This document shows, in pieces, positions 1 to 64,000 of a stretch of 64,000 nt of DNA. The DNA comes from Chloroflexota bacterium. GTDB lineage: Bacteria; Chloroflexota; Anaerolineae; Aggregatilineales; Phototrophicaceae. The first letter of the stretch is position 1, and the number at the start of each line of letters is the position of its first letter. The stretch covers positions 1-64,000 of the forward strand of contig JACRPS010000026.1 in NCBI GenBank assembly GCA_016223085.1. Reading direction: 5' to 3'. Below the pieces are notes generated by a model. It was given only the letters and a program-made list of their open reading frames with translations, had not been told where the DNA came from and did no database searches. A program made the position numbers and the translations under genes.

Positions 1-129
1 AAGGGCAGGCACAAACTCATCCCCACCCTGCTGCGTTTTGACCGCTTCCGTAAACTGCTTGTTCGTGCCATTGAGACCCTTTTTCCGCCCTTGCGAACGG
101 TTCTGGTTTATGCCTTACCTAATTCGTGA
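1..129 (+). CDS. C-terminal tail of an unrecognised protein (partial, possibly a transposase remnant)
   Basis: The window opens inside an open frame that ends with TGA at 127-129. The 42 visible residues are basic and leucine-rich (LLRFDRFRKLLVRAIETLF). Nothing catalytic is visible, so I do not assign a family. A basic tail next to an orphan RHS cassette would fit the end of a transposase or another mobile-element protein, but this is a guess from context. Coding status is uncertain because only the tail is seen. Confidence 0.3.
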   Translation, partial: KGRHKLIPTLLRFDRFRKLLVRAIETLFPPLRTVLVYALPNS

Positions 130-214
130 TTCACTGAATTTCACTTGCAATAGTCTCAACACTAACACGGCTAGAGGAAACTGTTGAAGAAGTTTTCCAA
201 TAGCCTCCTTTTGA

Positions 215-246
215 GTTGAGGCGACCTATTTTTAAGCCGCCTCAAC
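215..246 (-). terminator. Hairpin downstream of the RHS fragment
   Basis: GTTGAGGCG at 215-223 pairs perfectly with CGCCTCAAC at 238-246 around a 14-nt A/T-rich loop. It lies 12 nt beyond the stop codon of the minus-strand RHS-tail gene, where a transcription terminator would be expected. There is no long U tract after the stem, so termination is an inference. Confidence 0.4.
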
Positions 247-258
247 CTTAACCCTTAA

Positions 259-1377
259 TCAACTTGCTGCACCTACAATTGGTGCAAAACAGTTGTCCAA
301 AATAGATTTAACATTTTCTATGATGTCGAATCCAGCATTAAGCTGACTAATGCGGTTTAACACCACATCATAGATTTCTCCACCCAGTTTGCCTAATTCT
401 GTACCAACAACGCTACCTGCCGACGATAAAGCCCTACTAAAGCCTACCGTACTGCTTGGATCATCTGGAAAGGCAATCAGCTTAAAAGCAGCCAGAGTTA
501 TACTCACTACGGCAGCCATAGGAGCGGTTGCGGGGAAAAAGCCTGCTACATCTAAGGCAATTGAAATTAATTCTACATTCCCACATCCAAATCCCACAGT
601 TATGAAATCTTTTTCACCTAGACACATTTTGACGAGATTCGCGTGGTGTCTCGCCAAATTCGCCCCACAAGTCTCTGGTCTAGTACAAACTGGGAAAAAG
701 AAATTTGAGTTGATGCATTCATTTATTTGTCCTACTGTTGGCCCAAGTGTATATTTGGAATAACATGTGGAAGGATCGATAGAATCGATCATGTCGGTAT
801 ACAAAGTATCCCATAGACTACTACCGCATTGAGAAGTTTCAACTAACTTTCTCAAACGATCTTTACGATTCAGTAGACGACTATATAGTTCGAAGAATCT
901 GGGATCACTTTTGCTCTCTACGTTATACATCCTGAAGTCCTCACATCCACAACCCTTCAACGAAAGCAACAGTAACGATGCAGCTTCACGTTCATTTGAA
1001 ATGGTAGGATTACAGGTCATAAAGTCTTGAAGGGATACACTATTTACCCCTGCCCAAAATGTAGTACAGCCTGTCCCACATTCTGAAACCACGTTGTCGG
1101 CTGAACGCCCGAATCTGCAAGACATCCCACTCGGATCGGTAGCGTTCGGTGTATTGCCCTCAACCCAGGAATACCCGTTAAGGCTCATTGGGCTATCCGC
1201 CATGCCCTCAAACGGGTCTAGCGCCGTAAACACGCCCAGGTTCGGGCTGTAGTACCGTGCTCGCAGGTACAGCAAGCCGTTGGCGTCCGTTGGCTCGCCC
1301 GTGAAGCCATAAGGCGTCTGGTTCGTGCCCGTTGCGCCGAAGGGTTCACCATACGGTACGTAAAGCGGGCGGGACAC
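259..1377 (-). CDS. Orphan RHS C-terminal cassette: truncated RHS core plus Cys-rich variable domain
   Basis: The first ~85 residues are the end of an RHS repeat-associated core (PYGEPFGATGTNQTPYGF, then GLLYLRARYYSPNLGVFTAL and ATDPSG). In full RHS proteins this segment closes the repeat shell just before a variable C-terminal toxin or effector domain. Here the shell is missing: reading upstream in frame, a stop is met about 50 nt before the GTG start. The ~290 residues after the DPSG junction are rich in cysteine and have a hydrophobic stretch (ALDVAGFFPATAPMAAVV). I recognise no nuclease, ADP-ribosyltransferase or protease motif. No immunity gene is visible downstream. It may be a silent cassette or a pseudogene. 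The GTG start is the only in-frame option near the RHS homology and lacks an obvious ribosome binding site. Confidence 0.75.
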   Translation of the reverse strand: MSRPLYVPYGEPFGATGTNQTPYGFTGEPTDANGLLYLRARYYSPNLGVFTALDPFEGMADSPMSLNGYSWVEGNTPNATDPSGMSCRFGRSADNVVSECGTGCTTFWAGVNSVSLQDFMTCNPTISNEREAASLLLLSLKGCGCEDFRMYNVESKSDPRFFELYSRLLNRKDRLRKLVETSQCGSSLWDTLYTDMIDSIDPSTCYSKYTLGPTVGQINECINSNFFFPVCTRPETCGANLARHHANLVKMCLGEKDFITVGFGCGNVELISIALDVAGFFPATAPMAAVVSITLAAFKLIAFPDDPSSTVGFSRALSSAGSVVGTELGKLGGEIYDVVLNRISQLNAGFDIIENVKSILDNCFAPIVGAAS

Positions 1378-1411
1378 GGCTATATTGGACTCCCCCCCGC
1401 CCTGTCGCTCG

Positions 1412-2614
1412 TCACGCCGGCAGCGTCAGGCTTGCCAGGTCGCGCGGGTAATAGGTCAGGATTTCGATACCGTCACTCGTAATCACGACCGTGTCCGAGT
1501 GGCGAAAGCCGCCCAGCCCCGGCACGTACAGCCCCGGCTCGACCGTAAACACCATGCCCGGCTTCATCTCGGTCGTGTCGCCCCGGTCGAGGAACGGCCC
1601 TTCGTGGTAACGCAGCCCGATGCAGTGGCCGACGTGGTGCTTCCAGTACGGCATCAGATCGTGCTTGTCGAAGTACTCGCGCACGGCGCGGTCAACCGCC
1701 GCGCACGGCTTGCCCGGTGCCATCGCCTGAAACGCGGTCTCCTGCAGCGCCAGCATGTGGTCGAAGAAGCGGTGCTGCTCGTCGCTCGGCTGGCCGATAA
1801 TCATGGTGCGTTCCAGTTCGGACACGTAACCCCACACCGGCGCGGTCGCGCCCGTCACCAGCACGTCACCTTTCTGGAAGGTCATGTTATTCGCCAGCGC
1901 GTGGGGGATAGCCGCGTTGCGCCCGATCTGCCCGCGATAGCCTGCCTCCGCGCCGGCGCTGAAGGTGCTCTGCCCGCGATAAATCGGCCCAATCGCGTCC
2001 AGCATGGCGCGCGTCGCCTCGCTGCTGGCGCGCTGGCTGACTTCCGTTTCGGTCGCGCCGACCACCGTATACCGTTGCAGCAGCGTATGAGCCAGGTTCG
2101 CCCAGCGGCAGCTTTCGCGCAGCAGCGCCAGTTCCGCCGGGGATTTCACGGCCATCTCATCTTCGACGAACGCCCGTACCGGCGTGACCGCCGCGTTTGC
2201 CACCTCTGACAGCAGCGGCCCGCGATAGCCGAGTATCCAGGGATAACCGTCGCTGTCCGCGCCCAGCCGCCGCCCGGTCATGCCCATCCGTTCCAGCGTT
2301 TTCCCCAGGACGTGCATCGGGTGCGGGTCGTCCGGGTACTCCAGGTAAAAATCCACCTCGTCCACCAGCGCGTTCATGCCGGCATGTTCCAGTTCCAGCC
2401 GGGGGACAAACAGCGCCGTGCTGCCGCGTTTGTTCAGCACAAAGGCGATGGGTCGCTCCGTAGGAATGAAGCGGAAGCCGGTGTAATACAGGATGTAATC
2501 GCTGTCGAACAGCACGATTCCGTCCAGACCCTCGGCGTGCAGGTGCGCGATCAGGCGTTGGCAGCGCCGGCGGTGTTCGTTGTCGCTGATCTTGAGTTGG
2601 GTTACGGGCATCAT
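1412..2614 (-). CDS. M24-family (creatinase/prolidase-fold) protein with degenerate metal site
   Basis: A 400-residue protein with a creatinase-type N-terminal domain (about 1-140) and a pita-bread M24 catalytic domain (about 150-390). The family hydrolyses Xaa-Pro peptides with two metal ions held by D, D, H, E and E. The His (HHVGHCIGL) and one Glu (MVFTVEPG) are present. The first Asp is replaced in LVTGAT (normally DxGA), the second is Glu in YVSELERT, and the final Glu is Ser in FRHSDTV. Loss of ligands is typical of creatinase-type members that work without metal, so an amidinohydrolase or another non-peptidase role is possible. An ATG follows GAGG by 5 nt. The gene is divergent from the S9 peptidase at 2761, and its 3' end abuts the RHS fragment. 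Confidence 0.8.
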   Translation of the reverse strand: MMPVTQLKISDNEHRRRCQRLIAHLHAEGLDGIVLFDSDYILYYTGFRFIPTERPIAFVLNKRGSTALFVPRLELEHAGMNALVDEVDFYLEYPDDPHPMHVLGKTLERMGMTGRRLGADSDGYPWILGYRGPLLSEVANAAVTPVRAFVEDEMAVKSPAELALLRESCRWANLAHTLLQRYTVVGATETEVSQRASSEATRAMLDAIGPIYRGQSTFSAGAEAGYRGQIGRNAAIPHALANNMTFQKGDVLVTGATAPVWGYVSELERTMIIGQPSDEQHRFFDHMLALQETAFQAMAPGKPCAAVDRAVREYFDKHDLMPYWKHHVGHCIGLRYHEGPFLDRGDTTEMKPGMVFTVEPGLYVPGLGGFRHSDTVVITSDGIEILTYYPRDLASLTLPA

Positions 2615-2760
2615 TACAACCTCGCTTTCAGTCGTCGCTGCCGCCGATTATAGCCCGCCCCGGAACGCCGGCCATGTATCCATTGCGTATCCTTCGCCAG
2701 CAGGATTTGCGTTATAATCCGGCGCACTTTCGTCAGGATCAACCACTCCAAAGGACAATT

Positions 2761-4782
2761 ATGCCAGGCGAACGAAAGCCGATCACGGCGGATGACCTCT
2801 ACCGGATTACGACGATTGAAGACCCGCGCCTCAGCCCGGATGGCCGCTGGATTGCTTACGTGCAGGTGACAGTAGATAGGCTCGAAAACGGCTATAAACG
2901 CAATCTGTGGCTGGTCTCCACTTCCGGCGGCAGGCCGGTACAGATCACCCGCAGCGGCAAGGATACACAGCCGCACTGGAGTCCCGACAGTAAAACGCTG
3001 GCGTTTACGTCCGGGCGTGGTGACAGGCCGCAAATCTACCTGCTGCCCATTGGCGAACCCGGCGGCGAACCGCGCCCGCTGACCAGCCTGCCGAACGGCG
3101 CAAACAGCCCGGCCTGGTCGCCAGATGGCACACACGTCGCTTTTCTCGCGCCGGTGAACGCCGACGAACGCGCCAGAGAAGACCGGGGCGAAGAAGACCC
3201 GAAGCCGGTGGACAAACTCGAAGGCCGCCACCGCAAGGAGCGCAGGGACCACGACGAAGCCAAACGTTGGGACCCGCGTGTGGTGCGGCGCATCCCGTAC
3301 CGTACCGGCACAGCTTACCTGGACGACCGCACGGCACAGGTATACCTGATCGCCGCCAACGACGACGAAGCCAAACCGCGCCGCCTGACGAATATGGATG
3401 CTGACCACAACGCGCCGGAATGGTCGCCGGACGGCCAGTACCTGTACACCGCGCGCACCGATGACCCCGAACGCGGCGAACCCTGGCGCTGGAGCAACCT
3501 GTACCGGATCCGCGTGGCTGACGGCGCGCATGATGAACTGACGGATACCAGCTTCAGCAGCGTTAACCCCCTGCCCTCGCCCGACGGTCAGTGGCTGGCG
3601 TTTATCCGCTGGCCGCGTGAGCGTCTGAGCGAGCGGATTAACTGGCTGGCGCTGCTGCCGACGAGCGGCGGTCAGCCGCGCGACTTGAATCTGTCGCTTG
3701 ATCGTTCGATTGCCGAGTACAAATGGCTGCCGGACAGCAGCGGCCTGATCGTAACCGCGCTCAGTGACGGCAATATCGAGCTGTACCGGGTGACGCTGGC
3801 GACCGGGCAGTTTGAAAAAATCGTGTCCGGCGTCCTGCATGTCGAACAACTGGACGTGGGGCGCGATGGCAGCATCGCCTATACCGCCAGCACGCCGCAC
3901 AACCCGTCCGAATTGTTTTACCTGCCGTCCGGCGCATCAGCGCCAACACCGATGACGAACGTCAACCAGAAGTTCCTGGACAGCGTGATCGTGCAGGAAA
4001 CACACGAACTGCGCTGGCAATCCCTCTCCGGCGGGGAGATTCAAGGCTGGTATCTGCTGCCTGTCGGGTACAAGGCGGGCGAGCAGTACCCGCTGGCGTT
4101 TAACATTCACGGTGGGCCGCATGTTATGTGGGGGCCGGCGATGAAATCCATGTGGCATGAATGGCAGTTTTACGCCGCGCGTGGTTATGTCGTGTTTTTT
4201 GCCAATCCACGCGGTTCCAGTGGCTATGGCGAAGGCTTCCAGATGGCGCTGCATGGCGCGTGGGGTGACGTGGCGACTGAAGACCTGATGAGCGGCGTGG
4301 ACGCGCTGCTGGAACAGGGCTTCGTGGACCCGAAGCGCCTGGCCGTCACCGGCGGTTCCTATGGCGGCTATATGACCGCCTGGCTGGTGGGCCACACCGA
4401 CCGCTTCGCGGCAGCGGTGGCGCATCGCGGGGTGTACAACCTCTTAAGTTTTACCGGCACGACCGACATTTTCAGCTTCATTCCGACGGAATACGGTGTT
4501 CAGGCGTGGGATGACCCGCAGTACCTGTGGCAGCACTCGCCGCTGGCGCACGCGCACAATATCAAAACGCCGCTGCTGCTGATTCATGCTGAAAACGACT
4601 TCCGCGTGCCGATTTCCGAAGCGGAGCAGTTGTTTGCCTACGTGTACCGCAGCGGTGGCACCGTGCAACTGGTGCGCTTCCCGCGTGAAGGCCACGAGAT
4701 GACTCGCAGCGGTGAACCGGAACACCGCGCCAGCAACCTGATGCACACCATCAACTGGTTTGATGCCTACTGTCGGCGATAG
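2761..4782 (+). CDS. S9 family prolyl-oligopeptidase-type peptidase (acylaminoacyl-peptidase-like)
   Basis: A 673-residue cytosolic serine peptidase. Residues about 15-400 form a TolB/PD40-type beta-propeller (repeated SPDG motifs such as DPRLSPDGRW and NAPEWSPDGQY). The C-terminal alpha/beta-hydrolase domain carries the nucleophile in GGSYGGYM, the Asp in HAENDFRVP and the His in REGHEM. Such enzymes remove acylated residues or cleave short oligopeptides. There is a longer reading from 2674, but the ATG at 2761 follows AAAGGAC by a good distance and starts at the first conserved propeller residues, so I chose it. It is transcribed divergently from the M24 gene, suggesting a peptide-turnover pair. 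Confidence 0.9.
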   Translation: MPGERKPITADDLYRITTIEDPRLSPDGRWIAYVQVTVDRLENGYKRNLWLVSTSGGRPVQITRSGKDTQPHWSPDSKTLAFTSGRGDRPQIYLLPIGEPGGEPRPLTSLPNGANSPAWSPDGTHVAFLAPVNADERAREDRGEEDPKPVDKLEGRHRKERRDHDEAKRWDPRVVRRIPYRTGTAYLDDRTAQVYLIAANDDEAKPRRLTNMDADHNAPEWSPDGQYLYTARTDDPERGEPWRWSNLYRIRVADGAHDELTDTSFSSVNPLPSPDGQWLAFIRWPRERLSERINWLALLPTSGGQPRDLNLSLDRSIAEYKWLPDSSGLIVTALSDGNIELYRVTLATGQFEKIVSGVLHVEQLDVGRDGSIAYTASTPHNPSELFYLPSGASAPTPMTNVNQKFLDSVIVQETHELRWQSLSGGEIQGWYLLPVGYKAGEQYPLAFNIHGGPHVMWGPAMKSMWHEWQFYAARGYVVFFANPRGSSGYGEGFQMALHGAWGDVATEDLMSGVDALLEQGFVDPKRLAVTGGSYGGYMTAWLVGHTDRFAAAVAHRGVYNLLSFTGTTDIFSFIPTEYGVQAWDDPQYLWQHSPLAHAHNIKTPLLLIHAENDFRVPISEAEQLFAYVYRSGGTVQLVRFPREGHEMTRSGEPEHRASNLMHTINWFDAYCRR

Positions 4783-4831
4783 CCTGGGGGCGCACGGCGT
4801 GCGCCCCTGCCTGGAAATCCCGATGGGCGTG

Positions 4832-6244
4832 TTATGCCGCGCCCCACAGCGGCGGCAGCGTGGTCATAAACGCGGCGATGTCACGCAGGTCATCTTCCCA
4901 GGGGGACTCGGCGGGCAGCACGACGTACAGGTGCAACTGCTGGTCACGGCAGCGGGCGGCCAGATCATCATTGGGTGTGCCGGTTGCGCCATCGGTCAGC
5001 AGTAGCGCCCGGTGAATCATCGGCTCGACCGCCAGCGCGTGTTCCAGCACGCAGTTGATGTCCGTGCCACCGGTCGTTTGCAAATAGCCGTTTTGCAGTC
5101 GGGCGAATGGCAGTGGTTCGACAATGGTCGAAAACTGGAACACGTCCACCTGCCCTCTGGCGACATAGGGCAGCACCAGCCCCAGCAGGTGCGGCAGGAT
5201 GTCCGCCATCGAGCCGGACACGTCCAGGTACAGGTGGGCCTTGCTCGGTTTTTCCGGCAGGCGGGCGCGCACGGTCCCCATCTGGTTCCAGATCGTACCC
5301 GGCACGCCTAACTGGCGCCGCGCTGACGCCAGCCGGTCGCGGGGGTTTGGCAGCACGCCAGTGCCGGTCAGGCTGCTGATCGGCATCTTGCTTCGGCGGC
5401 GCTGGCCGCCCTGGCGTGGCCCCAGACAGCGCAGCAGGATTTGCGAAAAAGCGCGGCGGGCGCGTTCGGTCGCGGCGGCCACATCCTCCATCTGATCGTG
5501 CCGGGCGCTGCCCGGCCCACGCTGCCCCGGCTGCGGCAGCTTATCGGCGATCCGCCGCATCAGGTCGCCCAGCAGCGGGTCGGCAAAGACTTTCGCGCCG
5601 GCATCCAGACTCGAATGGTCGCCCAGCAGGAAGGGTTCACCATCCACCCATACCCAGCCGTTAGCTTCGACATACTGCCACAGCAGTTGCAGGATTTCGC
5701 TGTAGAACGGCATCGGCACGGCCCGCGCGCCCGGCGGCGGGTACAGCCGTTCGAGGATCGCCCGCGTTCCCGCCGGACCAACATCCGCATACTGCGGATT
5801 GATCGGCCAGCCCTCCGGCGGACGTAGCAGCACGTGGGGAAACTTGTCTGCCGGGTTCAGCGTATCAAAAAAACCGCGAAATTCCGGCTGATCGTACTGC
5901 CGCGCCAGTCCCGCGTTGATAATCGCGTCAAACGCCACATTGTGCGCCGTCGTAACACGCGGATACAGGCGCGTGTGCGCCAGGATGATATGCCATAGTT
6001 CGTGCATCACCAGCAGAAACAGGTGTTCATCACGCTGGCAGTATTTTTCGGCAAACTCCGGGTTAATTAGCAGGCGCGGGCGATGCACGCATTCGACGGC
6101 GGCGGTCGGCACGGCGTGGCTCACCTTAATCCCGGACAGCCGGCACAGCGTTTCCATCTCCACCGATGCCGCCGGCAGGCAGCCGATCAGCCGCGCCGCC
6201 AGTTGCGACCCGTCGTCAGTTGAGGGCAGGGTTATCCGCCTCAT
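4832..6244 (-). CDS. Putative metallopeptidase/VWA-like protein (DUF2201 type), partner of MoxR ATPase
   Basis: A 470-residue protein. Near residue 81 it has a zinc-peptidase-like HELWHIILAH helix (HExxH plus a third His). The C-terminal third is a von Willebrand A-like domain with an intact MIDAS: DVSGS at about 341-345, the TGGTD loop, and LTDGA. This architecture matches DUF2201-type metallopeptidase/VWA proteins that are usually encoded beside MoxR ATPases. Its ATG overlaps the upstream stop in an ATGA, and it is the last gene of the 8396-4832 operon. Likely role: the substrate- or metal-binding effector that the ATPase remodels. The target is unknown. Confidence 0.8.
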   Translation of the reverse strand: MRRITLPSTDDGSQLAARLIGCLPAASVEMETLCRLSGIKVSHAVPTAAVECVHRPRLLINPEFAEKYCQRDEHLFLLVMHELWHIILAHTRLYPRVTTAHNVAFDAIINAGLARQYDQPEFRGFFDTLNPADKFPHVLLRPPEGWPINPQYADVGPAGTRAILERLYPPPGARAVPMPFYSEILQLLWQYVEANGWVWVDGEPFLLGDHSSLDAGAKVFADPLLGDLMRRIADKLPQPGQRGPGSARHDQMEDVAAATERARRAFSQILLRCLGPRQGGQRRRSKMPISSLTGTGVLPNPRDRLASARRQLGVPGTIWNQMGTVRARLPEKPSKAHLYLDVSGSMADILPHLLGLVLPYVARGQVDVFQFSTIVEPLPFARLQNGYLQTTGGTDINCVLEHALAVEPMIHRALLLTDGATGTPNDDLAARCRDQQLHLYVVLPAESPWEDDLRDIAAFMTTLPPLWGAA

Positions 6245-6936
6245 TTGACCAGCGCCTCTTCAATGCAGCCGGTCGCGCGTGCCAGCGTCACCAGACGGGG
6301 GTCGTCGGTGAACAGGGACTGCGCCAGATACTGCTTTTCCAGCCCCAGCGGCGCCCGGCTGAGCAGGATATTGGCGCGGGTGCGGGCCAGCACGTTTAGC
6401 ACCAGCCGCAGATCCAGCGACCGCAGAAAGGTTGGCGCGGGTGGTTTTTCGTCTTCGTAATCCTCATCATCCTCATCCCCTTGCACCATCTGCCCCACCA
6501 TAACCTGAGGCAGATCAGTACGCCAGGGGTAAAGAAGTACTGCCCCGTGCAGCTCATAGGTCTGCCAGGCGCGGTCCAGTACACTTTCCAGTTCGTTGAC
6601 ATCCGGCCCACCGGCCTCAATCGCCTGAATCAGCACTTCCTGATCGGCGTAGTCGGTGTGCAGGGGCTTGCCCAGCAGGTGGTAAAAGGGGTCGCCCAGG
6701 CCATCCAGATCAAACCGCACCACCACCCCCGCCAGCGGCACAATCCGCCAGTTGGCCTTGGTCCCGCCAAAGCGCGGCAGGCCACCCAGCCGGGAACCGG
6801 ACGGTGGTGATGAACCGGGCGTTGCTGGCGGCTGCCCGCTGCTGGGACGCGCCGAATTAGCCGACGCGGTGCCAAAGGGGCGCGAAAACGGGTTCTGCGG
6901 GCGGTTCGGTGGCTGATTGTTCTGCTGCTGGCTCAT
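6241..6936 (-). CDS. Unknown Pro/Ser-rich-tailed protein between MoxR and VWA genes
   Basis: A 231-residue protein I do not recognise. Residues 1-60 are low complexity, rich in Q, P, S, N and G, and probably disordered. The remainder looks globular, with a short acidic insert (GDEDDEDYEDEK) that may be a linker. There is no membrane segment or signal peptide. The ATG at 6936 overlaps the MoxR stop (ATGA) and is preceded by a strong GGAGGTG; the longer frame to 7014 lies inside the MoxR gene and is rejected. It also overlaps the next gene by ATGA. Such coupling implies equimolar synthesis and a physical complex, perhaps as an adaptor between ATPase and VWA protein. Confidence 0.75.
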   Translation of the reverse strand: MSQQQNNQPPNRPQNPFSRPFGTASANSARPSSGQPPATPGSSPPSGSRLGGLPRFGGTKANWRIVPLAGVVVRFDLDGLGDPFYHLLGKPLHTDYADQEVLIQAIEAGGPDVNELESVLDRAWQTYELHGAVLLYPWRTDLPQVMVGQMVQGDEDDEDYEDEKPPAPTFLRSLDLRLVLNVLARTRANILLSRAPLGLEKQYLAQSLFTDDPRLVTLARATGCIEEALVK

Positions 6937-8396
6937 AACACCTCCGGCACGCCAAATAAGTTCAGATCGCCCTGGAAGCGTTCCAGCGCCTCTTTCCAGT
7001 TCTCGCGCCGCCACAGGTCGGGAAACCCGGCCAGGATATAATTACGGGCAAGCTGTCCCAGCGGGCTGGTATCCCGGTCGGCGCTGCCCAGCCATTCCCG
7101 CACCTCCTGCCACAGGGAGGCATCGGCGCCGGGCCGTACCAGCCCGGTCATGCCGCGCGGCTCCAGCACCCGTGCTGCCAGTTGCGCCAGCGGCTCCCAG
7201 GCTGCCGGCGTCAGTTCCCGCCGGGCGCGGTAGGCCAGAAACATCGCCACCCCCAGGCTGACTCGCCGCGCTTCCGAGGCTTCCGCGCTCAAGGTTTGCG
7301 TGATCAGCCGGGACAGGTCGGGGTCGCTGAATCCCATCTGGTCAGCCATCACCACCCGGCGCGGAAACTCCCGTTCTTCCAGAATCTGCCGCCACTGGTC
7401 GTCTTCCAGCAGGCTGGCGACCTCCCATGCCTGACGATGGACGGCGGCGACCGTTGCCGGCGACGGCGGCACGTCGGTCGCGTTCTGCGGCAGACCAAAC
7501 GTAAGCGCGATTTCGGCGCTGTCGTCCAGTTCGGCCTCCTCGCCTTCCAGCACCAGCCGCGCTGCGTGAACCGCCACCACCGACCGCGCCAGCATCCGCG
7601 CCCGGCGTGGGCTTTGCGGAAGTTGCGCCTTATCCAGCAAATCCATCACCAGCACCATATAATCGGACAGCCAGCTATCCAGTTGCGCTTCCAATTCTGG
7701 AATCCGCGCCGCGCATTCGGCCACCATCTGTTCCAGCCCATCCGGGTCAAACATGGCAACATCGGCGTGGTCATCGCTCCACGAAACCACCCGCCGCCGG
7801 TCGTCCTTGCTCAACTGGCGCCAGTCCGGCACCGCGACCACAAACGGGAAGCGGTCGGCCAGCGCCGGGTCCAGCGGTTCCGAACCGAGGTAATACGATA
7901 CCGGCTGGCCAGGGTTGGCCGCGCCCGGTTCTTCCGGCGCGGGCGGGTTCATCGCCGCCCAGCGGTGGCGCAGCTTATGAAGCTGGATTCCGGCCACGCG
8001 CCGCTCGTGGATGATGGGAAACATCTTGTTCTGCAAATCCGGGCGGCAGCGCGAAATTTCGTCAAAAAATACAAATTCGGCATCCCAGATCGAACCCGGT
8101 GTGGTAATAAATCGCAGGCTGTCGTTATCTTCTTCGGGGATGGGGATGCCAACGAGGTCGTCGTAGTTGAGCAGCGAGGCGTTGTAATGGCGCATGGATA
8201 ATCCGAGCGCCCCGGCAATCCGTTCGATCAACAGCGATTTGGCTGTTCCGTGCGCGCCAACCAGCAGCAGCGGCGCTTCTGTTGCCAGCGAAGCCAGCAG
8301 AACCGGGTCGAGATGTCCCCAACCGTGAACATGCAGCGACCGGGTAATGCTCAGGCGGGTCGCTTGATTCTGGTGCGTCACATCATCCGCTCCCAA
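6933..8396 (-). CDS. MoxR-type AAA+ ATPase
   Basis: A 487-residue AAA+ protein. Walker A is GAHGTAKS (about 47-54) and Walker B with its acidic pair is FVFFDE (about 108-113). The Pro-rich loop after Walker B and the family layout match MoxR/RavA-type chaperone ATPases, which use ATP to mature or load metal into VWA-containing partners. The C-terminal half (about 250-487) is helical and not recognised. It is first in a three-gene operon whose genes overlap by 4 nt each, a strong sign of one complex. The start may be the ATG at 8396 or a GTG five codons later. Confidence 0.87.
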   Translation of the reverse strand: MGADDVTHQNQATRLSITRSLHVHGWGHLDPVLLASLATEAPLLLVGAHGTAKSLLIERIAGALGLSMRHYNASLLNYDDLVGIPIPEEDNDSLRFITTPGSIWDAEFVFFDEISRCRPDLQNKMFPIIHERRVAGIQLHKLRHRWAAMNPPAPEEPGAANPGQPVSYYLGSEPLDPALADRFPFVVAVPDWRQLSKDDRRRVVSWSDDHADVAMFDPDGLEQMVAECAARIPELEAQLDSWLSDYMVLVMDLLDKAQLPQSPRRARMLARSVVAVHAARLVLEGEEAELDDSAEIALTFGLPQNATDVPPSPATVAAVHRQAWEVASLLEDDQWRQILEEREFPRRVVMADQMGFSDPDLSRLITQTLSAEASEARRVSLGVAMFLAYRARRELTPAAWEPLAQLAARVLEPRGMTGLVRPGADASLWQEVREWLGSADRDTSPLGQLARNYILAGFPDLWRRENWKEALERFQGDLNLFGVPEVL

Positions 8397-8554
8397 CTTC
8401 TGTTAGTCAATACCATAACACAGCCGCCAGCAGATTACTACCCTCTTTAATGGGGGACACCGCCGGGTTAAGACGTTATAACCATGCCGGTCGCAGACCA
8501 GCAGAATTTGTTATACTGGTGGCGTTATTTCCGCATAGAGACTAGGAATTTAGC

Positions 8555-9730
<1,176 letters not shown>

Positions 9731-9741
9731 TCACCGGCTGT

Positions 9742-9765
9742 AGGGACACGATATATCGTGTCCCT
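9742..9765. repeat. GTAGGG-family palindrome, copy 1
   Basis: A perfect 24-bp inverted repeat, AGGGACACGATA and its complement, 11 nt after the M20 stop. It is a possible transcription terminator without a T tract. Confidence 0.85.
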
Positions 9766-9813
9766 GCTGGTTATTGGATTAAGAACCTATTCGTAAACCT
9801 CTTTTACTTGTCG

Positions 9814-9841
9814 GTAGGGGCACGGCATGCCGTGCCCCTAC
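9814..9841. repeat. GTAGGG-family palindrome, copy 2
   Basis: A perfect 28-bp inverted repeat with tips GTAGGGG and CCCCTAC, 45 nt upstream of the ThDP-enzyme gene. Being inside the presumed promoter or leader region, it is not obviously a terminator. Confidence 0.9.
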
Positions 9842-9886
9842 GAAGGGTTTATGGATAGACACTAACATTATTCAGGAGATGACTTA

Positions 9887-11518
9887 ATGTTTACACTCGG
9901 CGGTGAACTGGTTGCCCGCGCGCTGGCCGCGCAGGGTGTGAATACAATTTATACGCTGTGCGGCGGCCACGTGATGCCGGTTTACGACGGCTGCCTGAAC
10001 AACAACATCCAGATCATTGACTTCCGCCACGAACAGGCCGCCGCCCACGCCGCCGACGCGCACGCCCGACTGACGCACAATATCGGTGTCGCGCTGGTGA
10101 CGGCTGGCCCCGGTGTGACCGATGCCGTGACCGGTGTCGCCAACGCCTATCAGGCGCGCAGCCCCATGATTCTGTTAGGCGGCGCCGCCCCGCTGAAAAC
10201 CAAAGGCATGGGCGCGCTCCAGGAAATGCCGCAGGTTGAGATGTTCCAGACCTTCACCAAAGCCAGCTTCACCATTACCGAAACGGAACGGATACCCGCA
10301 GAACTGGCGCGCGCGTTTGAGATCGCGCTCAGTGGGCGCCCCGGCCCGGTGTTTGTCGAACTGCCATTTGACGTGCTGTTTAACGCGGTTGAGCCGCCGG
10401 ACATTCCTCCACGCGTGACCATCCAGCCGCTTGAACCGGAAGCGGGCGCGGTTGCTGCCATGTTCGACCTGTTACGCGCCGCGCGCAAGCCGCTGATAAT
10501 CGCCGGGACGCAGGTTTATTGGGACAACGCCAGTGCCGCGCTGCGCGAACTGTCCGAGCAAACGGGCATCCCGGTCTTTACCAACGGCGCAGGGCGCGGC
10601 ACGCTGCCGATGAATCACCCCAACTGCTTTAAATCGGCGCGCGGCAAGGCCCTGCGTGAGGCCGACGTGGTGGTGCTACTGGGCACGCCGCTGGACTTCC
10701 GCCTCAAGTACGGGCGCGAGGACTGGAATCCCAACGCCAAACTCATTCAAATCGAAAACGACCCCGCCGAACTGAATCACAATCGCGTGGCAGACGTAGC
10801 CATCACCGCCGATGCGCGGCTGGTGCTGGAAGCCCTGGCCGAAGGCTTGCAGGGGTTGCGCTGGGATGACTGGCTGCGCGAGATGCAGGCCATCGAGCAA
10901 AAGAAAAATGCCGAACTGGAAAAGTGGAAGGCGCTGGACGACGTGCCGATCAATCATTTTCGTTTCGGCGCGGCGATCAACGATTTTATAGACGAGGACA
11001 CAATCATCATTGGCGACGGTGGCGACATCGTGAGCGCGTCGGCCAAAGTCATTGACGTGACTCTGCCCGGCCAGTGGCTTGACCCTGGCCCGCTCGGCTG
11101 CCTCGGTGTTGGCGCGCCGTTTGCGATTGCCGCCAAACACCTGTATTCCGAAAAGAAGGTGCTGGTTATCAGCGGCGATGGCTCATTTGGACTGAACGGC
11201 TTTGAGTTCGATACGGCGGTACGGTTCAATCTGCCGATTGTCGCCATTGTCGGCAACGACTCCGGTTGGGGACAGATCCGCACGCCGCAGATACAGATGG
11301 TGGGCGAAGAACGCGCCATTGCCACCAGCCTCGCGCCCACCCGCTACGACAAAATTGTGGAAGCGATGGGCGGCTATGGCGAACACGTGGACAATCCTGA
11401 CGATCTTTTACCCGCGCTGGAACGCGCCTTCAACAGCGGCAAACCGGCCTGCATTGACGTGACGATTGACCCGCACGGCATGGCAAAAACCGGCGCCAGC
11501 ACGCCGTATATCGTGTAA
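9887..11518 (+). CDS. Thiamine-diphosphate-dependent enzyme (acetolactate synthase/2-hydroxyacyl-CoA lyase-like)
   Basis: A 543-residue ThDP enzyme with the three classical domains: PYR (about 1-170, catalytic Glu in FRHEQAAAHAADA), a central domain, and PP. The PP domain has the metal/ThDP motif GDGSFGLNGFEFDT, ending NDSGWG. It would decarboxylate or cleave a 2-keto or 2-hydroxyacyl substrate. There is no small regulatory subunit nearby, and the flanking genes are not those of branched-chain synthesis, so true acetolactate synthase is less likely than a catabolic relative. The ATG follows CAGGAGATGACTTA. Confidence 0.82.
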   Translation: MFTLGGELVARALAAQGVNTIYTLCGGHVMPVYDGCLNNNIQIIDFRHEQAAAHAADAHARLTHNIGVALVTAGPGVTDAVTGVANAYQARSPMILLGGAAPLKTKGMGALQEMPQVEMFQTFTKASFTITETERIPAELARAFEIALSGRPGPVFVELPFDVLFNAVEPPDIPPRVTIQPLEPEAGAVAAMFDLLRAARKPLIIAGTQVYWDNASAALRELSEQTGIPVFTNGAGRGTLPMNHPNCFKSARGKALREADVVVLLGTPLDFRLKYGREDWNPNAKLIQIENDPAELNHNRVADVAITADARLVLEALAEGLQGLRWDDWLREMQAIEQKKNAELEKWKALDDVPINHFRFGAAINDFIDEDTIIIGDGGDIVSASAKVIDVTLPGQWLDPGPLGCLGVGAPFAIAAKHLYSEKKVLVISGDGSFGLNGFEFDTAVRFNLPIVAIVGNDSGWGQIRTPQIQMVGEERAIATSLAPTRYDKIVEAMGGYGEHVDNPDDLLPALERAFNSGKPACIDVTIDPHGMAKTGASTPYIV

Positions 11519-11525
11519 CACCGTC

Positions 11526-11547
11526 GGGACACGGCATGCCGTGTCCC
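11526..11547. repeat. GTAGGG-family palindrome, copy 3
   Basis: A perfect 22-bp inverted repeat between the convergent ThDP-enzyme and ferredoxin genes. The TAG that ends the ferredoxin gene (11547-11549, minus strand) is the tip of this element. Confidence 0.88.
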
Positions 11548-11831
11548 TACCTTTCCCTCACATACTCGTCTATGATTTCATCCAGCAAATCGTCGTTGAC
11601 GTGGTTAAAAATCTCGCCTTCGGGATAAATGATGATGTTTGGCCCCGCGCCGCACATGCTAAGGCAGTTGGCGATTTCCAGCTTCACCGGCTTCGGGTAC
11701 TGGTCGCCGTTGATCTCGTCCACCAGCGCTTGCAGCCGCTTGAGCAGTTTATCCGCCCGGCCATCCATATTGCAGTACTGCCCCCGGCAGACGACAATTC
11801 GCTTGCGCCGGGGAGTGACGTTATTGGTCAT
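11547..11831 (-). CDS. Thioredoxin-like [2Fe-2S] ferredoxin
   Basis: A 94-residue protein with the cysteine pattern of thioredoxin-fold 2Fe-2S ferredoxins (NuoE/Shethna type): CRGQYC (about residues 16-21) and CLSMCGAGPN about 35 residues later. It probably shuttles electrons to an unidentified oxidoreductase. A longer frame to 11891 exists, but the ATG at 11831 puts the first Cys pair at the usual distance from the N terminus. That start lies inside the last codons of the PIN gene. The stop codon is provided by the palindromic repeat. Confidence 0.85.
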   Translation of the reverse strand: MTNNVTPRRKRIVVCRGQYCNMDGRADKLLKRLQALVDEINGDQYPKPVKLEIANCLSMCGAGPNIIIYPEGEIFNHVNDDLLDEIIDEYVRER

Positions 11832-12282
11832 CACGCTCTGCCTGCGGCGGCTCAAAATCGCCAAGCCACTGGACCCAGGGCAGTTTATCACTCACAACGT
11901 TGAACAATCGCTGGTCGGCTGTCCAGAAATCACATCTCAAATGTTCGGCGACCGCAAGGTACTGCGAGTCGTAAGCAGTAGGCAGATTAAGTTCTGACGC
12001 AAATGTGAGAGCGCGGCGCAACAAATTGTCCGAAATCATCACGCGAATCGTTCTTGCAAGAAGAACTTCTCTGCTCCTAATCGCATCATCCTGAGTCAAA
12101 ATACCCCGGTAAACACTTTTCCGCATGGCAGCGATGATTTCATAACGTAGAAGTACCGGAGCGGCAAGACCAATATCTCGCCCATCTAGATAGCTGAGAA
12201 GCAGATCTGCCTTCACTGTGAGCGGTTCTTCGAGTACAGTAGCGATCAAAATCCCTGAATCACAAACCGCCCAGGATGTCAT
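11821..12282 (-). CDS. PIN-domain ribonuclease toxin (VapC-like)
   Basis: A 153-residue PIN-fold protein. Acidic site residues are visible: Asp in WAVCDSGILIA near the N terminus, Glu in LLRYEIIAA, Asp in TAYDSQYLAVAE and Asp in FWTADQRLF. The full set suggests an active Mg-dependent RNase. It overlaps the antitoxin gene by 23 nt, an arrangement that couples their translation. It is the one complete toxin-antitoxin pair in the window. Confidence 0.87.
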   Translation of the reverse strand: MTSWAVCDSGILIATVLEEPLTVKADLLLSYLDGRDIGLAAPVLLRYEIIAAMRKSVYRGILTQDDAIRSREVLLARTIRVMISDNLLRRALTFASELNLPTAYDSQYLAVAEHLRCDFWTADQRLFNVVSDKLPWVQWLGDFEPPQAERDDQ

Positions 12283-12508
12283 TCAGACGCTCCTCGCGTG
12301 CTTCGTTGAGCAACTCCACTACGCTAACTTCTCGACGACCATACTTGGCGCTCAGTTCAGCCCGCAGTTGGCGAACCTGTTCCAACCAGCTTAATGTCTC
12401 ACTCCTGGGCTGTTCAACTTCCGCACGCGCCTGTTCCAGTAGAGTGATAACTTTATCGTCCGAAAGACGATCAATCAGCGCGTGTAATTCTTCCCGTGCC
12501 GTCGCCAT
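12260..12508 (-). CDS. Antitoxin of the VapBC-like pair
   Basis: An 82-residue, mostly helical, charged protein (ELHALIDRLSDDKVITLLEQ at the start, ending LNEAREERLNDILGGL). It has no clear AbrB or ribbon-helix-helix motif, so identification rests on size, helical composition and its position directly upstream of, and overlapping, the PIN toxin. Proteins of this kind wrap the toxin with a C-terminal helix and usually autorepress the operon. Confidence 0.7.
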   Translation of the reverse strand: MATAREELHALIDRLSDDKVITLLEQARAEVEQPRSETLSWLEQVRQLRAELSAKYGRREVSVVELLNEAREERLNDILGGL

Positions 12509-12553
12509 CGCCAGAATCCTTACCTCTTGCCATTGATCGTATTTTACCAGAAG

Positions 12554-14167
12554 TTAGAACGCTGCCGTCAGGCCGTCCTTACGCGGGTCGCTGCCACCAA
12601 ACAACACGCCGGTTTCGGCATCGCGCCGGATGATCTGCCCATCGCCAAACACACCCCGCCCCCGCCCCGACACCGGCTTCACGGTATGGCCCAGTTCCGC
12701 CAGCCGCGCCATCGTCGCCACCGGGATTCCTTCCTCCAGCGCCAGCACGCTGCTGCTGGTGCCGTCCAGCAGACACCAGCGCGGGCGGTTCAGCGCCTCC
12801 TGCGAATTCAGGTCGTCGTCTAACATGGCACTCATCACCTGGAAATGTCCCTGCGGCTGCATGAAGCCACCCATTACGCCAAAGCTGGCCCACAGGTCGC
12901 CGTCCTTTAAGGCCATCGCGGGGATAATCGTATGGTATGGCCGCTTGCCCCCGGCCAGGCAGTTCGGGTGGCCGGGTTCGAGGCTGAAACACGCACCACG
13001 ATTTTGCAGGAATACGCCCGTGCCCTTCGCCACAATCCCCGTGCCAAAGCCCATGTACAGGCTGTTGATGAACGAACAGGCATTGCCCTGCCCATCCACC
13101 ACGCTTAGATACACGGTATTCGATCCGCCAAACGGCATCCCATACGACGGCGGCTGCATGGCCCGTTCCGCCGATACCAGTGCCCGGCGCTCTGCCGCGT
13201 ACTCATCACTCAGCAGCGCGTCCACGTCACACGGGTTCAGATGCGGGTCGGCGATGTACTGCCGCGCATCGGCAAACGCCAGCCGCATCGCCTCCACCAT
13301 CAGGTGCAGGCGTTCCGGCGAGTCCCATGCCAGCGCGCCCAAGTCCCACCCCGCCGCGATGTTCATCGCCTGCAGCGCCGCCAGTCCTTGCCCGTTCGGC
13401 GGGTGTTCGTACACCACCACGCCGCGATATTCCGTGCCAATCGCATCGCCCCAGGTCGAGCTATGATTCTTCAAATCCTCATGTGTCATCACCCCGCCCA
13501 GCGCTTGCAGCGTGGAGACAATTGCATCGGCCACCGGCCCGGTATAAAACGCCGCCGGCCCGCCTTCGGCCACCGCTTGCAACGTATTGGCAAGACTCGT
13601 CAGTTTGACGATCTGCCCCACCTGCGGCGCGCGGCCACCCGGCAAATACTCGTCCGCGTTAGGCGCGTTCCGCAAAAATTGCTCCGACGCCTGCCAGCTT
13701 GCGCCAAACACCGGCTGCACCGGGAAGCCCTCGCGCGCGTGATAGATTGCGTCCGCCAGCACCTCTTTCAGCAGCATCGTGCCATGTCGCTTCAGCAAAT
13801 CGTGCCAGCCCGCGGCTGCACCCGGTACGGTTACAGCGTGGGCGCTGCGCTCCGGCACTTCGGCATAACCTTTCAGGTGGTCAGGCGTCAGCGCCGCCGG
13901 CGCGCGTCCGCTGCCGTTCAGCGCCGTGACCTGCCTGGTTTTTGCGTCAAAAAACAGCGCGAAGCAGTCGCCGCCGATGCCGGTTGACGCCGGCTCGGTC
14001 ACATTCAGCATGGCGGCGGTGGCTATCGCCGCGTCGGCGGCATTCCCACCCCGGCGCAGAATATTCAGCCCGGCCTGCGCCGCCAGTGGATTACTGGCCG
14101 CGACCATGCCCCGCCGCGCCACCACCATGGACCGGCGGGACTTAAAATCAAAACTCATGGGTTTCAT
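12554..14167 (-). CDS. Gamma-glutamyltransferase family protein
   Basis: A 537-residue Ntn-hydrolase of the gamma-glutamyltranspeptidase family, normally made as a proenzyme that self-cleaves before a threonine. Family marks are RRGGNAADAAIATAAMLNV, EPASTGIGGDCF, the cleavage-site region GGSNTVYLSVVDGQGNA (the Thr is the likely nucleophile) and GGKRPYHTIIPAM. No signal peptide is seen, unlike periplasmic GGTs, so it is probably cytosolic. The ATG at 14167 follows GGGGAG by 6 nt; a slightly longer TTG frame is less likely. It is divergent from the HPPD gene. Substrate (glutathione or other gamma-glutamyl compounds) is not determined. Confidence 0.88.
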   Translation of the reverse strand: MKPMSFDFKSRRSMVVARRGMVAASNPLAAQAGLNILRRGGNAADAAIATAAMLNVTEPASTGIGGDCFALFFDAKTRQVTALNGSGRAPAALTPDHLKGYAEVPERSAHAVTVPGAAAGWHDLLKRHGTMLLKEVLADAIYHAREGFPVQPVFGASWQASEQFLRNAPNADEYLPGGRAPQVGQIVKLTSLANTLQAVAEGGPAAFYTGPVADAIVSTLQALGGVMTHEDLKNHSSTWGDAIGTEYRGVVVYEHPPNGQGLAALQAMNIAAGWDLGALAWDSPERLHLMVEAMRLAFADARQYIADPHLNPCDVDALLSDEYAAERRALVSAERAMQPPSYGMPFGGSNTVYLSVVDGQGNACSFINSLYMGFGTGIVAKGTGVFLQNRGACFSLEPGHPNCLAGGKRPYHTIIPAMALKDGDLWASFGVMGGFMQPQGHFQVMSAMLDDDLNSQEALNRPRWCLLDGTSSSVLALEEGIPVATMARLAELGHTVKPVSGRGRGVFGDGQIIRRDAETGVLFGGSDPRKDGLTAAF

Positions 14168-14298
14168 CAACAACTCCCCTTTTTTCGCCCAATGCTACCA
14201 CGTGCGGTGCGGGCTGTTTATGTCCGCCTCGGCAATTGGTACAAAAAACCATCCCCTGTATATTTTACGCAAACACTTTTAGGCTATACTAACAACAA

Positions 14299-14333
14299 CC
14301 TCTGTGCCTCTGAGCCTTTGCGTCTCTGTGTTA
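14299..14333. repeat. CTCTGTG-type repeat, single arm
   Basis: About 35 nt closely matching the right arm of the inverted repeat at 17124-17198 (CTCTGTGCCTCTGAG... ending TCTCTGTGTTA). It sits 21 nt upstream of the HPPD start. No complementary arm lies beside it. Confidence 0.7.
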
Positions 14334-14354
14334 TGCTTTTTAGGAGTTTGTTTT

Positions 14355-15488
14355 ATGGTTAGCTCGACCGCTACCCCACCCCGTTCAATGGCCGAAGAAG
14401 CCGACTTCCTGCAAATCAAAGCTTTCGATCACGTGCATTTCTGGGTCGGCAACGCCAAACATGCCATGTACTACTGGTGGAAAGGCTTCGGCTTCAAGCC
14501 GGTTGCCTACTCCGGCCTGGAAACCGGCAACCGCCGCTTTGCCTCTTACGTGCTGGAATCGGGCAAAATCCGCTTCGTGGTATCCGCGCCCTACAGCCCG
14601 ACCGACGAAATGGCTGCACATCACCTGTTACATGGCGACGGCGTGAAGGTGCTGGCGCTGGAAGTGGACGATGTGGAAAAAGCCTACCGTGAAACGACTT
14701 CTCGCGGCGGCGTTGGCGCGTGGAGTCCGCGTGAGGAAGCCGACGAGTACGGCGTATTACGTACCGCAGCAATCCGCACCTACGGCGAAGTGCTGCACGT
14801 TTTTGTTGACCGCGCCGACTATCGCGGCCCGTTCGCGCCGACGTATAAGCCGCTTGACCTGCCCGCCGACAGCATCGGGTTAGCGGCGATAGATCATGTC
14901 GTCGGCAACGTCCAGTTGGGCAAGATGAACCATTGGGTCAACTTCTACCATCAGGTGATGGGCTTCCGGCAGTTGATTCACTTCGACGACCAGGACATCA
15001 GCACCGAGTACAGCGCGCTCATGTCGAAGGTGATGCAGAACGGCAGCGGTCGCATCAAGTTCCCGATCAACGAACCTGCCGAGGGCAAACGCAAAAGCCA
15101 GATCGAAGAATACCTGGACTACTACCTGACACCGGGCGTGCAGCACATTGCGATGGCAACCGGCGACATCCTGCGGACGGTGCGCGAACTCAAGGCGCGT
15201 GGCATCGAATTCCTGCGCGTGCCGGATGCCTATTACGATATGCTGCCGGAACGCTTGCAGGGCGTGAACGTGAAAGAGGATATGGCGCAGATCAGGGAAC
15301 TCGGCATTCTGGTTGACCATGACGACGAGGGCTACCTGCTGCAAATCTTCTCGCGCCCGATTCAGGATCGCCCCACGTCGTTCATCGAAGTCATCGAACG
15401 GCACGGTTCGCGCGGCTTCGGCAAGGGCAATTTTAAGGCGCTGTTCGAGGCGTTGGAACAGGAACAGGCACGGCGGGGGAATTTGTAG
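14355..15488 (+). CDS. hppD: 4-hydroxyphenylpyruvate dioxygenase
   Basis: A 377-residue vicinal-oxygen-chelate dioxygenase converting 4-hydroxyphenylpyruvate to homogentisate, the second step of tyrosine breakdown. The N-terminal pseudo-domain (DHVHFWVGNAKHAMYYW) and C-terminal catalytic domain are both complete. The facial iron triad is His in IDHVVGNV, His in VQHIAMATGD and Glu in SFIEVIER. The C-terminal gating helix (GFGKGNFKALFEALE) is present. The ATG at 14355 follows TAGGAG by 8 nt. It heads a set with FAH-family and homogentisate dioxygenase genes. Confidence 0.95.
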   Translation: MVSSTATPPRSMAEEADFLQIKAFDHVHFWVGNAKHAMYYWWKGFGFKPVAYSGLETGNRRFASYVLESGKIRFVVSAPYSPTDEMAAHHLLHGDGVKVLALEVDDVEKAYRETTSRGGVGAWSPREEADEYGVLRTAAIRTYGEVLHVFVDRADYRGPFAPTYKPLDLPADSIGLAAIDHVVGNVQLGKMNHWVNFYHQVMGFRQLIHFDDQDISTEYSALMSKVMQNGSGRIKFPINEPAEGKRKSQIEEYLDYYLTPGVQHIAMATGDILRTVRELKARGIEFLRVPDAYYDMLPERLQGVNVKEDMAQIRELGILVDHDDEGYLLQIFSRPIQDRPTSFIEVIERHGSRGFGKGNFKALFEALEQEQARRGNL

Positions 15489-15528
15489 CGGTATAATGAG
15501 GGTGAGTGATAGAAGATGAGGGATTACG

Positions 15529-15843
15529 ATGGCCGATATCAGCTTTGAAGAAGTGGCGCAATTGGCCGAAAAACTCACGAAAGAGGAACAGGCCGCGCTC
15601 ATCGAGCGGTTGCAGCAGCGAGTCCATCCGCGCCGTTCCGGTCTGACGCAGGAGCAGGTCTTGGCGGAGTTTGAGCGCCGAAAAGCCAACGGTGAGTTCG
15701 AGAATGCGGAAAGTTTGTACGGGAAATTCGCGCATCCAGCCACAGATTTGGCTGATGATTCGCTGCTAAAGACGATCCACGAAATCGCAACCGAATGGGA
15801 GCAAGAACTTGACGAGTTCTTTGGAGATGACAAATCCGCTTGA
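15529..15843 (+). CDS. Antitoxin-like protein
   Basis: A 104-residue, charged, helical protein (MADISFEEVAQLAEKLTKEE at the start, acidic C terminus WEQELDEFFGDDKSA). No known DNA-binding fold is evident. Identification as an antitoxin rests on size, composition and overlap with the following PIN-domain reading frame. It lies between the HPPD gene and the FAH-family gene, so the pair looks like an insertion into a catabolic cluster. Because the toxin frame is broken, this gene may now be a leftover. Confidence 0.65.
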   Translation: MADISFEEVAQLAEKLTKEEQAALIERLQQRVHPRRSGLTQEQVLAEFERRKANGEFENAESLYGKFAHPATDLADDSLLKTIHEIATEWEQELDEFFGDDKSA

Positions 15844-16235
15844 ACCCTATTATGTGATAGATACTCATGCGTTAATCTGGTATCTGACCGGTAATCGGAA
15901 CTTGAGTGCCGAGGCGCGCAGAATCTTTCGCGCAGCCGAAAAAGGCGAAACACAACTGGTAGTTTCCGCCATTGTTCTCGCAGAGATGTATTATGCTCAG
16001 CAAAAATCACCGCTGTTTAAGGATTTTAGTGAAATGTATCAGAAGCTAAAAACGAGCCGTGCCTATCAATTCACTGACGTTCCTATCAGATGATGTGCTG
16101 GATTTCGATCAAAATGCAGCCGTTCCTGAAATGCACGACCGGATTATTGCAGGGCTGGCGCGGCGGTTAGGCGCGCCGCTGGTAACGGCTGACCCGCTCA
16201 TCGTCTCAGCCAAAGTAGTTGCAACGGTATGGTGA
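15827..16235 (+). pseudogene. PIN-domain toxin (VapC-like), frameshifted
   Basis: The first frame starts YYVIDTHALIWYLTG (catalytic Asp), continues to LAEMYYAQQKS (Glu), and stops at 16091-16093. Homology resumes one frame over: FLSDDVLDFDQNAAVPEMHD, then RLGAPLVTADPLI, which holds the remaining PIN acidic residues, ending with TGA at 16233-16235. Removing one A from the AAAAA run at 16048-16052 would fuse the two parts into a normal ~135-residue PIN protein. So it is either a real inactivating slip or an assembly/sequencing error in a homopolymer. The start is the ATG at 15827 overlapping the antitoxin stop; a TTG at 15809 is possible. Confidence 0.82.
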
Positions 16236-16295
16236 GGGCAACTTGAACATTTTGTTGGTTATCATGATTCGCTTGAACATCTCACCGCCAGAGCG

Positions 16296-16313
16296 AGTCG
16301 GCTTCAGCCGACT
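16296..16313. repeat. Short palindrome AGTCGGCT-tc-AGCCGACT
   Basis: A perfect 8-bp stem with a 2-nt centre. Together with the next palindrome it fills the gap between the broken PIN gene and the FAH-family gene. A similar type (AGCCCGCT/AGCGGGCT) recurs at 63132. Confidence 0.75.
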
Positions 16314-16330
16314 TTTACACCATAATATCA

Positions 16331-16352
16331 GCCAGGGGTTTGAACCCCTGGC
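16331..16352. repeat. Palindrome GCCAGGGGTT-tg-AACCCCTGGC
   Basis: A perfect 10-bp stem with a 2-nt centre, 36 nt upstream of the FAH-family gene. It carries the last in-frame stop upstream of that gene's ATG, so it marks the limit of any N-terminal extension. Confidence 0.8.
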
Positions 16353-16388
16353 GACGCCGCTGGAACGAGTGCGGTCCGGAAAGCCATA

Positions 16389-17126
16389 ATGCGCGAACCC
16401 GTTACCGCTGATCGGCTGCGAACTCGGATGGTCAGCCTCCGTGACTTCTACGCCTTTGAGCAGCACGTCAAAACGGCGAACGCCAATCGCGGGCGGGATG
16501 TGCCGAAAGAGTGGTACGAGATGCCGGTGTTTTACTTCTCAAATCACACCGCCCTTTATGGCCCGGACGATACCATCTCTTACCCTTCTTACAGCGACGC
16601 GCTGGATTATGAACTCGAAGTCGCGTGTGTCATCGCCAAGCCGGGGCAGGACATCCCGGCAGAGAAAGCCGAGGAATATATCTTCGGTTACATGATCTTC
16701 AACGACTGGTCGGCGCGGGACGTGCAGCGCCGGGAAATGGCGGTTGGGCTTGGCCCGGCCAAAGGCAAGGACTTCGCCAACTCGTTCGGGCCGTATCTGG
16801 TCACACCGGACGAACTGGCCGACCGCCACACCGGGCGCCCCGGCGTATACGATCTGGAAATGGTGGCGCGGGTCAACGGCGAAGAACGTTCGCGCGGCAA
16901 CTGGAAAGACCTGTACTGGTCGTTCGGGGATATGATCGCCCGCGCCTCGCAGGATGTAGCACTTTTGCCCGGTGAGGTGATCGGCAGCGGCACGGTCGGC
17001 ACGGGCTGCCTGCTGGAACTCACGAAAGGGCAAGGCCCATGGTTACAACCCGGTGATGTAGTCGAACTGGAAATCGAGCGTTTGGGTGTGTTACGAAATA
17101 TCGTTGGAGAAAAGAGAAGAACATAA
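16389..17126 (+). CDS. Fumarylacetoacetate hydrolase family protein, probably 5'-truncated
   Basis: A 245-residue FAH-fold hydrolase. The catalytic core is intact: FYAFEQHVKTANANRG, metal-binding ALDYELEVACVI, FNDWSARDVQRREM and the C-terminal GSGTVGTGCLLELT. In a homogentisate cluster it should cleave fumarylacetoacetate or maleylacetoacetate. Related proteins usually carry about 80 further N-terminal residues ahead of the SLRDFYAFEQH motif; here the motif appears after only 14 residues of unrelated sequence and palindromes lie directly upstream. Truncation by insertion of the toxin-antitoxin/palindrome block is my inference. The start is weak (no clear Shine-Dalgarno); an ATG at 16428 is an alternative. 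Confidence 0.85.
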   Translation: MREPVTADRLRTRMVSLRDFYAFEQHVKTANANRGRDVPKEWYEMPVFYFSNHTALYGPDDTISYPSYSDALDYELEVACVIAKPGQDIPAEKAEEYIFGYMIFNDWSARDVQRREMAVGLGPAKGKDFANSFGPYLVTPDELADRHTGRPGVYDLEMVARVNGEERSRGNWKDLYWSFGDMIARASQDVALLPGEVIGSGTVGTGCLLELTKGQGPWLQPGDVVELEIERLGVLRNIVGEKRRT

Positions 17127-17198
17127 CACAGAGGCTCTAAGGCTCAGAGGCACAGAGAGAAATTCTCTGAGTCTCCGTGCCTCTGAGTCTCTGTGTTA
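17124..17198. repeat. Long CTCTGTG-type inverted repeat
   Basis: An imperfect inverted repeat with arms of about 36 nt: TAACACAGAGG on the left and CCTCTGAGTCTCTGTGTTA on the right. It separates the FAH-family and homogentisate dioxygenase genes. The FAH-family stop codon TAA (17124-17126) is the first triplet of the left arm. It would form a large hairpin in the mRNA. Confidence 0.85.
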
Positions 17199-17217
17199 CG
17201 CTTCAAAGGAGTTGGAT

Positions 17218-18384
17218 ATGCCGTTTTATCACAAGGTTGGCGACATCCCCCACAAGCGGCACACGCAGTTCCGCAAGCCGGACGGCGGCCTGTACCGCGA
17301 GGAAGTCATGGGGCTGGAAGGTTTTCACGGCATCGAGTCAATCCTTTATCATCATTACCTGCCGCCGCGTGTGCTGAAGGTTGAAGATTTAGGCCCGGCG
17401 AGCAACGGTTATACCGATTTTGGCGCGCTGCGGCATCGCGCGTTCCGCACCGCTGACCTGCCCGCCGGCGGCGACCCGGTAGCCGCGCGGCGCGTGCTGC
17501 TGGGTAACAACGATGTGACGCTTGGCCTGAGCCGCCCAACCCAGAGCATGGATTATTTCTACCGCAATGCGCAGGCGTATGAATGCTGGTTCGTCCACGA
17601 AGGCGCGGGCACGCTGCACACGCAGTTCGGCAGGCTGCCGTTTATGCCGGGGGATTACCTTGTCATCCCCTATGGAACGACATGGCAAATGACATTGGAC
17701 ACACCTGAAGCGCGCTTCTTTGTGATTGAATCGCCGTCGCAGATCGAGCCACCCAAACGCTATCGCAACGAATGGGGGCAGCTACTCGAACATTCGCCCT
17801 ACTGCGAACGCGACATCCGTGTGCCGACCGACCTCGAAACCCACACCGAACGCGGCGAATTTGAAGTACGGGTGAAGGTGCGCGACCGCATCACGCGGCA
17901 CGTGCTTGACCATCACCCGTTCGATGTGGTTGGTTGGGACGGCTACCTGTACCCCTGGGCGCTCAGCATCCACGACTTTGAGCCGATCACCGGGCGTATT
18001 CACCAGCCGCCACCGGTGCATCAGACCTTCGCCGGCCACAATTACGTCGTCTGCTCGTTTGTGCCGCGCCTGTTTGATTATCATCCGCAGGGCATCCCCG
18101 CGCCGTACAACCACAGCAACGTCAACAGCGACGAGGTGATTTATTACTGCGAAGGCAATTTTATGTCGCGCAAGGGCGTGGACAAATACGACATCACCCT
18201 GCATCCCAGCGGCCTGCCGCACGGCCCGCAGCCGGGCGCGACCGAAGCCTCCATCGGCAAGGAGCGCACCGAAGAACTGGCCGTGATGGTGGACACCTTC
18301 CACCCGCTGCATGTGTCACCCGCCGCGCTGGAGATCGAAAAGTCGGAGTATATGGCCTCGTGGCTGGATGGCGATGGGGTATAA
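17218..18384 (+). CDS. hmgA: Homogentisate 1,2-dioxygenase
   Basis: A 388-residue cupin-fold, iron-dependent ring-cleaving dioxygenase that opens homogentisate to maleylacetoacetate. The iron-site region is clear: YNHSNVNSDEVIYYCEGNF (His and Glu) and HPSGLPHGPQPGA (second His). It is shorter than the ~440-residue proteobacterial and animal enzymes, as is common for the form in other phyla. The ATG at 17218 follows AAAGGAG by 6 nt; the longer upstream frame runs through the inverted repeat and is rejected. With HPPD and the FAH-family protein it forms a tyrosine catabolic set. Confidence 0.92.
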   Translation: MPFYHKVGDIPHKRHTQFRKPDGGLYREEVMGLEGFHGIESILYHHYLPPRVLKVEDLGPASNGYTDFGALRHRAFRTADLPAGGDPVAARRVLLGNNDVTLGLSRPTQSMDYFYRNAQAYECWFVHEGAGTLHTQFGRLPFMPGDYLVIPYGTTWQMTLDTPEARFFVIESPSQIEPPKRYRNEWGQLLEHSPYCERDIRVPTDLETHTERGEFEVRVKVRDRITRHVLDHHPFDVVGWDGYLYPWALSIHDFEPITGRIHQPPPVHQTFAGHNYVVCSFVPRLFDYHPQGIPAPYNHSNVNSDEVIYYCEGNFMSRKGVDKYDITLHPSGLPHGPQPGATEASIGKERTEELAVMVDTFHPLHVSPAALEIEKSEYMASWLDGDGV

Positions 18385-18389
18385 AATCT

Positions 18390-18457
18390 AACCGCCAAGG
18401 CGCAGAGAACGCCAAGAATTAATTTCAAATCTTGGCGAACTTGGCGTCTTGGCGGTT
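18390..18457. repeat. TTGGCG-type long inverted repeat
   Basis: Arms AACCGCCAAG... and ...CTTGGCGGTT of about 30 nt, lying exactly between the convergent hmgA and livF genes. It is placed where a bidirectional terminator is expected. The same right-arm sequence recurs at 29938, 30366 and 32423. Confidence 0.85.
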
Positions 18458-18462
18458 CGTTC

Positions 18463-19179
18463 TTAGTTCTCCCCCAGGTAGACGCGGCGCACCATCTCAT
18501 TATTCATCAGGTTATGCGCGGTGTCCTGTAGGGCGATACTGCCGCTCTGCAGCACGTAACCCCGGCTGGCAACTTCCAGCGCCATCAGCGCGTTTTGCTC
18601 CACCAGCAGAATGGTGGTGCCCTGCGCGTTAATCTGCTTGATGATGTCAAAGATGCCTTCCACCAGCACCGGCGCCAGCCCCATCGAAGGTTCGTCCAGC
18701 AGCAGAATTCGCGGCTGCGCCATCAGCGCCCGGCCAATCGCCAGCATCTGCTGCTCACCGCCGGAAAGCGTGCCGCCTTTCTGGTTCAGGCGTTCTTTCA
18801 GTCGCGGGAACAACTCAAAGACACGCTCCATCCGGCTGCTGATAACCGATCGGCTGCTGACATTCCACGCGCCGATTTCGAGATTCTCCCATACGGTCAG
18901 CAGCGGGAAAATGCGGCGGCCTTCCGGTACGTGCCCGACCCCCAGCGCCGTCACTTCGTGCGGCTTCAGGCCGGTGATGTCGCGCCCCTCCAGATGGACA
19001 TGCCCCACCTTCGCCCGCGCAATGCCGCTGATCGTGCGCAGCGACGTGCTTTTGCCCGCGCCGTTCGAGCCAACCAGCGTCACAATTTCGCCCTCATCTA
19101 CCCGCAGGTTAACGCCTTTCAGCGCGTGGATGTGGCCGTAGTAGGTATGGACGTTTTGCAGTTCCAGCAGGGCCGTCAT
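18463..19179 (-). CDS. livF: Branched-chain amino acid ABC transporter ATP-binding protein LivF
   Basis: A 238-residue ATPase. Walker A is GSNGAGKST, the signature is LSGGEQQ, Walker B is ILLLDEPSMGLAP, and the C terminus (EMVRRVYLGEN) is typical of LivF. It powers high-affinity amino-acid import with LivG. Its ATG overlaps the livG stop by 4 nt. Last gene of the liv operon. Confidence 0.95.
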   Translation of the reverse strand: MTALLELQNVHTYYGHIHALKGVNLRVDEGEIVTLVGSNGAGKSTSLRTISGIARAKVGHVHLEGRDITGLKPHEVTALGVGHVPEGRRIFPLLTVWENLEIGAWNVSSRSVISSRMERVFELFPRLKERLNQKGGTLSGGEQQMLAIGRALMAQPRILLLDEPSMGLAPVLVEGIFDIIKQINAQGTTILLVEQNALMALEVASRGYVLQSGSIALQDTAHNLMNNEMVRRVYLGEN

Positions 19180-19985
19180 AATTCCACCTCGGCGCTGACT
19201 TCTTGTTCCGTCGTGCCTGCCGCGCGGCGCCCCAGGTAAGCCTCAATCACGCGCGGGTTGGCGCGAATATCCGCCGGCGTGCCCTCGGCAATCTTCTGGC
19301 CGTAGTCCAGTACCGTGATGTGTTCGCTGATGCCCATCACCACCTTCATGTCGTGTTCGATCAGCACGACGGTGATGCCCAGTTCATCCCGCACGCGGCG
19401 GAACAGTCCCATTGCGGCGGCGCTTTCCTGCGGGTTCATACCGGCGGTTGGTTCGTCCAGCAGAATCAGCTTCGGGTCGCTGGCGAGCGCACGGGCGATT
19501 TCAATGCGCCGCTGGTCGCCGTACGGCAGGTTGCGGCTGACTTCATCCCCCTTCCCCGCCAGCCCGACAAACCGCAGCAGATCGCTGGCTTTCTGCTTAA
19601 CCTTCTTCTCCTGTATCTGGAAACCGGGCGTCCGCAGCAGCGTCGCCGGCAGCGAAATGTTGAGCCGCGAGTGCATCCCCACCATCACATTTTCCAGCAC
19701 GGTCATGCCGGGGAACAGCCGGATGCTCTGAAACGTGCGCGCCATGCCGGCGGCGTTTACCTGGTCAGGCCGCAGGCCGATCAGCGACCGCCCGTTAAAC
19801 AGCATCGTGCCAGAGTCCGGTTTATAGATGCCGGTCAGCAGGTTAAACAGCGTCGTTTTGCCCGCGCCGTTCGGGCCGATGATCGCGCTGATGCTGCGTT
19901 CTTCGATGCCGATGGTGACATTGTTTACCGCCGTCAGGCCGCCAAACTTCTTGGTCAGGTCACGTACATCCAGAATAATCGTCAT
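19176..19985 (-). CDS. livG: Branched-chain amino acid ABC transporter ATP-binding protein LivG
   Basis: A 269-residue ATPase. Walker A is GPNGAGKTT, followed by GMARTFQSIRLFPGMTVLEN, the signature region NLPYGDQRRIEIARAL, and Walker B LILLDEPTAGMNP. The YGDQRR form of the signature is normal for LivG. The C-terminal extension (about 15 residues, Glu-rich) is longer than usual. It sits 9 nt after livM. Confidence 0.95.
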   Translation of the reverse strand: MTIILDVRDLTKKFGGLTAVNNVTIGIEERSISAIIGPNGAGKTTLFNLLTGIYKPDSGTMLFNGRSLIGLRPDQVNAAGMARTFQSIRLFPGMTVLENVMVGMHSRLNISLPATLLRTPGFQIQEKKVKQKASDLLRFVGLAGKGDEVSRNLPYGDQRRIEIARALASDPKLILLDEPTAGMNPQESAAAMGLFRRVRDELGITVVLIEHDMKVVMGISEHITVLDYGQKIAEGTPADIRANPRVIEAYLGRRAAGTTEQEVSAEVEL

Positions 19986-19994
19986 GGCGGCTCC

Positions 19995-21416
19995 CTACGC
20001 TTTCCCCGCGTCGGGCTGCGCTGTTACCACCGGGTTTTCAGCGGTCACGGTTACCGGTTCTTCGCCCTTCGCTTCCAGCAGTTCCATCTTGCGACGCGGT
20101 TCTGGCAGCAGCCCCGCCGGGCGGAAGATCATCATCACGATCAGCAGCAGGCCGAAGATCAGGCGCTCGTACTTGGCCGGTTCAAGCTGCGTTGGCCAGT
20201 CGCGGATGTGGAAGTTGATGATCGGTACGATGAAATCCACGTTGCGCAGTGCGTTGATTTGCAGTGACAGGTTCTTCAGCACCAGCAGATTCAACAGCGT
20301 GACGATGACCGCGCCGAACAGCGCCCCGCGAATGCCGCCGATGCCGCCCACGATCACCATCGCCAGGATGCTGATGGACTGTATCAGGCTGAAGCTCTCA
20401 GGGCTGACAAACGTCTGTTTCGCGCCGTACAACACACCAATCGCTCCGGCAAACGACGCGCCCATCGCAAACGCCATCAGCTTCATCCGTACCAGCGGCA
20501 CGCCCATCGCAATCGCCGCCACTTCATCCTCGCGGATGGCGGTCCAGGCGCGGCCAATTGGCGAATTGTCCAGCCGGCGCGCGACGATAATAATCAGGGC
20601 GATGATGCCGATGGCAATAAAATAAAACAAAAGCTGCTGCGACAGTGGCGTGGCATTGGCAATCGGAAAGCCAAGCATCGCCTCCGCGCCCACCACAGAG
20701 TTATACAGCAGCGGCGGCACGGGCGGGCGACCTACGTCGAATAACCCTTGCGAGCCGTTGGTGAAGTTAATCGGCTTGTCGAGATTGTTGGCGATCACGC
20801 GTATCATTTCGCCGAAGCCGAGTGTCACAATCGCCAGATAATCGCCGCGCAGCCGCAGCACCGGCAGGCCGAGCAGAATCCCAACCACCGCCGCCACAAC
20901 CACACCCAGGAAAATGAAGCCATAAAAGGCCGCGCCGGACACCAGCCAGCCGTTGATGTTAAAAACGGTGTTGGCCTGGGACGTAAACATGGCCCAGGTG
21001 TACGCGCCAACGGCGAAGAAAGCGATATAACCCAGGTCAAGCAGGCCGGCGAAACCAACGACGATGTTCAGCCCTAGCGCCAGCCCGGCGAAAATACAAA
21101 TCTGGATGATTAGTTCCAGGTAGGAACTGTCGCGCATCCCCAGGTACGGGATTGCCACAAACAGCAGCAGCGCCACCAGAATCACTTTAAGCGGAGTCCG
21201 TACCGGTGACGCCAGAATGATAAACGGCGACAGCACCAGCGCCGGGAACGCCAGCGTGCTGTACAGCGGAAACCACAGACTGCCACGATCCAGATTGCTC
21301 AGAATCAGCAGCGCCGCCAGAATATAGGCGACCAGCAGCGCGCCGGCCACCACCGGCTGGCGCATCGTCGTGCGAACGTTCATCCAGGGGCTTTGCGAGA
21401 CCGATTTTGTCGCCAT
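19995..21416 (-). CDS. livM: Branched-chain amino acid ABC transporter permease LivM
   Basis: A 473-residue integral membrane permease. The LivM core (about 95-440) contains GLALNIVVGFAGLLDLGYIA and GRAWTAIREDEVAAIAMGV, the coupling region contacting the ATPases. About 80 N-terminal residues add two or three membrane helices, so it is longer than the ~425-residue E. coli protein. The C-terminal 30 residues are charged and cytosolic. It is 5 nt from livH. Confidence 0.93.
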   Translation of the reverse strand: MATKSVSQSPWMNVRTTMRQPVVAGALLVAYILAALLILSNLDRGSLWFPLYSTLAFPALVLSPFIILASPVRTPLKVILVALLLFVAIPYLGMRDSSYLELIIQICIFAGLALGLNIVVGFAGLLDLGYIAFFAVGAYTWAMFTSQANTVFNINGWLVSGAAFYGFIFLGVVVAAVVGILLGLPVLRLRGDYLAIVTLGFGEMIRVIANNLDKPINFTNGSQGLFDVGRPPVPPLLYNSVVGAEAMLGFPIANATPLSQQLLFYFIAIGIIALIIIVARRLDNSPIGRAWTAIREDEVAAIAMGVPLVRMKLMAFAMGASFAGAIGVLYGAKQTFVSPESFSLIQSISILAMVIVGGIGGIRGALFGAVIVTLLNLLVLKNLSLQINALRNVDFIVPIINFHIRDWPTQLEPAKYERLIFGLLLIVMMIFRPAGLLPEPRRKMELLEAKGEEPVTVTAENPVVTAQPDAGKA

Positions 21417-21421
21417 GCGTT

Positions 21422-22582
21422 TTACACCTTCTCGTCAACGCGCTCGCCCAGCAGGCCACTGGGACGAAAGATCAGGATGAGGATGAGGACGGAAAACGCG
21501 AACACGTCCGTGTAACGCTGCCCCAGCGCCGGGAAGTAGACCAGCAGGCCGTTCAGGAAGGCTTCGATCATGCCCAGCGCCAGCCCGCCCAGCAGCGCGC
21601 CGGTCACGTTGCCGATACCGCCCAGCACCGCCGCCGTGAACGCTTTGATGCCCGGTATGAAGCCGACAAACGGCGTCACCGTTCCGACGTTCATGCCAAA
21701 TAGTGCGCCAGCAGCCCCGCCGAACGAACCGCCCACAAAAAACGTCAGCGACACCATGCGATTGACGTTGATGCCCATCAGCCCGGCAGTGGTCATATCC
21801 TGCGATACCGCGCGGATACCGCGCCCCAGCTTCGTCCCGTTCACAAAATAGTTGAGCGCGATCAGCGTTACCACTGCCCCCAGCACCACCACAAACTGCG
21901 TCGGGCGGACGTTGACCGTGCCTTCGCCAATCGCCAGTTTGACCGGCGTCCGCAGCCATTCCAGATCGTTGGTTGGATAGGTCAGGTTGAAGTCGTTGCG
22001 GGTGATCGCCTGGAAGGCGCGCACGAAGTCAATCAAAAAGAAGGAGATGCCGATGGCGGAGATCAGCGGCACCAGGCGCGGCGCCCCGCGCAGCGGACGG
22101 TAAGCAATGCGTTCGATGGCAACCGCCAGCAGACCACTGAACAGCATCGCCACCAGGATAATGAGCATAATCAATAACACTGGATTCCAGAACGGCAGGT
22201 TGCCCGCATCATCGAGCCGGCGCATCACCTCGAATCCCACCACCGAACCGACCATAAAAATCTCGCTGTGGGCGAAGTTGATAAACTTCAGCACGCCGTA
22301 AACCAGCGTGTACCCCAGCGCGATCATGGCATAGACAAAACCGGTGGTGATGCCGCTGATAATCATGCCGGGCAGTTGGCGGTTTACCTGGTCAACCAAC
22401 ACGATGTTCGGACGGGGTTCGGGGAACAGCAGGGCCAGTCCGTAGGCGAACAGCGTGAGGACGACCGCCGCGCCAACCACAAAGACAAACATTTGACCAA
22501 TGGGGAACAGGATGAAACGGTATATCCACTCCGCGAGGGAGCGAAGGGAAACTGCCCCGACGGTGGGTCTGGCATCCAGCAT
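21422..22582 (-). CDS. livH: Branched-chain amino acid ABC transporter permease LivH
   Basis: A 386-residue membrane permease. LivH marks are ALGYTLVYGVLKFINFAHSE and RAVSQDMTTAGLMGINVNRM (coupling loop), and PFVGFIPGIKAFTAAVLGG near the C terminus. It has about 80 additional N-terminal residues with one membrane helix compared with the classical ~300-residue LivH. I chose the second ATG (22582) because GGAG lies 5 nt before it; the first ATG at 22594 has no such site. Confidence 0.93.
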   Translation of the reverse strand: MLDARPTVGAVSLRSLAEWIYRFILFPIGQMFVFVVGAAVVLTLFAYGLALLFPEPRPNIVLVDQVNRQLPGMIISGITTGFVYAMIALGYTLVYGVLKFINFAHSEIFMVGSVVGFEVMRRLDDAGNLPFWNPVLLIMLIILVAMLFSGLLAVAIERIAYRPLRGAPRLVPLISAIGISFFLIDFVRAFQAITRNDFNLTYPTNDLEWLRTPVKLAIGEGTVNVRPTQFVVVLGAVVTLIALNYFVNGTKLGRGIRAVSQDMTTAGLMGINVNRMVSLTFFVGGSFGGAAGALFGMNVGTVTPFVGFIPGIKAFTAAVLGGIGNVTGALLGGLALGMIEAFLNGLLVYFPALGQRYTDVFAFSVLILILIFRPSGLLGERVDEKV

Positions 22583-22662
22583 AAAAATCTCCATGCAAGT
22601 TTTTCAAAAAAGGCGGCGGGCCATTTCGCCTGGCGCCGCCGCCCTTGACCAGCGTATTATCG

Positions 22663-23901
22663 TTACGAACCGGGGGTAGCCTCTGGGGTAGCTTCACCCG
22701 ACTGCATCACGGCGTACAGCGGCGATGGCGCCTGGAATTCGTCCAGCACCTCGTTGCTCGACCATTCCGCCGGGTCCGCCGATTTCACCTGAAGAATGAC
22801 GTAGGTCGCCAGTTCGGGGTCGCCGTTGTCATCAAAGGTGTACGTGCCGGTGATGCCGTCGTAATTTTCGGTCGCGCGCACGGCTGCCGCCACCGCTTCG
22901 CGGGTTGGCGCTTCGCCACCGGCTTCTTCCGCCGCTTTGGCAATCGCCGCCAGCACGATACCGGCAGAGTCGTACGCCTGCGCCGCAAACGGCTGCGGGT
23001 CTTCGCCAAACTTGGCCTGGTAATCTTCAATAAACTGGGCTGCATCCGGGTAGAAGGTGGGCGGGGCAGCGACGGTGGTGTAATACGTGCCAACACCCGC
23101 TTCGCCGGCCAGTTCCGCGAAGTCCGAAGCGTCGAAGCCATCCGGCCCCATGAAGAAGCCTTCATAACCGGCAGCCCGCGCCTGATTGATGAAGATACCG
23201 GACTGCGGATACAGACCGCCGAAGTAGATCAGATCGGGGTCAAGCGCCAGAATCGGCTGAATCACGCCGTCGAAGTTGGCCGTTTCGGTCGTGCCTTCCA
23301 CGTTCAGCACCGTCAGGCCAGCTTCTTCCGCTGCCGAGGCGAAAAATTCTGCCACGCCCTGCCCGTAGGCCGTTGTGTCGTGCAGCACGTAAACCGACTC
23401 AACACCCTCCAGGCTCGCGGCAAAGGCCGCGCCCGCCGCGCCCTGCGTGTCGTCACGCCCGCAGATGCGGTTGACGGTCGGTAGGCCGCGATCGGTGATG
23501 TTGACGTTGGTGTTCGCCGGGCTAACCATAACCAGATTGTTGGCGTCGTACACTTCCGACGACGGAATGGCGACACCGCTGTTCAGGTGGCCGACGACCG
23601 CCAGAATGGCCGGGTCATTAACCAGATTATTGGCATTGGCAACACCGACATCCGGCGTCGCCTGGTCATCGAACGGGACAAACTCAACCTTGAAGCCCAT
23701 TTCAGTCAGCGGCCCGCTGAGCTGCTCAATTGCCAGCTCCGCCCCGTTGCGGATGGCCGTCCCCAGAATGGACTGCGGCCCGGACAGCGGACTCTGGCTG
23801 GCGATCTTGATGACCTTGGCGTCATCCTGGGCAGTGGCGACGGTTACGCTCAGGGCGAGCGCAACCACGACAAAAAGAAGTAAAACCCGCTTGACCTGCA
23901 T
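22663..23901 (-). CDS. Branched-chain amino acid ABC transporter substrate-binding protein (LivK-like)
   Basis: A 412-residue periplasmic-binding-fold type I protein. It has a cleavable-looking signal peptide (MQVKRVLLLFVVVALALSV, cut near ATAQ) and then IKIASQSPLSGPQSILG, the usual start of Liv/Leu-binding proteins. No lipobox cysteine is present, so the membrane anchor is unclear. The C terminus is a low-complexity ATPEATPGS tail. The ATG at 23901 follows AGGAGG by 9 nt; a longer frame is rejected. It is the first and probably most highly expressed gene of the liv operon. Confidence 0.92.
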   Translation of the reverse strand: MQVKRVLLLFVVVALALSVTVATAQDDAKVIKIASQSPLSGPQSILGTAIRNGAELAIEQLSGPLTEMGFKVEFVPFDDQATPDVGVANANNLVNDPAILAVVGHLNSGVAIPSSEVYDANNLVMVSPANTNVNITDRGLPTVNRICGRDDTQGAAGAAFAASLEGVESVYVLHDTTAYGQGVAEFFASAAEEAGLTVLNVEGTTETANFDGVIQPILALDPDLIYFGGLYPQSGIFINQARAAGYEGFFMGPDGFDASDFAELAGEAGVGTYYTTVAAPPTFYPDAAQFIEDYQAKFGEDPQPFAAQAYDSAGIVLAAIAKAAEEAGGEAPTREAVAAAVRATENYDGITGTYTFDDNGDPELATYVILQVKSADPAEWSSNEVLDEFQAPSPLYAVMQSGEATPEATPGS

Positions 23902-24287
23902 TGCACCGATCCTCCTAATACCATTAAGTAAGACAGACAAATGTTACATCCGGCTTGTGCCTTCGTTCACGAGCAATGTGTCTAAAACTGCCTCATGATT
24001 CTTCGGCTATTTTTAACACAAGCCCGTTTCTTGTAAGAATACCATGCGCTTTAGGAATTGGCAAAAACTTAACCAACCCTCATCTAAATCAACTTTGTAC
24101 GACGACTGGATTTTCATCGGGCAGCGTTACGCTATAATGTTGGCCGCGCCGGCAAATTCCCATAGGCAAATCAGGGATACACGGTTTGGAGACAGAAACC
24201 ACCGTTCAGCAATCAGCTAAAACCTAAGCCACAAAGCTGATCGCGAAGGTAGCCTCTGGTTGGACGACTCAGGTTAAAGGTAGGAAG
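23902..24287. other. Divergent intergenic region (liv operon / EamA gene)
   Basis: 386 nt with no gene. The left half (to about 24130) is A/T-richer than its surroundings and should hold the liv promoter; no convincing -35/-10 pair can be named. The right part contains the candidate structured leader described separately. Confidence 0.6.
24180..24287 (+). promoter_or_regulatory. Candidate structured 5' leader (hairpin plus pseudoknot) of the EamA gene
   Basis: ATCAGCT (24212-24218) pairs perfectly with AGCTGAT (24235-24241). The loop it closes contains AACCTAAG (24221-24228), which is complementary (one G-U) to CTCAGGTT at 24268-24275, just before the ribosome binding site (AGGAAG next to the ATG). 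That is an H-type pseudoknot layout. A further hairpin, GGTTT/AAACC at 24183-24187 and 24196-24200, precedes it. I do not recognise a known riboswitch consensus. Confidence 0.4.
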
Positions 24288-25208
24288 ATGTCCGACACAC
24301 TGCGCGGAGCAATTTACGGCCTGTCGGCGGCAGCCATTTGGGGCGGGATGTACGTCATCAGTGATGTCGTACTGAAAACGGTCCCGCCGTTCACGCTGCT
24401 GTCCATCCGCCTCATCATGGCCATCGCTGTGCTGGCCATTATCCGATCACGGCTACCCCAGCGGCGACCGCTGTCCGGGCGCGAACTGCTGTCGCTGCTG
24501 GCGGTCGGGCTGATTGGTTATGGCATCAGTCTGGGGGCGCAGTTTGTGGGAACGGATCAATCTACTGCCGTGAACGGCGCGCTGGTCACCAGTGCCTCAC
24601 CGGCGTTTATCCTGATCTTCGCCGCCTTGATCCTGCGCGAACGGCTGACCATGACCCGCGTCGTGGCGGTCGTGCTGGCGTCCATCGGTGTCGTGATTAT
24701 CATTGATCCCGGCAAGGCAGATTTTTCATCGGCTACTTTTTGGGGTGATGTAGCCCTGGCCCTGGCCGCCGTCACCTGGGGCTTGTATTCGGTGCTGGTA
24801 CGCCGGGTCAGCGCCCGTCTGGATACCACAACCGTATCGCTGTACGTCCTGTTTGGCGGCCTGCTGCTCACTCTGCCCGCCATCCCGTTTGAACTACGCC
24901 AGCGGCCTCTGGGTAGCATGGATGGCGGCACGCTGTTAGGTATCCTGTACCTGGGTGTGATCTCAACAGCGGCTGCCATGTGGTTGTGGAATCGTGCTTT
25001 TGCGCTGGTGGATGCGTCGCTTGCGTCGCTGTTTTTCTTTGCGCAGCCTCTGGTTGGTGCGCTGCTGGGTGTGCTGCTGCTCGGTCAGGCGCTGACACCT
25101 ACGCTGATCGGCGGTGGCCTGTTGATCGCGCTCGGCGTGCTGCTGACGCTGATCGCGCCGGAACGACTGTTGCGTCGCTGGCAGAAAACCGCGTCGGCCA
25201 AAGTCTGA
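24288..25208 (+). CDS. EamA/DMT-superfamily transporter
   Basis: A 306-residue membrane protein with two EamA repeats (about 8-140 and 155-295), about ten predicted helices, and family marks such as AAIWGGMYVISDVVLKTVPP and the second-repeat WGLYSVLVRRVSA. The family exports or imports metabolites and amino acids; the substrate cannot be read from sequence. The start codon is close to AGGAAG. It is followed by a palindrome and then the convergent hutI gene. Confidence 0.9.
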   Translation: MSDTLRGAIYGLSAAAIWGGMYVISDVVLKTVPPFTLLSIRLIMAIAVLAIIRSRLPQRRPLSGRELLSLLAVGLIGYGISLGAQFVGTDQSTAVNGALVTSASPAFILIFAALILRERLTMTRVVAVVLASIGVVIIIDPGKADFSSATFWGDVALALAAVTWGLYSVLVRRVSARLDTTTVSLYVLFGGLLLTLPAIPFELRQRPLGSMDGGTLLGILYLGVISTAAAMWLWNRAFALVDASLASLFFFAQPLVGALLGVLLLGQALTPTLIGGGLLIALGVLLTLIAPERLLRRWQKTASAKV

Positions 25209-25220
25209 TCGCTCATTTTA

Positions 25221-25249
25221 GTAGGGGCGACCTGGCAGGTCGCCTCTAC
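25221..25249. repeat. GTAGGG-family palindrome, copy 4
   Basis: 29 bp: GTAGGGGCGACCT, centre GGC, then its complement with one mismatch. It lies between the convergent EamA and hutI genes. The hutI stop codon TAG (25246-25248, minus strand) is within the right tip. Confidence 0.88.
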
Positions 25250-26523
25250 ACTGATGCTACCACCTGTCCGCCTTTTATCACCGTCTGCACCAGATTTCCC
25301 CCAAAGCGATACGCCAGATGGCGGTAGTCGTCTACGTCCAGAATCAGCAGATCGGCCTGCTTGCCCGGTTCGAGGCTGCCCACTTGGTCGCCTAATCCAA
25401 CGGCATAGGCCGCGTTGAGCGTTGCCGCCGCTAACGCCTCCGCCGGCGTGATTCGCAGGTAGCGGCAGGCCAGCGCCATCACAAACGGCATGGACTCGCA
25501 CCATGCTGTGCCGGGGTTGCAGTCGGTTGCCAGCGCCAGCGCCGCGCCGGCTCCAATCAGCGCCCGCGCTGGCGTGTAATGCGTGTGCCCCAATCCAAAT
25601 GGAGTAGCAGGCAGCGCCACCGCGACCGTATCCGCCTGCCCCAACGCTACTATATCGGCATCCGGCGTTGTCACCAGATGGTCAGCAGACACCGCGCTCA
25701 GTTCTACCGCCAGCCGCGCCCCGCCAATACTGGCAAATTCGTCGGCGTGGATTTTGGCGCGCATCCCATGTGTTAACCCGGCTTCCAGCACCCGCCGTGA
25801 CTGCGCCAGATCAAACGCCCCCGGTTCGCAGAACACGTCCACGAACACCGGGGTTTCTTGACTGTACGACCGCAGCCGTTCGGCAACGGCTGGCGTCATC
25901 TCATGGACAATCAAATCAACAAATGCATCGGTGCGCCCGTCATATTCCGGTGGCACAGCATGAGCGCCCATAAACGTGGGCACGATGGTTGCCGGGTGTT
26001 CTGCCGCCAGCCGGAAAATCGCGTCCAGCAGCTTCAATTCGCTGACCGTGTCCAGCCCGTAGCCCGTTTTGATCTCAACCGTCGTGGTGCCGTTCCGCAG
26101 CACCCGGTTTAGCCGCGCCCGCGTCTCATCCACCAACTGCTCGACGCTGGCGGCGCGCACGGCGCGTACCGTACTGTTAATACCGCCGCCCGCCGCCATG
26201 ATCTCCATATACGTTGCCCCGCCGATGCGCTGCTCGAACTCTGCCGCGCGGTCGCCCACCCATGCCAGATGCGTATGCGGGTCAACGAAGCCCGGCACCA
26301 CCGCCCGGCCATCAGCGTTGATGGTTCGCGCAGCGTCATAGCGCAGTCGCAAATCAGCCGCCGCGCCGACTTCGACGATTTGGCCGCCGTCAACCGCCAC
26401 CGCGCCGTCGGTAACAATACCCAACGTACCCAGCGCCTTCCCGCGCTGCGGCCCGCCGTTCACCGACGGCACGACACACACCTGACTCGCGTTGGTGATG
26501 AGCAGATCAACTCGTTGGGTCAT
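25246..26523 (-). CDS. hutI: Imidazolonepropionase
   Basis: A 425-residue amidohydrolase converting 4-imidazolone-5-propanoate to N-formimino-L-glutamate, step three of histidine breakdown. Metal-site motifs are [13 protein letters not shown] and the central [16 protein letters not shown], with [10 protein letters not shown] and [14 protein letters not shown] towards the end. The ATG overlaps the hutU stop (ATGA-type, 4 nt). Its own TAG stop is part of a palindromic repeat. Confidence 0.95.
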
Positions 26524-28187
26524 TTCAGCATCGGCATTTTAATCCCATGCCGCCGGGCTGCCTCAATCGCTTCAGGATAACCGGCGTCCGCGTGGCGCAC
26601 CACGCCCATACCGGGGTCAGTCGTCAGCACTCGCTCCAGCCGCCGCGCTGCTTCTGGCGTGCCGTCGGCCACGATCACCTGCCCCGCGTGCTGGCTGTAG
26701 CCGATGCCCACACCCCCGCCGTGATGCACGCTGACCCAAGTGGCGCCGCCAACGGCGTTTATCAGCGCATTCAGAATCGGCCAATCGCTGATCGCGTCCG
26801 AGCCGTCGCGCATCGCTTCGGTTTCGCGGTTGGGCGACGCCACCGACCCCGCGTCCAGGTGATCGCGCCCGATGACAATCGGCGCTTGCAGTTCGCCGCT
26901 GGCAACCATCTCGTTAAACTTCAAACCCGCTTTCGCCCGTTCGCCATACCCCAGCCAGCAAATCCGCGCCGGCAGCCCTTGAAAGTGAATTTTGTCGCGT
27001 GCCATCGTCAGCCAGCGGTGCAGGTGTTCATCGTCGGGGAACAGTTCCATGATGGCCTGATCGGTGCGGTAAATATCTTCCGCCTCGCCGGACAGCGCCA
27101 CCCAGCGGAACGGCCCTTTGCCCTCGCAGAACAGCGGGCGAATGTACGCCGGAACGAAGCCGGGATAGTTGAAGGCATTTGTTACGCCTGCGTCAAAGGC
27201 GCGCTGGCGCAGGTTGTTGCCATAGTCAAACACTTCCGCCCCGCGCTGCTGGAACGCCAGCATCGCTTCCACGTGCCGCGCCATCGCCTGCATTGAACGG
27301 CGTGTATACTCCGCTGGATCGCTCTGCCGCAGGCGGTTTGCATCGTCCAGGCTCATGCCGTTGGGCACGTACATCAGCGGGTCGTGCGCGGGCGTCTGGT
27401 CGGTGACGACATCTGGCAGGACACCGCGCAGCGCCAGTTCGGGGAACACATCGGCAGCGTTGCCGATCAGGCCCACCGACAGCGGCTTGCCATCGCGCAC
27501 CGCATCCTCAACAAACGTCATCGCTTCTTCGAGTTCGTTCACCACGACATCCACATAGCGGTGCTCCAGCCGCCGCGCTGCCCGCGCCGGGTCAATCTCC
27601 ACGATCAACCCCACGCCCTCGTTCATCGTGATCGCCAGCGGCTGCGCGCCACCCATGCCGCCAAGGCCCGCCGTCAGCACGAACTTCCCGCGCAGCGACG
27701 GCCAACCCCGCTGCCGCGCCAGCGCGCCAAACGTTTCATAAGTGCCTTGCAATATGCCTTGCGTTCCAATGTATATGAACGATGCAGCCGTCATCTGCCC
27801 GTACATTATTAGGCCATCAGCTTCATACCGGTCAAACTGCTCTTGACTGGCCCAATGCGGTACGATATTGGTGTTGGCAATTAACATGCGCGGTGCGTCG
27901 GTGTGGGTCTTAAACATGGCAACCGGCTTACCGGACTGTATCAGCAGCGTTTCGTCCGCCTCCAGATTCCGCAGCGATTGAAGAATCGCCTCGTAACAGT
28001 CCCAGTTGCGCGCAGCCTTCCCCCGCCCTCCGTAGACGATTAACTCATCCGGCTTTTCGGCTACGTCCGGGTCAAGGTTATTCTGCACCATGCGGTACGC
28101 CGCTTCGATCTGCCAGTTTTTACAGGTCAATCGTGTGCCACGTGGGGCACGAACTACGCGAGGTTTTGTGAATGAGGTATCTGTCAT
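26520..28187 (-). CDS. hutU: Urocanate hydratase
   Basis: A 555-residue NAD-dependent urocanase converting urocanate to imidazolonepropionate. Family marks include [35 protein letters not shown] (NAD-binding), the active-site region [16 protein letters not shown] and [10 protein letters not shown]. The long upstream frame runs back into hutH; the ATG at 28187 follows AGG by 7 nt and gives the normal length. A palindrome separates it from hutH by 46 nt. Confidence 0.96.
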
Positions 28188-28207
28188 AAAGCAACCTTTT
28201 GGAATAG

Positions 28208-28237
28208 GTAGGGGCGGGTTTATAAACCCGTCCCTAC
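28208..28237. repeat. GTAGGG-family palindrome, copy 5
   Basis: 30 bp, GTAGGGGCGGGTTTA and its complement with one difference that would be a G-U pair in RNA. It lies inside the hut operon between hutH and hutU, so it cannot be a full terminator. It carries the hutH stop codon. Confidence 0.9.
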
Positions 28238-29808
28238 AAAACCGTATTTTGTATCGCCTGCTCTTCCACCGCCCGCACGATCGCGCCCGTTTCGACCAGT
28301 TCACGCATGGTATCCACATAGGGGTACATCACGGCGTCGCGCTCCACGAACGGAATGCGAGAGCGAATAAGTTGATAGGCTGCCGCTGTACCCTGCCCTA
28401 GCTTGGCTTCGTGGCCGAGCGTTTCCAGCCGGAAATCTATGCCTTGCGCCGCCGACAGCAGTTCCAGCGCCAGCACGTTTTCGAGATTCTGTGCGATCTC
28501 TGCCGCCTGTCGCGCCGCGATGGAACCCATACTGACGTGGTCTTCTGCGTTGGCTGACGACGGAATCGAATCCACGCTGGCCGGATGCGCCAGCACCTTG
28601 TTTTCGCTCACCAGCGCCGCCGAGGTGTACTGCGCGATCATAAAACCGCTGTTCAGGCCGCCGTCGTTGGTCAGGAACGCGGGCAGCACTCTTCGATTCA
28701 CCTTCTCATCAATTAATCTTGCCAGCCGCCGTTCGCTGATGTTGGCGATTTCCGCCAGCGCGATCTTGAGGTAATCCATCACCAGCGCCACCGGCTCGCC
28801 ATGAAAGTTGCCGCCGCTGAGTACCGTCGCGCCGTCGCCGTCCACAAAAATCAGCGGGTTGTCGTTGGCGGAATTCATCTCCACTTCCAGCGTATGCCGC
28901 GCCCTGGCTATCGCGTCCCGCGCCGCGCCGTGAACCTGCGGCGTGCAGCGCAGGCTGTAGGCGTCCTGCACGTCCAGCGGATCAAACGTCCGCGTGAACT
29001 GCGACCCCTCGACCAGCCGCCGCAAAAACGCCGCCGATTCCGCCTGCCCCGGATGCGGGCGCACCGCGTGAATCCGCGCGTCGAACGCCGCCGGTGTGCC
29101 GCGTAACGCTTCCAGACTCAGCGCCGCCGCGATGTCTGCCGTTTTCGCCAGCATTTCGGCGCGGGCCACCGTCAGCGCGCCCACCGCGCACATCATGCTC
29201 GTGCCGTTGGTCAGCGCCAGCCCTTCTTTCGCCTCCAGTTCCAGCGGCGATAGTCCCGCCCGCCGCATCGCTTCCACGCCGGGCAGCCGTTCGCCCCGGT
29301 AAAAGGCTTCGCCCTCACCGATGATCGGTAGCGCCATATGCGCCAGCGGCGCGAGATCGCCGGACGCGCCCAGCGACCCCTGCGCCGGGATGACCGGGTA
29401 CACCCCGCGATTGACCATCTCCACCAGCGTATCAATCACCACAGGGCGCACGCCGCTGTAACCCTTGACCAGCGTTTGGGCACGGATGACCATCATGGCG
29501 CGCACCGTCGCCGGGTCGAGCAGCGGCCCGACGCCGACGGCGTGGCTCATGATGATGTTACGCTGAAGCTGCTGCACCTTGTCGAGTGGAATCAGGCGGT
29601 CTTTAAAGTCGCCAAAGCCGGTGGTGATGCCGTAGATGATCTCGCCCCGCGCCAGGAAATCTTCCACCGCCCGGCGCGAACGTTTCACGTTTTCAAGCGA
29701 AGCCGGGGCTACACGGACGGTGACATCGGCGGGATGCTCCCACGCAGCGGCCACAGCGGCCACGTCGTCTACCGTCAGATGGTCGCCGTCGAGTTCAATT
29801 ACAGACAT
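28234..29808 (-). CDS. hutH: Histidine ammonia-lyase
   Basis: A 524-residue lyase that deaminates histidine to urocanate. The self-formed MIO prosthetic group comes from Ala-Ser-Gly in [14 protein letters not shown] (about 148-150). Further marks are YGITTGFG near the N terminus and [15 protein letters not shown]. No other MIO enzymes are nearby, and the hutU/hutI/ftcD context supports histidine rather than phenylalanine or tyrosine as substrate. The TAG stop lies within a palindrome. Confidence 0.96.
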
Positions 29809-29889
29809 GATAAAAACTTCCAGAAAGACTAAACGGGCGCAGTCTCAACGCCGCGCCCTTTCATTAAATTATACCTTAAATGCGGTTTG

Positions 29890-29964
29890 AACCGCCATGA
29901 CGCCAAGAGCGCCAGGAAGAAGGAATCAGAAGATAAACTTGGCGTCCTTTGCGTCTTGGCGGTT
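29890..29964. repeat. TTGGCG-type long inverted repeat
   Basis: The left arm starts AACCGCCATGACGCCAAG and the right arm ends GCGTCTTGGCGGTT, with a ~15-nt centre. It lies upstream of hutH and just downstream of the ftcD fossil. The right arm is also part of the 111-bp direct repeat shared with 30366-30476. Confidence 0.82.
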
Positions 29965-29976
29965 AACTTCTTTGCT

Positions 29977-30048
29977 TTAAACTTCCAGCTTCGCCCGTTC
30001 CTTCAGCGCAGCGTGGACGCAGTTTTCTGCCGCCTGTATCCGAGCGCA
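29977..30048 (-). pseudogene. Fossil copy of the ftcD 3' end
   Basis: Read on the minus strand, 23 codons plus TAA give a peptide ending AALKERAKLEV. It matches the last 23 residues of ftcD (…KALKERAKLEV) at 18 positions. The copy lies exactly 428 bp from the original with no gaps and includes the TTGGCG repeat beyond the stop. It has no start codon and is joined in frame to the TGA of the small gene upstream. It is the scar of a local duplication or insertion. Confidence 0.85.
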
Positions 30049-30054
30049 GTCCGG

Positions 30055-30297
30055 TCAGCGTATATCCCGCAGCATCCCAACCACATCCACAGGTGGCAGC
30101 CTGTCCGCATGAGCAGCACGAATCTGCTGGCGCAGCGTTTCGACATCCCGAAACCACGCATCGTAATCAAATGCGGATGCGCTAACAGGTTCTACTTCTG
30201 AAGCAAGTTCTCGTTCGATCAGCGCCCGCACACGCTGTTTGGCGGCGGGTTGCAGTTGGTTAAACTTCTCAATGATTTCACGTTCAAGGGCGCTCAT
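30055..30297 (-). CDS. Orphan antitoxin-like small protein
   Basis: An 80-residue helical protein (MSALEREIIEKFNQLQPAAK, ending VDVVGMLRDIR). Its size and style resemble the antitoxins that precede PIN toxins. No toxin gene follows; instead its stop codon is joined to the duplicated tail of ftcD. It sits inside the hut cluster between ftcD and hutH, flanked by a 111-bp direct repeat. Function as an antitoxin is inferred; it could also be a regulator retained after toxin loss. Confidence 0.6.
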   Translation of the reverse strand: MSALEREIIEKFNQLQPAAKQRVRALIERELASEVEPVSASAFDYDAWFRDVETLRQQIRAAHADRLPPVDVVGMLRDIR

Positions 30298-30365
30298 AAA
30301 CGATCATCTCCCTGCATTCTCAATTCCGATTGTACACGATTCTCGACTGACAATGCCTGATGATT

Positions 30366-30393
30366 CTTGGCGTCCTTGGCGCCTTGGCGGTTA
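30366..30393. repeat. TTGGCG-type repeat, single arm
   Basis: CTTGGCGTCCTTGGCGCC followed by TTGGCGGTT, between the antitoxin-like gene and the ftcD stop. It is the second copy of the arm found at 29938-29964. Confidence 0.75.
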
Positions 30394-30404
30394 ATTTCTT
30401 CGCT

Positions 30405-31934
30405 TTACACTTCCAGCTTCGCCCGTTCCTTCAGCGCCTTATGCACCCGCTCTTCCGCCGCCTGCATTCGCGCGCGCAGTTCCGTAACCGTGTTTAGCCA
30501 GATATGCGCGGCCACCTTGTCGCGCACACCTGCCGCGTTGGCGTGAACGTTCATACTCGCCGCCGTGAAAGCCGCCACCCCCATCGCCGCGCCGGAAGTT
30601 GCGTCGGTCACGCTGTTGACGTTGCCCGTTTCGGCCACTTCCGCCAGCAGTTCCAGCACGTCGGCCACCAGCCGGCACACCTCCAGCGGCACCTGCGCCG
30701 CGCCATGTGTCGCCACTTCCACCGCCTCATCGCGTTCGGCTTTTTCGGCGTCCGTGTCCTTCGGCAGCTTGTAGGCATCCATCACGGCGTCGAACGCCTG
30801 CGCGTCCAGCGTCACGGCGCGTTCCAACGCCACGCGCAGGTTATCGGCCTGCGCCGCGATGTCGTGCATCCGGGCTTCCACGTCGGCATATTTTTTCTTG
30901 CCGATAGTCAGCCGTGCTGCCATCGCCGCCAGCCCTGCCGCCATTGCCCCGGCATAGGCTGCCGCCGACCCACCGCCCGGTGTGGCCGTGCCTGCCGCCA
31001 GCCGTTCGGTGAACGGCGTTTCCTCCTCGCCCTGCCCCATCGCCGCGTACAGCCGCGTTTCCAGTATTTGTTCCGGTTTGAACTGGTCAAGCTGCAAGTA
31101 CCACTGCGCCGCGTCCACCAGCGCCGCCTGCGGAATCAGTCCGACCAGTTCGGTATGATGCACCATCACGCCGTAACGCCCCGCCTCGCGCCGTACCATT
31201 TCCACCACGCGGGCAACCGGCGTGCGCGTGTAGTCGGTCAGATTCATGCTCACCTGCGCCCGACCATCCACCAGCAAGCCCAACCCTTTCACGTAATGCA
31301 GCCCGCCGGATGAATGCCGCACCGCAGCAGCGATCTTCTTGGCGATGCTCACGTCGTCGGTCGTCAGATAGACGTTGAAGGCAATCAGCGGCGCGCGCGC
31401 CCCGATGACCGTCGCCCCGGCTTTGCCCACGCTGGAGGGGCCAAAATCAGGCGCGCGGTTGGGGTCGGTGTTGATGCTGTCTTTCAATACTTCGTACTCA
31501 CCCCGCCGGACATTTTCCAGATTGACCCGCTCCGGTCGCGTCGCCGCCGCTTCGTACAGATAAACCGGGATGCCCAGTTCGTCGCCCACGCGCTGGCCGA
31601 GCCGCCGCGCCAGTTCGATACATTCGTCCATCGTCACGTCCGACAGCGGCACAAACGGCACCACGTCCGTTGCGCCCAACCGGGGATGTTCGCCCTGATG
31701 TTTGTCGAGGTCAATCAGTTCCGCCGCTTTTTTGATGGCCGCGAACGCCGCCTCGACCGCCGCATCAGGCGGCGCGACGAACGTCACCACCGAGCGGTTG
31801 TGATCGTGGTCGCTGGTGCGGTCGAGTACCACCGCGCCAGACACGGACTGTATCGCGTTTACAATCGCATCCACCACGCGGGAACGGCGGCCTTCGGAAA
31901 AATTGGGGATACATTCAACCAGTTTTTGTGTCAT
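30405..31934 (-). CDS. ftcD: Bifunctional glutamate formiminotransferase / formimidoyl-THF cyclodeaminase
   Basis: A 509-residue fusion finishing histidine breakdown. The formiminotransferase half (about 1-300) moves the formimino group from N-formiminoglutamate to tetrahydrofolate; its catalytic His is in GEHPRLGATD (about residue 83). The cyclodeaminase half (about 325-509; ATPGGGSAAAYAGAMAAGLA) releases ammonia and gives 5,10-methenyl-THF. The fused form is like that of animals; many bacteria use separate genes or HutF/HutG. The ATG at 31934 replaces a slightly longer frame because AAGGTG lies before it and the conserved KLVECIPNFSEG follows at once. It is the first gene of the hut cluster. 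Confidence 0.94.
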   Translation of the reverse strand: MTQKLVECIPNFSEGRRSRVVDAIVNAIQSVSGAVVLDRTSDHDHNRSVVTFVAPPDAAVEAAFAAIKKAAELIDLDKHQGEHPRLGATDVVPFVPLSDVTMDECIELARRLGQRVGDELGIPVYLYEAAATRPERVNLENVRRGEYEVLKDSINTDPNRAPDFGPSSVGKAGATVIGARAPLIAFNVYLTTDDVSIAKKIAAAVRHSSGGLHYVKGLGLLVDGRAQVSMNLTDYTRTPVARVVEMVRREAGRYGVMVHHTELVGLIPQAALVDAAQWYLQLDQFKPEQILETRLYAAMGQGEEETPFTERLAAGTATPGGGSAAAYAGAMAAGLAAMAARLTIGKKKYADVEARMHDIAAQADNLRVALERAVTLDAQAFDAVMDAYKLPKDTDAEKAERDEAVEVATHGAAQVPLEVCRLVADVLELLAEVAETGNVNSVTDATSGAAMGVAAFTAASMNVHANAAGVRDKVAAHIWLNTVTELRARMQAAEERVHKALKERAKLEV

Positions 31935-32052
31935 GAAAGCACCTTCAAAAAGAAAAACCGCAGACATCTATCTGCGGTTAATCCTACCTCATTCTGCCGA
32001 AATTGGCGTGTTGATCAGTAGGAACAGGATTATAGATTAAACCGGCCTTGAT

Positions 32053-32079
32053 GTAGGGGCGACCCTGTGTGGTCGCCCT
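32053..32079. repeat. GTAGGG-family palindrome, copy 6 (degenerate)
   Basis: GTAGGGGCGACC with GGTCGCCC facing it; an 8-bp perfect stem around a 6-nt loop, and the right tip has lost the CTAC end. Confidence 0.7.
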
Positions 32080-32128
32080 GGCTCAGGCATACAGGCCAGC
32101 CCCACTTCCCCTGCCTTCCCTAATTCCC

Positions 32129-32163
32129 GACTGACGACTGAGGACTGACGACTGAAGACTAAA
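32129..32163. repeat. Heptanucleotide tandem repeat (GACTGAC unit)
   Basis: Five consecutive 7-nt units: GACTGAC, GACTGAG, GACTGAC, GACTGAA, GACTAAA. Period and style resemble the short tandemly repeated repetitive sequences described in cyanobacteria. Confidence 0.8.
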
Positions 32164-32264
32164 CAAATGTCTGAACAAATGTTCACCCGTTCCCCCCGTT
32201 CTTCCTCTACACTGTTTGTAGCGACCAGCATAGCGACCAGGCGAACCTCATGCCAACTGGCTTT

Positions 32265-32285
32265 CACTCAGCACTCAGTACTCAG
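32265..32285. repeat. Heptanucleotide tandem repeat (CACTCAG unit)
   Basis: Three 7-nt units, CACTCAG, CACTCAG, TACTCAG, followed by a partial fourth (TACTG). Confidence 0.75.
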
Positions 32286-32303
32286 TACTGCTGTTGCCTT
32301 TCA

Positions 32304-32345
32304 CTCATACCTCATACCTCATACCCCATACCTCATACCTCATAC
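32304..32345. repeat. Heptanucleotide tandem repeat (CTCATAC unit)
   Basis: Six 7-nt units of CTCATAC; the fourth is CCCATAC. It is the longest array in the window and starts 19 nt after the CACTCAG array. Confidence 0.88.
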
Positions 32346-32422
32346 CTTGGAACTGCCGTTGCAGCAAACTGTTCTGCAACCGCAATCCCCCCTTTCGCCG
32401 CAGCAAAAACGTACCTGGCTTG

Positions 32423-32449
32423 CTTGGCGTCCTTGGCGTCATGGCGGTT
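32423..32449. repeat. TTGGCG-type repeat, single arm
   Basis: CTTGGCGTCCTTGGCGTC then ATGGCGGTT, 34 nt beyond the end of the ABC exporter gene. It is a fourth copy of the arm seen at 18390-18457, 29938 and 30366. Confidence 0.75.
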
Positions 32450-32483
32450 CAAAATCCTGTCTCTTTCTGTCCCGTCATCCTCG

Positions 32484-34415
32484 CTAATCCCCCGTCACCT
32501 CCGGCAGGGGTTCGCGGCTGCCGTTGGCGGACGGCTGCGGCGTTTCCTCCTCGCGGCGGAACTGGCTCATGTACAGGTCGTAATACGCGCCCTGCTGCGC
32601 CAGCAGTTCCGTGTGTGTGCCGCGCTCCACGATTTCGCCGTCTTTCAGCACCAATACCTGACTGGCGTTGCGAATCGTGCTCAGGCGGTGCGCGATCACA
32701 AAGCTGGTGCGGCCTTCCAGCAGCTTTTCAAACGCCTTCTGAATCAGCCGTTCGGTGCGTGTGTCCACGCTGGAAGTCGCCTCGTCCAGAATCAGGATGC
32801 GTGGACTCATCAGCGCCACGCGGGCAATCGCAATCAACTGGCGCTGCCCCTGGCTCAGGCCGCTGCCCCGTTCACCCAGCACGGTCTGGTAGCCCTGCGG
32901 CAGCCGTTCGATGAACTGGTCCGCCGCCACCAGCGTGGCCGCCGCCACCACTTCCTCGTCGGTTGCGTCCAGCCGCCCGTAACGGATGTTTTCCATGACC
33001 GTATCGGAAAACAGGAACGTGTCCTGCAGGACGATGCCGATCTGCGACCGCAGGCTGTCCAGCGTCACGTCGCGCACGTCTATGCCGTCAATCCTGACCG
33101 AGCCGCCGGTCACGTCATAGAAGCGCGGAATCAGGTTGATGATGGTCGTTTTGCCCGCGCCCGTCGGCCCGACGATGGCAATCGTCTGGCCGGGTTCTGC
33201 CGTCAGGCTGACGCCCTTCAACACTGGCTCGCCCGCCTTGTATTCGGCGGACACGTTGTCAAACTCAACCTTGCCCTGAATCGGCGGCATTGCGATGGCG
33301 TTTGGTTTATCCACGACAGTCGGTTCTTCATCCAGCAGGCCGAAGATACGTTCGCCGCCGGCGATGGCGCTCTGGACGTTGGTCCACAGCACCGCGATCT
33401 GCTGAATCGGCTGGTTAAACCGCTGCGCGTATTGCAGGAAGGCGAACACCGTACCAAGCGTTATCACGGACGTTCCCAGCAGCGGTTCGTTCCGCAGCAC
33501 CGACAGCCCGCCAACCACCACGACGATTCCCAGCGCGATATAACCCAGTGCTTCCAGCACCGGTGTCAGCGCGCTGGTGAAGCTGGCGGCGCGGATGTTG
33601 GCGTCGCGGTTGGCGGCATTGGTGCGCCGGAACTGCTCGATGTTCTCGTCCTCGCGGTTGAAGGCCTGCACCTCGCGCACGCCGGCGATGCTCTCCTGCA
33701 GGTCGGCGTTGACGCTGCCCATCTCCTGCCGGCTGCGGCGGAACGCCTTGCGCGCCTGGCCGGAGAAATAGACCGTCGCCAGCGCCATAAACGGCACCAC
33801 TGCCAGGCTGATGAGCGCATACGGCACGTTCGTTTGCAGCATCTTGACCATGATCCAGACGATGAGCAGGCTGCCGCTCAGCACCTGCACCAGCGCGAAG
33901 CTCAACGCCTGTTGAATCGTCTCCGAGTCGCTGGTGAAGCGGCTCATGATGTTGCCGGCTTCGTTTTCGGCGTAGTAGCCGAGCGACAGGCGGTTGATGT
34001 GGCGGAACACGTCCTTGCGGATGTTCCGCAGCGCGTTCTGCCCGGCCCAGGTCATCGTAAAAAACATCAGGCCGCTGAAGACCGACCCAATGAGAAACAG
34101 CGCGATCAACGTCAGCACAATCGCGCCCAGCCCGGCGATTTTGGTCTCCACCGGCGCGTCAGGTGTAGCCGCCGGGTTAAACCAGCAGGTCGAACCGGGG
34201 CGTGGAAACAGGTAGCAGTCCACCGCCTGCCCGGTCAGGTCCGGGCCAAGCACCTGCACCCAGGTTGTCACCACCATCAATACCGCCACCAGTACCAGCG
34301 CGTACCAGCGCTGGCGGAAGTAGCGCCAGAACCGCGCCAGCGTGGCGCTTACGTTTTTCGGCTTGCTGACACTCTGCTCAAACAGACGGCGACCGCCGTC
34401 CATGCCACCCATCAT
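32484..34415 (-). CDS. ABC exporter half-transporter (ATP-binding/permease), second subunit
   Basis: A 643-residue MdlB/LmrD-like protein: six-helix membrane domain (about 40-370), then an ATPase domain with Walker A GPTGAGKTT, signature LSQGQRQ (a variant of LSGGQ) and Walker B ILILDEATSSVD. An unusual external loop near residue 70 contains two Cys (YLFPRPGSTCWF). It is 8 nt from the preceding half-transporter; heterodimeric pairs of this kind export drugs, lipids or peptides. MarR control suggests a multidrug or toxin efflux role. Confidence 0.92.
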   Translation of the reverse strand: MMGGMDGGRRLFEQSVSKPKNVSATLARFWRYFRQRWYALVLVAVLMVVTTWVQVLGPDLTGQAVDCYLFPRPGSTCWFNPAATPDAPVETKIAGLGAIVLTLIALFLIGSVFSGLMFFTMTWAGQNALRNIRKDVFRHINRLSLGYYAENEAGNIMSRFTSDSETIQQALSFALVQVLSGSLLIVWIMVKMLQTNVPYALISLAVVPFMALATVYFSGQARKAFRRSRQEMGSVNADLQESIAGVREVQAFNREDENIEQFRRTNAANRDANIRAASFTSALTPVLEALGYIALGIVVVVGGLSVLRNEPLLGTSVITLGTVFAFLQYAQRFNQPIQQIAVLWTNVQSAIAGGERIFGLLDEEPTVVDKPNAIAMPPIQGKVEFDNVSAEYKAGEPVLKGVSLTAEPGQTIAIVGPTGAGKTTIINLIPRFYDVTGGSVRIDGIDVRDVTLDSLRSQIGIVLQDTFLFSDTVMENIRYGRLDATDEEVVAAATLVAADQFIERLPQGYQTVLGERGSGLSQGQRQLIAIARVALMSPRILILDEATSSVDTRTERLIQKAFEKLLEGRTSFVIAHRLSTIRNASQVLVLKDGEIVERGTHTELLAQQGAYYDLYMSQFRREEETPQPSANGSREPLPEVTGD

Positions 34416-34423
34416 AATCGTTT

Positions 34424-36361
34424 CTAGGCCTCCTGCGCGTCTGGTGTCAGTTCGGCTTCCGCGTCACCAACCAGTTGTGAGTGGTAAATCTCGGCGTAGA
34501 TCGGGCTGGTTTCCATCAGTTCTTCGTGTTTGCCGCGCGCCACCACCTGCCCCTTGTCCATCACCAGGATTTGGTCGGCGTTCAGCACCGTACTGATACG
34601 CTGGGCGATCACAAAGCTGGTGCGCCCTTTCATCAGATTGTCCAGCGCCTTCTGGATTTTGTACTCCGTCACCAGGTCAACGCTGCTGGTGGAGTCGTCC
34701 AGAATCAGCAGGCGCGGGTTGAGCAGCAGCGCGCGGGCGATGGCGATACGCTGCTTCTGCCCGCCGGAGAGTGTCGTGCCCCGTTCGCCTACCGGCGTAT
34801 CATAACCGTCCGGGAAGGTCAGGATGAAGTCATGGGCGGCGGCAGCTTTGGCCGCTTCAATTACTTCGTCCATTGTGGCATCGGGGCGGCCAAACGCGAT
34901 GTTATCCCGAATCGTGCCGCTGAACAGGTTTGTCTCCTGCAGGACGATACCAATCTGCGACCGCAGGCTGTCCAGCGTTACGTCACGCACGTCATAACCG
35001 TCAATCAGCACCGCGCCTTCCGACACGTCGTAAAAGCGCGGAATCAGGTTAATGATGGTCGTTTTGCCGCTGCCGGTCGCCCCCAGCAGCGCCACCGTCT
35101 GCCCCGGCTCCGCTACAAAGCTCACGTCCTTCAGCACCGGCTCGCCGCTGTTGAAGTACCGGAAGGTTACGTCCTTAAATTCGACGTGTCCCTGTATCGG
35201 CGGCAGCGCGGTAGCATCCGGCTTGTCGGCCACGTCGCTTTTGGCGTCCAGGATTTCGAAGATACGCGAGGCCGACGCGGCAGCCTGCGCCATCAGCGAA
35301 ATGATGAACCCCAGTTGCCCCAGCGGGAAAAACACGTAGATCAGGTACAGGCTGAAGCTCTGGTATTCCCCCAGATTCAGCGTGCCTTCGAGAATCTGCC
35401 GCCCGCCGAAATACAGAATCGCCGCCTGCCCCAACTGCGCGATCAGGAAGATCACCGGGAACAGGAAGGCGAAAGTTCGGCTGACCTTGATGCTCTGGTA
35501 AAACAGGTCATCGGCGGCCTGGTCAAAGCGTTTCTGTTCGTAGGGTTCGCGCACAAACGCTTTCACCACCTTGATGCCCGCCAGCGCCTCCTGCAGCACG
35601 GTGTTCAGCCGGGAGATACGCCGCTGCACTTCCACGAACAGCGGCTGGCTGACCATCCCGAAGATGATAAACAGCACCAGCGCAATCGGCAGCGTCGGCA
35701 GGATGACCAGCGTCAGCCGCCAGTTGGTCGCCAGCAGAATGATGAGCGTGACCGTCAGCAGGATAAACGCCTGCGCCGCCAGCACCAGCCCTTGCGCGAT
35801 GAACAGCCGCACCTTCTCCACGTCATCGGTGGCGCGGATCATCAACTGGCCAGTCTGGTTCTGGTCATGATAGCTGAACGACAGCCGTTGAATCTTGGCG
35901 AACAGTTCATTGCGGAAGTCAAAGGCCACACCCTGCGACGTTTTTTCCGCCATGTAAGCCTGTACAAACGAAAACAGCCCACGCATGATGGCGAAGGCGA
36001 CGATGAAGATGGCCGCGTTGATGAGCAGCGTTTCGGCGTTGGCCGCGTCCGCCTGGAGCTGTTCCAGCGTCCTGCCGGCCTGCTGCGCCGCCAGGTTGCG
36101 CGTGGCTTCTGTCAGCGCCGGCAGCGGCATCTCGATATTCATGATGCTCTTGGCGACCGTGCCGTTGGTCACGGCATCAATCATATTCTGCACCAGTTGC
36201 GGCACGGCAAGCTGGGCAATCGTAGCGATAAACAGCGCGCCGTAGGCCATCAGCGTTGACCGGCGCTGCTTGCCCAGGTAGCGAATCGCCCGCCCCAGGC
36301 TGCCATTGCTCCGCGACCGTCCCCTCCCCCGGCTCCAGTTCTGTGTAGCTTGTGCTTGCAA
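34424..36361 (-). CDS. ABC exporter half-transporter (ATP-binding/permease), first subunit
   Basis: A 645-residue partner of the downstream half-transporter. It has a membrane domain with a long external segment (about 60-115), then an ATPase domain with Walker A GATGSGKTT, signature LSGGQKQ and Walker B LLILDDSTSSVD. The Asp in place of the catalytic Glu after Walker B (DDST against DEAT in the partner) indicates one degenerate ATP site, typical of heterodimeric exporters. The start is most likely the TTG at 36361, which follows AAGGGGAG by 6 nt; an upstream TTG at 36397 has no such site. Confidence 0.9.
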   Translation of the reverse strand: MQAQATQNWSRGRGRSRSNGSLGRAIRYLGKQRRSTLMAYGALFIATIAQLAVPQLVQNMIDAVTNGTVAKSIMNIEMPLPALTEATRNLAAQQAGRTLEQLQADAANAETLLINAAIFIVAFAIMRGLFSFVQAYMAEKTSQGVAFDFRNELFAKIQRLSFSYHDQNQTGQLMIRATDDVEKVRLFIAQGLVLAAQAFILLTVTLIILLATNWRLTLVILPTLPIALVLFIIFGMVSQPLFVEVQRRISRLNTVLQEALAGIKVVKAFVREPYEQKRFDQAADDLFYQSIKVSRTFAFLFPVIFLIAQLGQAAILYFGGRQILEGTLNLGEYQSFSLYLIYVFFPLGQLGFIISLMAQAAASASRIFEILDAKSDVADKPDATALPPIQGHVEFKDVTFRYFNSGEPVLKDVSFVAEPGQTVALLGATGSGKTTIINLIPRFYDVSEGAVLIDGYDVRDVTLDSLRSQIGIVLQETNLFSGTIRDNIAFGRPDATMDEVIEAAKAAAAHDFILTFPDGYDTPVGERGTTLSGGQKQRIAIARALLLNPRLLILDDSTSSVDLVTEYKIQKALDNLMKGRTSFVIAQRISTVLNADQILVMDKGQVVARGKHEELMETSPIYAEIYHSQLVGDAEAELTPDAQEA

Positions 36362-36431
36362 GGCAAACTCCCCTTCTCTATGCCATAGCCTTTGCAATGT
36401 TGACGGTTAGCCTACACCCCTATACGCAAAA

Positions 36432-36911
36432 TCACGTCGGAGTGTTCATCTCTTCCTGTTTGGCCTGCATCGCCCGCTCCAGCGCCTCCACGATCATACG
36501 GGCTTCGTTCAGCGGTAGCGCGCTCAGGAGATCAGCAGTGGCCCGGCAGCGTTCCACCTGTGACTCACGGATAAACGCTTCGCCCTGTTCGCTCAGGTAC
36601 AGGTGTACCAGGCGGTTGTCCGGTTTTTTTTCGTGTGGATTGCTTTTCGGCCTCCGCCGTTCGATTAATCCCAGGTTTTCCATGTGCTGCACCGCGTTGG
36701 AAACCGCCGCTGGCGTCACCCGCATACACTCAGCCAGTTCCTTCTGTGCCATGCCGGGCCGGTGGTGCAGAATATGCAGCGCCTTAAAATGATTGATGGC
36801 AAGCTGCCCTTGCAGATGCTCTGGCATCTGGTAATGGGTCAGCCGCCCCAGCACTTCCAGCACGCGCAAAAAGCGACGCGCCAGTTCCATCGTTTCAATT
36901 GGCTCGTCCAT
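36432..36911 (-). CDS. MarR-family transcriptional regulator
   Basis: A 159-residue winged-helix protein. The DNA-reading helix region is MAQKELAECMRVTPAAVSNA and the wing is LIERRRPKSNPHEKKPDN, followed by the C-terminal dimerisation helices. MarR proteins repress their own operon and release on binding a small ligand. It is the first gene of an operon with the two ABC half-transporters (70-nt gap). A palindrome 46 nt upstream of its start is a probable operator. Confidence 0.9.
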   Translation of the reverse strand: MDEPIETMELARRFLRVLEVLGRLTHYQMPEHLQGQLAINHFKALHILHHRPGMAQKELAECMRVTPAAVSNAVQHMENLGLIERRRPKSNPHEKKPDNRLVHLYLSEQGEAFIRESQVERCRATADLLSALPLNEARMIVEALERAMQAKQEEMNTPT

Positions 36912-36956
36912 CCGATCTATTCTCGTTAATTAGCAGTTGGGGAATAAAATTAGTTA

Positions 36957-36968
36957 AGTTAATTAACT
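36957..36968. promoter_or_regulatory. Probable MarR operator
   Basis: The perfect 12-bp palindrome AGTTAATTAACT lies in an A/T-rich stretch 46 nt upstream of the MarR start; a related half (GTTAATTAG) occurs at about 36925. Length and symmetry fit MarR binding sites; binding is inferred from position. Confidence 0.55.
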
Positions 36969-37101
36969 GTTTGCCATCATAGGGGGCTTTTGATCGAAAG
37001 TCAAATGAGAAGATTCTAAGCAGGCGCGGCTATTGTCTGTTTCGTTTTGGTAATGTTATGATAGGCTGGCAACGATGGACACGGCGGGGGTAAGCAGTAC
37101 G

Positions 37102-38301
37102 ATGTCAGCGATCACGATTTTGTGTTTATCCAGTTACTTCAAGGGTGAAAACTTTCTGCGGGAGGTTAAACGTCAGGGCTGCCGCGTGCTGCTGCTGACC
37201 AACGAGAAGCTGAAAGATGATCCCTGGCCGCGCGACAGCATTGACGAAATCTTCCTGATGCCGGACCTGAGCCATGTTCAGGATGTGATTTATGCCGTCA
37301 GCTACCTGTGCCGCGCCCAGGACATCCAGCAGATCATCCCTCTCGACGAATACGACGTGGAAACCGTCGCCGCGCTGCGGGAACATCTGCGCCTGCCGGG
37401 CATGGGCCAGACCGCCACGCGCTACTTCCGCGACAAGCTGGCGATGCGCATGAAAGCGTATGACGGTGGTATCCCGGTGCCGCCGTTTACGCCGGTTATC
37501 AACTATGACCGCCTGCGCGACTACATGACACGCGTGCCGCCGCTGTGGCTGCTCAAGCCACGCACCGAAGCTGGCGCGATGGGCATCAAAAAGATCAATG
37601 AACCGGAAGAACTGTGGCGCTGGCTGGACCAGCTTGGTGACCAGCAGTCGTATTTCCTGCTGGAGAAATACATCCCCGGCGGCGTTTATCACGTTGATTC
37701 GATCACCTGGGATGGCGAGGTGATTTTTGCCAGCACCCAGCAATACGGCCAGCCGCCGATGAATGTCGCGCACGAAGGTGGCATCTTCACCACCCGCACC
37801 CTTCCCCCGGATGCTGATGAAACCCGTGAACTGAAGGCGCTGAACGCGCGGGTGATTCAAACGCTGGGCATGACGCACGGCGTTACCCATGCCGAGTACA
37901 TCAAGGCGCACGATGGCGGTGCGTTTTATTTCCTCGAATGTGCCGCGCGGGTGGGCGGCGCCCATATTGCCGATCTGATCGAAGCCGCTACCGGCCTCAA
38001 CCTGTGGGCGGAATGGGCACGGCTGGAAATCGCCCGGCTGCGTGGTGAGACCTATACGCTGCCGGCGTGGCGGCAGCAGTACGGGGGGCTGCTGGTGTCG
38101 CTGGCGAAACAGGAACACCCGGATACCTCAGCCTACAGCGACCCGGAGGTCGTCTGGCGGCTGGACAAAAAACATCATGCCGGTTTGATCGTCGCTTCCG
38201 ACAGCCAGCAGCGTGTGACTGATCTGCTCCATGACTATACGCAGCGTTTTGTGGTAGACTTTATGGCCGTGCAGCCGCCGAAAGACAAACCAACCAATTG
38301 A
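37102..38301 (+). CDS. ATP-grasp carboxylate-amine ligase (biotin-carboxylase-like)
   Basis: A protein of about 399 residues beginning ITILCLSSYFKGENFLREVK, a preATP-grasp fold. The ATP-grasp core includes LLKPRTEAGAMGIKKI, FLLEKYIPGGVYHVDSI and the metal/phosphate end FLECAARVGGAHIADLIE. Such enzymes join a carboxylate and an amine through an acylphosphate. Substrates are unknown. It is the first gene of a cluster with two other ATP-grasp enzymes. I prefer the ATG at 37102 because the conserved strand begins immediately after it; the ATG at 37075 is an alternative. Confidence 0.82.
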   Translation: MSAITILCLSSYFKGENFLREVKRQGCRVLLLTNEKLKDDPWPRDSIDEIFLMPDLSHVQDVIYAVSYLCRAQDIQQIIPLDEYDVETVAALREHLRLPGMGQTATRYFRDKLAMRMKAYDGGIPVPPFTPVINYDRLRDYMTRVPPLWLLKPRTEAGAMGIKKINEPEELWRWLDQLGDQQSYFLLEKYIPGGVYHVDSITWDGEVIFASTQQYGQPPMNVAHEGGIFTTRTLPPDADETRELKALNARVIQTLGMTHGVTHAEYIKAHDGGAFYFLECAARVGGAHIADLIEAATGLNLWAEWARLEIARLRGETYTLPAWRQQYGGLLVSLAKQEHPDTSAYSDPEVVWRLDKKHHAGLIVASDSQQRVTDLLHDYTQRFVVDFMAVQPPKDKPTN

Positions 38302-38327
38302 TCACATATACAAAATTAGTTGGGTGT

Positions 38328-38356
38328 GTAGGGACATGGCGCCGCCGTGTCCCTAC
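38328..38356. repeat. GTAGGG-family palindrome, copy 7
   Basis: 29 bp with GTAGGGACATGGC against GCCGTGTCCCTAC, one G-U-type difference, centre GCC. It lies between the first ATP-grasp gene and the subtilase gene. Confidence 0.87.
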
Positions 38357-38476
38357 CGGAAACGCTGCGTTATTGACTTCGCTTACGATTTCTGACGAAC
38401 TTTTAGGCAAAATTCAAGGCGCATTTTATGCGCAGCGGTGTATGCTGGACAGCATAGAGTAATCATTCACGACGTT

Positions 38477-39622
38477 ATGCCCTTGTTCACATCCAATTAT
38501 CCCTTCTACGAACCCGGCTCACCGACGCTGCTGTCCACACCAGAGCGTACCGGCGCGCTGCCCCACTACACTGGGCGCGGCGTGGTGATGGCATTGATTG
38601 ATTCCGGCTTCTACCCCCATCCTGACCTGGAGGGGCGTATCCTGCTGCACGTGGATGCATCTACCAACCGCGTTCTGGAACAGGGTACAAACTTTAAGAT
38701 TAATGATCTAAGCTGGCATGGTCAGATGACCAGTGTGATCGCGGCGGGCAGCGGGCGGGCTTCCGGCGGGCGCTACCGGGGCATCGCGTCAGATGCAAAA
38801 CTGGTGCTGGTTAAGGTCAGCACGCCCAGAGGGCAGATTAAGGAAACCGACATCCTGCGCGGCCTGCGTTGGCTGCTGGACACCTACCGTCGTCTGAATG
38901 TTCGTGTCGTTAACGTCTCTGTCGGCGGCGATGCTGTCAGCCACGACCCGGACCATCCACTCCACCGGGCGATTCGCAAACTGGTACAGGCGGGGGTGAC
39001 AGTGGTGGTTGCCGCCGGCAACCGTGACAGCGCGCCGTTGCTGCCCCCGGCCAGCGCCGCCGACGCGATTACCGTCGGCGGCGTTAACGATCACAACTCG
39101 CTCGACATGCAACTGTGGACACCCTACCACCACAACTACGGGCGCGTTTACGATGGCTCATGCAAGCCGGACATCCTCGCTCCGGCCAACTGGATCGCTT
39201 CCCCGATTCTGCCCGGTTCATCCACCGCCCGCGAGGTGCGCTGGCTTGCCCCGCTGTTGCGAACCTCCGACGAGGCGCACATTCGCCACATGCTGAAACA
39301 GGGCTACCGCGATCTCGGTCTGGCACGGGATATGGCGCTCAACGCCGACGACAACCTGTACGCCGAACTCCAGCAGCGCATCCACGCCCACAAGATCATT
39401 GACGCCCACCACCAGCATGTGGACGGCACGTCGGTCGCCGCACCGATTGTCGCGTCCGTCATCGCGCAAATGCTGGAAGCGAATCCTGGTTTGACGCCCG
39501 ATCAGATTCGCGCTATTCTGACTACAACTGCCCGATTGTTACCCAACATCCCATACGACCGTCAGGGCGCGGGCGTCCTGGACGCGGCCTCGGCGGTGAG
39601 CGCGGCAGCCCGGTTAGCTTAA
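38477..39622 (+). CDS. S8 (subtilisin-like) serine peptidase
   Basis: A 381-residue subtilase with Asp in VMALIDSGFYPHPDL, His in LSWHGQMTSVIAAG, the oxyanion Asn region VVVAAGNRDSA and Ser in DGTSVAAPIVASV. No signal peptide is visible, so it may act in the cytosol. A ~90-residue insert between the oxyanion region and the catalytic Ser (about 215-320) is not recognised. The ATG at 38477 is preferred; a GTG at 38438 would add 13 unconserved residues. Its place in the ATP-grasp cluster suggests processing of a peptide substrate or precursor. Confidence 0.88.
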   Translation: MPLFTSNYPFYEPGSPTLLSTPERTGALPHYTGRGVVMALIDSGFYPHPDLEGRILLHVDASTNRVLEQGTNFKINDLSWHGQMTSVIAAGSGRASGGRYRGIASDAKLVLVKVSTPRGQIKETDILRGLRWLLDTYRRLNVRVVNVSVGGDAVSHDPDHPLHRAIRKLVQAGVTVVVAAGNRDSAPLLPPASAADAITVGGVNDHNSLDMQLWTPYHHNYGRVYDGSCKPDILAPANWIASPILPGSSTAREVRWLAPLLRTSDEAHIRHMLKQGYRDLGLARDMALNADDNLYAELQQRIHAHKIIDAHHQHVDGTSVAAPIVASVIAQMLEANPGLTPDQIRAILTTTARLLPNIPYDRQGAGVLDAASAVSAAARLA

Positions 39623-39623
39623 G

Positions 39624-39651
39624 TCATCAGTTTTCAGTTGTCAGTTTTCAG
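39624..39651. repeat. Heptanucleotide tandem repeat (TTTTCAG unit)
   Basis: Four 7-nt units sharing TCAG at the end: TCATCAG, TTTTCAG, TTGTCAG, TTTTCAG, immediately after the subtilase stop. Confidence 0.75.
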
Positions 39652-39722
39652 TCAAGGACCGGCATAGCAACTGCTGATTCCTGAATGCCAATTGCTGATT
39701 CGCAACGATAAGCGAGCGCTGC

Positions 39723-40442
39723 ATGAACCGTGAATACCACCGTTGGTACAGTCCCGCACTGAACCGGGATATGGAACTGCTGGTGTTTGGACACGCCGGG
39801 GCGCGTGTCCTCGTTTTTCCCACCTCGCGCGGCAAATTCTACGAATGGGAAGACCGGGGCATGATGAACGCCCTGCGCGGCCATCTGGATAACGGCTGGC
39901 TGCAAGTCTTCTGCGTGGACAGCGTGGACGCCGAAAGCTGGTACAACTGGTGGGCGCATCCTGGCGCGCGCGCCTATCGCCATGCTCAGTATGACGGTTA
40001 TCTGTACAACGAGGTGCTGCCCTTCACCCTCAGTAAAAACAGCAATCCCTTTCTCATCACTCTGGGGGCCAGCTTCGGCGCGTACCACGCCATGAACTTC
40101 GGCCTCAAACATCCTGACAGGGTAGACCGCATCCTGGCCTTAAGCGGCCTGTACGACATTCGCAGTTTCACCGGCGGCTACAGCGACGATTACGTCTTTT
40201 TCAACAATCCGATGCAGTTTATCCCCGCCGAACATGATGAAGGCCGGCTGGCGCTGCTGCGCCACATTGACATCATTCTGGCAACCGGGCGGGAAGATCG
40301 TCTCATCCAGCAGGCGCGCGACATGTCCGCTGTGTTGTGGAGCAAGGGCATCGGCAACGCCCTGCGTGAATGGGATGGCTGGTCGCACGATTGGCCGTAC
40401 TGGCAGCGAATGGTGCTGCTGTACATCGGCGGCCATGATTAA
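39723..40442 (+). CDS. Alpha/beta-hydrolase, esterase-D-like
   Basis: A 239-residue serine hydrolase. The nucleophile elbow is GASFGAYHA, and a late His lies in WSHDWPYWQ. The sequence starts directly with the fold (no signal peptide). Proteins of this putative-esterase type are often encoded next to ATP-grasp ligases, where they may release or trans-acylate an ester-bound intermediate. Here it lies 74 nt before the RimK-like ATP-grasp gene. Confidence 0.82.
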   Translation: MNREYHRWYSPALNRDMELLVFGHAGARVLVFPTSRGKFYEWEDRGMMNALRGHLDNGWLQVFCVDSVDAESWYNWWAHPGARAYRHAQYDGYLYNEVLPFTLSKNSNPFLITLGASFGAYHAMNFGLKHPDRVDRILALSGLYDIRSFTGGYSDDYVFFNNPMQFIPAEHDEGRLALLRHIDIILATGREDRLIQQARDMSAVLWSKGIGNALREWDGWSHDWPYWQRMVLLYIGGHD

Positions 40443-40516
40443 GAAAAGGTAATTTTTGTTACTGGCGTGTATAATCACGTCCTTTACTGGAATGATGCTT
40501 TCTTCTGGAGTTAACA

Positions 40517-41479
40517 ATGGGCGAACAAAATAAGGAACCGCTGCGTGTTGGACTGTTTGTAGGCCGCGAATGGTCATGGCCGCCCGCGTTTATTGAAGAG
40601 GTCAACCGCCGCAACGAGGGTGTGATCGCCGAATACGTTAAGGTCGGCGGCACGATGATGAACGAACCGGTGCCGTACCGCGTCATTATTGACCGCATCT
40701 CGCACGAAGTCCCCTACTATCGCTCCTATCTGAAAAACGCCGTGCTGCAGGGCGTGAAGGTCATCAACGACCCGTTTATGTGGACGGCGGACGACAAATT
40801 TTTTGGCGCGTCGCTGGCCGATAAGCTGGGCGTGGCCTCGCCCAAAACGATGGTGCTGCCCAACAAGGATTACGTGCCCGGCATCGTCCACAGCGAAAGC
40901 CTGCGCAACCTCAAATATCCACTGGATTGGAACTGGATTGTGGAACAGGTCGGCGGTACGCCCTGCGTGCTGAAGGACGCGCATGGTGGCGGCTGGAAAG
41001 AGGTGTACGTCGTCCACTCAATTGCCGAACTGATCTGGCGCTACAACCAGAGCGGCCTGCTGACGATGGTCTTGCAGGAATTTATCAAGTGGGACGATTA
41101 CGCCCGCCTGATGTGTCTGGGGCAGGAAGAAATCTACGTGATGAAGTACGACCCCAACCAGCGCCGCTACCACGAAGAACACGGCTTCTCGCCTGAACTG
41201 CACGACCGCATGGTAAACGACGCGCTCAAACTTAACCGGGCGCTGGGCTACGACATGAACACCGTCGAGTTTGCTATCCGGGACGGCGTGCCGTATGCGA
41301 TTGACTTCATGAACCCCGCGCCGGATATGGACGTGAATTCGCTGGGGCGCCGGCATTTTGACTGGATGGTGACGCACATGGCTGACCTTGCCATCCGGCT
41401 GGCAAAATCCGGCGCGCGCACGATGGACCGCTATCCCTGGGGCAAACAGTTTGAAACCGACCGGGTTACGGCGGACTGA
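40517..41479 (+). CDS. RimK/D-Ala-D-Ala-ligase-like ATP-grasp protein
   Basis: A 320-residue ATP-grasp enzyme. The nucleotide-binding strand is TPCVLKDAHGGGWKEVYV, the adenine contact region is LQEFIKWDDYARL, and the metal-binding end is YAIDFMNPAPDMD, with Asp and Asn in the usual positions. It should ligate an amino acid or amine to a carboxylate. RBS TCTGGAG precedes the ATG by 8 nt. Only 2 nt separate it from the circularly permuted ATP-grasp gene, indicating joint action. Confidence 0.85.
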   Translation: MGEQNKEPLRVGLFVGREWSWPPAFIEEVNRRNEGVIAEYVKVGGTMMNEPVPYRVIIDRISHEVPYYRSYLKNAVLQGVKVINDPFMWTADDKFFGASLADKLGVASPKTMVLPNKDYVPGIVHSESLRNLKYPLDWNWIVEQVGGTPCVLKDAHGGGWKEVYVVHSIAELIWRYNQSGLLTMVLQEFIKWDDYARLMCLGQEEIYVMKYDPNQRRYHEEHGFSPELHDRMVNDALKLNRALGYDMNTVEFAIRDGVPYAIDFMNPAPDMDVNSLGRRHFDWMVTHMADLAIRLAKSGARTMDRYPWGKQFETDRVTAD

Positions 41480-41481
41480 CC

Positions 41482-42831
41482 ATGCCTACCGAAGCGATTG
41501 CCCTTTATCATGACCTGCTGACCGAAGGCCTGGCGCTGGAAACCAGCGAAGAACTCTACGCCCGCCTCAAACCCCTCGGCCTGTACTTCGGCGCGCGCCC
41601 CATCTGCACCGTGCTGCGTCCGCATTTTTACCTGGCTGACCAGTGGGAATACCTGCGCTCGGAAACCGAAATCCTGCTGGGCGCGTTCACCCGCGCGCAC
41701 GAAGCGTGCTGTTCAGACGCCAATCTGCGCGAACAGCTTGATCTTGAACCCTACGAAGAAGAATTGTTCAGCGCCGATATTGGCGCGGCAGTGCCCTGGA
41801 CCACCTCGCGGCTGGATTCGTTTTTTATGCCAAGCGAAGACCGCTTGCAGTTTGTGGAATACAATGCCGAAACCCCCGCCGGCATGGGTTACGAGGACAT
41901 CCTGGCCGAGCTGTTTATGGAACTGGAGCCGATGAAGCGCTTCCTGAAGCACTATGCCGTCCAGACCATGCCGATGCAGGGGCGGCTGCTGGCGGCGCTC
42001 ATGCGCGGTTATCGCGACTGGGGCGGCCAGGGTATCCCGCAGATTGCGATTGTGGATTGGGGGTACGTCCCCACCCTGAACGAGCACGTGATTATCCGCG
42101 CCTTTTTCGAACGGCACGGCGTACCGGCGGTGCTGGCCGACCCGCGCTCGCTGGAATACCGGGATGGCGTGCTGTGGGCCGACGGCTTCCGCGTGGATTT
42201 GGTCTACAAGCGCGTGCTGTGCAGTGAACTCATTGACGAGATGGGGCTGGACAACCCCATCGTTCAGGCAGTCAGAGACCGCGCCGTGTTTATGACCAAC
42301 TCATTCAGCGCCAAGCTGCTGGCAAAAAAAGGCAGCCTGGCCTTCATGAGCGACGAACAGAACGCGCACCTGTTTACCGAAGTCCAGCGCGAGGCGATCA
42401 AGTTGCACATCCCCTGGACGCGGCGCGTCACCGAACGGAAAACGTGGTATCGCGGCCAGGAAGTGGACCTCATCCCGTTCCTGTCCGAAAATCGGGAAAA
42501 CTTCGTCCTGAAACCCAACGACGAATACGGCGGGTCAGGCGTGGTGCTGGGCTGGGAAGCCTCGTCCGAACTGTGGAACGAAACGCTGCAAACGGCGCTG
42601 ACCACGCCCCACGTCGTGCAGGAGCGCGTGCAGCCGATTTACCGCGATTTTCCGTCAATCATCGAGGGTAAGCTGGACCTGCGCCCACGCTTCATTGATG
42701 CCAACCCCTATGTGTTTTACGGCCATACCGTTCACGGCTGCCTCACACGCCTGTCCTCCATCGCCCTGCTGAATGTGACGGCGGGTGGCGGTTCCGTAGT
42801 GCCAACCTTTTTGTTGCAAAAGCGCACATGA
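41482..42831 (+). CDS. Circularly permuted ATP-grasp protein
   Basis: A 449-residue protein of the circularly permuted ATP-grasp type (related to glutathionylspermidine synthetase-like and DUF407 proteins). Marks in order are FVEYNAETPAGMGYEDILAE, the permuted nucleotide-binding FVLKPNDEYGGSGVVLGWE, and C-terminal RLSSIALLNVTAGGGSVVPT. Permuted members typically attach amino acids or polyamines to peptides. It overlaps the next gene by 4 nt and follows the RimK-like gene by 2 nt, so three genes are translated together. Confidence 0.85.
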   Translation: MPTEAIALYHDLLTEGLALETSEELYARLKPLGLYFGARPICTVLRPHFYLADQWEYLRSETEILLGAFTRAHEACCSDANLREQLDLEPYEEELFSADIGAAVPWTTSRLDSFFMPSEDRLQFVEYNAETPAGMGYEDILAELFMELEPMKRFLKHYAVQTMPMQGRLLAALMRGYRDWGGQGIPQIAIVDWGYVPTLNEHVIIRAFFERHGVPAVLADPRSLEYRDGVLWADGFRVDLVYKRVLCSELIDEMGLDNPIVQAVRDRAVFMTNSFSAKLLAKKGSLAFMSDEQNAHLFTEVQREAIKLHIPWTRRVTERKTWYRGQEVDLIPFLSENRENFVLKPNDEYGGSGVVLGWEASSELWNETLQTALTTPHVVQERVQPIYRDFPSIIEGKLDLRPRFIDANPYVFYGHTVHGCLTRLSSIALLNVTAGGGSVVPTFLLQKRT

Positions 42832-44222
42832 ACTTCTCGCACGACACGTATCTCAGTCCGTTCACGTGGCGCTATGGCTCGGACGAGATGCGCCGCCTGT
42901 GGTCGGAGGCGCACAAACGGCGGCTGTGGCGGCGCATCTGGGTCGCGCTGGCGGAGGCGCAGCAGGCCGCCGGGCTGGTCACGGCGCAACAGGTGGCCGA
43001 TTTGCGTGCCCATCAGGATGATGTGAACCTCGAACGCTCGCTCGAAATTGAGGCGGAAATCCACCATGACCTGATGGCGGAAATCCGCTGTTTTGCCGAA
43101 CAGTGTCCCACCGGTGGTGGCATCATCCACCTGGGTGCGACCAGTGCCGACATCGAAGACAACGCCGATGCGATGCGCCTGCGCGACAGCCTTGATCTGC
43201 TGCTCCCCAAACTCCGGCGGCTGCTGCTGGCCCTGGCTGAGTTGATCGAGCGCGAGGCCGACCACGTCTGTATGGCCTTCACCCATCTCCAGCCCGCCGA
43301 ACCGACCACCGTTGGTTATCGTCTGGCCGGTTACGCGCAGGACTTGTTCGCGGACTACCAATCCTTGCAGCGCCTTCATGTGGAGGTGCGGGGTAAGGGA
43401 TTAAAAGGCGCAGTTGGTACGGCGGCATCCTACGCCGAACTACTGTCCGGCACTGGCACGACACCTGCCGAACTCGAAGCCCGCGTGATGAAATCGCTCG
43501 ACCTCGACGCCTTCCCGATTGCGACGCAGACGTATCCGCGCCGCCAGGACTGGGACACGCTGAACGCGCTGGCTGGCCTCGGTTTAACGCTGTACAAATT
43601 CGCGTTTGATCTGCGCCTGCTGCAATCGCCGTCCATTGGCGAATGGTCAGAGCCGTTTGGCGAGGCGCAGGTGGGGTCATCAGCCATGCCGTTCAAACGA
43701 AATCCGATTAATGCCGAAAACGTAGACAGCCTGGCGCGCTTCCTGGCCGCCCTGCCCCGCGTGGCCTGGGACAACGCTGCGCACACCTTACTCGAACGCA
43801 CGCTGGACGACTCGGCCAGCCGGCGGCTGATTCTGCCGGAGGCCTTTCTCGTCGCCGACGAACTGCTGCGCCGCGCCGAACGCATTATCAAAGGCTTGCG
43901 GATTAACGACACCGCTGTCAAAGCCAACTTGGAACGCTATGGCATCTTTGCCGCCACCGAACGCCTGCTGATGGAAGCCGTCCGTAATGGCGGCAACCGG
44001 CAGGACTTGCACGAAATCATCCGCGAACACAGCCTGCGCGCCTGGGAGGCCATCCGCGCCAGGCAGCCAAATCCGTTAGCCGACAGCCTGAGCAGGGACG
44101 AGCGCATTACCCAGCTTGTACCAACCGAGCGCGTGAAGGAACTGCTGCGCGCGGAACAATACATTGGCGATGCGCCGCAACGCGCCCGGCAAATGGCCGC
44201 TGTCATTCGAGAGAATGTGTAG
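42828..44222 (+). CDS. purB: Adenylosuccinate lyase-type enzyme
   Basis: A 464-residue member of the fumarase/aspartase superfamily. The signature loop is GSSAMPFKRNPINAENVDSL; the other conserved regions are GIIHLGATSADIEDNADA and VCMAFTHLQPAEPTT. It should split adenylosuccinate (and SAICAR) by beta-elimination of fumarate. No other purine gene is nearby, and it overlaps the permuted ATP-grasp gene by 4 nt, so it could instead cleave a succinylated intermediate made by that cluster. The TAG stop belongs to a palindrome. Confidence 0.85.
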   Translation: MNFSHDTYLSPFTWRYGSDEMRRLWSEAHKRRLWRRIWVALAEAQQAAGLVTAQQVADLRAHQDDVNLERSLEIEAEIHHDLMAEIRCFAEQCPTGGGIIHLGATSADIEDNADAMRLRDSLDLLLPKLRRLLLALAELIEREADHVCMAFTHLQPAEPTTVGYRLAGYAQDLFADYQSLQRLHVEVRGKGLKGAVGTAASYAELLSGTGTTPAELEARVMKSLDLDAFPIATQTYPRRQDWDTLNALAGLGLTLYKFAFDLRLLQSPSIGEWSEPFGEAQVGSSAMPFKRNPINAENVDSLARFLAALPRVAWDNAAHTLLERTLDDSASRRLILPEAFLVADELLRRAERIIKGLRINDTAVKANLERYGIFAATERLLMEAVRNGGNRQDLHEIIREHSLRAWEAIRARQPNPLADSLSRDERITQLVPTERVKELLRAEQYIGDAPQRARQMAAVIRENV

Positions 44223-44248
44223 GGGCGGGTTTGGAAACTCGCCCCTAC
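44219..44248. repeat. GTAGGG-family palindrome, copy 8
   Basis: 30 bp with GTAGGGGCGGGTTT against AAACTCGCCCCTAC, one G-U-type difference, between the convergent purB and sugar-permease genes. It includes the purB stop codon at 44220-44222. Confidence 0.9.
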
Positions 44249-44264
44249 AACCGCGTTTACGCAT

Positions 44265-45128
44265 CTACCCCTTCACGCCCGACATCGCCACGCCTTCGAT
44301 GAAGTACCGTTGCAGCACCACAAACAGCAGCAGCATCGGCACGGTCGCCAGGAACGACCCCATCATCAACAGATTCCAGGGTGTGCTGCGTTCGCCCTGC
44401 AGCAGGCTGATGCCAATCGTCACCACGCGTGTATCCGGCGAGTTAGCGACTACCAGCGGGAACAGAAAATCGTTCCACGCGGCCTGAATCGTGATAACGG
44501 CAAACGCCGCCAGCGCCGGGCCGGACAGCGGCAGCGTGATGTGGCGCAGGATTTGCAGCGGGTTCGCGCCGTCAATCATGGCCGATTCTTCCAGTTCCAG
44601 CGGGATTTGCAGAAACGCCTGCCGCAGCAGGAACATGGCAAAGGCGCTAAAGATGCCGGGGATAATTAGCGCGCGGAAGCTGTTCAGCCAGTCAAGCTGC
44701 CGCAGCAGCAGGTATTCCGGGATGATGATCGCCTGGAACGGCACCATCAGCAGGCCAATGCACAGCGCAAATACCACGTTCCGCCCTGGAAATGGGTACC
44801 GGGCGAAGCCATAAGCCGCCAGCGAACAGGTGATAAGCTGCCCGACGGTACGCCCAATCGTCAGGATGGCGGAGTTGAGCATGTAGCGGCTGAAGTTCGG
44901 CGACGTTTCATAAAGTTCCGCCAGATTTTGCAGGCACATGGGGTTTTCGGGAATCCAGCGGATGGGCAGCGTCGCCAGTTCCGGTGGCGGTTTGCAGGCG
45001 GTGGACGCCATCCAGACAAACGGCAGCACCATGATGACCGCGCCCGCCACCAGAATCAGATAGGTCAGCAGCTTCAGCGGCAGCGACAGATCGGTATAGG
45101 CAGGTTCCTGCTGGCGCCACGCGCTCAT
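44265..45128 (-). CDS. Carbohydrate ABC transporter permease (MalG/AraQ-like)
   Basis: A 287-residue membrane permease with six helices. The coupling-helix motif is ESAMIDGANPLQILRHITLP (EAA loop), and the C terminus YFIEGVAMSGVKG is typical of MalG-type proteins. It pairs with the permease at 45125-46060 (4-nt overlap) and the binding protein at 46119. No ATPase gene lies in the cluster, so a shared MsmK-like ATPase elsewhere is expected. Confidence 0.93.
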   Translation of the reverse strand: MSAWRQQEPAYTDLSLPLKLLTYLILVAGAVIMVLPFVWMASTACKPPPELATLPIRWIPENPMCLQNLAELYETSPNFSRYMLNSAILTIGRTVGQLITCSLAAYGFARYPFPGRNVVFALCIGLLMVPFQAIIIPEYLLLRQLDWLNSFRALIIPGIFSAFAMFLLRQAFLQIPLELEESAMIDGANPLQILRHITLPLSGPALAAFAVITIQAAWNDFLFPLVVANSPDTRVVTIGISLLQGERSTPWNLLMMGSFLATVPMLLLFVVLQRYFIEGVAMSGVKG

Positions 45129-46060
45129 CGTTGCTCACCCGCCTCGTAATACACCCAGCGTCGCTGCAAGCGCAGTTGCAGCACCGTCACCCCCAGCGTG
45201 ATGAGGAACAGCACCAGCGCGATGGCCGACGCGTAACCAAATTCGGATCGAATAAATCCGCTTTGATACAGAAAATACGCCAGCGTGGTCGCGCTCCCCC
45301 CTACCCCGCCCCGCGTGGTCCGTGCTGTCATGATGTACACCTGGTCGAATATCTGGAAGCCGTTGATGACCGACAGCACCACCACCAGGAACGTCGTCGG
45401 CGACAGCAGCGGTAGCGTGACATGGCGGAAGCGCTGCCAGCGGTTCGCGCCGTCAATGATTGCCGCCTCGTATAACACGCGCGGGATGGTTTGCAAACCC
45501 GCCAGGAACAGCACCATGTCGAACCCCAACCGCTGCCACACCGTCACCGCCGCAATCGGGTGCAGCACCAGGTCACGGCTGGTCAGCCAGCCTACGTCCC
45601 CCAGGCCAAACGGCGCCAGCAGATTACCGATCAGGCCGTAGCGCGGCTGGAAAATCCACGCCCAGACGATTGCCGCCGCAACAGTAGAGGTAACGACCGG
45701 CAGGAAATACACGGTGCGTAAAATCGCCCGCCCGCGCAGCCGCTGATTCAGCAACACAGCCACGATGAGCGCCAGCACGATTTCCGCCCACGTGACCATC
45801 GCCATCAGCTTGAGCGTGTTGAACAGCGCCTGCCAGAAGGCCGGGTCGGTCGCCAGCCGCATGAAGTTTTCCAGCCCCACAAACACAGGTGGCTTGATCG
45901 CGTTCCATTGCTGGAGCGAGGTCGCAAACGCCATCAGCACCGGGATGCCGAAGAAAAACAGCAGCCCCAGCACGTTCGGCGCGACCAGCGCCATGCCCCA
46001 CAGCGCCCGGCGGCGCGTCAGCGGCGTGCGCCCGAACCAATTCAGGAACGAGGTTAACAT
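45125..46060 (-). CDS. Carbohydrate ABC transporter permease (MalF/UgpA-like)
   Basis: A 311-residue membrane permease with six helices. The EAA loop is YEAAIIDGANRWQRFRHVTL. A short basic N terminus (GRTPLTRRRALWGM) precedes the first helix. It overlaps the second permease by 4 nt and is separated from the binding-protein gene by a palindrome. Importer for a sugar or sugar alcohol. Confidence 0.93.
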   Translation of the reverse strand: MLTSFLNWFGRTPLTRRRALWGMALVAPNVLGLLFFFGIPVLMAFATSLQQWNAIKPPVFVGLENFMRLATDPAFWQALFNTLKLMAMVTWAEIVLALIVAVLLNQRLRGRAILRTVYFLPVVTSTVAAAIVWAWIFQPRYGLIGNLLAPFGLGDVGWLTSRDLVLHPIAAVTVWQRLGFDMVLFLAGLQTIPRVLYEAAIIDGANRWQRFRHVTLPLLSPTTFLVVVLSVINGFQIFDQVYIMTARTTRGGVGGSATTLAYFLYQSGFIRSEFGYASAIALVLFLITLGVTVLQLRLQRRWVYYEAGEQR

Positions 46061-46073
46061 GGATGCTCACGGT

Positions 46074-46102
46074 GTAGGGACATGGCGCTGCCATGTCCCT
46101 AC
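46074..46102. repeat. GTAGGG-family palindrome, copy 9
   Basis: A perfect 13-bp stem (GTAGGGACATGGC) with centre GCT, inside the sugar-transporter operon between the binding-protein and first permease genes. This is a classic place for a hairpin that lets a binding protein be expressed more than its permeases. Confidence 0.9.
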
Positions 46103-46118
46103 CTGATAGCAGCGAAGT

Positions 46119-47435
46119 TTACTGAGCCTGCTCCGGCAGTTGGGTATTGATAAACTCACAGGCGTCGTTGGCAGCGTCTTCGACGCTCATCCCCTGGTCG
46201 AAGATGTTCACCACCAGTTCGGTGTTGATCTTGTCCCAGATTTCGTCAAAGACGGTCACACCCTGCGAGTCCTGCAGCGCATCCACAAACGTCTGAATGT
46301 TGACACCAGCATCACCGAACGAGTCAATCCACTGCTGCTGGAGCGCCGGGTTCGCCGGGGCCACACCGCCGGCATCAGCGAAGAACTTCTGCCCTTCGTC
46401 GCTGACCAGATACAGAATGAGATTCGCGGCCAGGTCAGGATTCTCGGTATTGGCCGACGCAACGTAGCCCACCGAGTGCACAATCGAACGGCTGCGGCCT
46501 GTTTCCGGGTTTCGCGGGAGCTGCACCACATCCCAGTCAAAGGTCGCCTTCTCTATCGCTTCCGGCAGCTTCCACGAACCACCGGCGACCATGGCAACCT
46601 TGCCCGCCAGCCAGAAGTTGAAGGCGTCATCCGGCGATGTGCCACCGACTACGGATACGCTGGGCATATAGCCCTCGTCATACAGACCCTTCAGGAAATT
46701 CAGCGCCTCCAGGCTGCCCTCGTCGGTCAGCGTGCAGCGCGTCCGCCCGGCCTCCACAATCGGCGTGGTGCCGGTCGCGGCAATCCAGTTGGGATACCCG
46801 GACTGGTACTCGGCATACACCGCCGCGCCGTACACGTCGTTTTCCGGGTCGGTCAGCGCGGCGGCGGCTTCCGCGAAATCGTCCCACGTCCATTCTGCCG
46901 TCGGGTACTCCACCCCGGCAGCATCAAACAGGTCCTTGTTATAGAAGATGGCGATGGTATCCCAGTTCACTGGCCCGGCATACAGGTCCTGGTTGTCGCC
47001 CCAGCGGTAGGGGTCAATCATGCCGGAACCCCACAGGCTGGTATCCACGCCGGCTTCATCAAAATACGGCTGCAAATCCAGCAGCGCGTCGTTGCTGGCA
47101 TAAAAGTAGAAGCGGTCCTGCGACATGTTAAATACGTCCGGCATGTCGCCGCCGGCAACGTTGGTTTTCAGCAGATCCCAGTACTGGCCCCAGGGCTGCA
47201 CCTGTAAATCCACTTCCGCGCCGGGACAGTAATCGGCCTGCCACGCTTCGATAGCCTGCCCGATCACTTCCGCCCAGTTCTCGTCCCACACCCACATCGT
47301 CAGGCTGCCGGGCTGCTCACAGGCCTGGGGCGCAATCGCCGGGGTGCCGGCAGCTTCCGGCGTGGCTTCCTGCGCCAGCGCAGGCAGCGCCAGCAGCAGC
47401 ATTACAAGGATAAGGAGCGTAACGCGACGCAACAT
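46119..47435 (-). CDS. Sugar ABC transporter substrate-binding protein
   Basis: A 438-residue extracellular family 1 binding protein. The signal peptide (MLRRVTLLILVMLLLALPA) is probably cut at ALAQ; a linker ATPEAAGTPA follows before the fold starts at SLTMWVWDENWAEVIGQAIE. No lipobox Cys is present. Ligand-facing residues cannot be assigned. The ATG follows AGGAGG by 8 nt. The ligand is probably a mono- or disaccharide, given the neighbouring FGGY kinases. Confidence 0.92.
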   Translation of the reverse strand: MLRRVTLLILVMLLLALPALAQEATPEAAGTPAIAPQACEQPGSLTMWVWDENWAEVIGQAIEAWQADYCPGAEVDLQVQPWGQYWDLLKTNVAGGDMPDVFNMSQDRFYFYASNDALLDLQPYFDEAGVDTSLWGSGMIDPYRWGDNQDLYAGPVNWDTIAIFYNKDLFDAAGVEYPTAEWTWDDFAEAAAALTDPENDVYGAAVYAEYQSGYPNWIAATGTTPIVEAGRTRCTLTDEGSLEALNFLKGLYDEGYMPSVSVVGGTSPDDAFNFWLAGKVAMVAGGSWKLPEAIEKATFDWDVVQLPRNPETGRSRSIVHSVGYVASANTENPDLAANLILYLVSDEGQKFFADAGGVAPANPALQQQWIDSFGDAGVNIQTFVDALQDSQGVTVFDEIWDKINTELVVNIFDQGMSVEDAANDACEFINTQLPEQAQ

Positions 47436-47446
47436 CTTCAGGACCT

Positions 47447-47470
47447 CCTGTATTTCAACCTGTATTTCAA
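47447..47470. repeat. Tandem 12-mer in the binding-protein leader
   Basis: CCTGTATTTCAA occurs twice in a row. On the gene strand the copy nearer the gene ends in the bases that begin the Shine-Dalgarno sequence of the sugar-binding protein. Confidence 0.75.
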
Positions 47471-47536
47471 GTGCCTGTCAGGTCTATCTTATCCCCATTC
47501 CGGCACCAGCGGTAGCACCTGATGCTGGAAATGGTG

Positions 47537-47965
47537 CTATTCATCAACCGGCTTGCCGCCGGACCACGTACCCAGATTTGGCTGAGAATCATCTGTCGGG
47601 GGTGCTTTCGGCAGGTTCAGGCCGCGCCCGTTGCTTTCCGTCACGGTCGGTTTCACCTCGTTGATCTGTCGGCTGGTTTCGGACAGGGCATCTTCCAGCG
47701 GCTTGGTCACCGGCGTGAGGGATTTGGCGATCTGGCGGTTGATACTCCCGCGCGTGGGCGGCTCTTTTGGCAGTTCGACATCCATGCCCGCTTCCTTCAA
47801 CTCCTGCTGGAGGTACGTCATACTCTCCGCCCACAGCGCGCGCGCTTTGGCCGTGTATTTGCCCAGGACATACGCCCACTGCATCATCCGTTTCGGGCCG
47901 GCAACGATCAGCGCGATAATCAGGATTGCGACCAGTTCCCCACCGCCAACACCCAGGAATTCCAT
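47537..47965 (-). CDS. TatA/TatB-like twin-arginine translocase protein
   Basis: A 142-residue protein with a single N-terminal membrane helix (GELVAILIIALIVAGPKRMM), an amphipathic helix (YVLGKYTAKARALWAESMTY) and a long charged, Pro-rich cytosolic tail, the TatA/TatB plan. The tail length favours TatB. No tatC is in the window. The ATG at 47965 follows GAGGTG by 6 nt; a longer frame is rejected. It lies alone between the sugar transporter and the FGGY kinase. Confidence 0.8.
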   Translation of the reverse strand: MEFLGVGGGELVAILIIALIVAGPKRMMQWAYVLGKYTAKARALWAESMTYLQQELKEAGMDVELPKEPPTRGSINRQIAKSLTPVTKPLEDALSETSRQINEVKPTVTESNGRGLNLPKAPPTDDSQPNLGTWSGGKPVDE

Positions 47966-48037
47966 CAGAGCACCTCGACAAAATAACCCGCCTGACATTG
48001 TAGCGCAGGCGGGTTGCCGTGCAAACGGTCATCTGCT

Positions 48038-48066
48038 GTAGGGACACGGCATAGCCGTGTCCCTAC
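48038..48066. repeat. GTAGGG-family palindrome, copy 10
   Basis: A perfect 13-bp stem GTAGGGACACGGC with centre ATA, 3 nt beyond the end of the ribulokinase-like gene. Confidence 0.9.
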
Positions 48067-48069
48067 CAT

Positions 48070-49719
48070 TTACCCCCGCGCGCGGCGCTTGATCGCCTTC
48101 AGGCGCTTCATCACGTCGTTCTGTCCCCGCCCGAAGTAGTCGTACAGCGTCTTGTATTCCTGGTACAGTTCGTCATAGACCGCCTGATTTTCGGGAATCG
48201 GCTGCACCACTTCGTCCTTCAGCTTGCCCATCTGCTCCGCCGCCGCTTCAATGTTGGGATACACGCCCGCCGCCACCGCCGCGTGCATGGCCGACCCCAG
48301 CGCCGGCGCCTGCGCCGACCCTGCCAGCTTGAAGGCGCGCCCGGTCACGTCGGCGTAAATCTGCCGCAGCATGGCGTTTTTCTCCGGTAGGCCGCCCGCC
48401 GCGATCAGTTCGTTGACGCGGATGCCGCGCTCCTCAAACGAGTCAATGATGATGCGCGTGCCGAAAGCCGTCGCTTCGATCAGGGCGCGGTAGATGTCCG
48501 GCGCGCGGGTTGCCAGCGTCGCGCCAACCAGCAGACCGGTCAGGTCAGCGTCCACCAGAATCGAACGGTTGCCGTTCCACCAGTCGAGCGCGATCAGGCC
48601 GTGTTCGCCCGGTTTTTGTCTGGCGGCTTCCTGCTCCAGATACTGGTGCAGGTTTATGCCTGCCGCTTTCGCCGCTTCGTGATACTCCGGCGGCACAGCA
48701 TTGTCCACGAACCAGGCAAAAATGTCACCCACGCCGCTTTGCCCGGCTTCGTAGCCCCACAGGCCGGGGATGATGCCATCGCGCACCACGCCGCACATCC
48801 CTTCAACCGTTTGCAGGCTGTCGCCGCTCATGATGTGACAGGTGGACGTACCCATAATCATGACCATCTGACCGGGCTTCACCGCCTTCACTGCCGGCGC
48901 GGTTACATGCGCATCCACATTGGCGACAGCAACGGCTGTCCCCGGCTTGAGGCCGGTCCACTGCGCCGCCTGTTCCGTCAGACCACCGGCCTTGCCACCC
49001 AGCGGCGCGAACTCGCGCGTCATCTTGGTGTCCACGACATCGGCAAAGCGCGGGTTCAGCGCCGCGAAATACTCGCGGGATGGATACGTGCCGTTCTGCA
49101 CGATGGCCTTGTAACCGGCAGTGCAGGTGTTGCGGACTTCCCTGCCGCACAACTGCCAGATCACCCAGTCCGCCGCTTCCAGCAGCCGGTCGGCAGCGTC
49201 GTAAACCTCCGGCGCTTCTTCCAGGATTTGCAGCGCCTTGCTGAAGAACCATTCCGACGAGATTTTGCCGCCGTACAGGTCAAGCCACGACTCGCCCATC
49301 CGCCGCGCAGTTTCGTTAATGCGGTCGGCGTAGGGCTGGGCCGCGTGGTGCTTCCACAGTTTCACCCAGGCATGGGGGTTATCGCGCCATTCGGGCGTCG
49401 CGGACAGCGGCGTGCCATCGGCCTTCACCGGCATCATCGTGCAGGCAGTGAAGTCAATGCCGACGCCCACCACCTCTTCCGGCTTCACGCCGCTTTGCTT
49501 CAGGACTGCCGGAATCGTCTGCTTGATGACTTCGATATAGTCCATCGGGTCCTGTAGCGCCCAGTCCGGTGGCAGGGGTTTGCTGCTGCCGGGCAGGTGT
49601 TCGTCAATCACACCGTTGCCGTACTGGTGCACGGCGCTGGCGACCTCTCGGCCATCGCGCACGTCCACCAGAACCGCCCGCCCCGACTCCGTACCGAAGT
49701 CAATGCCGATCGTATACAT
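48070..49719 (-). CDS. araB: FGGY-family carbohydrate kinase, ribulokinase type
   Basis: A 549-residue kinase of the ribulokinase subgroup: start [18 protein letters not shown], substrate-domain [14 protein letters not shown], ATPase-domain [11 protein letters not shown] and [11 protein letters not shown]. The length (about 550) separates it from the ~500-residue xylulokinases. It phosphorylates a ketopentose such as L-ribulose; without araA/araD nearby the exact substrate is open. It is the last of four genes (xylB-like, ABM protein, dehydrogenase, this kinase) on the same strand. Confidence 0.87.
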
Positions 49720-49800
49720 GGTATTGTATCCTTATCTGCGTCCCCAAAATTGACTGCCGCTCTCTTTGCAGGGCATGAGTTAGCCCCTGACGTTATTCCC

Positions 49801-50838
49801 TTAACGATGGTTAGGGAGTACGACCGCGCGCACGATGCCGTCGCAGTACGTCGCCGCGTCTTCAAACGCGGTTGGCGTCTGTTCCAGCGAATACTGGTGC
49901 GACGCCAGCCCGTCCAGATCAACCTGCCCGCTTTCCGCCAGCGCAATCGCCGCCGGATAGGTATGCTTCATCCGCCGGGACGGGCGGATCAGCAGTTCCT
50001 TGCGCCGCGCTGCCGACGCGCGGAACGTAACAAAATCTTCAATCGGGATGCCAACAATGATGACCCGCCCACCATAGCGCGCCATCTCCACACACTGGCC
50101 GGTGGTATCCGCCGCCCACGCCGCCTCAATTGCCACGTCCACGCCGCGTTTGTCGGTCAGCCGCAGCACTTCCGCCGCCACGTCAACCTCGCCCGCGTTC
50201 AGCAGCACGTTGGCGCCATAAGCCGCCGCCGCGTTCAGCCGCCAGGGGTGGTTGTCGGACGCAAAAATGCGTCGCGCCCCGGCCAGCCGTGCCAGCCGGA
50301 CAATCAGCAGGCCAATCGCGCCGCAGCCCAGCACCGCCACATCTTCGCCGATCTGAATCTCGGCCAGCCGGGTGGCGTGCAGCGCCACGCCGAGCGGTTC
50401 CAGCATGGCCGCGCCGATGTCCGTGATGCTGTTTGGCACCGGCACGCACGACCGCGCCGGGTACACCATCCGTTCGCGCAGCGCCCCGTGATACGGGTAC
50501 AGCCCCATAAATTCGAGCTTCAGGCACAGATGCGGCTCGCCCGCTTGGCAACGTTCACATTCGCCGCAGTGTACCGCCGGGTCAATCGCCACCCGCTGAC
50601 CCGGACGAAGCTGAACCCCCGGCCCAACGGCGACCACCACCCCGCCGGCCTCGTGGCCGAGCGTCAGCGGCTGTTCTGCCGCCACGCCGCCAATGTTGCC
50701 ATACAGATAGGTGTGCAGGTCGCTGCCACAGATGCCAACCGCCGTTACATCCAGCAGCACCTGACCGGGGCCGGGTTCAGCGTCGGGAACGTCGGCCAGC
50801 CGAATATCACGCGGGGCATGGAAAAACGTTGCTTTCAC
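49801..50838 (-). CDS. Zinc-dependent alcohol/polyol dehydrogenase (MDR family)
   Basis: A 345-residue medium-chain dehydrogenase. Catalytic zinc ligands are in [10 protein letters not shown] and TLGHEAGG; the structural zinc site is [15 protein letters not shown]; the NAD-binding loop is [12 protein letters not shown]. It resembles sorbitol, threonine and other polyol dehydrogenases. The GTG start at 50838 overlaps the upstream stop (GTGA), which settles the start; a TTG five codons upstream is rejected. Coupling to the LsrG-like gene suggests both act on one carbohydrate. Confidence 0.87.
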
Positions 50839-51152
50839 CCCGGATACCCCCAATGCCCTTCATCAGGAAACAGGGCGTTATATTTCACACCAAAACGCGG
50901 CTCGGCCATCATCTCCGTCACCTTGTCGCGCCAGCGCAGGTAATGTGCGGTTTCCTTGTGTTTCGCCGGGGCGTCGTCCGTCAGGTAAACTTCCACCAGA
51001 ATAAAGCGGGTGGGGTCATCCGCCTGCTGAATGAGATCAAACCGCGCGATGCCCGGCTCCTGCGCGCTGTTGCGCGCGTTATCCAGCGTGGCCTCGATAA
51101 ACGGCTCCACATAGTCAGGCTTGACATGAATATGAACCAGCGTGACCAACAT
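50835..51152 (-). CDS. ABM-domain protein, LsrG-like (or putative quinol monooxygenase)
   Basis: A 105-residue ferredoxin-like-fold ABM protein: [20 protein letters not shown] at the start, then EPGIARFDL and [10 protein letters not shown]. The pattern matches LsrG, which isomerises phospho-AI-2, more than the heme-degrading ABM proteins. No lsr transporter is present, so an isomerase of a phosphorylated ketose or a small monooxygenase is possible. The ATG follows GAGGGG by 8 nt. It is translationally coupled to the dehydrogenase. Confidence 0.75.
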
Positions 51153-51173
51153 AAAACATTCCCCTCGCCTGTT

Positions 51174-51193
51174 GGGCACGGCATGCCGTGCCT
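51174..51193. repeat. GTAGGG-family palindrome, copy 11 (degenerate tips)
   Basis: A perfect 18-bp core GGCACGGCATGCCGTGCC; the outer tips no longer match. It lies between the xylulokinase-like gene and the ABM gene. Confidence 0.8.
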
Positions 51194-51201
51194 CTACATA
51201 A

Positions 51202-52701
51202 TTATGATGACTCAAATTCCGCCAGCGCGGCAAAACTTTGGCACAGCGCCGGGTACAGACCGCGAAACGTGGGGTACAGCCGTTCGTAGTCGGCGGTCGC
51301 GGCAGCATCCGGCTGAAGTTCGTCCACCTTCCGCACCATGTGGGCACAGGCCGACGGCACATCCGGCCACGCGCCAACGCCGACTGCCGCCAGAATCGCC
51401 GCGCCAAAGGCCGCGCCTTCGCTGGTGTTGACCGTGTACAGCGGAATCCCCATGATATCGGTGATGATCTGCCGCCAGACCGCGCTGTTGGCCGCGCCGC
51501 CGCTGACCACTGCTTCCGCCGGGTTGACACCGAGCGACCGCAGCAGTTCCAGCAGATCACGCATCCCGAAGGCGACACCCTCCATCACCGAACGCACCAT
51601 CTGCGGCAGCCCGTGCCGCAGCGTCAGGCCGACAAACGCGCCGCGCGCCACCGGGTCCGGGTGCGGGTGGCGTTCGCCGGTCAGGTACGGCGCGAACAGC
51701 AGACCGAGCGCCCCGCGCGGGACACCCGCCGCCTGCTGATTCAGGTCGTCATAGCTGCTGTCTGGCGTCAGTTCATCATGCAGCCAGCGCAGGCAGCCCG
51801 CCGCGCTTAACATCACGCCCATGTGGAACCACGTTCCCGGCATCGGCCCGCAGAAGGTGTGCAGCCGTCCATCCGGTTCCGGCGCGTAACGGTCGCTGAC
51901 GGCATAGGCCACGCCCGACGTGCCAACCGTCAGGCTGCACTGCCCCAGCGAAACAATGCCGTTACCCACGCCGCCTGCCGGCTGGTCGCCCGCGCCGCCA
52001 ACGATAGGCGTGCCCACTTTCAGCCCGGTGGCCGCCGCGCCGGCTTCATTTACGTGAGCGCTCACATCCGTAGACTCGCATAACTGCGGCAGCCAGGCGT
52101 GCGGAATGTCGTACGCCGCCAGCATTTCGTCCGACCAGTCGCGCCTGCCGATGTCCATCGCGCCAAAGCCGGAGCCGTCGGCCACGTCCATCACCAGCGC
52201 GCCGCTGAGTTTGTAGCGCACGTAATCTTTTGGCAGCAGCACGTGTTGGATCTGCTGGTACACTTCCGGCTCGTTTTCCCGCAGCCAGACCAGCTTGGGC
52301 GCGGTGAAACCGGGCGGCAGGATGCTGCCGATGATCTGGTACAGCCGTTTGGCGCCCACCTCCCGCGTGATCGCCTCACACTGCGGACCGCTGCGCTGGT
52401 CGTTCCACAGGATCGCCGGGCGCAGTGGGCGACCATCCGTGCCCAGAGTTGTCAGGCCGTGCATCTGCCCGGTCAGACCGATGGCTGCGATCTGGTCGGC
52501 AGGTACAACTTGCAGCACCTCACGCAGCGCCTGGCTGGTGGCTCGCCACCAGTCATCCGGGTCCTGCTCCGACCACAACGGGCGCGGCGTGGATAGCGCG
52601 TGCGGGTGACTCCGGCTGGCAATCACCGTCCCCTGCTCGTCAATCACCAGCGCCTTCGACGCGGTTGTGCTGACATCAATACCAATATAAAAACGGGTCA
52701 T
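51202..52701 (-). CDS. xylB: FGGY-family kinase, xylulokinase type
   Basis: A 499-residue kinase of the xylulokinase subgroup: [18 protein letters not shown], the substrate loop [32 protein letters not shown]-site [14 protein letters not shown] and [15 protein letters not shown]. It phosphorylates D-xylulose or a related ketose. The ATG at 52701 lies after GAGG (spacing 6). It is the first of four co-directional sugar genes; no xylose isomerase is seen. Confidence 0.88.
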
Positions 52702-52888
52702 AATCGGCCTCGCGGTTATCAAGAAAGGGTTTATTCACCGTTGAGTTTAGCCCACTACGCCCATCTGTCAAACGGGTTTCATCACCTTTTCGGGATGTGA
52801 GTCGTCACCCTGTAGCCCTGAACCAGCGTTCCTAACCTCGCTACCGATTATTGGCTACAATGGATTCAGCCGGTCAAACAGGTTTAAT

Positions 52889-53785
52889 ATGTTCCGCATC
52901 GTACTGGGACTATCATTTATCGTCTGGATGGCGCTGCTGGTGGGACTGGCCGCCGCGCTTAGGGTTGGGCCGGGGATGATGCCCAACGGTGGGCAGATCG
53001 CGTTTGAGAGCGACCGCGACGGCAACTGGGAGGTTTACACGCTGGATGTGCGCACCAGCCTGGCCTACAACCTCACCCGTAATCGCTTTGCCGACCACGC
53101 GCCCACCTGGTCGCCCGATGGCCGTCAGATCGCGTTCCACTCCAACCGCGCCAGCGACGCCGACCTTTACGTGATGGATGCCGCTGGCCGCCATGTGCGG
53201 CAAATCACCTTCACCGGCAGGGACTGGCGTCCGCGCTGGTCGCCGGATGGCACGCGCCTGCTGTACATTCATGGCTTTAACGAGATTTATGTGATGAACG
53301 TGGATGGCAGCGGCTCCCGTTACGTGACCGTTGGCTTTGGCCCGGAGTGGTCACCGGATGGCCGCCAGATCGTCTATTACGTCAACCAGCCCAACAGCCT
53401 CAGTTCCGACATCCACCTGAGCGATGCCGACGGTCGGAACCGGCGCAACCTGACCAATAATGTCGCCAATGACTGGGGACCAAGCTGGCTGCCTGATGGT
53501 AACTCAGTCGCGTTTATCTCGTCGCGGGAAGGCAACCCGCGCGTGTATGTGCTGGATACGGCCTGCACCCTCAGCGCCCGCCAGCCGGATACCTGCGTGC
53601 ATCTGCTGAACCTCAGCAGCGCCATCAACCGCACGCCACGCTGGTCGCCGGATGGCCGCCAGCTCGCGTTTGACTCGATTTACCAGTGGCAGTCGCAGTT
53701 GTATTTTGTCAACGCCGACGGCACCAATCTGCGCCGTATTCGCAACCCGGCAGGCAATGACCTGTACCCGGTCTGGTCGCCATGA
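52889..53785 (+). CDS. TolB-like PD40 beta-propeller, membrane-anchored or secreted
   Basis: A 298-residue protein. Residues 1-25 form a hydrophobic signal or anchor (IVLGLSFIVWMALLVGLAAA). The rest is about six TolB/PD40 blades, each with a WSPDGRQIAF-type motif (for example APTWSPDGRQIAFHSNR). It ends on a half blade (YPVWSP), so the propeller is probably closed by the N-terminal strand. No enzyme domain. It is likely a surface-exposed scaffold or binding protein. Confidence 0.85.
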   Translation: MFRIVLGLSFIVWMALLVGLAAALRVGPGMMPNGGQIAFESDRDGNWEVYTLDVRTSLAYNLTRNRFADHAPTWSPDGRQIAFHSNRASDADLYVMDAAGRHVRQITFTGRDWRPRWSPDGTRLLYIHGFNEIYVMNVDGSGSRYVTVGFGPEWSPDGRQIVYYVNQPNSLSSDIHLSDADGRNRRNLTNNVANDWGPSWLPDGNSVAFISSREGNPRVYVLDTACTLSARQPDTCVHLLNLSSAINRTPRWSPDGRQLAFDSIYQWQSQLYFVNADGTNLRRIRNPAGNDLYPVWSP

Positions 53786-53905
53786 TGAACGCCGGCAATC
53801 GCCGCCCGGCTTGCCAAACCGCCAGAAACGGAACCTGAAGCGCGGCAGCAGTGTAGTTTATACAACATCGGTCAATCAGCCCCAAGCGGACAAAAGGGTT
53901 CCGAA

Positions 53906-54511
53906 ATGAAAATTCTGTGGGTTCTGCCATCTTCCATTTTTCTGCTGATTACGCTCCTGTTCCCGGCGCAGCCCGGATACACCCAGGTGACCGGGAACCT
54001 GACGCCTACTCCTGGCGTAGAAGTTGCCTCCGAAATGGATTTTGTGCCTGCTGACTGCGGCCAATTGGCTGAACCGATTGCCATAGACCCCCTTATTCCG
54101 CAGGCGGTTGGCGCCTGGCCGATTTGGATCGCGCTGCCCAACTGGACTGGCGCAACAAAGGGCATCCTCGTTGTGTCAAATCAGCATAATCATCCAGAGC
54201 ATCAGCTTGATGGCTGGTGGTTTACCAAAGCAGCCTGGTTTGTGGACAAATCCTATGTCGGTGAAGTTCGTATCCGGGGTGTCAATCTGGCGGATAACAG
54301 CCCGATCTATTTTGATTTCAGCAGCGATGAGCCACACACCGTAGCGTCGCTTAATCCCGACCAGCCGGGCGGATTTGTGACCGGTCTGGACGAGTTAGCC
54401 TTCTTCCCCTCTGGCGTGTGGGTGTCAGACGCCGGCTGTTATCGGCTTGAGGCGGAATGGGATGGCGGTCGGTGGCAGCAGATCATCGCCGTGAGCCGCC
54501 CTGGGCAGTAA
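53906..54511 (+). CDS. Secreted protein of unknown function
   Basis: A 201-residue protein with a signal peptide (MKILWVLPSSIFLLITLLFP, cut near GYTQ). The mature part is acidic, rich in Trp and aromatics, and probably all-beta (WWFTKAAWFVDKSYVGEVRI); two Cys (ADCGQL and DAGCYRL) may form a disulfide. I do not recognise a family. It follows the PD40 gene in the same direction (120-nt gap), so both may act at the cell surface. Confidence 0.7.
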   Translation: MKILWVLPSSIFLLITLLFPAQPGYTQVTGNLTPTPGVEVASEMDFVPADCGQLAEPIAIDPLIPQAVGAWPIWIALPNWTGATKGILVVSNQHNHPEHQLDGWWFTKAAWFVDKSYVGEVRIRGVNLADNSPIYFDFSSDEPHTVASLNPDQPGGFVTGLDELAFFPSGVWVSDAGCYRLEAEWDGGRWQQIIAVSRPGQ

Positions 54512-54535
54512 CAGCGCATTCGCTCCCAAACGGTA

Positions 54536-54565
54536 GGTACGGACGGGCAGCTGCCTGTCCGTACC
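54536..54565. repeat. GGTACGG palindrome
   Basis: 30 bp: GGTACGGACGGGCAG and its complement with one difference. It lies between the convergent secreted-protein and glycosidase genes. It resembles the GTAGGG family in size and placement but has different tips. Confidence 0.85.
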
Positions 54566-54592
54566 ACCCTACGCAGCGTGCACCGGCACAGC

Positions 54593-55825
54593 TTATCCCG
54601 GCGCGGTTTTGAGATACTGTGAATATAATCCTTCGATGTACTCCAGCGGCGACTGGTAGTACTCGTCCGGCGATACCGTGAGCGTAACGCAGCGTGTCGC
54701 CGGCTGCACAATCGGCATTGTCGCGGCGAAATCCTTCAGCACCTGCGCGTGGGGTTTCAGCGAACCATCAGGCCGCACCAGTCCGAAGAAGCGTTCATGC
54801 CGCGCTTCGTCACACGGCGGTTTGTCCCACAGTTCCGGGATGTAGTCGGCAAAACACCACACCAGCGCGCCGGTCGCGCCCACTTCCACCAGCCGGGGCA
54901 GCACCGCTGCCAGGTATTCCGCCAGCGCCTCCTCCGATGCCATAAACTGCCGCGCCGGCTGGCCGTAGCGCGTCCATTCCCAGTATTCCGACGGTTGCCC
55001 CGGCGCGGTCGTGCAGCCGCCGAACTCCTCCATCAGCGTCGGCTTGCCGCACAGCGCCGATGTCAGCGCGCAGGTGAACGGCACAAAGTCCGGGTCCAGC
55101 GGGCTGCGCGCCCACGGGGTATACATCGGGTACGAGTGCATCACCGCTACGTCGGTTTCGGCGTACACTTGGTCTACGCGGAAGCCGTTGTCCCGGTGCA
55201 GGCTGTCCATGTGCAGCCCGTAGGTGATGGCGTGCGCCGGGTCAATGTCCCGAATCAGCCCGACCATCTCCCGCACCCAGGCGCGACCGGCAGCCGAATC
55301 CGGCGGCCAGGCGAATAAATCCGGCTCGTTGCCCAAATTCCACATCCAGATCGCCGGATGGTCTTTAAATGCGCCGACCACCGTTTGCAGCAGCCGGCGT
55401 TCCGCCGCCAGCGCGGTAGCATCGGTGTACATGTTACGATAGCCACCGTTAAATACACCGTTTCGGCTGACGACCTGCCGCACCCACTTCGACGGAATCG
55501 GCAGGTTAGGGTCCAGCAGCCAGTATGGCGACCAGTTCGGGCCGCTCATGTGGCCGGTGAAAAAGGTGACATCCAGGCCGAGTTCGAGTCCGGCAGCAAT
55601 ATCACATACCTGCGCCAGGTCGTTCAGCCGTTCCGTAGACACCGTATCGGGCGTGGGCTGGAAATCATCCCACAGCAAAAACAGCCGCACGACGTTTAGG
55701 CCCAGTTCCCGAATCAGCGCGAATTCTTCCCGTACTTCCCCGGCGTCGAAGTTTGACCACCAGTACATCGCCTTCCGGCGCGGCCAGTAGTTGACGCCCA
55801 GCGCAAATGGTTGGCTCAAGATCAC
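54593..55825 (-). CDS. Glycoside hydrolase, GH5-like (clan GH-A)
   Basis: A 410-residue TIM-barrel glycosidase. The acid/base Glu is in WNLGNEPDLF at the end of strand 4 and the nucleophile Glu is in PTLMEEFGG at strand 7, as in GH5/GH-A enzymes. There is no signal peptide, so it should act on oligosaccharides already imported. It is the last gene of the transporter operon (6 nt after dppF), and the CelR-type operator suggests cello- or other beta-glucan oligosaccharides; a beta-mannosidase-like role is also possible. Confidence 0.82.
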   Translation of the reverse strand: MILSQPFALGVNYWPRRKAMYWWSNFDAGEVREEFALIRELGLNVVRLFLLWDDFQPTPDTVSTERLNDLAQVCDIAAGLELGLDVTFFTGHMSGPNWSPYWLLDPNLPIPSKWVRQVVSRNGVFNGGYRNMYTDATALAAERRLLQTVVGAFKDHPAIWMWNLGNEPDLFAWPPDSAAGRAWVREMVGLIRDIDPAHAITYGLHMDSLHRDNGFRVDQVYAETDVAVMHSYPMYTPWARSPLDPDFVPFTCALTSALCGKPTLMEEFGGCTTAPGQPSEYWEWTRYGQPARQFMASEEALAEYLAAVLPRLVEVGATGALVWCFADYIPELWDKPPCDEARHERFFGLVRPDGSLKPHAQVLKDFAATMPIVQPATRCVTLTVSPDEYYQSPLEYIEGLYSQYLKTAPG

Positions 55826-55831
55826 CTTCCC

Positions 55832-56824
55832 CTATTCGTACAGATAGCAGCGCACCCAGCGCGTCGGCGACAGTTCCGTAACAGCGGGCATCACCTGTTT
55901 ACACCGCTCCATCACCTTCGGGCAGCGGTTGGCAAACGGACAGCCCGCGCCCAGGCTGGTCAGGCTGGGAATTTCGCCCACCACTTCCATTTCAGCAGTT
56001 TTCAGGCCGCGTGCCGGGTCCGGCACTGCTGACAGCAGCAGTTGCGTGTATGGGTGTTTTGGGTCCTGAATCAGTTCCTCGCTGCTCGCGCCTTCCACGA
56101 TGTAGCCGGCATACATCACCAGCGTGTCATCGGCAAAATAACGCGCGCTGGCGATGTCGTGCGTGACGTACAGGAAGGCGATATTCTGCTCGTCACGCAG
56201 AACCGCCATCAGGTTCAGCACGCCCATACGGATGGACACGTCCAGCATCGAAACCGGCTCGTCCGCCAGAATCACTTCCGGCTGCACCGCCAGCGCCCGC
56301 GCAATCGCCACACGTTGCCGCTGGCCGCCGCTGAGCTGGTGCGGGTATTTATTGGCGAACTCGTCCGTCGGCGTCAGCGAGACCCGCCGCAGCAGCACGT
56401 CAATTTGATCGTTGAGCGCGGCGCGGTTGCGCGCCTTGCCGTGAATCCGCAGCGGGCGCTCCAGGTGATACCGCACCTTATGCACCGGATTCAGCGAACT
56501 GAACGGGTCCTGGAAGATCATCTGCACCTTGCTGCGATAATTCAGCATCGCACCGCGGCTTTTGTCTTCCAGCACATCCTTGCCCTTAAACAGCACCTTG
56601 CCGCCGGTCGGTGAATACAGCCGCGCCAGCATTCGGATAATCGTGCTTTTGCCGCTGCCACTTTCGCCGACGAGCGCGGTGACGCGGCCCGGATACAGCC
56701 TGACATTCGCGCCCTGAACGGCCTTCACCGTCTTACGGGAAAACGCGCCGCCGGTATGGAAGTGCATCGTCAGATTTTGCGCTTCCAGAATCGGCTCCTG
56801 TTTCGGTCGCAGGTTGCTAACCAT
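55832..56824 (-). CDS. Oligopeptide/oligosaccharide ABC transporter ATP-binding protein (DppF/OppF-like)
   Basis: A 330-residue ATPase: Walker A GESGSGKST, signature LSGGQRQ, Walker B VILADEPVSMLD, and the C-terminal oligopeptide-transporter Cys motif CPFANRCPKVMERC, which in relatives holds an iron-sulfur cluster. It overlaps dppD by 8 nt. Confidence 0.92.
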   Translation of the reverse strand: MVSNLRPKQEPILEAQNLTMHFHTGGAFSRKTVKAVQGANVRLYPGRVTALVGESGSGKSTIIRMLARLYSPTGGKVLFKGKDVLEDKSRGAMLNYRSKVQMIFQDPFSSLNPVHKVRYHLERPLRIHGKARNRAALNDQIDVLLRRVSLTPTDEFANKYPHQLSGGQRQRVAIARALAVQPEVILADEPVSMLDVSIRMGVLNLMAVLRDEQNIAFLYVTHDIASARYFADDTLVMYAGYIVEGASSEELIQDPKHPYTQLLLSAVPDPARGLKTAEMEVVGEIPSLTSLGAGCPFANRCPKVMERCKQVMPAVTELSPTRWVRCYLYE

Positions 56825-57842
56825 GAATCACCTTCTCGTCAACTAGATGGCAGGCCGCGTAGTGCCGGTCACCGACTTTTGCCAGCCGGGGCATCACCTC
56901 CTGGCAGCGTCCGGCGATAGCCACGTCGCAGCGTGGGTGGAAGCGGCAGCCGGTTGGCGGCGTAATCAGGTCAGGCGGCGAACCGGGAATACCCACCAGC
57001 TTCTGGCGCGGGCCGCTGACCGTCGGGAACGAATTCATCAGCTTGTAGGTATAGGGGTGCTGGGGATTGGTGAAAATCTGGCGCGAGGGTGCCACTTCCA
57101 CCAGTTCGCCCGCGTACATGATACCGATACGGTCGGAGAACTCCACCAGCAGCGACAGGTCGTGGGTAATAAACAGGATGGAAAAGCCAAATTGATCTTT
57201 CAACTGGCGGATTTCTTTCATGATCTGCTTCTGCACCACCACGTCCAGCGCCGTCGTCGGCTCATCCATGATGATGAGTTCCGGATTCAGTGCCAGCGCA
57301 ATGGCGATGACGGCGCGCTGGCGCATCCCGCCGCTAAGCTGGTGCGGGTAGCTGTCCACCCGCTCCGGGTCAATCCCGACCGTGTTCAGCAGTTCCTTCG
57401 CCCGCGCCCGCGCGTCCTTCTTGCTCATATCCGTATGCGCCTGAATCGCGTCCATGATCTGCGCCCCGACCGTGATAACCGGATTCAGTGCGTTCATGGC
57501 GCTCTGGAACACAATGGACATGTGTTCCCAGCGGAACCCGCGCAGGTTGTCGTCATTCATTTGCAGGATGTCTATCCCCTGCATCATGATCTTGCCGCCG
57601 ACAATGTACGCCGGTGGATGCAGGATGCGCGTCACCGCATGGGCAATGGTGGACTTGCCGCAGCCGGATTCGCCCGCCAGTCCAAACACTTCGTTGGGGT
57701 AAATATCAAACGATACGTGATCTACGGCGCGCACCTTGCCGCGCCGGGTGTGGTACTCCACTTCCAAATCCTGCACGCTCAACAGCGGCTCGTCCGGGTT
57801 GACCGCCCGCTTGACCTCTGGTTTGGGCATCACCGATAACAT
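56817..57842 (-). CDS. Oligopeptide/oligosaccharide ABC transporter ATP-binding protein (DppD/OppD-like)
   Basis: A 341-residue ATPase: Walker A GESGCGKST, signature LSGGMRQ, Walker B LIIMDEPTTALD, and C-terminal PPTGCRFHPRCDVAIAGRC. The start ATG shares one base with the dppC stop (TAATG), so translation is coupled. It is paired with the following ATPase. Confidence 0.92.
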   Translation of the reverse strand: MLSVMPKPEVKRAVNPDEPLLSVQDLEVEYHTRRGKVRAVDHVSFDIYPNEVFGLAGESGCGKSTIAHAVTRILHPPAYIVGGKIMMQGIDILQMNDDNLRGFRWEHMSIVFQSAMNALNPVITVGAQIMDAIQAHTDMSKKDARARAKELLNTVGIDPERVDSYPHQLSGGMRQRAVIAIALALNPELIIMDEPTTALDVVVQKQIMKEIRQLKDQFGFSILFITHDLSLLVEFSDRIGIMYAGELVEVAPSRQIFTNPQHPYTYKLMNSFPTVSGPRQKLVGIPGSPPDLITPPTGCRFHPRCDVAIAGRCQEVMPRLAKVGDRHYAACHLVDEKVIHG

Positions 57843-58762
57843 TATTTATCTCCTTGCAGACGCGGATTGGTGATTTCGTCAATGCCGTAGTTGATGAGCG
57901 TCAGGCTGAAGCCCACCAGCGCGATGCACAGCCCCGGCGGCACAAACGTCCACCACGCGCCGGTCAGCAGCGCCTGGTTGTTCTGCGCCCAGAACAGCGT
58001 CACGCCCCACGACACTGCGTTTGGGTTGCCCAGGCCAACAAACGACAGCGTGGCTTCGGTCAGGATGACAAAGATCACCGCGCCAATCCAGCTTGACGCG
58101 ACCAGCGACGTCATGTTGGGCAGGATTTCAAACAGGATGATACGCCACCACGGTTCGCCGCTGATGCGCGCCGCCGCCACAAAGTCGCTGTTGCGGAGAA
58201 TCAGCGTTTGCGAGCGCAGCACGCGCGCGCCGTAGGCCCAACTGGTGAAGCCAAGTACCAGCATCACCGTCAGCGGGCCGGGCTGCTGCACCCACCCGGC
58301 GACGACAATGATCAGCGGCAGGCCGGGCAGGATGAGGAACACGTTCATAAACAGGGAGAGAATCTCATCCACCAGCCCGCCGACATACCCGGCAGTCACG
58401 CCAATAAGGATACACAGCATGATGATAAACGTGCCGGTGCCAAAACCGACCACCAGCGACGACCGCGAGCCATGCACCACCTGTGTAAAAATATCCTGCC
58501 CCTGCCGGGACGTGCCAAACGGATGCGCCGCGCTCGGCGCTTCGTGCGGGCGGCCAACCATCTTGTTGGGCTGCCCCGGTGCGATCACCGGCGCAAAGAC
58601 CGCTACCAGGACAAAAAATGTCAGAATCGCCATACCAACCGCTGCCTTCCGGTTGCTTAGGATCGTTCGCAGCCAACCGGGCAGCGGAATGCGGACAGCC
58701 GGTCGCAGCGGGACGGCGCGCCCGACTGCCGGGACTAGCGTGGTGGGTTTGTTTTGTGCCAT
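57842..58762 (-). CDS. ABC transporter permease (DppC/OppC-like)
   Basis: A 306-residue permease with six helices. The N-terminal cytosolic segment has several Pro residues; conserved parts are GTSRQGQDIFTQVVHGSRSS (DppC start of the transport core) and the EAA loop DFVAAARISGEPWWRIILFE. It forms the channel with the dppB product. Confidence 0.93.
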   Translation of the reverse strand: MAQNKPTTLVPAVGRAVPLRPAVRIPLPGWLRTILSNRKAAVGMAILTFFVLVAVFAPVIAPGQPNKMVGRPHEAPSAAHPFGTSRQGQDIFTQVVHGSRSSLVVGFGTGTFIIMLCILIGVTAGYVGGLVDEILSLFMNVFLILPGLPLIIVVAGWVQQPGPLTVMLVLGFTSWAYGARVLRSQTLILRNSDFVAAARISGEPWWRIILFEILPNMTSLVASSWIGAVIFVILTEATLSFVGLGNPNAVSWGVTLFWAQNNQALLTGAWWTFVPPGLCIALVGFSLTLINYGIDEITNPRLQGDK

Positions 58763-58794
58763 AACCTTTTTCCCATCAACTCGACTCGGTTTAA

Positions 58795-59775
58795 TCAGCG
58801 CGCGCGCGGGTCCAGCACGACGTACAGCACGTCCGCCATGAAGTTCGCGATCAGCACCGCAATCGTAATCAGCAGAAAGACCGCCTGCATCAGCGGATAG
58901 TCACGCCCACCGACGGCTTTCAGCAGCAGATAGCCCATTCCGGGATAGGCAAACACCAGTTCCACCACCAGCGCCCCGCCGACCACAAACCCCAGCGACA
59001 TGGAAAACGCGGTCAGGCTGGGCAGGATGGCGTTCCGCGCCGCATAGGTGAACATCACGCGCCTGTCCGACAGCCCTTTGGCCTGGGCCATCGTCACGTA
59101 ATCCTGCGACAGCACGCCGATCATGTTGTTCCGCATCCCCAGCAGCCAGCCGCCCAGCGAGGTGAACACAATTGTCAGCATCGGCAGCAGCCCGTGCCGC
59201 AGTACGCTGTTCACAAACTCCGGGTTGCTCCAGTCCGGGTTTGGCGTCAGTTTAATATCCCAGGCGTGGCTGGTGGGGAACCACTTCAGTTGCAGACCGA
59301 AGATAAAAACAATAAACATTGCCGTCCAGAAAAACGGGAACGCGCCAACAATGCTGGTGATGGGCAGCAGAAAGCTGTCAATCCCGCCGCCGCGCCGCCA
59401 GGCCGCGTAGATGCCCAGGATAATGCCAATCAGAAAGGCCGTGATGGTAGCCACGCCGATCAGGCGCAGCGTCCACAGCAAACTGGGGAAAATCAGGTCC
59501 GCGACCGGCGTGGGATAATTCGAAATCGAAAGCCCCAGATTGCCGCGTGCCAGGTTGCCCAGATACGTCGCATACTGTTCAAGGATCGGCCCCTGAACAA
59601 ATCCAAATGTTTCTTTTAACGATTCCATCGCCCGGGAATCGAGCCGCCCCTGAAACTGGGCAAACATCACCTGCACCGGGTCGCCGGCCATTAAACGGGG
59701 AATAAAGAAATTAAGGGTAATCGCAACAAACGCGGCAACCAGATAAAACAGAAACCTGCGTGTGAGAAATCGCAT
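58795..59775 (-). CDS. ABC transporter permease (DppB/OppB-like)
   Basis: A 326-residue permease. The N terminus RRFLFYLVAAFVAITLNFFI is the usual DppB first helix; the EAA loop is DYVTMAQAKGLSDRRVMFTY. The ATG at 59775 follows AGAGGA by 7 nt; a frame reaching 59793 is rejected. It is 33 nt from dppC. Confidence 0.93.
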   Translation of the reverse strand: MRFLTRRFLFYLVAAFVAITLNFFIPRLMAGDPVQVMFAQFQGRLDSRAMESLKETFGFVQGPILEQYATYLGNLARGNLGLSISNYPTPVADLIFPSLLWTLRLIGVATITAFLIGIILGIYAAWRRGGGIDSFLLPITSIVGAFPFFWTAMFIVFIFGLQLKWFPTSHAWDIKLTPNPDWSNPEFVNSVLRHGLLPMLTIVFTSLGGWLLGMRNNMIGVLSQDYVTMAQAKGLSDRRVMFTYAARNAILPSLTAFSMSLGFVVGGALVVELVFAYPGMGYLLLKAVGGRDYPLMQAVFLLITIAVLIANFMADVLYVVLDPRAR

Positions 59776-59819
59776 GGCGCAGTCCTCTTGCAACCTCTCG
59801 GACGGTGAGCCTGGTGTTA

Positions 59820-59848
59820 ACAGGGGCGGGTTGTACGCCCGCCCCTGT
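59820..59848. repeat. Palindrome ACAGGGGCGGG / CCCGCCCCTGT
   Basis: A perfect 11-bp stem with a 7-nt loop between the binding-protein and dppB genes. A variant of the GTAGGG family (ACAGGGG tips), it sits in the same binding-protein/permease position as the one at 46074. Confidence 0.85.
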
Positions 59849-59893
59849 CACTGTGTTCCTCAAGCCCGGATTAACTCCGGTGCTTCCTCAGTC

Positions 59894-61600
59894 CTACTGC
59901 CCCGTCATGTCCTCAATCGGATGAATCCGGGTGAGCACAATTGGACGGCAGGCGGCGCACCACGGGCTGCCCTGCACGTAGTAGTCCTCAACCGTCGGCC
60001 AGCCGACGAACCGGTGCGTCGTATATTCATACCAGGTCGGGCCAGGGAACAGCGGGATGGCCGGCACGTTTTCGACGTAGATCATCTGAAGCTGATCGGA
60101 GATGTTGCGCTGTTCGGCTTCGTCCGCCGTCTGCACAAACGATTCCAGCAGCGTGTCCACTTCTTCGCTCGTCCAGCGGCCCCGGAGCTGCCCATTCGCC
60201 AGGCCATCAGTGCCGATCAGCGGGCTGTACAGCACGGCACGGTAGAAGTCATACGGCGTGTTGCCGGCAGTAGACCAGCCGATGCTGGTGTCGAAGCTGC
60301 CGTTCTGGAGGTTGGCGAACCACACGCCGAAGTCCAGCACGTCAATCGTATTGTTCAGGCCGATGTCCTGGAAGTTCTGGCTCATGATCTGCACGCTGGT
60401 CACCCAGTCCGTCCAGCCATTCACCACCTGCACCTTGAAGTTGATCGGCGACCCATCCGGGTTGTCACGCCAGTTGTCGCCGTCGGCGTCCACGTAGCCG
60501 GCAGCATCCAGCGCGGCCTTTGCGGCTTCGGCATCATACTTGCTCAGGCCATACTCCGCCGCCTTGTCCAGCGCCGCCTGGTTGTACCAGCTTTCGTTGC
60601 GCGGGCCGAGGCCGGTCGAATTCGCCGGCGTGGTATAGCCGTACATGCCGATATTTGCCACGCTGTCGTAGTCAATCGCCATGCTCAGCGCGCGGCGGAA
60701 GGCCACGTCGTTAAACGGCGCCTTGGTGGTATTGACGTACAGTTGCACTACCGCGCCGCCCGGCCAGAAGTAGTAGAAGTGATGTTCCGGGTCCGCCGCG
60801 ACGAAAGTGGCTTCGATATCGGGGATGAAGTTGCCGATGTAGTCCAGTTCGCCGTTGGCCGCCGCGAAGTTCGCCGGGTCGTTGCCGGGGTACACGGGCA
60901 TTCTCATGCAGTCAATGTACGGCAGCGGTTTGCCGTCCGTGCCCATCTGCCAGTAATTCGGGTTCTTGCACAGTTCGAGCACCTGCTCATTAACCGCTAC
61001 CACCTCGGTCAGCATACCGGTTGCAACCGGTTCCGGGTTGGTGAAGGTCACCGGGTCTTCAACGCTCGACCAGACATGTTCCGGCACAATTGTCAGGTTG
61101 TCGGGGTTGCCGATCAGTTCATGCAGCAGCGTGTAGACCTGGTTCAGGTGGACGGTCACAGTGTAATCGTCTACCTTTTCCACGTTGTCAATGTACTGCC
61201 AGATGGCGCCGCGATCCATCGCCGGGAATTCCTTCAGCATGTTAAACGTGAACACCACGTCGTCCGCGTTGAAGTCCTCGCCGTCGCTCCACTTGACGCC
61301 TTCGCGCAGGGTATAGGTCAGCGACATCAGGTCGTCGCTGTATTCGTAGCCGGTCGCCAGCCAGTGGGTCGGCTTGCCGCCCTCGACCGGGTTAAACAGC
61401 GTCAGCGATTCATACATCGTGCCGCGCGTCCACCGGGTCGGGTCCGGCGCGTAGGGGTTAAAGTTATTCGGATGGGCAGCCTGCTGCCCTTCACTCACCA
61501 CGATCGTGCCGCCGCGCGGCACTGCATCCTGTGCCATCGTGACGCTGAAGCTCACCGTCAGCGCCAGCAGCACGCATACCAGCAACAATTTCTTCGACAT
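59894..61600 (-). CDS. Extracellular family 5 solute-binding protein (probable oligosaccharide binding)
   Basis: A 568-residue binding protein with signal peptide MSKKLLLVCVLLALTVSFSV (cut near MAQD). The family-5 core includes YTLREGVKWSDGEDFNADDV and FRRALSMAIDYDSVANIGMY. No lipobox Cys. Opp/Dpp-type proteins of this length in operons with a cellulase and LacI regulator usually bind oligosaccharides rather than peptides. The ATG at 61600 follows AAGGAGAT by 9 nt. The C-terminal residues include CAAC. Confidence 0.9.
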   Translation of the reverse strand: MSKKLLLVCVLLALTVSFSVTMAQDAVPRGGTIVVSEGQQAAHPNNFNPYAPDPTRWTRGTMYESLTLFNPVEGGKPTHWLATGYEYSDDLMSLTYTLREGVKWSDGEDFNADDVVFTFNMLKEFPAMDRGAIWQYIDNVEKVDDYTVTVHLNQVYTLLHELIGNPDNLTIVPEHVWSSVEDPVTFTNPEPVATGMLTEVVAVNEQVLELCKNPNYWQMGTDGKPLPYIDCMRMPVYPGNDPANFAAANGELDYIGNFIPDIEATFVAADPEHHFYYFWPGGAVVQLYVNTTKAPFNDVAFRRALSMAIDYDSVANIGMYGYTTPANSTGLGPRNESWYNQAALDKAAEYGLSKYDAEAAKAALDAAGYVDADGDNWRDNPDGSPINFKVQVVNGWTDWVTSVQIMSQNFQDIGLNNTIDVLDFGVWFANLQNGSFDTSIGWSTAGNTPYDFYRAVLYSPLIGTDGLANGQLRGRWTSEEVDTLLESFVQTADEAEQRNISDQLQMIYVENVPAIPLFPGPTWYEYTTHRFVGWPTVEDYYVQGSPWCAACRPIVLTRIHPIEDMTGQ

Positions 61601-61679
61601 GCTGTACGATCTCCTTTGCAAATACTATTTGATAGCGAGTATAACAGATGGTGATGGATGACCGAAAGTTTGTGACGAA

Positions 61680-62744
61680 TTACACCTCCTGAACCTGTGC
61701 TTGGACGGAATTCTGAACACGCGCCGCGCCGCATGACTGGCGAATCACCAGATGGGTCGGCAGGAAAATATGCTGTGGCTCAACAGAACGTCCTTCGATT
61801 TGCTCCAGCAGCAGGCGCGTCGCTACTGCGCCCTTCTCGCGGATCGGATGGTGGACGGTGGTCAACTGTGGCGTAACTTCGACCGCGCTGGGCAGATCAT
61901 CAAACCCGACAATGGCTACGTCTTCCGGCACCCGCACGCCTTCTTCGTGAAACGCCTGCAGCAGCCCGATGGCGATCTGGTCGCTGCCGGCGAAAATGGC
62001 GTCCACACGCTGGCTCAACAATGCGCGTGCACCCTGCAGGCCGGTTTCCGTCGTGAACTGGCCCACAAAAACCCACGCCGGGTCGACTTCCAGCCCCGCT
62101 TCCTGCATCGCTTCGTAATAACCAGCCAGCCGGTCGGTGGCATCGGTATTTTCCGGTGGCCCCATTACAACGCCAATCCGGCGCCGTCCCAGACTTACCA
62201 GATGCCGGATAGCCTGCTTCGCGCCCTCGACATTGTTGATGCTGACGTAGGTCGTGCGGTCGGCCACCCCGTGCGGACGTTCGATGCAGACAAAGGGGAT
62301 GTTGGTTTCGGCCAGATGGTCAACCAGAATCCGGCTGCTCGAACCGGAAATCACAATCACGCCGTCCATCAGGCGGTTGTGGATGATGCGGCGGTAGAAG
62401 TTTTCTTCGTTTTCGCTGTCGCTGCCGTTGTTAAGCCACAGCAGCGTGCCGTAATTGCGTTCGTTGGTGGTGTCGGCGATGCCCTGAATGATGGTGGGGA
62501 AATATGAGGAGGTATCGTTAAAAAAGGTGGTGGCGGTCTGGGATACAACAATGCCGATGATCTGCGCCCGCTGCGTCGCCAGCATCCGCGCGACCGGATT
62601 GGGGTGGAAGTTCTGCTCCCGGATCACGCGCATGACTTTTTCTTTGGTGGCCTCCCGCACGTTTGGGTGATTATTAATCACCCGTGACACGGTTGACCGG
62701 GACACCCCGGATAAACGGGCTATATCTTCCAGATTCAGGTTCAT
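61680..62744 (-). CDS. LacI-family transcriptional regulator (CelR-like)
   Basis: A 354-residue repressor. The helix-turn-helix and hinge are at the N terminus (LEDIARLSGVSRSTVSRVIN and HPNPVARMLATQRAQ), followed by a sugar-binding domain (GIVVSQTATTFFND, GFDDLPSAVEVTPQLTTVHH). It should release DNA on binding a sugar such as cellobiose. The gene lies 79 nt upstream of the binding-protein gene, so it is probably in the same operon and autoregulated through the palindrome at 62782. Confidence 0.93.
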   Translation of the reverse strand: MNLNLEDIARLSGVSRSTVSRVINNHPNVREATKEKVMRVIREQNFHPNPVARMLATQRAQIIGIVVSQTATTFFNDTSSYFPTIIQGIADTTNERNYGTLLWLNNGSDSENEENFYRRIIHNRLMDGVIVISGSSSRILVDHLAETNIPFVCIERPHGVADRTTYVSINNVEGAKQAIRHLVSLGRRRIGVVMGPPENTDATDRLAGYYEAMQEAGLEVDPAWVFVGQFTTETGLQGARALLSQRVDAIFAGSDQIAIGLLQAFHEEGVRVPEDVAIVGFDDLPSAVEVTPQLTTVHHPIREKGAVATRLLLEQIEGRSVEPQHIFLPTHLVIRQSCGAARVQNSVQAQVQEV

Positions 62745-62781
62745 TTATCAAAACTTTTTGCTTTACTTTTGCTGGAACGCT

Positions 62782-62801
62782 TTTTGGGAGCGCTCCCAAA
62801 A
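62782..62801. promoter_or_regulatory. CelR/LacI-type operator
   Basis: A perfect 20-bp palindrome, TTTTGGGAGCGCTCCCAAAA, 38 nt upstream of the LacI start. Its core TGGGAGCGCTCCCA is identical to the operator reported for CelR of Thermobifida fusca. It probably controls the LacI gene, the Dpp-type importer and the glycosidase together. Confidence 0.85.
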
Positions 62802-63085
62802 TCTACCCAGAGTATAGGTCAGATCACCTTTTTTTGTCAAGCGATTTGTCCACCTTGCCCAATCGCTGGCACCGCGTTACGGTAAGCGGAACGTCATCCA
62901 TGCCGGAGTGATGGCCTGTACAGCTTATCGCCTTGCGGTTGATACCGCCGGAATCATCGCGGGCATCGAGGCGCGGCGGTGTGCCCTCCCTGGTAAGGAC
63001 ACGGTTGTTCGTGTGCCATGCGGATCAGGAGATAAGGCGTCGGCTGGCCATGCCAGACGCTGGAAACGGTCCGGTTGAACGCAAA

Positions 63086-63104
63086 AGCCACCTTGCAGGT
63101 GGCT
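63086..63104. repeat. Palindrome AGCCACCT-tgc-AGGTGGCT
   Basis: A perfect 8-bp stem with a 3-nt centre, one of two closely spaced small palindromes upstream of the LacI operon. Confidence 0.7.
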
Positions 63105-63131
63105 GGGAAAGACGAGTAAGCGGTGTTCTTC

Positions 63132-63150
63132 AGCCCGCTTCGAGCGGGCT
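63132..63150. repeat. Palindrome AGCCCGCT-tcg-AGCGGGCT
   Basis: A perfect 8-bp stem with a 3-nt centre, related in layout to the palindrome at 16296. It is followed by a half copy (AGCCCGCTGGCT) at about 63163. Confidence 0.7.
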
Positions 63151-63251
63151 TACCTACCGATCAGCCCGCTGGCTTTCAGCCGCTGGCGGCACATCACGCC
63201 TGACTTGGCATGTATGGAGGGACACAGCATGCCTTGTTCCCCCAGCGCATT

Positions 63252-63536
63252 TTACCGCCCATGCCGCCGCGCCAGTTCGGCGCGTACGTCATCCAGCGAA
63301 ATGCCAAGTTGCGCCATCAGCACCAGCGTGTGATAAAACAGGTCGGAGAGTTCCGCGATCTGCTCCGGCCTGCCCTGCCCCAGCGCCGCGACGATCACTT
63401 CCGTCGCTTCTTCGCCCACCTTCTGCGCGATTTTGTTCACGCCTGCATCAAACAGGTGGTTGGTGTAACTGTCCGGTTTGGGATTGGTTCTGCGGTCACA
63501 GATAATGGCTTCGAGTTCGTCGAGCATATCGGGCAT
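63252..63536 (-). CDS. hisE: Phosphoribosyl-ATP pyrophosphatase
   Basis: A 94-residue MazG-like enzyme, step two of histidine synthesis, hydrolysing PR-ATP to PR-AMP. Conserved are SYTNHLFDAGVNKIAQKVGE, EEATEVIVAAL and ELSDLFYHTLVLMA (acidic metal-binding helices). It is separate from hisI, unlike the fused hisIE of enterobacteria, and 40 nt downstream of it with a palindrome between. Confidence 0.95.
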   Translation of the reverse strand: MPDMLDELEAIICDRRTNPKPDSYTNHLFDAGVNKIAQKVGEEATEVIVAALGQGRPEQIAELSDLFYHTLVLMAQLGISLDDVRAELARRHGR

Positions 63537-63551
63537 ACTGTCATCCTTGCT

Positions 63552-63580
63552 GTAGGGGCTTATCGGCGATAAGCCCCTAC
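63552..63580. repeat. GTAGGG-family palindrome, copy 12
   Basis: A perfect 13-bp stem GTAGGGGCTTATC with centre GGC, within the his operon between hisI and hisE. The hisI stop codon TAG (63577-63579, minus strand) is its tip. Confidence 0.9.
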
Positions 63581-63897
63581 ATTGTCTCCAGCCTCCGGTA
63601 AAAACACGATACTTCGCCGGTGTGGCAGGCCGGCCCCGCCGGGTTCACCCGCACCAGTAGCGTATCGCCGTCGCAGTCCACGTAAATGCCGGTCACGCGC
63701 TGCACGTTGCCGGACGTTTCGCCCTTGTGCCACAGTTCACCCCGGCTGCGGCTCCAGAACACGGTTTCGCCCGTTTCCATCGTTTGCCGCAGCGACTCGG
63801 CGTTCATATACGCCACCATCAATACTTGCCGCGTGGCCGCATCCTGCACCACCGCCGGGACGAGGCCGCGTTCATCCCACCTGATCTGCTCAAACAT
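63577..63897 (-). CDS. hisI: Phosphoribosyl-AMP cyclohydrolase
   Basis: A 106-residue zinc enzyme, step three of histidine synthesis, opening the purine ring of PR-AMP. Conserved are [20 protein letters not shown], the metal sites VDCDGD and [12 protein letters not shown]. Its ATG overlaps the hisF stop (ATGA). The stop codon lies in a palindromic repeat. Confidence 0.96.
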
Positions 63898-64000
63898 CAG
63901 GCCGGCTCCATCTGCACCGGGCGCACCGGCACGCCTTGGTCCGCCAGATACCGTTTCAGATCGCTGATGCGGATTTCGTTGTAATGGAACAGCGTGGCCG
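63897..64000 (-). CDS. hisF: Imidazole glycerol phosphate synthase cyclase subunit, C-terminal end (partial)
   Basis: Only the last 33 residues are in the window: [20 protein letters not shown] then [10 protein letters not shown] and TGA. This is the recognisable C-terminal helix of HisF, ending in the usual PVR region. The TGA overlaps the hisI ATG by 4 nt, so hisF, hisI and hisE form one operon continuing beyond the window. Confidence 0.85.

Follow-up and report, generated by a model that had tools for sequence, protein, structure and literature searches.

The spacer between ftcD and hutH in the genome of an uncultured Chloroflexota bacterium probably carries a lineage-specific insertion, in which a vapB antitoxin gene without its toxin partner is accompanied by a partial duplication of the ftcD end; parsimony favours this reading, as the closest relatives compared lack the insertion. 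The spacer lies within a window of 64,000 nucleotides (the whole stretch of DNA analysed; positions 1 to 64,000 of contig JACRPS010000026.1). On the minus strand the order is ftcD, an 80-codon gene, a second ftcD tail, a hairpin, hutH, and then hutU and hutI, with vapB as the sole gene in the insert between ftcD and hutH. The features are listed in Table 1; genomes and loci used for comparison are denoted by G and L numbers.

Table 1. Features of the ftcD-hutH region, in window coordinates.
Feature	Position	Strand	Evidence
ftcD (formiminotransferase-cyclodeaminase), intact	30405..31967	-	Pfam FTCD_N 4.9e-72, FTCD_C 2.1e-53
Direct repeat copy 1: intact ftcD end with 3' flank and a single interspersed-repeat arm	30366..30476	-	repeat comparison
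Interspersed repeat arm AACCGCCAAG.CGCCAAGGACGCCAAG (coding strand), single, without inverted partner	30366..30392	-	genome pattern search
vapB 5' flank, 68 bp	30298..30365	-	no relative elsewhere in 98 family genomes including its own
Predicted orphan vapB antitoxin, 80 aa, without the last five codons of its homologues (DGEDE or similar); no vapC after it	30055..30297	-	homologue comparison
Predicted fossil ftcD tail in its native position; two-base deletion and ten private substitutions	29977..30054	-	tail alignment
Direct repeat copy 2	29938..30048	-	repeat comparison
Inverted-repeat hairpin, complete (two repeat arms)	29888..29964	-	RNA fold -35.3 kcal/mol, z -3.96
hutH (histidine ammonia-lyase)	28234..29808	-	Pfam Lyase_aromatic 2.6e-199

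The original prediction, made from the sequence of the window, described a direct repeat at a constant offset of 428 bp, and this repeat is real. Over the coordinates first proposed (29938-30048 and 30366-30476) the copies are identical at 92 of 111 bases, and a repeat search returned 29938-30047 against 30366-30475 with 84% identity and the same offset. In a search of the full 6.03-Mb genome the second copy is hit with an E value of 2e-27, far beyond chance, and the two encoded ftcD tails share 18 of 23 residues, exactly as noted. Roughly 27 bp of each copy (29938-29964 and 30366-30392) are an interspersed repeat arm, of which the genome has dozens, so that only about 80 bp, comprising the ftcD tail and its 3' flank, are specific to this locus.

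The 80-residue reading frame between the copies was also found as described (30055-30297, minus strand), with its TGA stop in frame with the fossil ftcD reading frame. This agreement depends on a 2-bp deletion in the fossil tail, the two bases being present in intact ftcD and in four relatives, and the frame match therefore looks incidental. The duplication itself likely, rather than certainly, extends across the vapB stop codon. The window sequence at this point, CGCTGACCGG, matches CGCTGGCCGA from G005 and G006 at 8/10 bases, a score equalled by 358 of 200,000 random 10-mers from the window with a reference chosen after the sequences had been seen; the same stretch matches G007 at 7/10 bases, but both G013 and the intact copy in the window at only 6/10.

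Relatives had been expected to show an empty site with a single ftcD tail, and this is what the four closest ones have. By ftcD protein these are G013 (93% identity) and G007, G005 and G006 (89%; range 89-93%), and each has ftcD, one tail, the hairpin and hutH in that order, with no vapB in between. Their ftcD-hutH spacers measure 155 bp (G013), 160 bp (G007), 206 bp (G005) and 201 bp (G006), compared with 596 bp in the window. The small gene does not behave as a conserved hut gene, as it is missing between ftcD and hutH in these four genomes and in G008 and G026. It adjoins ftcD in only one of 30 ftcD loci (L011-L040), that of the window itself, within flanks of up to about 1.5 kb, some of them shortened by contig ends (to about 200-330 bp downstream of ftcD in L020 and L024) and with several matches covering only part of ftcD. 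An ancient conserved arrangement of the small gene and second tail, the finding that would have spoken against an insertion, does not occur among these 30 loci. Conversely, none of eight loci with vapB homologues holds ftcD or hutH, and in G006, G011, G031 and G002 the vapB homologue and ftcD are on separate contigs. The comparison covers few sequences, mostly from fragmented draft assemblies.

Because only the window's locus, of the 30 examined, has vapB beside ftcD, and the single tail of the relatives precedes the hairpin and hutH, the arrangement appears derived and the downstream tail native. Read from sequence, the upstream tail is part of a predicted working ftcD, and the downstream tail is a decaying fossil in its native position beside the hutH hairpin. 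In G013 (L012, G013:C502) a TGA stands in frame early in ftcD, as codon four of the alignable part; this stop may simply precede the true ftcD start.

The intact and fossil tails differ at 19 of 115 sites. In an alignment that includes the 3' flank as far as the repeat arm, the fossil base at 10 of these 19 sites occurs in no other sequence (the four relatives and the intact tail), compared with 4 sites for the intact tail. Differences between the window and G013 at four-fold sites amount to 58/251 in hutH and 80/288 in ftcD. Since the tails differ by less than this, the insertion is probably no older than the split between the window and G013, a rough estimate given that one of the two copies is under constraint. 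The same differences bear on an assembly or binning artefact, in which spacer versions from two strains were joined in one contig. The genome is in 37 contigs and has an estimated contamination of 4.44%, but with tails that differ at 19/115 sites, a fossil that has unique changes and a deletion, and a truncated vapB fused to ftcD sequence, which a strain chimera would not readily yield, we regard such an artefact as hardly credible.

The differences between the tails cluster in columns 40-58 of the alignment (45 of 20,000 permutations), a clustering that is weak by itself as the same patch varies among the relatives too. Within the patch the intact tail is like G005, and the fossil is like G013, G006 and G007, and the two tails may derive from different alleles. 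One way to obtain this pattern would be a joint import of the ftcD 3' end and vapB from a related strain, guided by ftcD homology on one side and micro-homology on the other, which would make the intact tail foreign and the fossil native. Besides the patch, such an import is consistent with the state shared by the window with G005, G006 and G007 at 9 of 11 informative sites in ftcD 1201-1400. However, there is no significant breakpoint along ftcD (the maximum chi-square was reached in 351 of 2000 permutations), and, compared along its full length, the fossil (15/106 differences from G013) is no nearer to G013 than the intact copy is (13/108). Moreover, the other 29 ftcD loci are all without an adjoining vapB. 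The breakpoint scan and the site count do not support a foreign ftcD end overall, although the 19-column patch stays suggestive, and we consider an import of this kind rather unlikely.

The small gene had been described as antitoxin-like, which proved correct. Judged from its context and from homologues within the family and order, the 80-codon gene is a VapB antitoxin of a Chloroflexota VapBC family, minus the last five codons and the toxin partner; the identification rests on this evidence because no Pfam or NCBIfam model reached its cut-off for the 80-aa protein. Eight homologues (L041-L047 and L126) match VapB over residues 1-80 with 52-76% identity, and several relatives carry a VapC partner. 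In the usual type II arrangement the antitoxin gene overlaps a gene for a PIN-domain VapC, and the small gene is homologous to such antitoxins; here, in contrast, vapC is absent and vapB is five codons short. The C-terminus of the homologues usually reads ...LRDIRDGEDE or a near variant (L045 diverges after DGE), whereas the window gene stops at ...LRDIR, at the junction. No VapC sequence was found at the locus, and the four VapC matches in the genome lie elsewhere. The AlphaFold model of the 80-aa protein has four helices (mean pLDDT 77.4, pTM 0.38) and no PDB match at E<=10.

An intact, overlapping VapC that starts in the vapB stop region is present in four of the eight homologues (L042, L043, L047 and L126). 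In the other four vapC is broken or missing: L041 has an internal deletion and L046 a frameshift, and none was found in L044, where vapB itself contains a stop codon, or in L045. The tally takes in homologues matching VapB residues 1-80 at 52% identity or more, excluding distant or partial matches, and leaves out L068 (which records the L043 locus again), L066, L067 and L069-L071. The VapC of L043 matches PIN_2 (2.9e-09) and PIN in Pfam, and TIGR00028 at 1.2e-06, below the cut-off of that model. Across L041 (G006), L044 (G072), L045 (G002) and L046 (G065), the vapC break is at or just past the vapB end in three, and at L044 hairpin-like sequence lies within the first codons of vapC. Where records carrying such genes are named, they are metagenome bins of Anaerolineae, Chloroflexi and Phototrophicales; a further bin, which accounts for 3 of 14 loci, has the title Pleurocapsa minor and is probably misnamed. 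The window also holds a complete VapBC pair on the minus strand at 11821-12508 (VapB, 82 aa, 12508-12260; VapC, 153 aa, 12282-11821), of a related but distinct type and 18 kb from the orphan vapB.

Two origins had been proposed for the locus, namely an insertion that duplicated its target and a toxin gene lost when the repeats recombined. The empty site and single tail of the relatives support the first. The second is rejected on logical grounds, as recombination of one tail with the other would take out vapB along with one repeat and leave a single tail. The toxin would instead have been lost, or have never arrived, via the other junction, inside the last vapB codons. At this right junction, the sequence ceases to match the coding region of G006 vapB at codon 80 and becomes ftcD-like; at the left junction, the single repeat arm behind ftcD ends and the 68-bp vapB flank follows.

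We tentatively propose that a fragment of a vapBC locus was captured in one step; the remaining probability falls to the imported ftcD end discussed above and to a two-step history, both of which share the insertion. In a one-step capture, the first junction would have formed where the interspersed repeat arm behind ftcD ends, and the second would have joined the vapB 3' end to a point in ftcD some 120 bp farther upstream. Re-copying of the ftcD end, by template switching or homology-facilitated illegitimate recombination, would then have created the direct repeat. The orphan VapB would be a passenger without a selected role in histidine use. Homology-facilitated illegitimate recombination and template-switch capture likewise have one junction in a repeat, the other in short or doubtful homology, and a partly duplicated target; they differ from our case in that here the mechanism is only proposed and no donor was found. 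When the vapB 5' flank was searched alone in 98 family genomes, including its own, the matches elsewhere spanned at most 32 bases with E values of 0.04-0.99, which is the level of chance, and the only other VapB match in its own genome is 32% identical. Homology to the donor at the repeat arm is unsupported, because no arm was found within about 1.5 kb upstream of the eight other vapB loci; one weak match lies 1.7 kb downstream of the L044 vapB start.

In a two-step history, a whole vapBC module would have arrived first, duplicating more of the ftcD end than is seen today. A deletion would afterwards have taken away vapC together with the 5' portion of the second ftcD copy, and so fused vapB codon 80 to the fossil. 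Toxin loss beside this vapB is recurrent, with four of the eight close homologues having no intact vapC, and orphan antitoxins are described as often being remnants of broken systems (PMC7354431). Nevertheless, neither a vapC remnant nor a more extended piece of ftcD is present at the locus, and two events are required where one would do, which makes this history possible but unlikely. Transposon insertion was rejected: the insert has no transposase, the duplication exceeds 100 bp, unlike the short target-site duplications of fixed length that transposons make, and no inverted pair of at least 16 bases bounding the insert was listed, in an incomplete listing that also misses the 29888-29964 hairpin.

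The arm at the left junction belongs to an interspersed 27-bp repeat, AACCGCCAAGnCGCCAAGnnCGCCAAG, which has a 9-base internal rhythm and occurs often as single arms and sometimes as inverted pairs 40-60 bases apart. Copies are found within the window at 29888-29964, 30366-30392, 32423-32449 and 18391-18456, and genome-wide. With up to two mismatches allowed, the 17-base core of the arm has 101 matches in its own genome (41+60), compared with 26 (13+13) for a reversed-pattern control, and variants like the arm at 30366 are present in 24 of the 98 family genomes, its own included. An inverted partner, sought with a strict pattern, is present at 8 of 30 repeat loci inspected. Like REP and BIME repeats, the family is short, dispersed and multicopy, with arms able to pair as hairpins, and unlike them many copies in its own genome are single arms. 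The arm at 30366 and the hairpin at 29888-29964 are REP-type insofar as their copies are dispersed and can form a hairpin. Insertion sequences are described as targeting REPs (PMC1525189; PMC3733652).

A counterpart of the 29888-29964 hairpin precedes hutH in G013, G007, G005 and G006. In an Rfam search no match reached its gathering score, and two of the three sub-threshold matches fall on the hairpin. The ftcD-hutH spacers of G005 (L014) and G006 (L015) contain a second GC-rich hairpin-like sequence, GGGCGCACAGCCGTGCGCCC, within the loop of the conserved hairpin, so the spacer appears to have taken insertions more than once.

Rather than a passenger, the orphan VapB could have been retained to neutralise related VapC toxins, the anti-addiction role proposed for orphan antitoxins (PMC7354431). 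Its frame has stayed open across 80 codons while the adjoining fossil decays, and the genome contains complete vapBC pairs, the one 18 kb away (11821-12508) and another on contig C4. However, the VapBs of these pairs are only distantly related (32% identity or undetected), and the five C-terminal codons are absent; we consider retention for this role improbable. More speculative still, and with very little probability in our view, is a general scheme in which foreign gene fragments are captured at the repeat arms AACCGCCAAG while part of the adjacent gene is duplicated, and a toxin-free VapB caught in this way persists in the histidine operon, where it is transcribed constitutively and serves for anti-addiction.

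Large numbers of orphan antitoxins have been reported, among them VapB orphans of M. tuberculosis (PMC7354431), and a survey of 2,181 marine MAGs gives 3,099 of them, with Chloroflexota orphans said to outnumber cognate systems (PMC12654330). The orphan vapB resembles solitary antitoxins left by toxin loss in being an antitoxin without a toxin, and differs from them in that its site of insertion, the duplicated segment and the fossil can also be seen. Transformation is reported to make repeat-bordered duplications in Streptococcus pneumoniae, at the far larger scale of about 100 to about 900 kb (PMC3784515). Literature searches, which did not use the locus name, returned no report of this locus.

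The locus is a real lineage-specific scar and a fresh example of known processes, orphan antitoxins being common. Its insertion explains the odd repeat, and the 80-aa gene should not be mistaken for a conserved component of the hut pathway. The general picture is unchanged by what is a neat but ordinary genome scar, in which the entry of a toxin-antitoxin remnant into an operon can be read, with both junctions, the empty site of the relatives and the decaying duplicate all visible.
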